Shown here one piece after another: positions 1 to 64,000 of a stretch of 64,000 nt of DNA. Below the pieces are notes generated by a model, which saw nothing but the letters and a program-made list of their open reading frames with translations, ran no database searches and was not told the DNA's origin. Location of the stretch: contig JANVCC010000018.1 in the NCBI GenBank assembly GCA_025345505.1, positions 58,901,120 through 58,965,119 on the forward strand. The letters are read 5' to 3'. The DNA is from Todiramphus chloris collaris (taxonomy: Eukaryota > Chordata > Aves > Coraciiformes > Alcedinidae). Position 1 is the stretch's first letter, and the number at the start of each line of letters is the position of its first letter. The translations under genes and the position numbers were made by a program.

Positions 1-110
1 AGCGGCGGTAAAAACTGCGGCGTGTGCCGCGCACACGTAGGCAGATGCCGTCTGCAGAGGGGCAAGTGATACCCGCCCGTGAGAGGTCCGCGGAGATCGG
101 CAGGGAAAAT
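1..110 (+). promoter_or_regulatory. AKAP7: CpG-rich edge of the AKAP7 long-isoform promoter / first exon
   Basis: The first ~100 bases carry many CpG dinucleotides (GCGGCG, GTGCCGCGCACACG, CCGCGGAGATCGG), unlike the AT-rich intron after them. This looks like the downstream edge of a CpG island around the first exon. A GT at 8-9 (GCG followed by GTAAAA) could be the donor of a first coding exon ending at base 7. Its phase would be 1, which matches the next exon, whose first two bases complete a split codon. Only about seven bases of such an exon are in view, so the assignment is an inference. Confidence 0.4.
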
Positions 111-2818
111 GGTTTCAGCCTGGTTGTGGGGTGTTGCTGAAAACTCTTCAGCTTGTGTTTTTCCTCCCTGCCTTGTTCTGTCCTCAGCTGACCTGGCCGA
201 ACACTAAACCTATTTCCCCACCCCCCTTAATTTTGTTTCATTGTTTGTTGTTTTTTTTTTTTACACCGGTGCTAGCAATGGAGGTTCAAAGTGCCTGGAG
301 ACTTAAGACCATCTCTTTCTACAGCAGCTTTCAGTTAAACTGTCTCCAAAGGATTCATTTGTTACTAAACATATAAACATAAGCATATTAAACACAAATG
401 TATTAAGCAAGGAACAGTGCCTGAAGACTCACTCTCACTGTTGTCTCTGATGTGTAGGTGTGAAGTAACAGAAAATTATTCTATCTGAAACTAATCAGAG
501 TATGGAGTGGTCTGGGAACAGAATGCAATCAAATACATTTTATTGCTCCTTATTGTATTTGCTCCTTTATGAGCTAGGTGTGGCATGACATTTTTTTCTT
601 CTGCTGGAACGGATGGCTTAAATACTGCTGAAGATCAGTAGCCACTTAAATGCAAACATGGGAACAATTTATATGCCTGTTCATATATGAAATTCAGGCT
701 AATATAATGTAGCATGTGCTTAAGGAAAAAAGAATTAATCCTGTAACAGCTTGATGCTTAAGAAGTTCCACTGGAAGCAGGTTTTCTTACTCTTGGTCCC
801 TGATTATCAACAATATGTCAAGAATTTTGAAAAAACTTGTTTTCAAATTCCTTTAGTGACTAAAACACAATTCTTGAATTTTGATGCTTATTTCTTTAGT
901 AGAGATGAGGAATGGAGGTTTTTTTTTCTTCAGTCATGATCTGTAAAATTTAGAAGCAGTGTCTGTTCTGTTCAGCTAATTCATTTGAGAATGGACATTG
1001 TTAATTAACTAGCTGTGCCTTTGCTATGATTGTCTGCTACTGTAAGCAGACAGAATTTTTCAAAGTGACACAAGTATGTTGCTTTTTGAGCAGGGAGAGC
1101 AAAAGAAATGTGTAATCTGCAGTATACCTTCCTCAGATTTATGTGGATCCATGCTCTGTGGCTGATTCTACCTTAACCAGCTGGGAGCAAAAGGGCTTTG
1201 GTACGATTCCGCATTTCTGAATCTTGCTGATAACGTTTCTGCCCCAGACTGTCCTACTTGTTTGTGGGTTTCATGGATTTCTGTCTTGTTCTTCACTTTG
1301 AGATCTCTTTGAATCAAGGGTTGTTGTTTTATGTGTATTTGTGGATCACCAGCAGTAATCTGTTTTGCACGAGATTGTACTTTAATCTAAACATTAAGTA
1401 ATAATTTTATTATTGCTTTAACATCTGTTTGGTGTGCGTAGCTTTTTAGTGTCTACAGAGGGAACAAGCAATAAATCTAAATACTTTGTTTCTTTTTAAT
1501 AGCCTCTTGGATAAAGTTAGGTGTCAGACCACAACCACAGGGTGATTTATGGCTCCCTACTTTAGACTGGAGTGAATTAGCATTTAATCCGGTTGTTCTT
1601 TTACTTATCTTCCCTAGCATAAAGTGATATCTGGAAGAAACATTCCACAGGGTGATAAGAACCCAGATTGGGTCTGTAATAATTGATTTTATACAGGTAC
1701 CGTAGCTTTGCATGCCCCAAGAACATAATATGTCCTTTTGCTGCCAGAGTTTCCCCTTGGGCCTGAGTTGAACTATCTGCACTGCTCACAAGAAGATCTC
1801 TGAAAGTGTGTCTGTAGTAATGAGCTGTCCTGGGATAAACTGCAGTTCTGACATAAGGCTTCTTCACTACCGTAATCCCATTGTGGAGTTGTCCTAAAAG
1901 AGTATCACTGGATGCCTGGTTACGTGCATGTTTTTTGCTGCTAGAGAAGATTTTACTTTTTCATTTTTGAAGGTATAACTTCAATCACCAATATTAGAGT
2001 TTACTGATGCAGCATTTAGAGTTTACTGATACGTGAGGCAGCATAAGGGAATGTCTTATGTTTACTTAGCACTCTTAGGGAAAAAGACATTTTTAAAAAA
2101 CTTGTTAGTGGAAATTGTTCTGTCACTGTGGTATTACTCTGAGATAGAAATTCATGTATATTTTGTATGTGCCAGATGAGTTTTAATTTCTAGTATTCCT
2201 TCTTTAGCTTAAATACTAATAGTCAATTTTTAGAATGAGAAGTTCAGATCATCGTTGTCTGTAACGTGCTAATAATGGGTGAGAGGTGCAGGAATAGAAC
2301 CATCATCTCATTCCTGAATGTTATAGTCAGCTGAGAGCTCTGTTATATGTGGAACTGTAGGATTCCCTTCCTGATACTTTGTGCCTCATTTTCAGTGTGT
2401 TTACGTTGGTATTCATTTGCCAATGTTCGGCTGCACTGAATTTCATGTGACATTACTGTTATAGAAAGTGAACTTTACATGATGTCTGAAGCTTTATTTT
2501 TTTCATGCTCAGTTATAAGTATCCCCCCTTTTTTTTTTTTTGCATGCAGTTGCATTTACTTAGAAGTGAACAAGCCTATAAGTTATTAAATACCGAAGGC
2601 TGATCACCCTTTTTTTGCTGTTCCATGTAAAACATTTGAAGTGTTTTTGCTGATATGTTGACAAGGAAGAGGAGCAGCATCCTTAAGGTGGCTATATGTC
2701 AATATATTAATTTGCTGATAATCAGAGAAATGTACACTTGATATATTGTTTGTGTATACTCTCTTAGTTGTTTATATAAATAACTATGACCCGGTGTGCT
2801 ATTTTAAATATATTCCAG
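110..2818 (+). other. AKAP7 intron 1 (right part)
   Basis: This is AT-rich intron sequence ending in the acceptor TTTTAAATATATTCCAG at 2818. It contains a short direct repeat of TAGAGTTTACTGAT (about 1995-2030) and a poly-T run near 2527-2541. A roughly 118-codon stretch without stops lies on the - strand at about 1601-1958, but it has no ATG and I could not place it in a family. No exon or recognisable repeat family was seen. Confidence 0.6.
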
Positions 2819-2947
2819 ATGGGCTGGAAAACATGCAGCAGAAGAAAAGGACACAACAAAGAAAAGAGACATGTCTTGCTGATTCGGTAGAATCTCTGAT
2901 GGCAGAAATGCCGTTTGTCGGCACAGATATTGAAGATGAATTTGTTA
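2819..2947 (+). CDS. AKAP7: AKAP7 long-isoform coding exon (exon 2)
   Basis: This is a coding exon of the long isoform of A-kinase anchoring protein 7, a PKA-anchoring scaffold. The acceptor ATATTCCAG ends at 2818 and the donor GTAAGT begins at 2948. The exon is 129 nt, entered in phase 1 and left in phase 1, with the split codon completed by the next exon. The translation includes CLADSVESLMAEMPF and TDIEDEF, which match the acidic N-terminal segment of mammalian AKAP7 gamma (LADLPF...VDIQDD type). It is rich in Q, K and R before that segment. An internal ATG lies at 2833, but the true start is probably in the preceding exon. This part of the protein is poorly conserved, so exon identity rests on position, phase and the short conserved stretch. 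Confidence 0.78.
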
Positions 2948-4019
2948 GTAAGTATATTAAACAGAAGCAGCGTGGAAGTAGAAACATCATGCACTCAGTT
3001 CTAGGTTCTGCCTATTGACATGTCTGGGTGGGCTGTGCACATGGAACAGAGGCTCCCTGTGAACAGGATCCAGCCTCTCTTATTAGTACTCAGTCCTGCA
3101 AATGCTTGAGCATATTAAAAGTTTACCATTTTGTGATCTGTTGCAGCAGTGAATCACAGAATAACAACATCTTGTGTGTCAATCCACATTACTCTGTATG
3201 AATTTGTCAAGTGATGGCTTTTATGAGCTGTCTTCCAATATATATAGTCCCACCATAGGGATAGAGGTACACCTCTAATTGGACAATGGGTGTCTGCTGC
3301 CTGGTCAGATTATGTGTATGTATCAGGCCATGTGGTGGGTGAGGGTTGGCAAAGGCTTGAGGACATAAGCAGTGAGAAAAATTATTTACGATGTAGAGGA
3401 AGAATTGAAGATGCTCACTTTTCTCTCACTATGTTGGAAGGTGTCTTTGGGGAAAGAGGAGGTGGAGAGTAGGTCTGTCTTGGATTAAATTTTTTTCTGG
3501 GCTATCTTTGGTCTTTGAACTATAGGTTGCCAGTCCTAGTCTAATATAAACCCTTCTTTTATTAATCCTATATATTATATATAATTCTATGTGTTTTATA
3601 TTTCAAAATTCAGCATGCATGGGATTTCTGAAACTTAACTTTGGCCCATTTGCTCTGAAGTTACTTCCATGTTCAAGTGTAGGCAATTTGGAGGCTTATT
3701 GCACTGAAGTGTGAGTTGGCTAAATGAAACACAGTAGTCTGGAAACTGTGTGTCTATGTTAGCATCTCATAAACCTCGTTAGAGGTGTAGGCTGTTAGTT
3801 CAAGTACGGTACTCTACTTGTATGACTACATGAATTCAGGTTGGAGTAGGATCCCAGTCAGACAGTTCAGAGTGTGGGCAGATCAGGTGACTGGGAAGAC
3901 ATACTTCAGTCAGTTCATTGAAGTCCAGCTCCTGTTGGCATGGTATTAAGTGTATCTATAGTTTGATTTGTCTGTGTGCTGAAAGTTGGTTTTGTTTAGT
4001 TTTGTTTTTTCTCCTTCAG
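2948..4019 (+). other. AKAP7 intron 2
   Basis: The 1.07 kb intron runs from donor GTAAGT to acceptor TTTTCTCCTTCAG. No repeat family or RNA gene was recognised in it. Confidence 0.7.
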
Positions 4020-4165
4020 TGCATGCAACCTCTGAAATAAATATAAAAAAGAAAAGAAAGAGGACTACTGCAAGAGAAATTGAAGAAGGCAGTGAGAGAA
4101 AGAAGAAAAAGAAAAAACAATTTCAGCCAAATTACTTCATTTCTCTTCCAATTACTAATCCAGAG
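4020..4165 (+). CDS. AKAP7: AKAP7 coding exon 3 (basic NLS-like stretch, start of 2H domain)
   Basis: This is a 146-nt exon entered in phase 1 and left in phase 0. The acceptor is CTCCTTCAG (ends 4019) and the donor GTGATA begins at 4166. It encodes two lysine/arginine clusters (IKKKRKR and ERKKKKKK, separated by 12 residues), a good match to a bipartite nuclear localisation signal. Long AKAP7 isoforms are known to be partly nuclear. The clusters are followed by QFQPNYFISLPITNPE, which is nearly the same as the conserved start of the AKAP7 central domain (PNYFLSIPIT in mammals). The PNYF...PIT strand opens the LigT/2H phosphoesterase fold. Confidence 0.9.
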
Positions 4166-5523
4166 GTGATATTCTTTAATATACTAATTTGGTATAAACA
4201 GAGTTACTTCAACAGCTGTATGTGTTTATAAGAACAGCATTTGCTCTTGAGCAAATATGGTTTTTTCAGGTATTGTTAAAGGAACATGCAGCCTATTCAA
4301 AGAATAACTTTATGTAAGAAATTTCTTTTTGTGATTAAAATTGCTTGTCTGGAAGAGACTGGAGGAAAAACATTCTATCTTCTTACTCAGTTTGTCAGTC
4401 TTAAAGATTTTGAGTTATTTTTAGTGAAGCTGGAATAAATTTCCCCTCTGTACTGTTCCGGTATTGCTGATTTTGTTATTCACTTAGAATAAGGGAGAGA
4501 GACATTCCTATTTAATTTAATAAGAAAATCCCTAGCAATATTTTCAGCTATCCTTGTAGATAGGAATTTAAATTTGGACCTGTTGCAATTTTAACTTGGC
4601 AGTTTGTAGTTCAACATTTTCCAGTAAAATGGATCATCTTACTTAAAATTCAAACAACCCATTGTTTTAGTGAGATATTGTTCACATGGATTCAAGAAGT
4701 GCAGAGAGCTCTTTAAGAAAATATTTTCTTGTAGTTAGTGCATGGTCTTTCATTTATACAGCGAATAAGAATGATTTCTTACATGCTGTGGGATATCTAT
4801 GGTGCGTTTTTGACACCTTTTCTGTCAGCAAATAAGGAAAGTAGTTGCATTATGTTTAAAAGGTGAAACCTAATAGTTTACCACCATTTCCAAATTTAGG
4901 TTTAGTTTTTAATACCAGGAGCTACCTCAGGTCAATTTTAACTCATCCTACATCTGTGCTATCTGTTCTCCGAGAAAGTCAAAATTAAGAGAATTTGAAA
5001 TAAAAATAAACCAAAGTAAGTTGGAGAATCACAATGTAGTCTTTGTTTCTTCAAGAGATTGTAGAGGTGTGATTTATTCATCTAAGATGAATATTGTGGA
5101 AGATCTTTTGTGCCATCTTACTCTGAGATGTCTTTCCTTCCTGTCTGTTCCATGATTCAACAAGTGTGAGAATAATGTAAGGGTTATCTCATCTGATAAT
5201 TGAGAATTCTTGCTCATGATTGTTTATTACGTTGAACGGCTGGTCGAGAGGAAAAAGTTTTAACTATGCATTCTTTTTGTTTTTATATGCCCTGTATATG
5301 TCATTTACAGAGGTAAAGGAACAACTATATTAAATCTCAGAGCATTTGGGAATTCCAGGACTTTGCTAGAAAGTTTTGTTTATACTTGCCTTAGAAATAG
5401 AAAATATACGTTGGAATTTGCATGGGCAACATTAGCCAAAATTTAGACTTATGGCACCTGGTTTCTTGATAGCCAGAGGGAATCTGGTAATTACTGGTAG
5501 CATTTCAGTTACTAATGAGAGAC

Positions 5524-5641
5524 CTTTTTTTTGGTGGTGTTTTTCTGGTTTGTGGTTTGGTTTTTTTTTTTTTTTTTTTTGTTTTTTTTTTTTTTTTGTG
5601 TTGTTTTTTTGGTTTTTGGTTTGGTTTTTTTTTTTTTTTTT
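5524..5641 (+). repeat. poly-T / TTTTTG-rich low-complexity tract
   Basis: About 118 bases are almost only T and G on the + strand, including uninterrupted runs of roughly 20, 16 and 18 T. The open frame here codes only F, L, W and G and is not a gene. The tract could be the decayed A-tail of a retrocopy on the - strand, but no retrocopy body was recognised next to it. A plain simple repeat is the default call. Confidence 0.9.
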
Positions 5642-6229
5642 GAGGATCTGATTTTACTCTAGTGAAGTGTTTTAGGCATTAGTACTCTTTCTTCATATTT
5701 TATGTAGCATTTTAAGCTTTAGACAGAGAACCATTTTATAACAGTGAATATTTCTGGAATATTTAATTACTATTCCTCTTGGAAATTAAACAGTTTCCTT
5801 GTTTTCATTTTCATTAGATTTTCAATCTTCATCGGTGTTCGATTAATTTAGTATTTATGTTTAACTTTGCATTATTACTTGTGCAAAAATAGTAAAATGG
5901 ATTATTGTAATTGTTTCCTTTTCTGGTAATTTTTTTTTTTTTTTAAGTTATCTTTCATCTGATGTGTTATATCTTGGTAGGTTAGCCCTTCAGGGCCCTC
6001 TAGTCTTGATTATAGTTCCAATTCATCTGCTAAATCTTCAAAATTTACAGTCTTTATAGTCAATTACCAGTAGTATCCTAATAATCAAAACTGTATTATT
6101 TTATTACTCTTCAGAATAACATTTTCCAAGTAATGAGAGAGTGGACCTTGAAATTGGTATTTGAGGGCTTATTTTAGAGTACTTTTAATAATACCTGCAT
6201 GTTTGTTAGCCAGTCAACCCCTTACAGCT

Positions 6230-6262
6230 GCAAATCAGCTATAAATCAGCTATAAATCAGCC
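6230..6262 (+). repeat. 11-bp tandem repeat, three copies
   Basis: The unit ATAAATCAGCT (first copy GCAAATCAGCT) occurs three times head to tail. It is a short minisatellite-like array in intron 3. Confidence 0.9.
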
Positions 6263-8117
6263 TGTGTTGCTTCTTACCAAAGCCGGAACTATACAAGGGA
6301 ACTGGAGGTGACACAGGACATGTGCAGGAAGGGACCTGTAACTACGACTAAAGGAAACAGTATGGGTAAGGGGCAGTGGGGTATCGACTTCTAGTCTGAA
6401 TGCTGAATAATGTTGATATTCTTCAGAACTAGGATGGTCTTACCACAGTGATAACATAGTTCCACACCTGTCTTCTGTATTCTGAAGGTCTTGTACACTT
6501 AGCTTACTTTTTCTTTTTGCCAGCTCTAGGGTGCAAATTAAATTTAGAAGAGAGAGTTGAAAATGGAATGAAATTGTAATTCATATGATAGGTGATTTGT
6601 GAGGTTTGTTGTTTGTTTGTTTGTTTTCTTTATGGGGATAACTGCATTTGCTTCCATTGAGAAACTTAATTATGTAATCAATGTATTGTAATCATGAGGG
6701 AATGCATCTACTATCTTTTTGCTTAAATGTAGCTTAAATTTCTCCTATGTTTGAGACAGTAAAAGTGTTCTTTATCCAGAATAAGATCAGTTCTGACATA
6801 TAGCAGGAAGACGGTCTTATTAAGAAATAATTTATGATCAAAATGTTGGTGCAATTTTCTTCCTATGTCTTACACTACCTAAGACAATTGTGGTTTTGTG
6901 GATGCTATACCACATTTTTCTGGCAAGTGACTTTTACCTTTCTTCATCCTCCCTAGATTTGGTTCCTTTCAGTTATAATTTGGTTTTATTTGCATGGCAC
7001 TACTAGATATCTATGGCACATTAAGTAAAACTCCTGTAGGGCAAAACTCATCGTAAGAAATTCAGTTAGAAAAATACTGACCATTCCCACTAGATTGTGT
7101 TTTTTTCTGGAAATTTATGTATTCCGTATGATTAACAGAGCTACCAAAATGTATTGGTTTTTTGGGTTTTTTTAACCTCAGAGCTACTTGTGTTTTATAT
7201 TATAAAACACAGTGTGTTCAGTATATTTGTGAAGCATTCACTACTGAGTTAAAAAAAAAAAATCAGAATGAAGTTTTCTACAAACTGCTTTTTACCTTAT
7301 ACATCTCTGCTGATTTGTCTGTAATGTCTTTGCTTACCATGCTTTAAGAAAGAACTCATTTTGTCAGATGGTCAAGGTTACTGGATTTGATTTAATTTTC
7401 ACTACCATAATTTATTTATTTTTTTAATAAATCACTCCAGTACAACTATCCTAATGGCAATCACAGTAAACTTTTTGGATACAATGTATAAAACCTATAA
7501 CTATGCAAATTCAATGAAGAAAATGTAATTCAAAAATGTAATTCAAATAATTGAAGAGAAAAATAATGGTGAAGTTAGTTAGAACTGTATATGTGTTGTG
7601 TGGAAATTCATTAAAATATGTTTGAAGAGGGTATATAAATTATATCTGTTTATTGGACAGTGTAATCAGAATTGTAAATCGAGTATGTCTACAAATTACT
7701 TACTGAATATTCCAGTTTTGTATGTGCCTGATCCTGCAGAGATCTTTTTCCAAGTGCTGGTCTGCATATAGCAACATCCAAGTTTAGCAAAGCAGGCAGT
7801 CTTTTATATGGATTACTGGCAGTGTAAAACTGGATGATCTTAATCTGCTCCAGGAATTTGTTATACTTATGGAAGCAAACTCCTATTAAGATGTGATGGG
7901 GAGTGTCCAGTGATTTATTAATCACTCCATTCATACCCACTTTGGGTTTACTTGGGTCAATTAGCATGGCTCTGACAGAGGATAAAACTTCCTTCTGCTA
8001 GAATGATTTTTACATAAATGTTTGATTTCAGTTTGGGTGCTTTCTTGTTCACTTGCATGATGGGATACAGTAATTGTAATGGCTAACTATTGTTTCTGTG
8101 TCTGTCTCTCTTCCCAG

Positions 8118-8254
8118 ATTACTGACCGTATTCAGGCTGTCCAAGATGCAATAATACAAAAGGATCAAAGGCTTTCCAAAGCAATGGTTCATTCGGGCTC
8201 ATTGCATGTCACCATGTTAGTGATGCATTTATCCAATGAAGAAGAAATCAGCAT
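8118..8254 (+). CDS. AKAP7: AKAP7 coding exon 4 (first HxT motif of the 2H phosphoesterase)
   Basis: This is a 137-nt exon entered in phase 0 (ITDRIQAVQDAI...) and left in phase 2. The acceptor is CTCTTCCCAG (ends 8117) and the donor GTAGGT begins at 8255. It encodes IQKDQRLSKAMVHSGSLHVTMLVMHLSNEEE. The HVT in SLHVTMLVM is the first H-x-T/S motif of the 2H phosphoesterase superfamily, matching HIT in mammalian AKAP7. In mammals this domain hydrolyses 2',5'-oligoadenylate (the RNase L activator) and binds nucleotides. The catalytic histidine and threonine are both present, so the sequence is compatible with an active enzyme. Confidence 0.93.
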
Positions 8255-11200
8255 GTAGGTGTTTGGTGTTAAGTATATACAAGTATTTTTACTGGAGTAG
8301 TTCATAAAAAGGCTAGAAGGAGTAACTGATGCTTATTTTTTGCAATATACAGGCCTAAATTACTAGAGTTACTGAACATTTAGTTCATTTGTCCTTTAGA
8401 TACTAATCTTAATATTAGCCATTTTTGTAACATGATACATCATGAGGCCTGAACAAAGTATGCTTTTTTCCCTTGCATTTTTCTTACTGTGTGCACAAAT
8501 CTCATGTTTGCTGAAGTAATTATGTTCAAGTAATGTTTTGATATAGAGGGCACTGAACGGATTAACAGGGGAATTTTCAGAATTTCATAGCTTAGCAAAT
8601 GTTATAACTCAAATTAGTAATTGTCACTGAAAGACTAATGAGATAAACCTTACCTCCAGGCTAATGCCTTATGCAGTTATAGGTTGTTGGGTTTTTTTAT
8701 GTTCCTAAAGGAATTTGTTATTCTCAAAATTAGTACACTAAAAGGCTATTAGGCCTTATGAAAAATAAAAATTTTATATTGCTCCAGTGGTATAGCTTAC
8801 TTTTTGATCATGTAAAAGGTAGAAAAATTGTGGAAAGGCCTATTATACAATGATGTCGCATATCTAAGTTGTAGATGCAACACTTGCTTATGAAAATGCA
8901 GTTCACAGAATCACTGTGACTGGAAAAGGCCTTTGAAGATCATCAAGTTTAACCATTATCTGACTGTACCAGGGCCACTACTACAACATATTCTTGAGCA
9001 CTGTATATGGCTGGCTTTTAAATACTGACAGGGACAGTGATTCAATCACTTCCCTGGGCAGTCTCTTCCAGTCTTTGGTATCCCTTTTGGTATAGAAATT
9101 TTCAATAATGTCTAATACAAACCTCTCCTGGCATAACTTGAGGCCATTCCTCTTGCCCTATTAGTTGTGACTTGTGAGAAGAGACAAACACCCACCTAAC
9201 TACAACCTCCTGTTAGGTAGCTGTAGAGAGTGATAAGGTCTCCCCCAGTACTTTGAAATTTTTTACTGTTCATCACATGCTGTACTGCTATCTCACAAGC
9301 CTACTTTAATGTACAAGCTCAGTGGTCAATATGAAGATATTCAGATTTTTATTTCTATCTATGCAGCTGTAATTTATTAATGTTCATAATAATAATTTTT
9401 ATGTCTAGGTGCAATTTTGACTTGAAGATGTACATTGTATTTTATAGTTCTGCTTTACACAGACTTTCACGACAGCTTCTATTTAGATGTGGTGCCCAAT
9501 GGCCTGCCTATGTGCTGTCTCTATTTGCACATTATAACTACAGAACTGAGATTTTAAACACTTTGGTAACTGTAACAGAGTATAATGTAAAATGCTGTTA
9601 ATGCATTTTACTTTATATTAGCATTATATTAATATCTGCTTACATGTCAACTTGGTTGTGAATTGCTAGTGAATTAAAAATCATCAGATTCTTAGAATTC
9701 TGTGAATGGGAAGCCTCATGGTTTCATCTTCCCTAGGCAAGTTCTTTAAGGTGCCCTCTGTCATATCTGTATATCTCTTACTGGTTTTCTCTGCAGTGTT
9801 AGCAGGCATGTGATCCATGTATTGAATTATCTAGATCAAATAATGAGTAAGTGCAGTGAAACATTGCTTTAGTTATGGTAATACAGGTACAAAATAATGT
9901 GTCTAATTAGTGTGTGTTGAATAATTTTATTTCCTTTAGAAGGTTTGGCTGTTAAAGTGCAGATCGCTCTTAAGAAAGTGAGAATCCAAGATAGAATGTA
10001 GGAACTATTTGGTAGTCAAGGGCATACTTCTAGTACATAGAAGTATGTTGGCTAAAAACATTGAACACATCTAAAAACAATGAGATAGCAGTATATCTCA
10101 ATCAACTGCCCTGCTTGTTTTCCACGCTTGTTTCCTTGAATGCTATATCCTTGAGACCTCTATACTCCTACTTCTCTTGTGAGGATGTGAGTCTGTCAGC
10201 ATCTTTGTCTGCAACAGTGTGACCTAAAGGGAGAGAAACAGATAGCCAGAAACAGAACAGAAAGATAAGCAAAGGATATTAGATCTGTTGGACTCCCTTC
10301 CCTCTCTCCATGTGCCTTTTGTCTCCTGGAGTAGGCACACCAGCTTCATTCTGCCCTGGTTCATAAGCAAACTGTGGTAGCACCTGAGAATCGGTGGGGA
10401 CAACCACTGACTGTGTGCACAAGATTTTTTTTTAAAAGGTTTTGAAGTGCTAACTTTTTTTAAAAAAGGAAAGTGAGAGGATAGCTCAAAGGAAAAGTAT
10501 GCCTCCTCATTAATATTTTTTAGTCTTAAACTCTATATCAAAACAAACATTCTCCAATTCAGTATTTTATGCTACTCCTCGAGCTCCTTCTCATCTCTCA
10601 CTGTCCAGCTGCCACCCAAGTACATACTTATGGAGCTCTTCTCTGCCTCTCCTAGCAGAACTCCACAGTCCAGGCAACCAGGAGCTGTCCTCTAGTCAGC
10701 AGCTTTCCCAGTGACTCACCCCTTCCCTGGCCAGATGCCTCGTACAGGTATCTAGCTCAGCAATCCTCAGGTATTCTAGACTGCATCTTTTATTACATGG
10801 AATTTGATTTATTTATTTATGTATTAAAAACTGATGCTTTCTGGTTAATCTTTTGGAAGAACTTCAAGGTTAAAAAATTGAATTTTCCTTTCTTTACCTG
10901 ACCAGTTTTAATACCAGGTTAATAGAAAGAAGCATGATCCAGGCTGGCAACAGAACCTGTGTGTGTAATGTAGAGTGAGATTAATCCCTCAAAGTGCAGT
11001 TGGTCAGCTGGGCATCTGAGAATTCTCATAACCTTAGGTTGGATGCACTAAGTCACTTAGATATCTACACTGTTTTCTACAGTGTTTGCACAATAGTGCC
11101 TCTGTCTGTACAGAAATGAAATGTGTTGAACGCAATCTGAAGGCAAAACGCGTGATAAGAATGTGCTAAACGTAACATTCGATTCAGCACAAAGCCCTTT

Positions 11201-13801
11201 GTATGGTATTTCAGTCCATACAGCTTTCACCCTGAAAATGGAAGATCTGTATTCTAAGCTGCTTTTTCTAAGGGAATCCAGAACTGCACTTCATATGTGA
11301 GTTTCCTGACTGGTTGGCTGTGGTCTGGCCGTCATGATTGCACTTTCGTCTCTTTCTGTATAAATGAATGTGAGGTTTTAAAACCAGCAAGCAAGCAAGC
11401 AGGCATCGTGACAGCACTCCCTTCAAGCAAAGGAGCTCTAGTCTATGTGAACTGTAGGTGTAGTCACAGGATCAGGTACTAGAAACCAGCATGCCTGCCT
11501 TCCCAGTAAATGCCTTCATTACCAGACTAGAGTGTCAAATTCTTCTTGCTTGTTATCTGTTAAAGACTCTGAATCTAACCTTTTTATTATAAATAGGAGA
11601 GCTGTAAGGTTTCAGTTTGGCTTTTTTTTGCAAGGTGACTTTTTCTAACAATCAAAAGTAACAGTTCAAAAATTTCTGCAAGGGTACTACATCGACTTTA
11701 TGCTCTATAATATTTCCTTTACAACAATACCGAAAATACACACAGGCACAGCTTCTATAATCCTAGTTTGTATTCACTTATAATATGATTCTTAATTTTT
11801 TTTTTTATATTTTTTTTTAACTTCGTTTCTCCAGTTTGGAGCAAAATGCTTGCAAACTTTTTTTGTTATCCATGTGGGTTAGATTCACTGAGTCTAACAA
11901 ATATACAGCATCATAAATACTATTTGGTATGGAATAACAAGAAAATACCACTGCTGTGTTTTTTGATGTTGTCTTCAGTGGAAATGTTTGTACTTGTGCA
12001 TTATTCCTATAAAGCAATAGACATTATAAAATGATTGATACAATACAAAAATACAGAAGATGCTGAAGTGAGATGACAACTATTTTTCTAAATATTTCAG
12101 TGTTTACAAGATTATATATATAAAATAATTCAATTGACCATTCATAGGCCTCACAAGGTAGAGTTGAGCTTGTCAGTGAGTTCTGCAGCAAACCCTACAG
12201 TATGGAAATACAAATCTTTATTCAGTTGGGCAACAGAGCTTTCCATGACTCTCTGTGTACCAGTCCTCAGATGCAAAAAATCCATAGGTGGATTTTAAGT
12301 ATGTGCATGATTCACTTCTTGAAAGCCCACTGCAGTCTTTTGATGCAGTGCATTTGAAACATCTGCACTTGCTTTGGAACAGTTTTCCAGTTCATGTTGG
12401 TAAATAAATCTTGACATGATTTCCTGTGAAGTAATCTGACAGGTATAATCAGAACTAAGTGATACTTTTGGAAGGTCTTGAAGTATAACACATAGGTTAA
12501 GACAGGAGTAGGCTTGTCTAATGGTGATAAAAGGGTAGGTAAGTGTCAGAGACTGCTCAAAGAAAAATATATCTGCTGAGGAACAACTAATGGCATTGTT
12601 GTTTAAAGTGTTTATATAGGAGCTAGGGTACTTTTAGGCTGTAGATTGAAGCCCTATTAAAAAAAACAAAACAAAACCAAAAGCACAGAAGGACTGTATC
12701 AGTCAGGAATATTTTGTCATGTAATCAACCTTCAAGTCTTTCTTAACCTGGAGTACGTTTCAGTTATATACATAGCTCTCATCTTATTAAACACAATGGA
12801 AACGTGTGTAGAGTTGTTTGTAATTGCACAGGCTTAAAAAATATAATTTAGCCTGCTTTAGAAATCATGGTGATGGCTTTCATCCAGCTAGGACAGGAAA
12901 AATGAAAGTACTTTCTTAAGAGTTCTTAACCTGTTACTGCCATCTACTGTTCATCATGTCAACATCGGTTTAGTAAAAAGATTAAATTCAGTTTTGTGGA
13001 CTAGAATTAAAAACTGTGAGCACATGAGAGAGATCTTTTAGAAGACACTAAGAATGTTTATATAGTTGGGTTTTTTGGAGCGCATGAGTCACTTCATGTG
13101 CAGCTCAAAACAAAGATTTCATGTAATCATACATACACTTAGTGTGTCTAATTAAAATGATTATTTAAAGGTTACCAGGTTGCTCCTGTCTTAAAGTTAC
13201 ATGTAGATTATGTGTGCCTGATACTCATCTGTTAAAGAAACTCGGTATTGTTTTAGCCAGTACTTCTTTTAATAGCAGTTCTCAATGGGCTTAGTAATTT
13301 CAGTATAATCTTATTCTACATAATGTCACTAACCTTTGTTTATAATACTGAGTAACACTCTGTAGTAACTTTGAATGAAGCAGAATCTTAAGAGTGTTCA
13401 GTTGAGCTATCAAGAGATGAAAAAAGTGAATTAATTTAAGAACAGAAACCCAAATGCTTCTGACTAAGCATCTTATTTAAACAGGATGCACTGAATAATA
13501 GAGACACTATCATCTTAATATTTAGTCACCTTGAGGACTGAGATAAACTCTTTTGAGAAATTACACCTGCTTTTAGGTCTGCTTTATTTCTGTGGTTTCA
13601 CAGCACAGTGTATGAATCAGTTTATAAAATGGTAATAATAATACTGACTGCATTGATAGGAAGTAGTCCAAAATTACCTGAGTAGATAATAAATTGATAC
13701 TAATACAACTTTGTGAGCTTTTTGGATATAATGAGTAATAGCAATGTAAACAATATTAATATATTGGACTTTCACATAGATATTTTCTTTCCTCTCCACA
13801 G
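8255..13801 (+). other. AKAP7 intron 4
   Basis: The 5.5 kb intron contains a reverse-oriented CR1 fragment at about 8903-9246. The rest is unique AT-rich sequence with no recognised gene or RNA. It ends in CTTTCCTCTCCACAG. Confidence 0.7.
8903..9246 (-). mobile_element. CR1 LINE 3' fragment, minus orientation
   Basis: The left end (TTCACAGAATCACTGTGACTGGAAAAGGCC) is the reverse complement of the CR1 3' tail (GG...CCTTCCAACC...ATTCTGTGAT). It is followed by degraded CR1 3' UTR and ORF2 C-terminal sequence, including AGGCCATTCCTCTTGCCCTAT and GAAGAGACAAACACCCACCT. It is 5'-truncated, as is usual for CR1, and fairly diverged, so probably old. Confidence 0.82.
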
Positions 13802-13962
13802 AGCAGTTGGTGCTCTTTCAGACAGCAAGGATTTTGTAGAAGAACTCCTGAAGGGAAAAACTGTGGATTTGTCTTTTCAAGGAATTGATCACTTCAAAAA
13901 TGAAGTTGGATTTGTGAAGTTGACAGAAAACGATCATACAGCTATACTTAAAGAAATAGCAG
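13802..13962 (+). CDS. AKAP7: AKAP7 coding exon 5 (2H-domain core)
   Basis: This is a 161-nt exon entered in phase 2 (AT|A isoleucine) and left in phase 1. The acceptor ends at 13801 and the donor GTACAA starts at 13963. It encodes AVGALSDSKDFVEELLKGK, then LSFQGIDHFKNEVGFVKL and HTAILKEIA. These follow the mammalian protein closely (EELLQGK, LPFQGI, FGNQVGFVKL). The GFVKL strand and the following helix belong to the middle of the 2H fold, between the two catalytic HxT motifs. The donor is weaker than the others (G|GTACAA). Confidence 0.93.
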
Positions 13963-14539
13963 GTACAACTCATCGATCTGGTTTAAGTGCTTAATTTAAA
14001 GACATTTTGACAACCTAGATGAGAATGGAGCACACGGAGAAGCTGGTGCTAATTTACGTTTAAACATTATTCACCTTTAACAACTGCAAAGGCTACATAA
14101 CAAATCTCCCAGCATAATTCAAAACATTATTAATGAATTACAGATAGTATTCCTCTCTGATATATTTTTTTTATTTATTTAGTATATATAAAAGATGTAG
14201 TGCAGGTTTGTAGATGAATATAAAGACTCCATTATGCCATGTTTTGGTCCAAGTACTGGCTGCTGTTTCTCAGCTGCTATTTATGTCCCTTTCAATTTGT
14301 ATATTTGTACTTACTGACTTTAAGAACTGTATCTTTGATGCATCTTACCTGACTTGCAAAGTTACATAGTTCTCTCCTTTGTGTTCATGCTGAGTGGAGC
14401 AGTGACAGTCAGTGACATTCTTTCCTCTTCTATAGGCTGGGGAGTCCACATTTTGTGTTTCCTGTATGTTATACATATTACTCTTAAGTATCAGTGAATT
14501 AACTGTAACTTATAACTCTCACATGTGTAAGTGCATATA

Positions 14540-14600
14540 GAGATACACACATATAAATGTGTACATATATATATATATGTATTTTATACATACATTTCCA
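14540..14600 (+). repeat. AT/CA-rich microsatellite
   Basis: This is a run of ACACAC, ATATAT and GTACAT units, including (AT)n near 14566-14579. The overlapping open frames on both strands are products of the repeat. Confidence 0.75.
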
Positions 14601-14648
14601 TATATGTGAAAAGTAAAATCTGGACTTTCTCTGCACCCCTAGAGTGCA

Positions 14649-14688
14649 GGGTTCAGAAGGGGGTTCAGAAGGGGGGTTCAAAAGAAGG
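14649..14688 (+). repeat. 12-bp tandem repeat (GGGTTCAGAAGG), about three copies
   Basis: There are two exact head-to-tail copies and a third diverged copy with an extra G and a C-to-A change. Confidence 0.85.
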
Positions 14689-17600
14689 ATGTGACTCGTC
14701 TGACAGAGTAATAGAGTTGGATTCCATCTGCTTTAGCCTGAATTTTTTTTTTGAGCAGTTGTGGAACCAGTTTGTGGTTTTTTCAATGACAATTGCCTTC
14801 CTTTAGCAACTGGGAAGTTACTGAAAGATGTGGCAAGTACATGGTACTGCGCAGGTGCATCCAAATACTCACTTCAAGAACAAAACTCTCAGTTCTAGCT
14901 TAACAGTGGAGCTAAGGCCGCTGCCTTTGCCAGTCAGATAAAATGAATCCAAAGATACAGTTCAAGTCAGTAGGAATACATATAAATTATAAGGAGTACA
15001 AATACCAGCTGAGGAAGAGCAGTCACTAACTCGATCAAAACAAGGTAGAGTGGAGTTTTTTTATCTGTCTGTGAGTCTATACTCAATCTATGTTGTTTAC
15101 AGATGCTAAATACAAGTCATTGGGGAACAGTACTGTCTGTAATTCATTGGTGTCCTTTAAAACTATCCCAGCAATTCCAACTATTCCTTGGAAAGACTCT
15201 TTTAAAGAGTTTTTCAGTATTGATGAATTATCTTTTGTGCTCTGAGGAATGTGAGGTCACATTATAGTGCAGTAACCCATACAGGACATTTTACAGAGTA
15301 GCAATGACTGCTGCTGTCACGCTACCTCTTTGCAGTCCAGTACAGACAAAACAGAAAAATTCTTTATTAATACAGTGCTTTAGCAATTTATTACTTGAAT
15401 TTCTGAAGTGTCTTTAGAAAATGTTTAGTGGTTTTTAACTTGCATTTTAAAGAAGTGTTGAATAGAAGACTGTGAGCTCTTCAGCTTAACCAAATTGCTT
15501 ATGCTGTTATTGGGTAGTGCATTATTATTTTAAGCAGCACTCAACAGAGAAATATTTCTAATATTCAGTATGGTAGAAATTGAACAGTTCTTAGAGTTCT
15601 CTAGAGGCTTCAGCTGTCAAATAATCCCACAATTATTTCAAAGATTGAATCTGCGAAGCATTTCTTCGGTCCTTTGGACGGTACACTTCCTCATCCTGGT
15701 CTTTGAGTTTGTCTAGATTTCTTTCAAAGGTGACAGAATATTGTATGTATGTTGTTTCATAAACAGTAAGACAATTCATAAACTGTATTCCCTTTCAATA
15801 TGTCTTGTGAAAGGAGATGAATGGTATCTGCTAGTGACAGTAACTTTTGATTTTTGAGAAGTTTATAGTTAAGAATTCCAAAATAATTGAAGTTGTTAGC
15901 TATGAAGAGCCAAATATCTTTTAACTACAGGAAATAAAGGAGTTTGTTATGAGTGATTTTCTATACATTTTAGACTGGTGAACCAGATTTTGGTCAGAAT
16001 TAGACAAGTAAGGTTGAGGTCAAATTTTGACTTGTTTTTCAGTTTGACAGTCCTTCCTAGTAGACAAACTCATAATACAGTCAGATTTAGTGGACAAGAA
16101 AACCTACTTTTTCTTTGTAAAGCATAACTACGGATACTCACTGGTGAGCATTCTTGGCTTATATTAAAACTACAGCTGTATGTTGTTATTTTCACTTAAC
16201 ACTGCTGTTTAGTAAAAATGTTCCTTATTTTAGTGCTTACTTTTGCCAACTTGGATCATTTCATGGCCCTAGGCCTGTCACTAGACTTACACAGTGATGT
16301 TTGTTTCATCTGGATTTAGTTCTGAAATAGGGTAAGGGGCTGAACATCACCAGAAGAAAATGGTAAAATGACTGAAAATGTTTAATGCATGTGACTTGTG
16401 GATATGCTATTTTAATATTTCTTAGTGACTGCCAGAATTGTAACTTCTGAACTGCTGCTGATTTCAGAGTATCTTTTTGTGCCTTCTTGGAGGTGCTTAT
16501 TTTTTTTTCATAACAGGTAACATATAATTCATGAAAGCAAATTTAGCTTTTTGTATTGATGTTTGTGTGAGAAAAAAGATTTTATATCTGTAATTTTGTA
16601 ACACTGAAGATTGTACAAGTGTGTTTCAAAAGTTATCTTAGTTACATATTAAATTCATGAAAAGGCCAAGTGTGAGTAGAAAAAAAATGAATACACTACA
16701 TAGTGTCTACATATGTCTTCATTAGATTAAACTGCAAAAAATTTAGTATCAGTAACCTGATAAAAATACACAGTTTCTTATTACACAAATGTCCTTCAAT
16801 GCAGTGCAATCTGGAATATGAAATAATATTAAACAATCCATTTGAACTCTTCAGAACCAATGAGGTAAACAAGAGAGACTTTAGGATTCTCCCCTCTCCC
16901 CCAAGTGTATCCCATGTATAATTCCTTTAACGTAAGAGTACACCTACAGAGTTAAATGCAACACAGTTTAGTTTGCATGCAGTTTTTACAAAACATTAGC
17001 AGACAGTCCTCTAAGAGTCAGACCTCCTAATGAAGGTGTTATGTTTTGGGGAAGATAGCACGGAGTGCTTTCTGGGCTGTTCTTGACCCAATAAATATAC
17101 TTTCTGATGTAAAGAGTTGTATTAGCAGAATAGTGCCACTGGGTTTTATTTTCTGTAACACATTTCATATATTAATTCAAAACAGACTGGATGTCAAAAT
17201 TATGCTTAATATTCCTTCTTTGTGGATGGTATCCTGAATACAAAATTTTACAGAGACAGCTGCAAGACTTTTCTCTTTTCTTCCAGACTGCTATTGTCAA
17301 GATCTTTGTGAAGATTGCTATCGGCTCTTCATATATACTGCTTTGGGGCTATACATGTTTGGCACAAATTAATTGTCACCAGTTTATTCTGGCTTCTAGA
17401 ACAGCTTGCCTGCAGTATAACTTGTGTCCCTATTTTAAAACAACCTGTCAGACAGAAAAAAAATACACAGTATTGCCTGCAGGATATTAATAATTCTGTA
17501 GCTGGTTTGATTTTTTTTGCAAGGCCTAAGTTTAGTTTATTACAGAATTACTGTTTTGCTGCTTGAAGATTGTATCAGTTTCCTCTACGCACTAAGGTGA

Positions 17601-20600
17601 ATTTTGACTTCATGTGTTGTGTTCTATATCAGTGTTGGAGAAGAAATAGTTATAACACAAGCAGTAGAAAATACACAAAGTTAAATTAACTTATGGAACT
17701 AAATGGGCTCTTAAAAGAAATTATAAGGAGATTTATATGATAGCAGTGACACCTGAATGTGGTACAGCATTATAATGGTAAGCACATGTCTGCTAATACC
17801 AATGTAAATATTAGTTGCTGGAAACAGAAGTTCAGGAAAAGCAGAGCTAATATAGATCCTCTGTTGTGATTTGCTACATATTTCCCAACAATCCATTAAA
17901 AGACATTGGCATCATGTAATTGTCTGTGAGGAATAGTGCTAAACTGTTACGGCAGAAATGTGAGGAGTATTTTAATCACGCTTGGTCCGAATCTTTATCC
18001 TGAGCTAAAAGTGCTGTATACACTTACAGTGATTTTTTTAAAAAACTCTTTTCTTGCACTGTGCTATACTACAGAACATTTGAAGTGCTAAGTGACTTTG
18101 GAAAAGGTAATGAATTCTTTGTTTTCGATTTTCATTGCTGTAATTATATTGCAAATGCTACTTGAAGCTGATAAAAGTAACTGAATCCTGCTTTTTACCC
18201 TCAGGATTTGCAGATTTTGTTTTTATGGATGAGTGATGCACCTTATGATCTGACCATGAGGGGGAGCTTATATTTCATGAACAAAAAAGTTACTCCACTG
18301 TTTATGCAGATAACTGTTTCATTTGCTTTTGATCCTTTAAGAAGTGTTGATTGGTTGGGTTAAATATTTTAATACAGTTAGGACTGTACTAGACAGACTT
18401 GTAGTACACCTAACTAGTAATTTCCATTAATTTTTTTTTTTTTTAATATAAATGACATTTAGTCTAGTCTCACTACATTGATTTTTTTCCTAACCGTCCA
18501 TCCTAGAGAGAGAGAAATGGAAAGTGAGTTGTACTGCCTGTCTTCTTCTCTGGGTACATTACAGCTTTACTCAAGCATGAGGTGTCATTGCTACCATAAC
18601 CAAAGCAGTCCAGCCTCTTTTGTTGTCCTGGAGATTTTTGCAGCCACATGGTGAATTCAGCTGTGGTTAAATAAACTTTTTTGCCTTTGCCAGATAATTT
18701 TTAACCTATGCAGTTTGCCAGTGCAGTTTACTGCACGCTGACATGACTGTGAGCACAAAAGACAGGAGCAGTGGTGGGTATAAGGCTGGAGAGGAACAGC
18801 CTGTTTTGGCAAGGATGGTGGTTTGTGAGCTTCCATAAAGATTATGAAACCACACATTTAGCATCTGTTTGAGGGTGAGTAACATTGCCCTGACTTCAGA
18901 AAGCCTAGGGAAATAGTTTAATTCAGTTAATTTAGTTCGCTTTAGTTCCAGATGGCTGAAGCCAAGATAAATTAATTTTTGCCTCTTGTCGATTAATAAA
19001 GTCATTTCATATGATGGAAAAATTGAGACTTCAAAACTGTTGTAATTTTCCATTGAAACAATGGATTTGTACAAAGGCAACAAAAAGCTGCTAGTCCAGT
19101 CCCATTGCAGTTGCACTGAAAATGTACTGCTGTGACATTTTCCTCTAGTCTGTGTGCCATTAGTTACAGTTCCTACTCATATGTATAGAATAACTTTACT
19201 GAGCTGTGTAGAAACTTGGCTTATCCACAGCAAGAAGAAGAGAGGCATGCTTTAAAGTTGAGAGTGGCAATGTTCTGCTGTCTCAAGAATATAATTATCT
19301 ATGTCAGCAAATATATATATGCTGTATTGTGTGGTGAAAGTAACCAGCAGGGAAAAAACCCAACCCAATGATTCTTTTGTTGATTTCATTACAAGAGCCA
19401 AGACTACCTGTTGGTAGTGCTTGCTTATGTGAAACAGTGGTTCCAATAGACCTGAGTATGGTTCACACCTCTTAATAACAGAGATTTTTCTGCATGCAAC
19501 CTTTTCTAATTCAGCTTTGTGCTACATGACAGTTTCCTTCATTTTAGGCCCCTTGACTATGCAAATGCTGACAACAAGGGTAAGCATTTTAGTGAAAACA
19601 AACAGTTGTTATTATGGCCCAGTATAACACCAGTTAGGTTTGAGTTTGTTCTTCCAACAAGTAATAGCTATTAAATACAGTTTGCTCCAGAGCCTAACAT
19701 TTTATTAGTTGTGTGAGAATACTAAATGCTGTGCTATTGCCAAATCTTTTGGTCTTTTGTGTGTGTCACCTGGTAAGTAGAAGAGGCTAAAGTAGATATG
19801 TAAGAACAGTAAGCTGGGACCAGGAGCCTGGCTTTGTAGCACTGTATTACAGTGCCTCTTCTGTCCTTTGACTTTACTGCTTTTCACACAAGGTCTTAAA
19901 ATTTTGGTCAACTGTGTGGAAGGAGTCTGAAGGAATATTGACAATTTCCTAATAAAACTGTAATTTGGCTGTATAATGGCATTTTCAGCAAGGTGCAAAG
20001 AGAGCATATACAAGGAGAATGATAAGGGTTTAACAGAAAGGAAGTCGAGGTAGCAGGAATAACTAGAGGATCTGCTTGTAAGGCAAGGAGAAAGTAAATT
20101 TTAGGGGAGGAGTTTGGCATTTACAGACCCAGTAATCCCTGATTTGCTGTTGAGTAGTTTTGGAAGCCAAGTTTTAGAATGTTGCAATGAATTTATTCAG
20201 TTAGTAGGGAGATTGAAACATCTGCAGTTTGTAATAGTATTTTATCTTTGCACTTGAATGTTTATTATGGTCTTTATTCTCACTGTAGTTTAAATATATA
20301 AAACAAACTAACCATGTGCATGCCTGGCTCTGAATTTGCCATTTAATTTCCCCTTGATTGTTTATTATGAGATGTTTTTGTTAACATCACTCTGTATAGA
20401 ACATGTAGGATGACCTGGTTAAAGGCCACTGAGCATACTGCTGTATTATTTAATGAAAGTAGACGTGCTGTTCGCTATGTTCATTGCCTTCATTCCTCTG
20501 AAACAAACATTAGTAATCTCCACATTTGATACTTAATGCTAAAAATGTGAAGCATGGCTCTCTGACAGCAAGGGCAGCAAAGGCTTTTAGACTTTACATT

Positions 20601-23600
20601 TACATTTTTCTTCATATTGTGTTGCTCAACACTGAATAACTGATAAACACCTCATCAAAGTGAAGCAAGAAGATATGGTTTTTTGTGGCTTAAAAGAAGG
20701 TACCACCCACTTCTTCTGACAGTTTTTTAGGAAGTATTGGAATGCATTAAAGCCAGAAAAAGAACCAAGTTTCATCAAGAAATCCTACCTAAGTTTCTAC
20801 TTCAGTCCAGCACTTTGAGATTTCACATTATCATTGTTTGTCTTGTAAGGCTTACCTTACCTATTGGCATCTGTGCACAAAGTGGGGATTGCTTGGCCCA
20901 GCTGCTCCTTGGATCCTACTTTACGAATGAGCATACCGTTCTTCTATATACGTGTATGGTGATGGAGAACAACCCCTGCATGCTGCTAATAATGTGTTTG
21001 AAATAACCATATAGCTCATCAATAGGCGCCAGTGATGTGGTACAGTGACAACTCACCGTAGAAAAGCCTAAGTAATATACAACCAAGTAGCAGTGGAAGA
21101 ACTATTGGGAAACTGGCTTGGCTCTTGTTTACATTTTGGCACAGTGTAAAGCTGACTGTGCAGAGAAAGGCTGGTACTGATGGGGAGAAAAAAATAGCCT
21201 CTTTTCATATGGAGAGATGAGAAGCAAGGCCATTCCTTTTCTTACATCCTGGAGATAAAAATCACCAGCACATAAGGCAGTGACTGACCCTGGTTCAGCC
21301 ACCATTTCTGGTGGCTAAACAATCATATATCACATACCATAATCAATTCATATTCTTCATAATTGTCTTAATGGCAGGATGGTAGAGTTTGGTGCTTGAT
21401 GCAGCCTTTGTTTATATACTCCAAGCATAACATGATATCTACATTATTTTTTTTAATTTGTGGTGCTCCCCTTTGGTGACATAGTTGAAGTGGTGATAAA
21501 TATTAGCATCTGCAATAGATGGCTTTGAGTTCTTCATTGTCTTGGAAATTAGGTCTTGTAAGGCTTTGCAAGTGCATTGTTCTTGGTGCTATTAGGAAAG
21601 AAAGGATGACTATAAGACCTTCTTTGTAAATCCCAAACTTCTAACTGATATCCAAGGAAATACTATTAATAAAAAAACCCAACCAAAACCAACTAAGAGA
21701 TTAAAAATTTGAACATAGCTTGATATAATAATCACAGCTCTAAGTTATCTATGGTTAGCTTTTCTTGAGCTACAAGTGTAAAGTCAAAAAAAAAAAAATC
21801 AGTAGAGAGACAGAAAGCTGTTTCTAAATTAAAAACATTTTAATTTAGGAAACACAGTCTACAGACAAGCAGGAATTATAGACTGGAAGAAAATGTACAT
21901 ATGTAGCAGTTTTCAGTATCTAATGAAATCTCGGAAGATGGCCATTTGTATAATGGATTATGGCTAAATGTGCAATTTTTCTATGAAACATTCTGTAATC
22001 ATCTAGGAGTTGAATTTTTTAGCCTTTCCAGTGTATAGTGGTTCTAAGTTTCATATATCACATTTCAAGTCTAATTATGGGGAAATGGTTGTCTAATGGA
22101 TTCAGCCGTATCCAATGTAAGAGAGGCAGATGACATTCAGTAATTTTGATATTATAAAAATAAGGTACGAAATGGCATTGCAGAGTACTTCAAATTGCCT
22201 GAAAGATGGTCAAAAGCTGTCCAAAAATTTGTTCCAGGAAGTCATTGAGCTTGTAAAAATAGCCTTAACTTTTCTAGGGTATACTTTGAAGTTGCAGACA
22301 TTGTTCAGCTTGAGACTAATACGGGAAAACACAGATTTTGTTTGATTTTTCTGTCTAGCTAGTACTAATGTTGATGCCTGGGGGAAAGATGGCAAATCCT
22401 CATTTGTTAAGACCCATGGGCATTGTCTGTCTCCAGTTCTTGTCACTGGCCTCTAATTTATTTCAGTTCAGGCAATCCCTATCATAAACATTAACATTCA
22501 TGTCTTTGCTCAGTCTTCAAATCCACTTTCATGCTGTCCCATAAGCCTCAACTTTCTTTTGCCCCTAGCATCCATGCTTTCTTCCCGGTTTCTTTAAAAA
22601 CCCTTCTTGTGGCCGGTTCTTCAAAGAGCTGCATGGATATTAATAGCATTATGTTATATTTTAACCTTCTAGTCTCTCAGGAAAACATTTCCCTTTGTTT
22701 CTTTTCTCCCCCACCCCCCCATCATCTACTCAGATATATTTAATATTTCATTATCTTTGAAGAAGGAAACATTGTGCCAGTTATGTTTGAAGTCACCTTA
22801 ACCAGTAAAATTTCACGCTTTCCCTAAGTGTCGCATACTGCAAAAGTGGGGCTATCTGTAGTACCAGCAAGTGGCCAATCTCTGGAGCCTGTGGTGTTTA
22901 GTAAGTCTATGCCATGCAAAGCTGTGTGAGAACAGGTGGGGGGACACATACACGCATGCAACTCTATGAAATTTAAAGCTGCCATCTCTCTCTGAAGTTA
23001 TGTTTGCTTACCTCCGACACGATTTTTCATAATGTTTTTTTCTTAATTGCAAGAGCCAGGTATGAAAAAAAGAGATCAATTTAGAAAGATAAATAGAAGC
23101 AGATATTGAACAAAGTTATTTAGCACAAACTGAAGACAGGCAGGCCATGTGTTGCTGATTAGCAGTGTAAAGTGTAGTTGCCCTGCTATCCCACTGCAGC
23201 ACACGTATGTACTGCCCTATGATCAGTCTACCCTGTTGAAAACACTGGGTTTAAAATCCTGTGATCAGAGGCACAATTGGCAAAGCACTAGTCTGGCACT
23301 AAGCTCTTACTGGAGCTAGGGGGATGGACACCTTTAGAGGTGCAAATCTTCACCAGCACAGTTCTCAGTTGCAGAGTGGGAGATAAGACACTGCTTGTCA
23401 TAATACGTGATGGTAGTAGGAATTTGAGCTTTTAGGTGAGAAAAAAGACTCCAAAAAACTGAGTCTGAATATCACAGGGAGGTGTAAACCTGGTTTTAAT
23501 AAGACTAATTCTTCGCTGGAACATTGAAGTCAATGAGTCTCCAAATGATGCAGTTCAGAGGATCAAACATGGGAACCAGAAAATGGCTTTGTTTCAGATA

Positions 23601-24020
23601 ATTTCAGTTTTAAATAAATGTAACATTTTATTAGCTAACTGTCATCAGAAATAAGCAGGCCATTGGATGCATGTAAATACACACACACCATAACTAAATT
23701 ACTTAATTTGAACTTCCATATCTCAGTTTGAAGAAGCAGCAAACATTTATTTATAGTCTTCTGTTTTGATAGGTTGATCTGTTGTTCCGCAGCATTTGTG
23801 TGCACAGCTGCACAGTAGCTTAGTGGGGATTCAGTGTAAGTTTAGCAATGTTTCCCATAGACACAACTTAAAATAATACAAATATCTAAGCTGTACTGGT
23901 CTACAGAGAAATATAGAAAGATAGTAGGTCCATATAGCTAAATACATAGCTCTATAGATTTAGATACATGGTGTATATATAGATCTATATAGCAGTTATG
24001 CTTGTATATACATACATACA

Positions 24021-24263
24021 TAGGGAGAGGGACCAACTGAAGCACAGGAGGGTCCTTCTGAACATCAGGAAGCAGTCTTTAACCACGAGAGTGATGAAGC
24101 ACTGGCACAGGTTGCCCAGGGAGGTTGTGGATTCTCCATCCTTGGAGACATACAAAACACATCCAGATACAGTCCTGGGCAACCAGCTCTAGGCAGGTGT
24201 CTCTGCTTGAGCAGGGAGGTTGGACCAGGTACTCTGGAGGTCCCTTCCCACCTCAACCATTGT
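24021..24263 (+). mobile_element. CR1 LINE 3' fragment (a)
   Basis: The sequence is typical CR1 ORF2 C-terminus plus 3' UTR. It contains AACATCAGGAAGCAGTCTTT, AAGCACTGGCACAGGTTGCC, GGAGGTTGTGGATTCTCCAT and AGCAGGGAGGTTGGACCAG, ending near CCTCAACCATTGTGG. Translation gives LNIRK...VMKHWHRLPREVVDSPSLE, the conserved CR1 ORF2 C-terminal motif. The 5' end is truncated right after an AT-rich stretch, and the usual ATTCTGTGA tail is almost lost. Confidence 0.93.
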
Positions 24264-24576
24264 GGTGGGTTATTTTCAGCATCTGTCATAGTAATGTGAC
24301 CCCTATTACCACTGTGTAAGTACTTCACAAGTTATAATCTGATTGTCCTTTCAGCATCTTGTAAATTAGAATAAAAGGTTGGGCTAAATCTTGTTTGTAA
24401 AATCCATCAGCATCTTGTAAGTGGAGAGCAAAGGTTGAAGGAGAACTTTTCAAGTGGGCCTGTTTAAGAGATGGCATTTGGATATTGTGATTTCCTTGGC
24501 TTCTTTAAAAATCCCAACTTTTGCATCGACTGTGAGGCCTAGGATTGTGGTTGTTGTCAGTGGGGTAGAATCTAGA

Positions 24577-25546
24577 TGAAGGCTTGTGGCTAGTGGTGTC
24601 CCACAGGGGTCAGCACTGGGTCCAGCCCTTTTTAGTATATTCATCAATGACCTGGATGAAGGGACAGAATGTACCCTCAGCAAATTTGCTGATACAAAAC
24701 TGGGAGGAGTGGCTGAAACACCAGAAGGCTGTGCTGCCATCCAGTGTGACCAAGGCAGGCTAGAGAGCTGCAGGGTGGGGGAGAAATGTAATGAAATTCA
24801 ATAAGGGCATGTGTAAAGTGCTGCATCTGGGATGGAACAACCCCATGGATCAGTACAGGTTGGGTGGGGGCTAATCTGTCGGAGAGGAGCTCTGGGGAAA
24901 AGAACCTGGGAGTCCTAGTGGGCAACAGGATGACCATGAGCCAACAGTGTGCCCTCATGGCCAAGAAGGCCAGTGGCATCCTAGGATGCATTAGGAAGAC
25001 CATGGCCAGCAGGTCAAGAGAGGTTCTCCTCCCCCTCTACTCTATGCTGGTGAGGCCTCGCCTGGAGTACTGTGTCCAGTTCTGGGCACCCCAGTTCAAG
25101 AAGGACAAGGAATTACTGGAGAGGGTCCAGCACAGGGCCACTAAGATGATTAAGGGCCTGGAGCACCTACCATATGAAGAAAGGCTGAGAGAACTGCGTC
25201 TGTTTAGCCTGGAGGAGGCTGAGGGAGGATCTCATCACTGCTTATAAATATCTAAAGGGTGGATGTCAGGAAGATGGGGCCAGTCTGTTCTCAGTGGTGT
25301 CCAGTGAGAGGACTAAGGCAATGGCCATAAACTGGAAATCAGGAGGTTCAACCTCAACATGAGTGACAAAGCACTGGATCAGGCTGCCCAGAGAGGTGGT
25401 GGAGTCTCCATCTCTGGAGACTTTCAAAAGCTGCCTGCATTTGTTCCTTTGTGGTGTACTCTAGGTGATCCTGCTCTGGCAGGGGGGTTGGTCTAGATGA
25501 TCTTTAGAGGTCCTTTCCAACCCCTACCATTCTGTGATTCTGTGAT
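24577..25546 (+). mobile_element. CR1 LINE fragment (b) with part of the reverse transcriptase
   Basis: This is the largest transposon piece in the window (about 970 bp). It encodes [14 protein letters not shown] (RT motif) and FINDLDEG, then [11 protein letters not shown]. Further on come [30 protein letters not shown] and [14 protein letters not shown]...[29 protein letters not shown], followed by the 3' UTR and an ATTCTGTGATTCTGTGA tail. The catalytic FADD box reads FAD, with one aspartate codon missing, and the two halves are in different frames. It is a dead, 5'-truncated copy. Confidence 0.96.
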
Positions 25547-26387
25547 AATAAATCATATGCATCAAAGAAAGAGAAGTCACAACTAACTTCTCTGAGTGTC
25601 TTCTAGAGCTTTTCTTTTGCAAAGTAATACATAAACTTATAAAATCTGTTCTTAAATGTGATTTCAAAGTAGCTTGCTTAAATAGTTACTATTGGTAAGA
25701 GTAAGGACTGGAATTACAGGAGCATGAATTGGCAGACTTATGCTAGCCAGCTTTATATGCCTACATTCCTCTTTTTTGAGCTTTCCTGGGTTTTTTTTTT
25801 TTTTTTTCCCTCTTTTTTCCAGCCAGCTGTGCTGTTTGCTTCCCAGTGTAATGCATCTTCTTCCAGGTGGAAGAATAAAGGACTGGATCTTTCTGTACAG
25901 TTGAACTGTCAGTAGAGTTGCTTTGGCCTGGAATGTAGACAGATAAAAGCATACATTAAAAATAGGAAATAAGCTCCACTGTTGCCTTCCAAGCTTAAAA
26001 AGAACCAATAAAAATTGTCAGCATACCTGATATGTTCTCTAATTCAGCCATGTAAATCCAGTGCTGGAATTTAGAGCTTTCAATTTCAGACTTCCCTTGT
26101 CCGTGTGGGAGATTGACCAAATACTGATAATAAGAACTCACCACAGAATAGGGTTTTTGAAGAGAGACAATTCTGTTACATACTCAGAGTTTTCCTGAAG
26201 TTTCCAAAATTTCCAGTGAGAGTAACTCCTGAACAGTTCTAATATCAAGTTCCTATTTTGATAGCAAAACAGCATGGACAGCTTTCTAATTGCCCTTATT
26301 TTAGTAAAGCCAAATTTGTGACCCATATTAACTGCAAATACAAGACTATTTTCACAAGAAATAATATATACCTTTGAATTTAACTAG

Positions 26388-26660
<273 letters not shown>

Positions 26661-29600
26661 TAATGCAATGTTTTAATTTTTTTTCCTTAGTAGTAAGCAT
26701 TAGAGAAAAATAATTTATGATTTCATTAGAAATAACTATAAAAAAACGTTGAAGGTGCACATTTTAAGTATATATCCATGAAATCAGTTGGAAGAAGGCA
26801 GTGAGATTTGAGATAACATCAAGAAACTTCAAGGGCACACATACTTACTCTGAAACAGAAATAAGGACTTGTCCACAGGTTGTAGGTGGTGTATTATAGC
26901 TACTAAATTTTTAAGCTTGCATAACCTTTTGCTTCTATTAACAGTTGTTTTTAAAAACACTAATTTTAAAAATGCACAGCTTTTCTAGGATTTCAGGTGT
27001 TCAGTAATTTCACTTTTCAGTTAAAACATCTGAGGCAATCAGGGTGGGGTTCTTGCCATTCTGATTTTGGTTGGGTTTTTTTGTCTGGTTTTATTTTGTT
27101 TACATTATCTACCTAGCGTGAACTATTAACCTGGATGCATACTTTCTGTGTTCTGATATTCACTGCTGCTGACAGAATCAGGTCAATGTCATTCCAAATC
27201 ATCTTCCTTAGTCCTCCATAATGCTGGATAACACATAGGGTATTCTAAACACTGTTCTGTTCTATTCTATTCTATTTTTTTAAAACAATAAATAAAACCA
27301 TGAAACATAAAAGGAATACCTATTTTGTAGTATGTTTTAATATAATGTCTAATTGAATTTTCAGATTGTACAACAGCATGAAAAAATAAGGGAAAGTGGA
27401 TGAATATTACATAAGAAAGCATTAAAAGGAGCAAATAGAACTAGAGTAGCTGAGTATAGTTCACAGCTATAGCTTTATAACCATATTAAGTTTGGTTTTG
27501 TTTTTTCAAATGGAAATTTCATTATTTGAAGCAATACTCTGTTAAGCCACCCTTGCTCATGACATCTTAATTCCACCAAAGTTATCATTTGGGGGGAAAA
27601 TCCCCAACCCTGTTTTTCAAACAGTAATATACCTACAGGAATTTTAGAAATGCATATATTCTGAAAAGACTTGAACTTTCCCAAATTGTTGGTGATACTT
27701 ACAAAACAAAGAGTTTTGAGAATTCAAAACTAAGGAAGATCTCAAGAAAGCAGCTTTCCACTTTGAAGGCACAGCATTAAGCTGAAAAAGATAAATGCAG
27801 AGAACCTAGAAGCAGACATTAATAAATGATAAAAATGTGAGATAAAGTGGGTTACAAAAGAGTTATCTGGGTTACTGTACCCCCTCCAGCTTCTCAGGTT
27901 AAAGAACTTATTTACTTATTCAGAAGTGGGAGCAACTTCATGCTTAGCTGAACAATTCTGAGATCAAATGTGCCACTGAAAACTTCCCCAATAAGGAGGC
28001 ACAGTGTGCCTCTGAATGCTCTTGTGGAAGGAGATAAAGGGATATAATTTCCTTGCACATGTTCAGCCATTTCCACAATGGTTTGAATAGTAAGAATCTT
28101 GGGTTAGTATCATTGCCTTCTATACAAAGAACGTAATGAAATGCAGTGCAAGTAGCAACTGCAGTTTTGTACTTGAAGGTAACATTTCTTCACTAGCCTG
28201 CTACACTGCCACAGGTCAATCACAACCCCTCTGTTTTTCATTTGTCCAGACTGATGTTTATTTCAGGGCATGTTGTGAGGCAAGCTTGATAAATGCTGTA
28301 TGGCATTTGGAGATCTTTTGATATCTAATGCTGACAGAACTGCAAATACTGCGAAATAGATTTTGTAAGGAGAAGAAGACTGACAGCTACATTGTTCTGA
28401 TGGCATCTGCTTAATTAGCAAGGAGTATATCCTTAGCCTAGACAGTGGTTGACAAGAGAAAATGCCAAAAATGTAATTTATGAATATTTAAATTCTTCTG
28501 TACAGTGTATCTTTAGAATGCTGTGTGTTCAATTAGTAAAACAATATATTAGGGAGAAAAATTCTGTTTGTATTTACACTTGCAAGGGTTGTACAAGGCC
28601 TGATTCCCTGTTACCATTCAATTTCAATGGTGACATTTTCAAGATGCCAGGTATTATTTCGCACACCAGCATTATTATGATTGCACTGGAAATAGCAGTA
28701 ACGGCATGATTCAGTAATTTATTCTTGTATTTTTATGTCAATTATGTTAAACTTTTGTCACTATCCTAGTTTCATATTGACATAGCACAAGCTAATTACT
28801 TTGCAATAATAATTCCTTCATCATAAAGGAGGAAATTCCACACTGAATCAAACACAAAAGTGTCTCCAAATCTTTTTGCTATCTTCAGATAGACATACAT
28901 TATTATTATTACTTTTTTTCTTGTGTAAATTTTCTCTGAATTTATGTGACATTAATATTTTTGGTTGCTTGAAATCAAATGTAGCTGAAGAGAGACAGAG
29001 CATATCTGCTGATGTCTTTTATTAGCCATACTGTGAGCAGTTACAACACGTTTCAGCAGTCAGATAATAAGATTAAGATAATATAATAGACAAGGAATCT
29101 CAGGCACTTATCTCTTTGCTGGAAAGGTTATTACTTCTGTAGTACTTACATATCATGTCTCCTGCTTCATTAATTTCTTAATGAATTTTTGTTACATATG
29201 CATGTATTAAATACCATGTTCAGTGAAGACGCTCTGCATTTCAAGAGAAGTAAAGAATACTTCTGGTATTATTCCTTTAATATTAAGTTTTACTCAATAT
29301 TCAAAAATAGAATATAAGATGTGAATTTCTGTCTTCTATCCCTAGTATAGTTTTCGGCTTCCTGGATTTGTAATTTTGCTTTTATTTATACCCACATGGT
29401 GCATATATATAGTCATACCATACAGGACCTTAAGAGAAGCAAGTGATTCTCAGTAACATCAAAGCAATTTCCCTGTTTATCACTCCTTGCTGATTCTGAC
29501 CTTCAGCGTTGTTTCTGTAATAACTCTGGCATTTTGTACAGAAATTCCAGTACACAAAAAACTGCAGAGCTCATTAAATCTCTCTGTATTTCCATTTATC

Positions 29601-29790
29601 AGCCTCTATGTCAGTGGTTTGTACTGTGACAACTGTTACTACCCAAGGCAGGTAGTTACTTGGAATCTTTGTTGCTAATCCTAAAATGTCTGAAACAGAT
29701 CACTTTGGCACAATACCAAACAAGAAACATGCTGCTTTCACAGTCTTATGAGACTAACAGAAATATTCTGTGATTTTTCTACAGTATTTC

Positions 29791-29796
29791 TTTAAT
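29791..29796 (-). terminator. candidate polyadenylation signal (ATTAAA) for MSH5
   Basis: TTTAAT on the + strand reads ATTAAA on the - strand, about 300 nt after the MSH5 stop codon. It is the best poly(A)-signal-like hexamer I noticed in the first 300 nt. Such hexamers are common in AT-rich DNA, so this is only a candidate. Confidence 0.3.
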
Positions 29797-30091
29797 CTGA
29801 GGGTTTAAAAACAGGGGCAGAAAATGCACAAACTGGGTGACCTAAAAGCTGGAAGAAGTTCTTAAATTCTCATCTTTCAGTCTTCCTGCTTCCATATCAT
29901 ATAGTTAAATATTGCAGAGATACATAACTAGAGTACTTGTTTTAAACAAGAAGAAAGGACAAAACTGTAGACAGTTTGTTACAAGCTAAATGCAGTGTGA
30001 GGTGATAGACAGTGATCATTCTTTAAATTACCAAACTCTCCTACTGAACATGGTAGATAGGGTGTGATCTCTGTTTTTACACATCCCCCTG

Positions 30092-32527
30092 TTAGAGGAC
30101 TGTGGCTGCAGAAGGCAACACCTCTTTACGCAAGAACTCTTCTAAGTCCACCTGGGGATCATCAAGGTCTAGGTGAAGAAACTTTTCCACAACAGACTTG
30201 CATTTTTCCATCTGATCTTCTTTTGAAGGATGATCAATACGTTTGATAGGTCTTCCATTGCGAATCAGTTCTGACACTTCCACTCCTCTGTCAATAATTT
30301 TGGCTGGCATTCCTGCTAATGCAGCAATGTTGGCAGCATGACTAACCGTGGACATGCCGTGTTTGATCTGATAGAAAAATATCAACTCATCTCCATCTTG
30401 GTGGGTCTCCATGCTTAGGTATTCCAGAAGAGGTGTGTCAGGCAGAAGTTCTAGCTGCATTAAACTGTGAAAATTAGTGGAGATGAAGACCTGCGGACAC
30501 TGTGTTCCTTGCCTGATCCAGTACCTCAGGACAGCAGCCAGAAGGGACAGACCATCCAGTGTGTTGGTCCCTTTACCAAACTCATCAATAAGTACCAAGG
30601 ACCTCTCCGTGGCATTGTTTACTGCCTTGGCAACCTGGTTAAGATCAATCATGAAAGTGGAGAGCCCTACAGAAACGGACTCCCTGCTGTGGATTCTTGT
30701 GTAAATCCCATCAATTACACCAATCTCTGCCTCTGTTGCAGGGACGTAACTGCCAATTAGAGCCATGAATATTATAAGACCTACTTGCTTTAAGTAGACG
30801 CTCTTTCCAGATGAGTTTGGTCCTGTGATGATTTTTATTCGTCTGGTAGCCTCTCCACTGTTCACAGGATTGGCCACAAAAGTCTTGGCACATAGTTCCA
30901 TGAGTGGATGTCTTCCATCCTTGATGTGGAAGCCATGGCGGTGAGTAAAGCGTGGCCGGCAGTAGGCATTCTCCCGGGCCATCTCTGCTAAAGCTAGCAG
31001 CACATCTAGGTGTGCAGTGTACTCAATCACGCTGTTAAGCACTTCAGACTTCTCCAAGATCTTTGTCTGCAGCTGATGCATAATAAGTGTTTCCTGGTCT
31101 CTGATCTCACAGTGCAAGTCCCCCAGCAAGCTGTCCAGCTCCTTAGTCCTAGCACTTCTGTAGTGCAGTTTATCCTCTGACAAGAACATGAAGTCCAAGC
31201 CTTCGATTTCGAAGTCGCTCTTATCCACCATAGTTGGTAGCCGTGGAATGGAGAGAAGGAACCCAATCAAAGGAATGTAGATCACAGAACAGGAGGGAAT
31301 ATGATTGTCCAAGGTCTCCAGTTCTTTTCGTGCCACTCCTGTAAGGAAGTCTGACAGTCCCATCAGCTTTCGTTTCTTCTCATCGATGGCTGGGTCCACA
31401 TTGGGTTTAACTGTGAAGCGGTTCTCTGAGATGCTGCCTTCAAAGTCCACCACCTTGCTGATTAGACTGGCAATGTAGTGCAGATCATCAGTGAAGACAC
31501 GCGAAATACTCTGAAAGAGTTCTATATTCTTGGGCAGAGAACGACATGTGTCTCTAAGGCACACTGCGCTGTACACTGTCTTATAGAGTGCTTGCCAGTC
31601 ACTAACTTTCGTGTTTGAAAGACTCATTCTCTTTAGAATAAGAGGCACATTTTTAATATTCTTGAGGCTACCTTGAAGAGTGAGGACTGTTTCATGGTTC
31701 TGAGCTAGCAGGAAGAAGTGGATAACATCTAGCCGTTTGTTCAGCTCTGTCAAGTTCCGAGTAGGTCGTGTGAGCCACAGCCTCAGCAGTTTTTCTCCCC
31801 ATTTGCACCTGCAACGGTTTAAAATTCCATATAAACTGAATCCTTCTTTTAATCCGCTGGACAGCTTGTACACAGAAGGATGGATTTCACTTTTAAATAT
31901 CTGCAGGACACAGTAAGTGTCTTGGTCCATATTCACAGTATCTGACAGCACAAACTTTTTAAAGGACAAAATAGGGACTGCAATAGTGTTTTCTTCAAGC
32001 TCAACTCCAACCCTTCTCCTGTCTAGGAACTTAAGGAGTCCTCCGAGGGCTTGAATCATGAGTGGACTCTCAAAAGGGATGACTGAGGATAAGTAGAGAA
32101 TTTTCTCTTTTGCTGTCATATGAGATGGGATAAAGGGAAATTGCCTAGATAGGATCCGTTGCTTGCTGACTTCTAGGCCGAAATCTGTGTTAGGAAACAG
32201 GACAATTTCTGGTTTTCCTGTATCTTTGTCACCAGCAGTAGCTGTTAGGTTGGTCAGGAATTTGGCAATATTCTGGTCCTGTTTTGCACTGGTCACTATG
32301 CATTGAGGATTAACTTCCCCAATCACTTTATGCAGTAGCTTGAGGTCTTCATTATCAGGAATCTCAGGCATGAAGTAGACCGAGCAATCTTCTGTATCAT
32401 AATAAGTAATTGCAAGCTGCCCTGCACACCACAGAACAGACATGTGTGTCTCGGAGCATTCTTGGTCCTCTTGTTCAGGCCCAAGTGGTGGTGGCAAGGC
32501 ACAACTCATGGCTGATGTGGCACTCAT
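30092..32527 (-). CDS. MSH5: MSH5, intronless full-length retrogene (MutS protein homolog 5)
   Basis: This is a single uninterrupted 811-codon frame for MSH5. With MSH4, MSH5 forms MutS-gamma, a meiosis-specific sliding clamp that stabilises recombination intermediates and promotes crossovers. It does not repair mismatches. The protein matches vertebrate MSH5 over nearly all its length. Examples are [27 protein letters not shown]-type core segments such as [15 protein letters not shown], and [20 protein letters not shown]. The ATPase domain has Walker A GPNSSGKS (569-576), the [18 protein letters not shown] signature (about 613-632), Walker [12 protein letters not shown] with D648/E649, and TNF (684-686), where other MutS proteins usually have TH. 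Human MSH5 is about 834 residues; only the N-terminus is shorter and diverged. ATG at 32527 has an in-frame TAG 30 nt upstream, and a second ATG follows at codon 7. The mammalian gene has about 25 exons, so the absence of introns means retroposition. The intact frame over 2.4 kb implies selection or great youth. Confidence 0.96.
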
Positions 32528-33084
32528 TCCGTTGGAGAAAGATATTTTTGTTCTCTACTCATCCAAAAACTCCTGAGAAGTAACTGTAATTGACAAGTAG
32601 GTTAACACTCATTCTTGCAACCCTGGAGAAACTAAGATGCTATCAGGAATTGAGGACAGATGTTACCTGTTCCAGATGCAGCCAGTAACCACAGCTGCCA
32701 TCTTGCTTCCCAGCAAGGCGTAACTGAGCTACCTACCAGCAATGCTGGAATAGTTTTACAGTTTTAATTTGCATCCTTTATTTTCCTAAGTATGTATGTA
32801 TGCTCAAATACCCATACAGTAACGTACGTGCACATGTATGAGAAAATCATCTTCCCTCAGAGGTATGGGACACCCCTGTGCACTGACCACAACGCAGCCA
32901 CATCAACTGGTGGTGGTTTCCAGGCCCTACCCCAGTATCTGCAGCGCCATCACATAGTAACAGTTCCTATACAAGTACATAATGTACTGCTGCAGGGACA
33001 AACCCTACCACTTTCCACTACAGCATCCAGAGCCTCTGTCAACAACCCACTTCCAACCGCCTCCCTCACACTTCTCTCCTCTAC
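32528..33084 (-). promoter_or_regulatory. MSH5 5' flank with candidate 5' UTR acceptor
   Basis: Between the MSH5 start codon and the CpG island there is about 550 bp of moderate-GC sequence. On the - strand, TTACTTCTCAG ends at 32573, giving a plausible 3' splice site 45 nt before the ATG. A matching donor could be GTAGGA at 33221 on the - strand, inside the CpG island. A spliced noncoding 5' exon is therefore possible, as in many expressed retrogenes, but this is inferred only from splice-like motifs. Confidence 0.35.
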
Positions 33085-33540
33085 TCCCCCTCCTCACCAC
33101 AGCCGAGCAGCGCCTCTCGGCTGCCGCGTCTCCTTGCAGCCCAAAGGCTTTCTGTTGACCTGCTTCCCCTGCGGCCAGGCGCTTGCTGCGCCCCGCGCCC
33201 CAGCCTCCCGCCGGCTCCTACCCAGAAGGCGCCGCTCCGTGGCGCCGAGCCCGCCTGCGCAGCCAGCCCGCGGCCGCCATCCCGCCCCTGCAGCGCCGCC
33301 CTTAACCGCCGGTCGCCCCCCGCGGCCGGGACTCCGCAGTCGCCCTCTCCCGGCTGCAAGTCCCTGCCGTGAGGAGGGGAATGGATACTCAACCGGCCTG
33401 GCGGGCTGCCGGCGGAATTGGAGCAGTCCTCGCCTCAGGGCTCCCCCTGCCAGTCCCTGCCGGTCCCCGGAGGTGACTCGCTACCTCCCGCCCTGCCCTG
33501 GCCTCCTCTGAGCCCCGTGCTCCTGGCGGGGGTTAGGTCC
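33085..33540 (-). promoter_or_regulatory. CpG island, probable MSH5 promoter
   Basis: About 450 bp is very GC-rich and dense in CpG, in an otherwise AT-rich intron, starting 560 bp upstream of the MSH5 ATG. It contains GGGGCGGG (Sp1-type, - strand, near 33285) and CTGCGCAGGCGG (NRF1-like, - strand, 33262-33251). No TATA box was seen. The long open frames through it on both strands are an effect of base composition. It lies mid-intron of AKAP7 and next to MSH5, so promoting MSH5 is the simplest role. Transcription in both directions is possible. Confidence 0.7.
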
Positions 33541-33551
33541 CTAAAACTCTG

Positions 33552-33670
33552 TGGCCAGGCTGAACAGGGCTTTGAGCAACCTGGTCTAGGGGAAGGTGTC
33601 CCTGCCCATGGCAGTGGGGTTGGAAGTAGGTGATCTTTAAAGTCCCTCCCAATCCAAACCATTCTGTGAT
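33552..33670 (+). mobile_element. CR1 LINE 3' end fragment
   Basis: This is the CR1 3' UTR signature: GGCCAGGCTGAACAGGGCTT, TGAGCAACCTGGTCTAGGGG, AGGTGTCCCTGCCCATGGCA and GTTGGAAGTAGGTGATCTTT, ending CCATTCTGTGAT. It abuts the right edge of the CpG island. Confidence 0.93.
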
Positions 33671-33679
33671 TTTCTAAGG

Positions 33680-34330
33680 TGGTTGAAAGAAGCCTTCTGA
33701 GCAGCCCAGCCTGACAGACAGGGATGTCAAGTATCAGCTTCTCAATGACCTACCTCTGCACCACCTGCCCGTGCTCCAGCGGGAGCCGTGGCCTTCCCTA
33801 CCCACTGCCCAACTCCCCATTTCTTTCACCTGTTGGGGCTTCTTCCATTTGCTGATCAAGATACTTCGAGAAACTGTAAATGAATCTTCATATGCCACCC
33901 TCGCCTCTGGAGAGCTGGCTGTGTGGTGCGGCTGGGAGATGGGCGTTTTGGCTTTGGGTCTGGTACATGGAAACTGAAGCTGCTTGCCAGAGGTGTTGGC
34001 CAGCTCTCTTTGCAGCTGTGTTAAGGGTTGGCACCATGTGGGCCTTCCTGCCCCTGGTCCCACAAAGGGCCACCTCTGCATGGCTGCCTGCTGAGAGCAG
34101 CCACAGGGACTCCATGCAGCTGGAGACTTTACCTGCAGGCTGGGGACAGGAGGCTGCACCTTCCCAGCCTGCATACAGAGGAGGTGCAGACAGCCAGTCA
34201 ACAGACATGACAGAGCTACCATGTACTGTCTTCTTCGTGCCCTGCTGGTCTTGCAAGAACTCCACATGCAACATCTCTTCAGGCTCACATTACACAACCA
34301 CGTTCCTTTAGGCATCCATTCGCTTCCTCA
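33680..34330. other. GC-intermediate block, unassigned
   Basis: About 650 bp with higher GC than the intron average carries open frames up to 193 codons on the - strand and 143 on the + strand. None has a recognisable domain, and the translations are rich in C, W, S and P with no internal pattern. No repeat family was recognised. Confidence 0.3.
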
Positions 34331-35199
34331 AGAGGCAGGTGTCTTCTTCCTCCCCTTCCCACACCAAAGGCTTCAAAATGGCCTCTGAAGTGCTCTGTTT
34401 CCCCCCCTCCTGCAATTATAGCATATCTCTATAATCAGCATCTATGACTTTCCCATGGGGAGCAACTCTCTTTCATCTCCACTGCTCCAGATCCTTTCAA
34501 TTAAGAAATGAAGCATGACCTTCGCATGCACCTGCGTTGTTTGATCCTTTCACATCTCATTGCAACCATTGCAAACAGCGCTCCAGCACTCCCAGTTACT
34601 AAAAATATCACACAATTTTTCCATGGCTGCTTTTCCAAATACCTTTCAGTAGGGCATCATAAGCATAACCCAGTTCCTGAGCATTCAGCATTCGATTCAC
34701 ACCTTACCAATCTGTTTCTGACAAGCAACACCCCAATCTCTTGTAAATGATATTTTTTTATTGGAGCGTCAAGTAGTGATATTGATCTTTTCCTCATTTC
34801 ATTGCACCAGTGCTCAAGGCTTCACATTTTGACAAGTGTTCTTCTGGCTGAAAAGGTCTTTATTACTGATAGATTTCTAAATGTATTTCAAAGAACTGTC
34901 AGCCAAAAAGCAAAGAATGATGATTTCATTTCAAAATAATCCTAGTAAATAAGGACTAATCTAGCCATAGAATATAAAATTTTAAATAATGACAATGAGG
35001 CTGGAATAAATTTAGACTTCCAGGGAGACCATGTACCCAGAACTAGAAGTATCCACCACTAGATGTCATCATTTCAGAGATTAAGGAAATGGAAAGACAT
35101 TTCTGACCTTCTCTAAATTAGATTTTAGGGGGCCAAAAGTTATCTTGCATATGAGTAATCGTGAATGAAGCATCACAAGGAATGCATGAGTGTGATGCT

Positions 35200-36260
35200 C
35201 AGATGAACAAATACAGTATAAGTGTGTGAGGCAGGAGGCAGCATCTCTCCCCTTTAGGGTGTCCGGTGAAGGACCTTGTCAGTTCACAGGGACATAATAA
35301 GAAAAGGAGGAGGCCCTGAACAATGCCTACAGAGACATGAACCTGACCAACATGTGATACGAGAGGCAATAATGAGAGCCAAAGCTCGTCAGCCACATGG
35401 CCTGACACAGGCACATGGAGTGAGGGGATGTATATTTCAGCAGGACTGTCTGGCTGACCTTGTCAAATGGGACAGGAAGAGAAAGGGGGAAGCCATAAAT
35501 ACACAGACACAAATCTGTCAAACATAAGACACAAAACCAAGAAACGAATCTCATCAGTCACACTAATTGATGGGCTGTCAAGAAAATGCAAGTAAATTGA
35601 GATTTGCAGCTGTTGGGGATGTAAAGCTGAGAGTCCAGTGTGTTGAGGGGGTTGGTAGGATTGTGCAAATGGATAGGGGATGTGCAGGGAAAGGAGATAG
35701 GGAGGACCAAAGGAGGAGGGGACAGAATGTGGTGTAAAAGGGGCTGGTCCTGTCTAAAATGGGACTGGTGGACACACTTGCTTTGACCAACCTGGTGTGC
35801 TGGGTGCTGACTTCTGCGGGCAAATATCTGTATCTTCCCCAGACCGTGTGTGTGTGAGGCGTATGGGTGTTCACTACAAAACCTCAAGCTGGCAAGTGGA
35901 GAGCCCGTGGGGTGGATAAGGGATCTGGGCAGAGATGCCAGGCAGACAGGTCGTGCTGGTGCTTGGGGGCTGCACAAATGTGCAGGTGCGTGTGAACCTG
36001 GAGAGTGTTGTGCACATGCCTGCACTAGTGACCTTCTGTCTCTGCTGGGGGCTCTCCATGTTTACATCTTATGTGACCCACGTGTGGGGCTGCTACTGAA
36101 GGCAGCCCCTTGGCTGTGGCAGCCTGTGTAGCTGGCCACGTCCATGTCCTCTGAACACGTGTATGTGTCTCTGGGCTGTGAAAACAGCAGGATCAGAGGC
36201 CAGGTCCCTGGGGCATGGGGCTGGGCTCCAGCAGCCAGGCAGTAAGGAGCCCTGGGCTGG
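35200..36260. other. G-rich block, unassigned, possibly retroelement-derived
   Basis: About 1 kb is G-rich on the + strand, with AGGAGGAGGGGACAG-like stretches, a TATAAG near 35217 and AAAAGGGGCTGGTCC near 35737. The base composition differs clearly from the flanking DNA, which suggests an insertion. I found no terminal repeats, primer site or protein motif to prove an endogenous retrovirus LTR. Confidence 0.25.
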
Positions 36261-36986
36261 AGCTGCTGGAGGGAGTGGTAACTCCTAACATCCTTTAGCA
36301 CATCGTAATGATTTTTAAATATCAAAACAGTATTATTGCAACATAGATTGAAGGAGAAAATATTGAATTTCTACAGAAATGAATCATCTATTCTTACTGA
36401 AAATACAATGGAGTGAGGAGCCCTGAACTCCTAAAATAACTACTGAAATGTTTTCTACAAACAACCTAATAGAATATTTATTATGTTCCACTTTGTAGAT
36501 GCAAAACTATGTAATGATACTGATATTCTAAATCGCTCTAAGTTTTTAACTTTAATGAGATAAATAATGTAGAGCTGGTTAAATACAACCACATTTTCCT
36601 GCTTGGTGATTTTACAGACCCAGAAAACTGCCCTTGACAAACATTTCATATTTTTCCTCGAAGTAGCATGCCCAGTGATGACAACAAGAATAATTTCGCA
36701 TTAAATGTTCCATGAAGACCGTTGCAAACCATTAGAAGTTAAAGCAGTTGTAGCATTGTCAATTTGTTTCCTATAGGACTGAAGAGGGAGGAGTAGAAAA
36801 GAGATGTAATGACACTTGCATTTCCTTGTGTACATTCTACAGAACCAAACCAGAAGATTTATCACTTTATTGTTTCATTATTCTTTTTGCACCTTGAAGT
36901 AGTTTTCCATCCTAACTATACCTCTGGTTAAAATAAGAACTATAGGAATTAAATATGAAAATTCAGTCTTCTAGTAGAATGCCTAA

Positions 36987-37190
<204 letters not shown>

Positions 37191-38959
37191 TGAGCTTTAT
37201 GCCCGAAAAGCAACTTTTACTAGAGTGTATGTTAGGTGATTCTTGTAATAGTGTCCATAGAGTCTGACAGAAGCCTGTCCTTCAGCCCTGGCTCTCCAGG
37301 AACATTGTGCAGTGCTTCTTGCTGACAGCTTAAGTTTATATTCAACTATACATCCCCAGAATCCCGTTCCATTTCTCATCCTAAAATGAAATGTTTAAGG
37401 TAAAGGAGATGTATCACTCTCCGGAGCTGCTCATCTCTCTGTTGTCTATAACAACAGCCTGTGTGACTAAGTTAGATTAGACATGTTAATTATAGATGAT
37501 TAAAGCTAAGTGAAATGTCTCTGGTTTGGCACAGATGTGACCTTACTTGGGCTATGTTCTTAGAGAGAATTTCAGTGGTACAACAAATTTCATAATACTG
37601 TTCAGAATACCACCAAGACTTCAAACATTGTACAAAGACACCTTGCCTAGATCATTACAGTCACAGTTGTGTCCTCCTGCTTTATCTGAGCAGAAGCTTC
37701 ACATCCCTATGGTTAACATTCTAGGCTTGTCTTCTAGTTTCTGCTTGTCACAAATTGTGTACAGCTGGAACTTCAGGCGGTACACATGGAAGCTCTACGG
37801 ACTGAGAGGCTATGGGATAATAGCTTGTACCATAAAGGTCTCCGTGATGGTTAGTCCCAGTAGCTTATAGGGGATCTTGGGGCTGCTATTAGTCATATTA
37901 TGTGCATGAGTTAAAACACTCTTAAGTGGAACAAGTATAGAATGTTGAGTTTTTCTAGAATGCAGTCACTCCTTTAAATCTAGGAATGTATTCTGTGATG
38001 TGTTGGGATTATCTTTAAAAATACCATTCCTGCACCTGCAGATCTTTAAGAAATCAGATGACATGGAAGGTGGTGAAGTAGTAATACAGCAAAATGCGGT
38101 GTTCTTTTATTAATTGCTTTCTTCACCTATCCTGAGTAGGCTGATTCTTTATATGTGTGATGTTAGAGTTGACTCTCAAGAGACAGGCTTATAGCAGGGA
38201 TCAGGTCATGGCCTTTGGAGGTCAGTTTATATTTTTTTCTTCTTTGTCTTGGTACAGCTTGGTTTTTATGTTTTGGGGATTTTTCTGTTTTTTCTGAAGT
38301 CATGTCAAAGATGACGTGGGATATTGAAATTCTTACTAAAAGTTCACGTGAAGACTGTCTTCTTTCTTTAGCAATTGAAATGTAGAAATAGAGCAAAGCT
38401 CTATTTGTCATGTTGTCAATGAGCGATAGCTCCATCTCAACAAGACTGTGGACAGTCTTAATAAATCTTAACAAAGCAAAGTCTTAACCTTGACCTACTA
38501 AAGGAAAAGAGAATATCTGTTCTTGCGTGGATCCTCTAACAATAGGGAAGAATGTGAAAAAACTTCAACAAGGAGCCGCAACAATAAAGTGCTTGCTTAA
38601 AGACTATGAGAAATTTGTCTTCATATACCTTCCAACATTTTTCAGATTTCTGGTAACAAGCAGAAATATACTAAAAAAAAATTTTAAAAAAGGCCAGAAA
38701 TCATTCCAACAAGCAGGTTATTCAGTGGAACTGTTTCCCACTCCGAAGTGTACAAGCCTTAGTAATTAAAATATTCATGATGAAGGAAGGATCATACCCT
38801 CAGAAAGAAAGAACAAAACACACAACATCAGGAAATCTTCCAAGACCATTGTCATCCTGGCTAGCTGAATAGAAACATCTTCACTGCAATCTTTTCTTGT
38901 GTGGAGAGTTTTAAAGGAAAGCCCTGTTTTCATCTTTAAGTAATAAGGAGTCTCAAAAT

Positions 38960-39085
38960 TGAAAGCTTGTATTGTTATGAAGATTCATCCTTCAGGATCA
39001 AGAAATCTTGAAAAGATGAAAACTTTTGTTTGTTATGAAGATTCATTGTTAAGGACTAAGATATCTCAAGAATAGGAAGACTTCA
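38960..39085 (+). repeat. imperfect tandem duplication, about 60-bp unit
   Basis: TTGTTATGAAGATTCAT...AAGAAATCTTGAAAAGAT near 38970 is followed by TTGTTATGAAGATTCATTGTTAAGGACTAAGATATCTCAAGAATAGGAAG near 39032. Each copy has the same order of a GTTATGAAGATTCAT block and a GGA.CAAGA/AAGATATCT block. The copies are diverged. Confidence 0.55.
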
Positions 39086-40549
39086 TGAAGATAACTGTGT
39101 CCATCCCCAAATTCTACAAACCTTTAAAGGTATGACTGAGCATAAAATAAAAGGAAAACTTCTGACCCAGTCACCTTTTCTAGTTGAGCTAATTTTGATG
39201 GAACGATCCAATTTTCAAAGTCCTTTGACAGAAATACATGTGAGTAATGCAGTATACTCCATTTTTCCTAAGCACCTATTGGTGTTTTCATAATAATAAG
39301 AGCTATACCTGGTTAACAGGCAGGTTATACCTGGTTATACCTCATGCCTGATCGGCAGTTTTTTAGCCATTTTTCATGATCTGGATTGTTTTATTCCTAA
39401 TGCCATAAACCAAACGCTATGTTGGAGACAAAGGGTGTTCATGAACAATTAGTACTGCTTCTAAATTCCTGTTGTTTGGTCTAGCTTTACATAAATACTG
39501 CTATTACAAGCTAATGCTGGTTCCAGGACTCCATGTAGGGCTTTGGGTAACCACTTGGTTTCTGCTTTGGGTTTACTTGTTTCCTTGTGCTGCAGCATTG
39601 CTGGGGAAGTGCTCACTGATCTAGAGGACTGTTTTAAGGACTTACAATTAAATACTTATACTTTAAATGTATCAAGCACTTTGCAAATGATAATCACTCA
39701 TTTTGTTTGCATTAAGCACCACCTTTATTTAGCTTAGGTGGACTGTTATAAAACAAATGAAAAGCAGGACAGAGGAAAAAAAGTGTAGCATGTCTGTATA
39801 AATTAGGGATAACATTATTGCAAAATCCAGACTAGTCAAAATCAGAGTGTGATATATTTATACATATCTATGTATCTAAATATATTATAATATTAATTAC
39901 CTTATGTTATGCATGTCTCATGTTTGTGCATACAGCTATACATCTAATGTCTTCTTGTACATGTTTGTACATTCAGATATTATTTATGTGCATCCAAATG
40001 CTTAGAGAAAGAGAAATGACAAGATTATTTAACATGGAATAAAATTTTTCATGCAGGTCAAATTGAGGCTCCACTATTGACAAATATACTTCAGAATATT
40101 TTGGAATATGTATCCAGTTAAGGAAATTGGTAAATAACTCATTTCAAATAAGAGCTGCTTAGTAGTATATCTGGTAGATATTGACAATGTTTTTTCAAAA
40201 CATTTGTTTAAGTCTCTCTTTTGGAACTTGTCTTGTTACTGACATCTCAGAATGCTAAAATGAGACAGTCAGTCTTTCAGCTGTCTTTTGTATATGAGTC
40301 CCATTAAATGGTTTATAACAGCAGTCAATCAACTGGTATTCAAACCAAGGATCAGATGCTTGTTTGGCTTTAACTTACTCCTGGTGTGACAATGCGTAAA
40401 GAATTTCTAGGAAGTGTCATTTTCACAGTCTGAACAGAATTCTCCTCTAAATTATTTTTACATGAGTACTATATCTGGCTTTCTCTAGCCATAGTATTTG
40501 AATGGATGTTCTTCACTGATACCACTTTAAGAAAGTGTAGTATTATTAT

Positions 40550-40949
40550 CCCCGACTGAGAGAGTTGGGGTTGTTCAGTCTAGAAAAGAGAAGGCTCCAG
40601 GGAGACCTTATTGTGGCCTTCCAGTATCTGAAGGGGGCCTACAAGAAAGCTGGGGAGGGACTTTTTAGGCTGTTGGGCAGTGAAAGGACTAGAGGGAATG
40701 GATTAAAACTAGAGATAGGTTGATTCAGGTTAGACATTAAGAAGAATTTCTTCACCATGAGAGTGGTGAGACACTGAACAGGTTGCCCAGAGAGGTGGTG
40801 GAAGCCCCTTCCTTGGAAGTTTTTAAGACCAGGCTGGATGGGGCTCTGAGCAACCTGCTCTAGTGGGAGGTGTCCCTGCCCATGGCAGGGGGGTTGGAAC
40901 TAGATGATCTCTAAGGTCCCTTCCAACCCTGACAATTCTATGATTCTAC
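40550..40949 (+). mobile_element. CR1 LINE 3' fragment (c)
   Basis: A complete CR1 3' region starts CCGACTGAGAGAGTTGGGGTTGTTCAGTCTAGAAAAGAGAAGGCTCC. It continues through GGAGACCTTATTGTGGCCTTCCAGTATCTGAAGGGGGCCTA, AAGAATTTCTTCACCATGAG and GAACAGGTTGCCCAGAGAGG. It ends CCTTCCAACCCTGACAATTCTATGATTCTA. It is 5'-truncated and better preserved than the copy at 8.9 kb. Confidence 0.96.
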
Positions 40950-41398
40950 ATGGGTGTAAATGCATCTTACTCAAACACATGCATTTAATTTTCTGGTTTT
41001 GTAAATGTTAATATATATTTATTTAAAGCCAATAGGAGAACGAAAACAGCTATATTCAAATAGCATTTAAATTACTTAGTTTCTTATTTTAGAGAAGACA
41101 AGAACTGTATTTTAATGAATTTTGAAAAATTTGTTTTAAAATGTGATTTGAATAGGGAGTTAGTAACTATAGGTAGCTAGGACATTAACATAAACTCAGG
41201 AGGGAGTTAATGAAGTGCTGTTAATACATCAGAAATAGTGAGATTTGAAAATTACTACAGACAAAATACTGTGTCCAGCTTTAGCTCTTTGTGCATGTAC
41301 ATGTACTCAAGCAGTTGTCTTCTTTTCTTGAAGTACACAGAAAATACAAACCCAGTATTTACTTTTTGCTACCTAGAGTTTGGGACAGACTTGAGTGT

Positions 41399-41420
41399 TA
41401 TTCATCTAATTAGATGAATA
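41399..41420. repeat. perfect 22-bp palindrome
   Basis: TATTCATCTAATTAGATGAATA reads identically on both strands with no spacer. It could form a cruciform or be a homeodomain-type double TAAT/ATTA site. It may equally be chance. Confidence 0.9.
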
Positions 41421-41689
41421 GATCTAAAAAGGCATCAGGACTAACATTAGAAACAGAAATCCATATGCAACAAAGAATTGCATACCACCATGGCTACTAA
41501 GTGCCACAACACATATGAGCTTGGTAGCTGCACATTTTAAAAGAATGTTTAAAAATATGGAAGTATTAAAAATTGATAAATAAAGACAGAGGTGAAACAC
41601 CTGAAGCAGAACCTGCAGACATCTGCACCAGAAGATTCTTTGCATCTGCATGCCAGCCCCACAGGGGCTGGTTAAAATGAGAACTATGT

Positions 41690-41960
41690 ATTCAGGAGTT
41701 AAAATTTTACAATAATGACAAAAACTTCAATCTCAAAGCAAAGTTCACTTTATTCTTTAAAGCAAGTAAAACAGCAAGCCAACAAAGTGTCCTTCTTCAG
41801 ACCACACACCTCATGCCAGCTCTTGTATGTCACCTCAAATCCCAAAGGAGACCAGTGAATGCTGGAATGAGTTGAGCTTCTCAGTATGTCCTCCTTCACC
41901 TGATTGGTTGGTCAGTTCATTATATCATGGTGAAGGTGTCCAGTAGACCCTCTGACCATC
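41690..41960 (-). mobile_element. possible solo LTR remnant of an endogenous retrovirus, minus orientation
   Basis: Read on the - strand, a CCAAT-containing stretch (ACCAACCAATCAGG) is followed by GC-intermediate sequence. After that come AGAATAAAGTGAACTTTGCT (AATAAA at 41754-41749) and AGATTGAAGTTTTTGTC. This order (CCAAT, poly(A) signal, then a TTGCTTT U5-like stretch) resembles avian ERV LTRs. No TG/CA ends, target duplication or coding sequence was confirmed. Confidence 0.3.
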
Positions 41961-44900
41961 AAAGGGAACATTATGTAAATTTTCTTATGTTAAATATGTC
42001 TTTAGCATTATCTCACTTGAATATTTTCAGTATCTGTTCATGAAGATTTCTGTAGACTTGTTTACAATAATTTTTTTTATAGTAATATAATGTAAAATGA
42101 GATTATGTGCACATTAAAGGAAGCTGTCAAATGCCAAGCTGTAGTCATCCTGTAAACTGTGATAAGGTTCTTCTGAGTGTCCGGTAAAGAGAAATTTATA
42201 TATTAGACTTCACCTGTGCTATCTCTAAGGTAGAAAAACTTCCATCAAGTTTCTTTCTTGGCGGAAACCACCCAGCAGGTTAGTCTTGCTTTCTGCACAG
42301 CCAGAACTCATACATCTGGAACATGTGCCAAGTGGGAGGTTAAAGTGCTATTACAGTTCCCCTTAATCCTTGCAATCTAGCAGTAGCAATATGGAAGTTG
42401 AAATACCAGACTACAAACACCTATTTTATCTGAAAAAAGTATAATATTACAGTAAAAGATAATACTTGCTGCTCAAGTAATATCTCAGCCTTTTTACGTA
42501 GAAGAACATTAGTGGGTTAATTTACATTTCAGTGGAACTATATACAAGTTCAGTGTCCAGTCTAACCTTGTCATCAGGGTACCTTCTGCAGTCTCTTTGC
42601 AACGAGGAACAGCTACAGAAAGTTGTTCATCCAATCCAAAAATGTGTGTGTAAGACAGGCAAGATCTAAGAGGTATCTGAGATAGGCAAGATATAAGTCT
42701 AAGATACGCTGCTTGAACAGTTGTTAATACTTTAATTAGCTTGCTTGCTAATTTTATATTAGTATAAATTTTCAACTGAATGACAAAGATGCATTATATT
42801 TGCAAGCTTCACGTTTCTGAGGGATATCAGTAACATGGAACATGTTACAGGCAAAATTTATTCTTGCAGATTGCTGCTGTTAGGCTATTTGAATCATTTA
42901 AGTAACTTTTTAGTTATTTAAACTTTAATAACCTTGAGTTAGGATTAAAAATGTTAGGCAGGCAGCTGCTCAAAACCTATGTCTCAAAGAAAGAACAAGA
43001 TGCTCCTGGTGGTGCCTTGTATAAGAGTTCTCCAGGTTAAAGATAAGTTTGTCAGCAATAGGTTTGGGGGATACCCACCAAGAAAAAAAAATGACAGAAG
43101 AAAGAAGAACAGAAGACTGATCTGTACCTGAAACAGAAAATAGAGATAACATCACTCTATGAACTCAAAATAATACTGACAAGAAACGTAAGACTAAACA
43201 TAATTGGAAACCAATAGATAGGTGGATAGATTGCCAACATCCCTCAGTTCTTTTTGAAAAATTCACTTACAGTGTCAAGCAACAAATACAATAATATTTC
43301 ACCTTCACCATCAAGGAAGAAGAGGGTTCAGATACATTCTGCATTAAGATGTTTGCCCAGTTTGTCTGAAATCTTTTTAAAGTGACACTGGCTTAAATGA
43401 AGAGAATGACTGGCTTTTTTTGTCTACTTTAGATACTCTCCTGCTTCTCTGTCTACAGATGGTTTGACCTAACTGTGGTTGATTTTCTTCATACAGCAAT
43501 TAAACATTTTCTTACACTGGAAACAGCAACTATAACCAAGTAAATGCTGCTTTAATTGTCCAGATTCTATGTCCTGCAAAATTACCCGTATTGTGTGCTG
43601 GTTTCTTTTACTTTCCTTCTTACTTGCATGACAGTGAATTACTTCTTCTAAAATAATGAATCATTCTTTGCGTTTATCTGTTATCTGTCCTTCTTTCTTC
43701 TTTTTCTATCATTTCAAAATACCCATAGATCTGTTTCTGTCACTTCTTAATTTTTCTTTTCTTGATAGTTTATTTGTAGGCTAGCTTCTACTTTCTTCAC
43801 TCTATTAGGTTGTGAGTAACTGCTCATTAGTTTTTTGCCTATCTATGGCATTCGTCCCAAATTTTAGTTAACAATATGACAGTCATACTGCATTTGGATA
43901 AAAATGTCTTGGGCAGCTTCCCAGGAGCTATTTTTTATCTTTCAAAATTAGTAATTAATTCACTGCTTGTGTTGAGTTTATCCACAGCTGCTACAGTTTT
44001 GTGCATGCTGTATGCTTAATACCTCTTCGCCTACCTAAAAAAGCAACAGGTACTGTGTGCTAATCAGTAAAGTCTTTCCCTAAAATGCTATTTCTTAGCA
44101 GAGTCATGTGGTAGAATTTTGACTTATAAAAATTATTCTTTTACACATGGCAGAGAAACGCTCACTAAAAAGTGGTGATCCAGTGGTTTCTTACGCAGAT
44201 CAAATATTTTTCATTCACTGCTGAGAGCAGAGTTGTCCCCTATTGATTCCTTTTCAGTAGTCTTACATTAAAACTCGATGGATGTTCTCTTTAGCTCTAG
44301 CTATGCATCTCATCTTGTATCACTGCATTGAGCAGTGTATCTTCTGTATCTAGTAATTTTCTGCTATTGAAACATTGACCACTAGCATAGCATTTTTCAT
44401 AATGAGACAGCATTTTTGTATTAATTCTGTAATACCAGCTATAACTTTAAAGCTATATAGGTACATTCTGTCTATGTATAAGGAGGAGAACAAGCTCATT
44501 GTAAGGGAAATAACCAACGTAAATATGGTTTGAAAGTGGAAGTTTTCATTTTATAATCATTTTTTTTAAGGGCAAATTCTAATATCCTTGAGTTTGAGCT
44601 TTAATGTCGGCAAATGTGTAACAAACTTTTCATTCGATAGTGACAGGAAGCTTTAGAGACAGGAACATGATGTTTAGAATTCAATCACTCATCTCCTAAT
44701 ACTGAAATTAAGTAAAACCTTCTCACCACCCTTTGTGATTCTGTGATTTGTGATTCTGAGGTATGTAGGATTTGCTTTATTATACAGGGTAATTTTTGCA
44801 ATTTTCCTTTAAAAATACCATAATGTAATTCTATTCAAAAAGCTATTGTCCTTTACTTTTTAACAAAAAGGTGTTTGCAGTAATGAAGTGTTTTCATGCC

Positions 44901-45508
44901 AGAGCTGTCAGCAGTAGCTGAAAATAAGTGCAAATAAGATTTTCCACAAATGATTTTCAAAACTATGTGCAGACAATGGGATAAAACTGATGAAGTAAAT
45001 CTGATAGGAAAGCACAAAAGCCTATTTGGGATCAGTAAGAAAATGATTCATGACTGAAAATTTAGTTGAGTGTATAAAAAAGACAGAATTGATTTTTCAC
45101 AATTCAGCATAGTATGCTATAAAATCCAATTAAATAACATCCAGCAGCTTTTTTTTTGTATCTTAAATATTTCTGCATTAAAGACATTTTTCCTCAAGGA
45201 GACTTTGGTTTCCAAACAACTAATTTATTCCTAAATTCAATATTTCAAAAGTACATTGAATGTATGTAAAACAGTAATTTCAAGATTTATTAATTACAAA
45301 AAGTAAGCAGACTATCTACATGATACATAAATTAAATATATAATACTCTTTCATTGAGTAGATCAGTAAAACTCCACTACTTTTTATTCTTTATAATTTT
45401 CCTAGCTAGGATGTAGCTTTTGATGATATGTATATATTGTACAATCTTAACATCAAATGGATGGTATGTTTGATTTACCATAATTGAATTAAGCTCTTCT
45501 GCAGTATC

Positions 45509-45526
45509 TTTTTTTTTTTTTTTTTT
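45509..45526 (+). repeat. poly-T run
   Basis: An 18-base T run is followed by CAG. It looks like a strong acceptor, but no coding exon with AKAP7 sequence follows. Confidence 0.85.
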
Positions 45527-48355
45527 CAGTAGTTCAAAAGACTTGGAGCAAAAGGAAACCCAGTCTTCTATTCAGATGTCACCATTTCCTAATTGTGAAT
45601 GGTTAGGGTAGATCTGAAGAGCTTATCCAATGTTCTGCATGGTTACATGGAGCCTACTGTGCTTCCTACCTAATCCCTGTGAGGTATTCTAGAATAAGAC
45701 ATAGATGCAGATCAGTAGAGATCTGTACTTCAGGGATAATGCAAGCACTGACATAAAAATGTAACATAATTGTCGAGGAAAAGGGTTTGTTTTGCTTTAC
45801 ACCATAACTGACATTTCTCTTTCAGAACAGTACTCAGCAATGAATAGAAACAGGTGGTAATTTCATTTTCAGTAGTTTTCTTGTCCTAGATGGTACATAA
45901 AATATTTTTTAAACCCTATATATTTGTAAAAGTAGTTTCTTTTCAGAGGAAATAATTTCAAGATGAAATTTTGACAGCTCTTAAAGCAGCACAGTTCATG
46001 TGGCATACAGTGTCATTTCTTGTTTCCTAGAAAGCCTTAATGCACTGTTTCTTATGGAAGCAGCAGAAAGTAAGAGCAAGATTACATCAACCACAAGATA
46101 AAACATGATATTGTTGTCTTAACAGTATCCTGAAGTTTTAATGTGTTCTTAAACACATCAGAAAGGGCTATCATAGTACCTGCTAAATACATAGTATGCA
46201 ATGTATTTTTCAAATGAATATCAAACATTTAAGATCTGAATTAAGATTTAATGACAGGAGAGAAATCTGAACCACCCCTCTGTTTATAGGACAGTTACAC
46301 ATTCTGCATGGTTTTACTTTAGGTAAATAGCTTGATTTCTAAAGTGCTGAGACACCACAGTTGACCCTTTGGCATATACTTTTAAAAGCCTGTGCTGTGA
46401 CTTAATGTTTTGCAACGAGCAGATTTGTCTAAAGAATTCTGAGTAACCATCCACAGCCTACAGATTACAGCAGAAAGCAATTGCTGACTGCAGATTGTTT
46501 AAAAAACCTTTTACCTTTGAAATCTCTTGTTATGGAAAACAGTAAAAATGCCACAATTGTGTTTTAATACCTAGGCACTGTTTCCATAGCTTGTTTATTT
46601 TTTTTAAGTGTTTAAGGTGTTTTGAATCAGAAACCCTAGATACTGAACTTTATTGCTTTAATCAAGGCAACAAACAAAAGGCTTTCTTACACATAAAACT
46701 ATTCCTAATTAAATACACTTTGAAAGTGGGTCAAGCTGAACAGGAACAAAGCACTCTTATTCCAAAATAAGAGCATTCACATATGGAATTATTCAGAAAA
46801 TAGCTCTTAGTGCTTTAAAATTCCCAGACAGTGTTAATCTCTCTTATCTTTCAAATACAGGAATGCCTATATCTTTCCTTCCCCATTCCATCTATTGTGT
46901 TAAAAACACAAAACACATTGGTAGTTAAAAATTTACATCACTTGATTAGGATGTTATACAACCTTTGGCAGAAGAGGAGACAGTGTATTTTTAATATTAG
47001 AATTTTTTTTTTTTTTGCATGAAAGCAAGTAAAAGCAGTCATTATTTTATATACCTACTTACAGATGTGCTCTTTTAGAAGCACATAGTGAATTCTTTGT
47101 GATCTTTGTTGTTGATGAATTCCATTTTCTATGCATTGTAATTTCCTTTATGGACGCACTACCCAAGGGTAGAGATACTAATATCTCAGTTACCATCCAT
47201 AATCCGGATTATCTGTTACCTCAGTCATTTACATCTTCCCATTGTCTTGCAATTATCTAGTCAGAGCTTCTCATATCTATTTTCCTCTTCTCAGAAATAC
47301 ACAGAACATCTGGTTTATTTTTCTTCATAATTCATTACCTGGATTGGTTTGAATGTACTTAGTGGTTATTTATATTCTTGGGGGTAGCTTTTCTTAATTT
47401 TGAAGAGCACAACACACGAAGGCGTGCTGTTTCTCCAAATGGAGTTTATAATATTATGGTAAAATTCTTTCTATATAGGCATAGCAAACATGTATTTCAA
47501 TGTAAACCTAAAGCCATGATTTGAAATACAGATCTGTAAATCCCAATGCCATAGTTATTTTTAAACTATTGTATATATTTTCCCAAGAAAGAATTACTTG
47601 TAATTTTATTGCTTATTTGAATACATGGGTACTCAAATCAGGTTTCACTTTTATTATTATTATTATTTCAAAGAGGAAATACTTATTACATATATAGTTT
47701 GGTTACAATTTCCACCGGAACTGAACATCAGGGCTTTTTTTCTTCTCCCAACTGGAGGAATTCAAGCCTCTGAAGGCTGGAAAAGCCACAACCAGCACCT
47801 TAGCATGGAAGCTGAATGATGCACCTGTGCGCTTCAAGGAGCTTCCCTAGAGTAGCAAAGAATTCAGATGTGAAAGGGATAAAGAATGAGCCCCTCCCCC
47901 CTTGCCCCAAGTCGGACTCTGTAATCCTGTGCTTCTTCCTTGGAGTGTCGACTCTCATGGAGGTCATGGCACAATGCTAAAATGCCTTTTTAACTCTTAA
48001 TCTTGTGGTTGATTTAGGAAAGGGAGCGTCCAGTTTCTGGACAGATGGAGCCCAGGCTGTTCAAACAGAGTTAGTTCTGAACTGAACTATTTCTCATGCT
48101 GGACAATAGTAGAATATGTGCTTTTTATTCAGTTTTTGGATGCAGACACATCACTCCTGTCTAAATGCTCTGTTTGGTCTGTCTTTTTTTGGTATTCATT
48201 AGAGACTAGGTTGGTAGATACATATATATGTGTCTGAGTGCGTGTGTGCTTGCATGTTTGTGTATAGGCACATGCATGCACGCCTACATAGCATAACTCC
48301 TGGTATTTACTGTGAGTTAATGCAAAATGTTCCTTTTAAGCAGTTCTTTTCCTGC

Positions 48356-48447
48356 TGGAAACCTTTTAACCAATTTAGCCACAGAAGTGGGTGGTGTTTG
48401 GTTGGAAACCTTTTAACCAATTTAGCCACAGAAGTGGGTGGTGTTTG
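48356..48447 (+). repeat. perfect 47-bp tandem duplication
   Basis: A 47-bp unit beginning TGGAAACCTTTTAACCAATT occurs twice head to tail, at 48356-48402 and 48403-48447 (two bases short). There are no mismatches. Perfect identity points to a recent duplication or a length-variable locus. Confidence 0.97.
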
Positions 48448-51400
48448 AATGGACGAGGTTAAGAAAAACCACACCAGAAAAGCATTGATAAATGTGGGTT
48501 TGGACACACTTTGACTATGGGGCTCTTGTGGTACCTTGACATATATCAAAGCTGCTTCCTACCAGTTGCATGGTACATTCCTCCCGATAGGCTTTGGACC
48601 GAGTACAGCCCAGATGTTCATTTTCTCATGTATTGTTAGTACATGATTCATTGAGGCGTTCCTTTTCTTTGGAAACAGCTTGGAGAGTCTCATGCACTGA
48701 AATGTTTCTGAATGTCCATTTAAAGGAGCATCTTTTTTGATTGTTACATGTTGTTATCTTTTATATGTGAGCTTATTTTTCAAGCTATGTTACGTTTTGC
48801 ATTCTTACATAAAAGCTTTATTAGCACTTAAATAAAGCTTTCATGTTTAACATTGTAATTAAATTAAAGGGATAAATCCTATTTTATCAATTACTATAGA
48901 ACAGCAATTTGAAAGTCTGAGCAGATACTGAAGGTGTAACCAGTGATTTCTCCTATCTCCAAAACATATTTATCATTGCTAAGGATGAAAACAAATGTCT
49001 CTTTGCCTTCTCTGGGAGGGAAATGCAGTTGTAGTTTGTACAGTACATAGAAATTTTATGGAAATAAACAGAATCCAGAGCAAACAAAGGAAACCATTTT
49101 GCTTCTTTTATAGCCTGTTTATGCATATTTTGTAAAAAAATATTTTTCAATACATTGAGGGAGAAAGAATTTATTTGACTTAGCAGATATTGTGTCATCT
49201 TGTTCTGACAGTAATTGCAAAATCACATTCCCTTGTTTTTTTGCCCTTTCTAAATATCACTGTGTCCTTGGAGTAAAGAAATGCATAGAAATGCCCACTC
49301 GGTTATATATGTTTTACTTGGCTAATATAGGCATCTCAGTCAAATCTCCAATTCTTGAATTCCTTTTTAAGAATGATATATTTTTCTCAAAATTACATAT
49401 TTTTTGAACAAATAGAATAAGTGTTCATATATGAAACTAAAATTCCAGAACACACTTCCCTTGTAGCTAAAAATTTTAAAACATGAGATTGAAAAACAAT
49501 AAGTGTGTTCCTAGATGAAGATGCAAGGACATCTTCTAGCTGTAGTGCTAGCTGACTTTTTTTGAGAATGTTCAGTAAATCACTCCTGGCTATTATCTCA
49601 CTTTTACCTCCATAGATTTCTAGGAGGACTTTCAGATTATGCACTTTCAGTGTTGCCAAGTTAATATAAAGTAGATATCACTTCTACATCTTTTTGTAGA
49701 GATGGGATAGAATATCATAATACACAAGCTTTGCTTCTCTTTTTCCTACTTTACTTTTTACTTTCACCAGGTAGACATAACATTCAGATTCATTGTTGTC
49801 AATACTCATACATAATGACTTAAAAATTAACTTAGTGATTCGAGTTTATTTATCTTAACTTAAATCTGTAGGTATATTCTGTTAGAGTCTCTTGAGTAAG
49901 TAGTATAATTAGGTTTACATTATTTTAATGAACTCCAGTATTTCATCTCATCTGTAGTTGGAGGCCAATGGAAAACTGGCAGACCTATTTGTTTAAACCC
50001 ATGTTAATATTAAGAGGCTGTTAATCTGTTGCAAAAGAATGGCTGGATTCCAGTAGAAGTTGCTGTTAACTTTGGGACAGGATGTGATTTTGTGTTACTT
50101 AGGTTTTTCTGAGGAGAATGTATGAAGGGAATAACAAGAATCTGTGTATGACTAACCAAAAGGGGGTTAGTTCGCAGTCATCTAAGAAATCAAATGTTGG
50201 CTGGCATTCCCAGTTCTACTTTCCTTTCCATTTATAATGAGTTTTCTGCTTTGGTCTCAAAAAAAAAACTTGGAGCAGAATACCGTAAGAAATGAGTCAG
50301 TGTTACTGCCTGTCCTGATCTTTTAGTAGGGACTATCTGGCACTTCTCTTCCAGATGATGAATCTGGTAAATTTATACACAGGCATCCATGACAGTGTAA
50401 CACCAACAGTTACCCAACTTTCAATCCTTTAGTAATGTATTTATGATGTATTGGTAGACCATATGCTAAGGGGTCACCTGGAAGTGCAAAGATACATTAA
50501 TAATGGATGCATTTTTGGTGCCTGTTTGTGAGAACGGGCATTGCAAATTCCATGCTGTTTTCCCCTTCCTCTTCATAGTATAAATTAAAACAGCGAGAGA
50601 AAAAAAAGAGAAACAGCTTTTCAAAATTACAGTTAATGAGTGATTGCTAGACTAAATGTTTATAATATTCTAGAATATGTAGGCTAGATCCTGAATTTTT
50701 TTCCCATTGCCCCATTTCTGTATTTCTAGGGAAGAGTGAAAGCGAAGTTGTTCCTGAAATAAATTTCTTTTAACCGATATACCAAGAGCAGAACTTAATG
50801 GTTTAGTGCATTTGCTATCTGCAAATGATTGTATTCCATATGTCAGTTTTAGCTGGTGTAGATATGAGCTTCATGTTTTACGTATTGCTTTAAATGACAT
50901 TATGCTTCTGAGATGAAAGCCATGGTGCTGCACATAAATCAGATAAAACAGTTCAAACAAGAGGGCAGCCTGAGGGTCTATACTTGATTTCTGTTTGAAA
51001 CTCAAGGTGGCTCTGAACTTTTGAAAAATAGCTCTCAAAGCTGCATAAAGTATAAAGCCAGAGATGGTTCCATAGTCCAGTCTGATCTCTGCTGTATCAT
51101 GGGCTATTGGCCCACCTGTCCTTAACTGAGATGAATGGGTTTACGTAGGCTGAAAAGATGATGTTCCTATGGAGTCTTGCGGGAGTGTGGTGCAGGCCTG
51201 GAACAAGGACTTTTTCCCTGCTGCCAGTGATGAAAGCTCTGGCAATGGTGGAGAATTAACTGCTTGGAAGACCAAGCTTCTTCCTCATCTCCTCATTGGC
51301 ATGGAGGAAGCTAGAATCCCTCTGGGCATCAGTCTTGGTCATCAGTTTGAGTTCCTCTACGTTTTGCGTGTGTGCATAAGTCATGCACTTAAAATTGAGG

Positions 51401-53751
51401 ATTCACTGTACTGAACCTGTTTGCTGGTCACACCATCATTCTTTCTCACTGCTCCATCCACAGACCTTCTTCCTACTGTGGCTGATCTTTCCAAAGGACT
51501 GTTAGCTGTGAAAGAAAAGGAGTTGTTTAAGGATATATTCAAATCTAGAGATTTCTTTCTTCTGGAAGGCTTTGAGGTGAAATGGGTTATTTTAAAGGAA
51601 AGTGAGTCAAGGGTTAATCCTCCTCTTTCCTAATATTTTTTTTTCTTTATAATCTGAACAGATTGCTTAAGGTGTGTTCCTGAGTTAACTATACAGTTTA
51701 CTAAAGCAAAGGACAGCAGAGAGGCAGATTTCAGTGAACCATATTAAGCTGCAACAATCTAGCTAAAGTGCTATCAGCTGACAACATCCAATCTTTATTA
51801 ATTGTGGTTTTTTTAATACAAGTTTTACATGGATACCTTTGCCAACTATACACTACTTTTCTTTTTGTCCTTCCATGAATCATGAAAAAATCCTCTGATA
51901 GAATCTTAAAAACATAGCTGTAATGCACAGTAACAAGCATCGGTCCCTTCATTTCTGTTCTTTAATGCTAAGTATTTATTTCCCCACATTTTTGCTAGCA
52001 TGCTAAAATAATATGGCAAAAGATTGAAAATTTACCTAAAATGCTGGAGTTTTGTTCTCAGCAGAAAGTCAGCAGAAATAACCTATTACTACTCATTTCA
52101 GTAACTTCAAAAATCGCAGGGCATCTGCATATTCAACATTTAACTTTTCTTGGAGCCTTCTGCTGTTGTACTGTCACATAAATAAATGAAAATTTTAGAG
52201 AAAGGACTACCTTAAATCTCAACTCTATCCCCACTTGCATTCCTACCAGAAGCTTTAAGAAGCAGGAGGAAAGGAACTTTGTAATATTCTCAGAAAGTTA
52301 ACAAATCTGGACTCTGGAGCTCCAAATCTAGGAGCTTGGGGAAAAGTTGCACTGCTGAGGAGTGTTGCAACAGGAGTGGGTAAGGGGCTGTAAATCATGG
52401 CCTCTCTGTGCAACTGTATGCCAGCTAAATTTTGGGAACATTCAGTGAGCCTGTTTATATTGGTGTTTAAAATCCCCGGAGAGTTCTAGCAGAGAACCAC
52501 AAGGAAGAGCAATACATCAGCAATTATATACTAACTGGCATCAGTGGCATTAGCAGATCTGACACACAGAACTGAGGCACGGTGTCAGTGCATTTCACTG
52601 ACTGTCTTGACAAACTTTGAAGGGAAAGAATATTATCAGTCACCATTCACTTTAATTTTTCCTTTTTCTTTTTCTTTTTAAAAAAGTTTATTCAGTTTGC
52701 TTGTTCTGGTGGAAAATTTGTTTTGTTGTGGGTTTTTTTGTTTTGTTTTTTTTTAACAAGAATTGTTCTTCTAGGCTATGCACAACAGTCAATGTTCCAG
52801 AAAGGACATTTTAACATAATGTGATTGATAATATATGTGCGTTGAAAAAATTATCTCATTGTACTCTGTTCATATTTCATTTTATTTTAAATGTTAAAGT
52901 TTCACATGTTTGAACGGAGAACAAAGGAAGGATGTACAAGAGCAGACCTCTATCCAGGTTTACCTATTCTTCAAAATAAGGGTCTAAAAATGCTAAATGT
53001 AATCAGAAAACTAAAGAAAATACTGAAAACAACACTCAGGCAAAAAATAGAAGTTGTCTTAAAAAAAGGCAAGCAGCATAGTGATAATCTGTTGGCAATT
53101 TAGGTTTACCAATTTAGGTACCAGAACATGGTCATGAGAAGCTTTGCCGTTGACACATCTTTTTTTTTTGTTTGTTTGTTTAATTTTTATACACATATTA
53201 AAAAAAAAAAAAGTCATTGTTTTAGTACAGTAACTAAGTTGAAAGTAAGGGTAAGTTTTTATATTCTTAAAACTTTCTTGGTGTCCTCACAGCTAGGTTA
53301 ACGCTCAGTAAACCATCACTGGACAATGATAGCTGTTTCTAGCTACTTACTGCTTGGCAGAATCACTGAGAGACTGCCAGGCTATGAACATTATACTTTT
53401 TTCAAGCCTTATTATCTCAACAGTTCCGTTCATCTTTGACATTTTAGAAGAAAACAGTATATAAGCACCAAAATTTCCACCTTGACTTAAAGTGTACTGT
53501 TTTCTCACACCTGGCATTTAATAAATTGTATTAAGCTAAGAGATTCAATTTATTTTTATGATTTTTGAGGGGTTTTCCCCAAAATAACTTATGTATCCTT
53601 TGGTTTCTGGCCCTGCCACTTTTACACGTTCCTTAATCTTTCTTTTCAACAACAGGAACTAGCTGAATATTGAATTAAATGAATGCTTGATAGGTCTCAG
53701 AGCCTTAGACTCGTACAGTGGGAAGACCCTTAAGTGTGAAGTGTACCTGAA

Positions 53752-54126
53752 GTGCACCTTGCCCTCGCTTTTCCCACCGTTATTGTCTTGGGGTATATCT
53801 GCAAGTCTCGCACATCAGAAGGGGCACACTCTTGTATGCTGGCATCCACTATGAAGTCCATCTTGTACACCTGCTCTCAGTCAGGCAAAATCACTGCAGG
53901 CATCGGTGGGATACCTCAGGACATACACACCACAGATAGACATGTCCGCTCTGTAAAGAAGGGTGCTGTGAGTACTTTGCAGACCTTCAGCATATCTGAG
54001 GTTTTCACCCAGAGGTGCTGTATTGCTTATTCTAAACGCAGCTCTGGATGCATTCCTGAGGGTAAACAATCTGGACAGTTGGCAGATTTGGTCTCGAGCC
54101 TTGCCCTGAGGTTGTACTTAAAATAG
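53752..54126 (+). other. unassigned 124-codon open frame
   Basis: The frame is open for 124 codons in DNA with more CpG and higher GC than its surroundings, and it ends LRLYLK. The first codon of the open stretch is not well placed for translation. No domain, signal or family was recognised, and a - strand frame overlaps it. It could be a decayed retrocopy or noise. Confidence 0.2.
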
Positions 54127-57100
54127 AAGGCAGGCATATCAGTGGCTGGCATCCCAGCCTTTCCTGAAAAGGTACAGTGTGTTCAGCAAATGGAACTTGC
54201 AGAAATAGTGATTTACAGTGAATAGGAGCAAGATTCTCTCTCTAGAAGGCAGTGTTGTAAAACACATATTAGTGGTGAGATCTCCCTGGAAGTATTTTAA
54301 TGTGATTTTTAAAAGCATAGCTAAAAGAGACACTTCTGGTTTGGAATGCAAATGCCAATTCGGTATAATTTTTTTCTTTATAGTACATGTTCCTTGGAAT
54401 AATCTTAAGCCATTGAAGAATAAGAAAATCATATACTTGAAAATTAATTTAGTCTGGTCTTTTAAGCTTTTTCTCCAGTAAAAAAAAAAAAAAATGGATT
54501 TGCAGTGTTTTCAGAAGCAGGGCATTGAAAATTTCACAGAATTACACATTGCATTACAAAGCAAGTATCAGAAAGAAAGAGCAGCGTAGTCTGCACCGTC
54601 AAGCACAGTAGGAAATTGTTTGCATTTTAGGAAGTCCCAACGGATGATTTGTTTATCCCTTGTTCTTGGTAGGTGCTCCCAAAGCAACACTTACAGTGAT
54701 ACACTGTCTTCTGCACTCTGTGTATATGTATGTGTGTTTATATACATAGGCTTGGGAACAGCTTAGGTTTTGAGTGCAGAAATAATTCTAAGTTGAAATG
54801 CAGAACGGCTTTTCTTTCTCACCCACTTTTTACATAATTTGCACCACAAGCATCTTCTAAAAAAAGCTTTGCTAGCTTCCTTCTGGATCAGCTGAACAGC
54901 ATTCAGGGCATTAAGGCGGCTGAAACTGTTTCTGCTTAGAATAAATTCCTTTTAGTTTCCCTGAGTCTTTACCTGCTCTGAAGAAAGATACTTTCCAAGA
55001 TTCAAAATTGTAATTTCTGCTTGGTGGAGGCAAGTATTTCTGTTTCATGGTATTGCACCAGTTTGTCTTGGCTAGTCTAGGCAATTGTCCTTGATAAAGG
55101 ATGGCACCTTGCTATTCCTTACCTTGAAAACTTCCACCCCTCAGTTTCAATCTCAAGGTGCCTTCCAGCTTCCCTGTCTCTCAGCAAAAAATATACACCG
55201 GTGTCTTTTGGGGTTTGTTCATTTACTTTGTCTGTTTAGGCCTCATATGGCTATAGTTGTAATTCCGTCCAGTCATGCTTACATGTCTCAAACAGCTGAA
55301 CGCTTTGCCTCTGTGCTGCAACTTCTGTCAAAATATACTTTGTACATCTCAGCAAAATTTCAAGAGAGATCTAAACAGAACAAACTACAGGCGTTGAGCT
55401 AGCAAAGCACTGAAAATGTGATCAGGCCCACTTTTGTTACTGAATATATGCCCAGATACGTAAGATAGACCATATCCAGCTCTGGAGGTTTCAATTGACT
55501 TTGTAGTCCCCCATCTTGCAAGTTAGAGCATGTATGCTGCCCTGGCCAGTGTTAAAAGGCCAGGACTCTCCTCGAGTCTTCTGTTTCTTCTCTGTATCCA
55601 CATCTGTGCTTACGTGAGCATTAATTTTGGCTAAAAGGTGGCTTGTAGATGGATGCAAGAGGTCTGTCACTGGTTGTGACTGTTCCAGAATTGCTTAATA
55701 GAGTACTGTCAGCCTGACATCCATGGATTGCCAGGACTGATTAGAAAGCAGTCAGTAAGAACTGTGGTTATTGCATGTTTTAACAGAAGGATGATTGGTT
55801 TTAAGTAGAAGAGGACTTTGTGCTTCATATGCTGCTTTATTTAATGTGGTTGTCAACAGATGATAGCAATGGGAGTTTTGTATTCTTTTAGGTACCACAT
55901 AGATGTGATCTGTCTATACAGAAGGCAATTATGCCTACATAAAACTGAAAAAATACCTGTTATTGTTTGGTCTGTTACTTGAACACTTCTGGTGTTTTTC
56001 CTGGTTCGTTTTCTTCCCTAAAACATTGCCCGTGTTCTTGTTTTGATCCTGGGTGGAATGGAAGATACTGCTCACTCTTAGAAACAGACTCTCTGTGCTT
56101 CTATGGCTTCACATATGCCCTGTAGTATTCATGTTTAATTCACTTAGGTTGTAGAATATGGGTCACGTTCTTATCTTTTTGCTCTTGGTAAGGCTGATGG
56201 CATCTCATCAAATGAGGCAACTGCACAGATGAAGTGAATTTCTATGAATATAGAACTTAATAACTGCTGCAGTTATTTAAAAAGCTTGTATATCATCCTG
56301 ATTTTTTTTTTATTTCTGCTACTGGAAGATAATAATTATGAAAACCATAGAGGATTTTATTATTGTTAATGGCAGAGTAGTGATGGAAAGGAATAAAAAA
56401 GCCCAAACCACTTGGCAATCTTATTTTAATACATTTTAGTTTTGGAATAGTACTTAGCTGAAAGACAATTCTATTTTCCTAAGGAACCATGCCTTACAAA
56501 TACGATAAATATATTATACTTGTTCTTCTCAAATAAGCTGACATATCTGTAAGAAATATGAAATATTCATAGGATTCTCCAGTTTGATATTCTTACATCT
56601 AGAAAAACAAACATATAATTTTGTGAATCAAATAGTAGTTTGAATATGAAGCACTAGACATTATTGTGAAGAATTTCTGCCGCTGATGAAATTACTGCTT
56701 TTTTTGGAAAGCATGTCACAGGAACTAGAACACTTCCAAAGTGCAGGTTGATAGTAGCAGAATTCATACCCTCATTTTGTGGTAAATTCATTCTTTTTGC
56801 AACTGTAAATATTAGTCTTTGAATATAAACAAGATTGTAAGCCTTATCATTTATTTTATCATCATAATAAGGAAAATAAGTGTGCGCTTTATCCATCCTT
56901 CATACTAATATTAAATGTTAAGAATCTCTGCTATCACAAGCTCTCCATTACATTCAGTGGGTGCTCAAAATGTGTCACTGACTTCAGGTGTTACAGAAGA
57001 GGTGTGCAAGATTAGGTCTTTTAAGGGAAAGTTTTTGTGGATTTGGTTTCTTCTGAACTTTTTTTTTTTACATTCTGAATGTAAAAAAGATTACTTTCAA

Positions 57101-58704
57101 AAGCAAAGTAATCCAGCAGCCACGAAAGGCTGCTTTTCCAGTGCACACAGATGATCTTTTGGTGAAACTCCTGTGGTTTCCCTGGATCTCCTGTACAGAA
57201 AATTGTGTGCAGACTTTCTAGACTGTAAGCCCACAGTTCCTGTGTGTACCTGCATTCCTTCATTATTAGCCTAATAACAGAAGGCGGGTGGGATCAGATG
57301 GGCTTTGCGTATGTGTATGTGTTAATCTGTCCATTACAGCAATAACTTTCAAAGTTGTTGGCAAATTTATGGTACATATAGATGTAGAAGTCTCAAAATG
57401 GTAAATATCTACATATTAACAGAAATACACATTTGGATAGAAGGGAGAGATTTGTATTAATTCCCACAATGAAGGAAGAATTGCAGTACGAGCTCAAGTT
57501 TTAAGAGCCACGGGGCATCCAGGGACTGTTGTCATTACGAATGACTTGCCACAGGTCAGTCTTCAATATGAATTTGTTGGACACCAAAGGGCTACTTTGC
57601 AGCCACATCTCATGTACATTCTTTGTTGTCTAACGGAACAGCCTGTGATGTCAGCTCTTTGCAGCAAAAGCTGGAATACTCACAATATGCTTACCCTGCA
57701 AGGATGCCTCTGTAGCTAACAGTGTGTGAGCACCCCAATGATGTTGGTCTAATTTATTTAAAAATGCAACGATCTGGAAAGCAAAATAGGTAGGAAGCCA
57801 GGCATTTCTGCTTCTGGTACACACAAGAATACTTAAACAAAATGTATTTCTTTGTGTTTGGTCTTATTTACATGCTTTGCATGAGTAGACTCAGTTTACC
57901 AAAGCCATACTGGCTGTGCTCATTTACTGTCCTGTCTCACTGTGGATGCCAAACTTCCACTCTTAGGTGTTTTATTACTTATTTACTTTCAAATGATTAA
58001 TTATTGTGTTGAGTAGAGTTGGGATTAGTACTAATCTCTGTAGGACGGCCTTTAGTTATTTTTCATCATTAATTGCTTAATTTACTACTCTGTACTGATG
58101 TTACATCTCGTTAGTTTTTCACTACCTTAGAAACGCCTCAGTTTATTACAGCCACCAGGCGACCTTGGTCACCCACACTTGTAATAGAAACCCAGCTGGG
58201 AAGGAAAGCTAGGAACCTGGAGTGAAGGCGACCGGCTCTATTCCCACTGAAGTCGGCAGCAAATCCCCCCCGAACTGGGAGCAATACTCAGGATTGGTTT
58301 CTCAGCAGCAGCTCGACCAGCTGTTTTTTCTTTGCTTGGTGTTAAACCTCATTTTTGCTTTTGGAGGAAAGAAGAACAGCCCATTTATTAAGTATAAATC
58401 CTTTATATACTTAGTCGTATTTTCTCTCCCTTCTCGGCGCGCTTCTGTGAAGCGGAGGGAGCTGCGGGGGCAGAGGGCACACGGCCACGCTCGCACTTTT
58501 TAAGCGGCCGGTACCTTATGGAGGGTGGCCACACGGTCCTTACGTTTTTAGTGCCCATCCCTCCTTTAACATCGGTACGAGAAAAGGAAGAGCGGGCTGC
58601 TGTCTTTAAGACAAACTGCAGGGCAGGGAGGAAAACGCAGGGTGCCCGAGGGTCTCCGCTCGTCCCCACTCCCCAGCGGGTTGCGGGTGCCGGAGCCGAG
58701 CGGT

Positions 58705-58740
58705 GGGGCCGGGGCCGGGGCCGGGGCCGGGGCCGGGGCC
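58705..58740 (+). repeat. (GGGGCC)6 hexanucleotide repeat
   Basis: There are six exact GGGGCC units, followed by GGGCGGGGCGG. Runs of four G at regular spacing can form G-quadruplexes. The repeat is about 175 bp upstream of the short-isoform ATG and could be in the promoter or the 5' UTR, depending on the start site. Confidence 0.97.
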
Positions 58741-58870
58741 GGGCGGGGCGGTTCGGGGCGGAGCCTGCCGTTCAGTCCCGGCCTCAACGCTCGCTCCCGG
58801 AGCAGAACAAGCAGTTTCTTCACGGGCTACGGCGTGATCTGCGGCTTTTTCCTGAGCTGCACGCAGAGAA

Positions 58871-58899
58871 GAGGAGGAGGAGGAGGAGGAAGAAGAGGA
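58871..58899 (+). repeat. GAG/GGA purine repeat in the 5' UTR
   Basis: This is a pure purine run of GAG and GAA triplets just upstream of the start codon. It would be transcribed in the short-isoform leader. Confidence 0.85.
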
Positions 58900-58910
58900 T
58901 AAAGCGGTAG

Positions 58911-58913
58911 ATG
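58911..58913 (+). promoter_or_regulatory. upstream out-of-frame ATG overlapping the AKAP7 short-isoform start
   Basis: The leader reads GGTAGATGCCATGGGCC. The first ATG, at 58911, is out of frame with the AKAP7 ATG at 58916 and has a weak +4 base (C). The AKAP7 ATG has G at +4 but T at -3. Ribosomes must bypass the first ATG by leaky scanning, so it may lower or tune translation. Confidence 0.6.
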
Positions 58914-58915
58914 CC

Positions 58916-58964
58916 ATGGGCCAGCTCTGCTGCTTTCCCTTCTCCAGAGGGGAGGAAAAAATCA
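58916..58964 (+). CDS. AKAP7: AKAP7 alternative first exon (alpha/beta-type, membrane-anchoring)
   Basis: The exon codes for 16 residues, MGQLCCFPFSRGEEKI, plus one base of the next codon. The mammalian AKAP7 alpha N-terminus begins MGQLCCFPFSR. Gly2 is a myristoylation site and Cys5/Cys6 are palmitoylation sites. They anchor the short isoform (AKAP15/18) at the plasma membrane, where it tethers PKA to L-type calcium channels. The donor GTAAGT begins at 58965. The exon ends in phase 1, the same as the exon at 37011-37155, so both can splice to the same downstream exon. ATG 58916 is the first in its frame after an in-frame TGA at 58853. Residues 12-14 (GEE) differ slightly from mammals (DEG). 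Confidence 0.96.
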
Positions 58965-61900
58965 GTAAGTGTGCAGCAGTGCCTGCTGCCGCCTCGGGGA
59001 GGGGAGAGCTGCGGGAAGCAGGCGGGCATGCCTTGGGTTGTTTTTTCCTTTCGGAAAATTAGCTGATTGCTTTTTACAGAAAGGATGAGGATAGGTGGAG
59101 ACAAATTGAGCAGTATTTCCGCTAAGTAGATTTTCTTTGTAATAAAGATAAGTAATGATGTCTGGTTTTGTTTATGAGCATTCTGACAGTCCATCTCTCT
59201 ACACAAATATAGCCAAAGTGGGTATTTAAATTTTCCTTTTTAGCGAGTGTAATTAAAAGTAAGAGATGGAAAAGGATGAAAAGCAGATGTGATTTTAACA
59301 AGTGCAATTTAGAGTTAGAGATGGGAAGGTTTTGCTCTTGATAGCATACATGTTGATGGCAATGGTCATTAGCAACAGCTAAGAACAGAGATTTTATTGA
59401 TAGCAGTGTTGATGGATGACAAAGGAAATCATCAGTTCATTTATCATTTGGTTGGATGTGTAGTTTTAAGCTGAGATAGTGAAGGAATAGTTGCATTTAT
59501 GTATTCATCTGGTAGTGCCTTGAATGACTTTCAAGTATATATTTCTGGCTTTGCTTGTAGTTGAGTAAGTATAAGTTGAATTAGAGGAAGCTTATCCTTT
59601 GGTGCACTGAGTCAATGTAGCTAATGTGACTGGAATGTTGCTTCTGTTAAATTATGTGCTGAAAATTATGTTTTTCCTAAGTTTGGTTACACTTTAAATA
59701 TTACACAATAAAATATTTACTCTTGACTTTTTGCTCTGAAAGATTTTCAACCTTTCTTCTAGAAAATTCAGCCAAATTTCTGTCACGTTGTGTCTGAAAT
59801 AAGTTTTAACTAAATTCACATAATTTATTAGCTGTAAGCTACAAAATCCAGTTTTCTGGTCTGGTTTATATTTCATTCTTGTTACTCAGCAATCTGTCAA
59901 GGCATAAATAAAATGAGAATTTATACCATGGGTTAAAAAATGAATGTGTACACCAGTAGTGCAAGAAATCTGGAAGACAGCCTTGAGAAAATGAGTTGGT
60001 TGTCGTAAAACATTTTTCCTTCACAGGTCATGGTATGAGTGTGAATATTGTAAATTTTGCATGGAGAAAATGGATAGGAATATTTAATATTTCACAACAT
60101 TTTTATCGTATAGCCAGTACAGAATGTCTGTATGTGAACAGCAAGTAGCCAGTGCATCTCACTTCTAATGTACAGAATAGGTGAAGACAGATAAAAGCAA
60201 CTTGTACATGCTAAGATTGCTTTGCTGATGCAGAGCAAAAGATAGAAAAAAATTATAGATTCTGTGTCCTGCTTCTTTCAGTGCCCTTGCTTCACTGCTT
60301 TTTGACTTTTCTTCTGGCATTACCTGTCATGCACCAGCTTTCTTTGTATGTGCTCCTGTGAGTGAAGGAACATATACTAAATATAGCGTTTAGTATAGCA
60401 TGACCTCAAACTGCTTGTAGTTGAAAAATCATTCAGGAGATGTCATTGCGTGCAAAGTCATATGGGTTTTTGAAAGAAGTGGGCTTTCCGCATGTAGAAA
60501 CTGAAAGGTGTGGCATAAACCCCCGTGAATGTGGAAGGGACAGAAAGGATAATTATAGGATGATGGGCATCTGAAGCAAGGAGGTCTGGCTGTGGATGAG
60601 GTAAGTAGATGGTGTCTGAAATGAGGAGAAAAAAATGGAATGTGGCTCTGTTTTACCAGTGTTCGTGGGGGAGTTAGACAGACTGGAGACATCTTATAGA
60701 GGAAGTTAAGTGGTGAGCGTGGTGGATATGACTGGCTTTTCCCTCAGTCCAGCACAGTCTGGAGAAAAGAAAGGGCTTTCCTTTCAGCTGGTCCCATGGC
60801 TGCTTCTCTCTGCCACGCCTGGTTCTTTCCCTGGGCAGTGGGAGGAAGTGCTGCTGCCGTGCGTGGCTGTGCCCCAGCTAGATGGACGGTTTGTATCTGG
60901 GCACATGAAACAGGCAGAAAGGACTGACTTTCACATCCATTTTTCATCTTCCTATCATACTATCATGATGGCCTTTAAACTAATGGTGTTATGAAACTAA
61001 CCTAGCCTTTTATTGCTACTAAATTATCCTGGTTAGCAAACATGCAGGTGCAAGTTGTGATCATGTGGTGGTTGTATATGAGAAACAAAATGTACATTAA
61101 ATTAAAGTACATGATATAAAAGCAGGCATTTTAAGTAAACAGCAGCTCAGCATGTTACTTGACTTGTTTTGGTCACAGTGAAGATGGAAACGTCCAAATT
61201 TCATTGTAGTCTTCCTCTAAATTTTGATTCAGCTGAGGTGCCTCAAGTTAAACACTGCTGACAAATGCCAGTTATTGAATTGCTGTGAGTTCATTATTTA
61301 CTTAGTAAGGAAATGTTTCCATTTCATGTATGGCATAGTTTCAAAAGGTGTTGTAGATTTTATTATCTGGTACTGTTATATAGTACATGTTTGTGTTGAG
61401 TGAGATGAAAGATCATTGTTTTCATGGTGTGCTTTTTAAAGTTTGAGTTTAGATCTATTTTCCATCAAGTCCAAATTGAATTTAACTTCAATACGTTGCC
61501 TAATCAGCATTGTTTAGGGACAAAGGGGGGAAAAAAACAAATGATAAAACTAACCTTAGAAATTAAAAGATGCCTATGACTGAAATGCAGCACATTACCG
61601 ACAAGTAGAAGCTGAGTCATGTTAGTAAGTTTTATCAGCCACTTGCTTATGTCTTATATTCACACACAGTATGTATTTCACATCCCTATCCTCTTCAAAT
61701 AGAAGTGTAACCTTGGAAAACATCTAGCCAAGTTTTGTGGTTGTGGTAAGATTGTAAGAGTGGTGGTTCTGGACCAGATTTTAAATCCCTCTCCCTAGTA
61801 TCGTAGGTACAGGTTGCCTAATAAAGCCATTAAAAAAGGACAGGTGTAAGAAGGTGTTTCCTCAGAATACAGCTCCAGTGCTGCAGCAGTTCAAGGCTTG

Positions 61901-64000
61901 TGGACTTTGTGAAGCAAGGTGACATCCTTGATAATTAAAACTTCATTTTAGGTGCATATGTCTTTATCCTGTTTGCTGTCTTATAGGAAACCAAGGATTA
62001 GAGCCTTTGTTGTACTGGCCAGAAACTGTTAAAAAAGGCTGTTATGTATTGAATGCATACAAAATTCCTCTGTCAGACAGTTATTGATGTGAAATGAGGC
62101 TGGCCCCATCAAAATAGAACATGAAACTTATTTGCATTCTAAAAGATGTGATTCACAGCTTGAGAGGGCAGAACATAGCAATGTGAGCACTTTTACGTGT
62201 TTTGATTTAATGAAATAAAGCTCTTAATTTGTTGTTTGATAGTTACCACAAACTATTGCTTTTGGTGCATATTGAATGTAACACATACGAATAGTTGTGG
62301 ATGTAAGTAAATGAATACAGGGCCTGGGGCTGCCTCCTCTGTGCACAGGAACTAGGTGAGCTTCATCACACAGCCAGGCCAGTGACATTCAGTCCATATC
62401 TTGCTCTTTTGGTCCTGACCAAAAACTTGCCCAACTTTATCAAACTAGGGATTGGTTTTTGAGGGTAAATGAAAGTTCAGTGCATAAAATGTGACTGTTT
62501 TATTTAGGCATTAAACTGATTTTGAAAAATCCTGGAAGTTACATTTACAAATCATTGACTTGGTCAAATTTGTGTTTTGTTATCTTGAATTATTTTTCAT
62601 TTATGTGACTGTAGTACAAAAGATGCATTGTCTGATTTTCTGTCACGAAGGACAGGGCGAGTTTGCCTTCCACAAATAGTAAGTCAATCCTGGTTGTTAA
62701 ACAGCCTTTGGTACATTTGCCAGGCTGTCTAACTAGTTTCCAGTACTGTTAGCTCTCTGTCCTGAAGGTTGTATGTACTTTTCACTCCTGTTTTGTGAGG
62801 TTTTAACTCTTAGTTGCTCATAGTGATACCTGCTCTGGTACTATAAAGACACTGTCTTTATTCATTCTTCCTAAATGTGAAAAATGCATTCATCAGCAGA
62901 GCTTGCTGATGAATGCATGCACTCCATTCTCCAGTGCTTATATTCTCTCCTCTCTAGCCAATATCCCTGTGTAGTGTTTTCGTCATTCCTACATGTACAT
63001 TCACTCAAACACAAAAGAGATGCACAGGCAAAAGAGGTGCATGATGTGGATGAAAAAACAATTTGAAGGAAAGGCGCATTCCTCAAAATGCCATTTTGAA
63101 TATCAACTAGGTGTTATTTGTCTTTTTTCCTCATAGAACTTCAGAGTGCCTGTGTTTTAGGTTGCTGAAATTTCTGCCATTCCCTATTGGAAGAAAAGAA
63201 AGAAAATGTAGTGGTCCCAACCAAAACTAAATGTTCAATACTTAACCATGTCAGAGCTGACAGTTGTTCGGTCTTTCTCCTTCTGAAACCAGCAATGTTC
63301 AGTTTGATGACCGAGGCCTGAAGACAGCCAAGACTGTCATTAGTGTTTGGGAATCATGAGCATCTTCACTTGTATGTCCATTCATGGGACTGACATTGGC
63401 TGTTGAAAATAATCCCTAAGGAGTGAAGCTAGACTGCTAGAAGAATTACACACACCAGTGAAGAGAAAGAGAAAGCAGGGGTTTAAGGAACATCTGAGAG
63501 AGAAAATCAGGGGTTTAGATGAACTGTTGCATTCAGCTTTATTGCAAAATATTCAGGAGGGAATTACGGAAGAACAGTCTTTCAAATAGGAAAAAGAAGA
63601 TTTTTTAAAAGCCTTCAGCAGTGGATGCCTTTTTGTGACCTCAAAAGTGGATGGAAAATAGTCATCTTGAAGTAAAGAGAATAAAAATAATGGTGACTGT
63701 GAAATTGGGGAGGTTTTAAAATTATGTTAGAAGTATCCATATGCCTTAGGCAATCCTTTTAGAAATCAGTATGTCTCTCGATTTTGGGGTTTGTTTGTTT
63801 TGTTTTGTTTTTTTTTTTTAATTAATAACTTCTTTTAGAAAATAGTCCTACAAGTTATGAACACTTTGCTGAATTTCTTCCTGTATCTGGTCTATGGTCA
63901 TTTCAGGTGGCATTTGACTTAAAATTGAACAGTGAAATTCAATTTTTTTTCTCCTTTGTGTTTAATACAAACATATGTAATTCCAGATTTTAATTCTATC
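58965..64000 (+). other. AKAP7 intron following the short-isoform exon (incomplete)
   Basis: About 5 kb of intron continues to the window end. The 23-residue beta-specific exon and the common exon with the PKA-binding helix were looked for and not seen. It holds a perfect hairpin at 62884-62918 and a T-rich run near 63792-63821. No other gene or repeat was recognised. Confidence 0.65.
62884..62918. repeat. perfect inverted repeat, 15-bp arms, 5-nt loop
   Basis: ATGCATTCATCAGCA and its exact reverse complement TGCTGATGAATGCAT flank the loop GAGCT. It could form a strong cruciform or RNA stem-loop. No flanking transposon sequence was recognised. Confidence 0.95.

Follow-up and report, generated by a model that had tools for sequence, protein, structure and literature searches.

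A full-length intronless MSH5 nested antisense within AKAP7 in Todiramphus chloris collaris has very likely replaced an intron-bearing parent

Introduction

To our knowledge, essential single-copy meiotic genes have seldom been found to be replaced by retrocopies, and the chordate case that has been described is SYCP1. In amphioxus, SYCP1 is a retrogene with a single coding exon, new 5′UTR exons and a co-opted promoter, the parent of which has been lost, and the same source gives SYCP1 of Ciona as a second case of replacement (PMC5803294). For humans, 25 orphan retrogenes have been reported (cited in PMC8793726). Meiotic proteins including MSH5 have been analysed in birds and other groups, with gene structure not mentioned in the available text of that study (PMC12642689). 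In a literature search with most subscription papers outside its scope, no paper joined MSH5 and AKAP7, and there was no report of a retrogene, intronless or single-exon MSH5.

Here we analyse MSH5 in a 64,000-nucleotide stretch of the genome of Todiramphus chloris collaris (the window). Mammalian MSH5 belongs to the same family and has the same motifs, but it is a gene of about 25 exons located in the MHC class III region; internal insertions of at least six residues in 7 of the 64 mammalian MSH5 rows that we examined are as expected of a multi-exon gene. Like amphioxus SYCP1, MSH5 in the window is a core meiotic gene with one coding exon, for which a multi-exon parent was not found; its site is probably new, as that of the amphioxus gene is, and the amphioxus replacement is its closest precedent (PMC5803294). 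The two differ in that SYCP1 is a structural synaptonemal protein whose retrogene is a neighbour of another gene and is not nested antisense within an intron, and in that its new 5′ exons, promoter and expression have been described, whereas exons and promoter are only proposed for the window MSH5, which is known from sequence alone (PMC5803294). The human orphan retrogenes share with it the retention of a retrogene after loss of the parent, but are other genes, none of them testis-specific according to the available text (PMC8793726).

Results

The MSH5 frame begins with ATG and contains no internal stops (Table 1). A sequence-only reading of this DNA had proposed an uninterrupted frame of 811 codons with conserved motifs, and its coordinates and openness were confirmed exactly. 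Pfam recognises MutS_V (6.9e-52) and MutS_III (2.1e-27), together with MutS_IV at 20.6 bits, just below the cut-off of 22, while the mismatch-binding domain I is absent, as it should be for MSH5. All of the ATPase motifs are in place and intact (GPNSSGKS at residue 569, STFMIDL at 623, a 13-letter stretch at 644 and STNFHS at 683). The closest relatives among the protein matches listed are bird MSH5 rows, with 94% identity over 100% of the query, and the human row is 66% identical. NCBIfam returned for the frame bacterial MutS-type models alone, all below their cut-offs; relatives of the frame were not found in the viral and prokaryote contig collections, and Rfam gave no match in the window. 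A sigma-70 promoter scan was set aside as inapplicable to bird DNA.

Table 1. Features of the window relevant to MSH5 and its host gene AKAP7 (window positions).
Feature	Position	Strand	Evidence or remark
MSH5 coding sequence, 811 codons, without intron	30092–32527	−	Open reading frame, Pfam, protein search, motifs, genome search
CpG island, candidate MSH5 promoter and first exon	33001–33500	−	CpG scan; promoter role inferred
Candidate 5′UTR intron, inferred	32573–33097	−	Donor-like GTG/GTGAGG, acceptor-like CTCAG/
ATTAAA, candidate poly(A) signal, 295 nt past the MSH5 stop	29791–29796	−	Other candidates further downstream
AKAP7 match, weak	4127–4171	+	tblastn, E 0.019
AKAP7 exon match, alignment overruns exon end	8109–8297	+	tblastn, borders by eye
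AKAP7 exon match	13806–13979	+	tblastn, borders by eye
AKAP7 exon match, low-coordinate flank of host intron	26523–26660	+	tblastn, borders by eye
AKAP7 exon match, high-coordinate flank of host intron	37011–37160	+	tblastn, borders by eye
Second CpG island with AKAP7-alpha first exon (58916–58966)	58401–59000	+	CpG scan, tblastn

The host gene was delineated with a human AKAP7 probe sequence that was compared with the window by tblastn. This probe gave five plus-strand matches in order, one of them weak, as well as the first exon of AKAP7-alpha, and AG/GT borders were judged by eye around the matches. The MSH5 frame lies antisense between the last two of the five, and the claim of the sequence-only reading that it is nested within an AKAP7 intron thus holds, with pieces of AKAP7 on the opposite strand to both sides. 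The short form of AKAP7 has its own promoter, marked by the second CpG island and separate from the candidate promoter of MSH5.

The nearer CpG island lies 0.5–1 kb upstream of MSH5 and is likely to be the MSH5 promoter. Inside it, on the minus strand at 33280, stands ATGGCGGCC, the predicted product of which resembles the annotated N-terminal extensions MAGG (P0008) and MAAGPRGG (P0036), and the extensions of these two models are suggestive of a short 5′ exon at this point. The donor-like site of the candidate 5′UTR intron was found by script; its acceptor-like site was picked by eye, the script giving 32640 and 32623 instead. Stretches resembling remnants of CR1 LINEs occur at 24024–25247 and at about 33550–33690 of the window, the second adjoining this CpG island.

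Neither an A-rich tail or poly(A) tract beside the MSH5 frame nor a flanking direct repeat or target-site duplication was found, the repeats being judged from the 20 biggest families out of 60 or more. Both would be expected to be missing from an old copy, since both decay with age, but as neither remains retroposition is unproved. The same absence would suit a history with no retroposition, in which the introns were lost in place through conversion by the gene's own cDNA and the gene was rearranged into AKAP7, or in which AKAP7 is the old sauropsid site. We give such a history only a slim chance, because the loss of all coding introns and the nested antisense site would arise in one step by retroposition; the ancestral site would be the MHC class III region, where mammalian MSH5 lies. 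Retroposition is the mechanism that we favour.

The assembly (1,173,753,469 bases in 889 contigs, the window being C7:58901120-58965119) was searched with three MSH5 proteins: that of the window, a turtle protein (P0042) and a human protein (P0095), which gave seven matches (E up to 0.001), nine (E up to 1) and nine (E up to 10), respectively. Exactly one match per query was of MSH5 grade, and in each case it was the window frame, whose identity to the three queries was 100%, 85% and 66%, respectively; the lone TAA in the turtle-query match is MSH5's own stop at the match end. An intron-bearing MSH5 elsewhere in the genome, the presence or absence of which bears directly on the sequence-only reading, was thus not found in the assembled sequence with any of the three queries. 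Because the frame is a single uninterrupted match on a 68.4 Mb contig, a cDNA misjoined by the assembly, which that reading had named as a possible source of error, is not indicated. The remaining matches were to C618 (27–29% identity) and to pieces on C693, C9 and C55 (33–64% identity). Those on C693 and C9 are presumably MSH3 and MSH2, and those on C55, once fetched, proved to be MSH4, matching egret MSH4 at 82–93% with one piece at 58%. Contig C618 (3,416,713 bases) holds a bacterial MutS frame of 923 codons in surroundings that look bacterial, and seems to be a large bacterial contaminant in the bird assembly.

As a positive control, an MSH4 query gave 28 genome matches, 19 of which are exon-size pieces at C55:45932-71103 (18 at 75–95% identity and one at 56%), showing that the partner of MSH5 is present in the same genome. 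Since MSH4 was seen as 19 pieces, and MutS exons were detected at 33–64% identity, an assembled intron-bearing MSH5 should have shown. It is nevertheless conceivable that the genome has both a working retrogene and its intron-bearing parent, the latter on a microchromosome that is badly assembled and perhaps linked to the MHC. MHC class II beta was matched in the assembly only once, and in part (C85:2191661-2191738), so coverage of the MHC is poor and a parent MSH5 there could be missed; a fragmentary parent would also escape our protein search, which covered the best 120 matches to proteins 0.55–1.75 times the query length. We regard such coexistence as unlikely, given the lack of any other MSH5-grade match with the three queries and of a second MSH5 clade among 39 bird tree rows drawn from many assemblies.

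Those 39 rows come from the 41 bird MSH5 rows among the matches listed, seven of which were assigned to birds by tree position. In 27 of the 41 the length is 808–815 residues, the other 14 being partial, low-quality or Ensembl-type models. The tree contained 71 rows (the window and 70 of 137 proteins), a second Merops row and one Pezoporus row being the bird rows omitted. Bird MSH5 forms one clade that follows taxonomy (paleognaths, Galloanserae, Neoaves), with Alligator, turtles and squamates outside it, in that order, and no second, parent-like clade among the 39 bird rows. The window protein falls within vertebrate MSH5 at the host's place in birds, as sister to the bee-eater Merops (SH-aLRT 97 in the 71-row tree and 44 in a smaller one). 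Sequences of 92–148 Mb carry twelve of the 41 bird rows, the others being on shorter ones or of size not given. This is the size that we take to be that of bird chromosome 3, where chicken AKAP7 presumably lies, and the AKAP7 site may well be common to other birds. For MSH4, the rows from Morus, Phaenicophaeus and Pithys are on sequences of 34–38 Mb but some, e.g. those of parrots, on longer ones, and sequence size is therefore only a rough guide to chromosome.

Three further observations concern these rows and trees. A burst on the bird stem was considered in a rate test (bird stem versus Alligator, 0.083 versus 0.059 for MSH5 and 0.048 versus 0.092 for MSH4) and dropped, because turtle branches give an MSH5:MSH4 ratio similar to that of the bird stem, leaving the Alligator MSH4 row as the odd value. 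The woodpecker MSH5 branch (P0030, P0038) is long (0.12 in one tree and 0.099 in the other, where end branches have a median of 0.038). The antbird Pithys albifrons has two MSH5 rows (P0026, P0039) on different large sequences, identical at 763 of 810 residues. Of the 294 positions that do not vary among 25 non-bird vertebrates, P0039 alters 19, compared with 10 in P0026, and we take it to be a recent extra copy under weaker constraint.

At the same 294 columns the window protein has two changes, both common to other birds, and 19 other bird rows have 3–19. By this protein-level measure, which is not a dN/dS, the frame is under strong constraint, a result that backs the proposal of the sequence-only reading that the retrocopy would be a functional gene. 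The contrary idea, that the frame is open by chance because the retrocopy is neutral or recent or because the assembly is in error, was confronted with a simulation of neutral drift in 40 copies, with substitutions and without insertions or deletions. Drift to 94% identity (d about 0.03 changes per site), the level seen between the window and penguin or gannet MSH5, left stops in 37 of the 40 copies, and a d of 0.10 or more left them in all 40. Bird orders are several times more diverged than 0.03 changes per site at neutral sites. Together with the protein constraint, the full-length bird relatives and the 68.4 Mb contig, these figures leave a chance frame with a negligible probability.

Indirect signs on introns in relatives came from isoform labels, counted by hand in RefSeq-style rows among the matches listed. 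Such labels occur in 5 of 33 sauropsid MSH5 rows (birds 3/21, turtles 0/3, squamates 2/9) and in 39 of 48 mammalian ones; by sauropsid species, 5 of 32 have them for MSH5 versus 30 of 32 for MSH4. Fisher tests on these contrasts gave p values of 3e-9 and 1e-10 for samples that are best-match lists and not random, and for MSH4 the query was a C-terminal part of the human protein, making the MSH4 and MSH5 searches unequal. Among the matches listed, lgn is the only source for 7 of 41 bird MSH5 rows (on contigs of 2.8–9.1 kb) versus none of 53 for bird MSH4 (the test used 52); lgn entries are presumably raw-read assemblies.

Gaps in some models were also considered. The same 27 residues (723–749 of the window protein) are missing from six Ensembl-type bird models (P0027, P0032, P0034, P0036, P0040, P0041) and one Anolis model (P0121). 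The window frame runs through this stretch, and a skipped exon in birds was rejected because by eye no GT-AG pair fits it in the window; that the gap is a modelling artefact is an unproved reading. In four partial bird rows from GenBank there are gaps near residues 570–585, with further gaps near 739–747 in three of the four, and the Alca row shows seven gaps of a single residue; we ascribe these gaps, too, to modelling.

The event does not seem to be confined to the lineage of this species and may date back to the origin of birds or beyond. Two turtle MSH5 rows lie on sequences of 212 and 218 Mb, presumably the size of turtle chromosome 3, and one on a 22.8 Mb contig. Turtle (Pelodiscus) chromosome 3 is the counterpart of chicken 3 (PMC3534110). 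In four squamate rows the full frame sits on contigs of 3.6–5.1 kb, which may be transcripts; the MHC of Anolis is on chromosome 2 (PMC9679377). The scarce isoform labels and these sequence sizes hint that the origin may predate birds. Chicken retrocopies are few, 78 in one survey, which is ascribed to CR1 being the main LINE (PMC3136929), and an old origin under another LINE is therefore plausible. It is quite possible, and we propose it tentatively, that MSH5 was retroposed once, either in the common ancestor of turtles, crocodilians and birds or in that of sauropsids as a whole.

Discussion

We have high confidence in the explanation taken as a whole, namely that MSH5 was retroposed at full length into AKAP7 and, after loss of its parent, is the sole MSH5. 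In this model, a spliced MSH5 mRNA would have been reverse-transcribed in the germ line and the copy inserted antisense into the AKAP7 intron, in the bird ancestor or earlier. The copy would then have come under a CpG-island promoter, probably with the addition of a short 5′ exon, while retaining its full protein coding, and loss of the intron-bearing parent would have left it as the only MSH5. Its protein would act as an ordinary MSH5, forming MutS-gamma with MSH4, clamping recombination intermediates and promoting meiotic crossovers.

It is very likely that the retrogene has replaced an intron-bearing parent. The suggestion of the sequence-only reading that it took over from the ancestral gene is largely supported, with the sole MSH5 in the assembly, the constraint on its protein and the one bird clade now added to it; that the parent is lost beyond what is assembled we infer from these, and the copy's expression and meiotic role are presumed from the conserved frame.

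If the replacement took place as proposed, MSH5 left its old neighbourhood while its protein remained constrained, and a core crossover gene came under wholly changed regulation, with its own CpG island, no coding introns and an antisense position in AKAP7. It would offer a natural experiment, one that can be dated, in which a meiotic gene had its introns and promoter replaced. Should the single early retroposition prove true, a whole branch of the amniotes has relied on an AKAP7-nested MSH5 without coding introns to make its crossovers for roughly 250 million years or longer.
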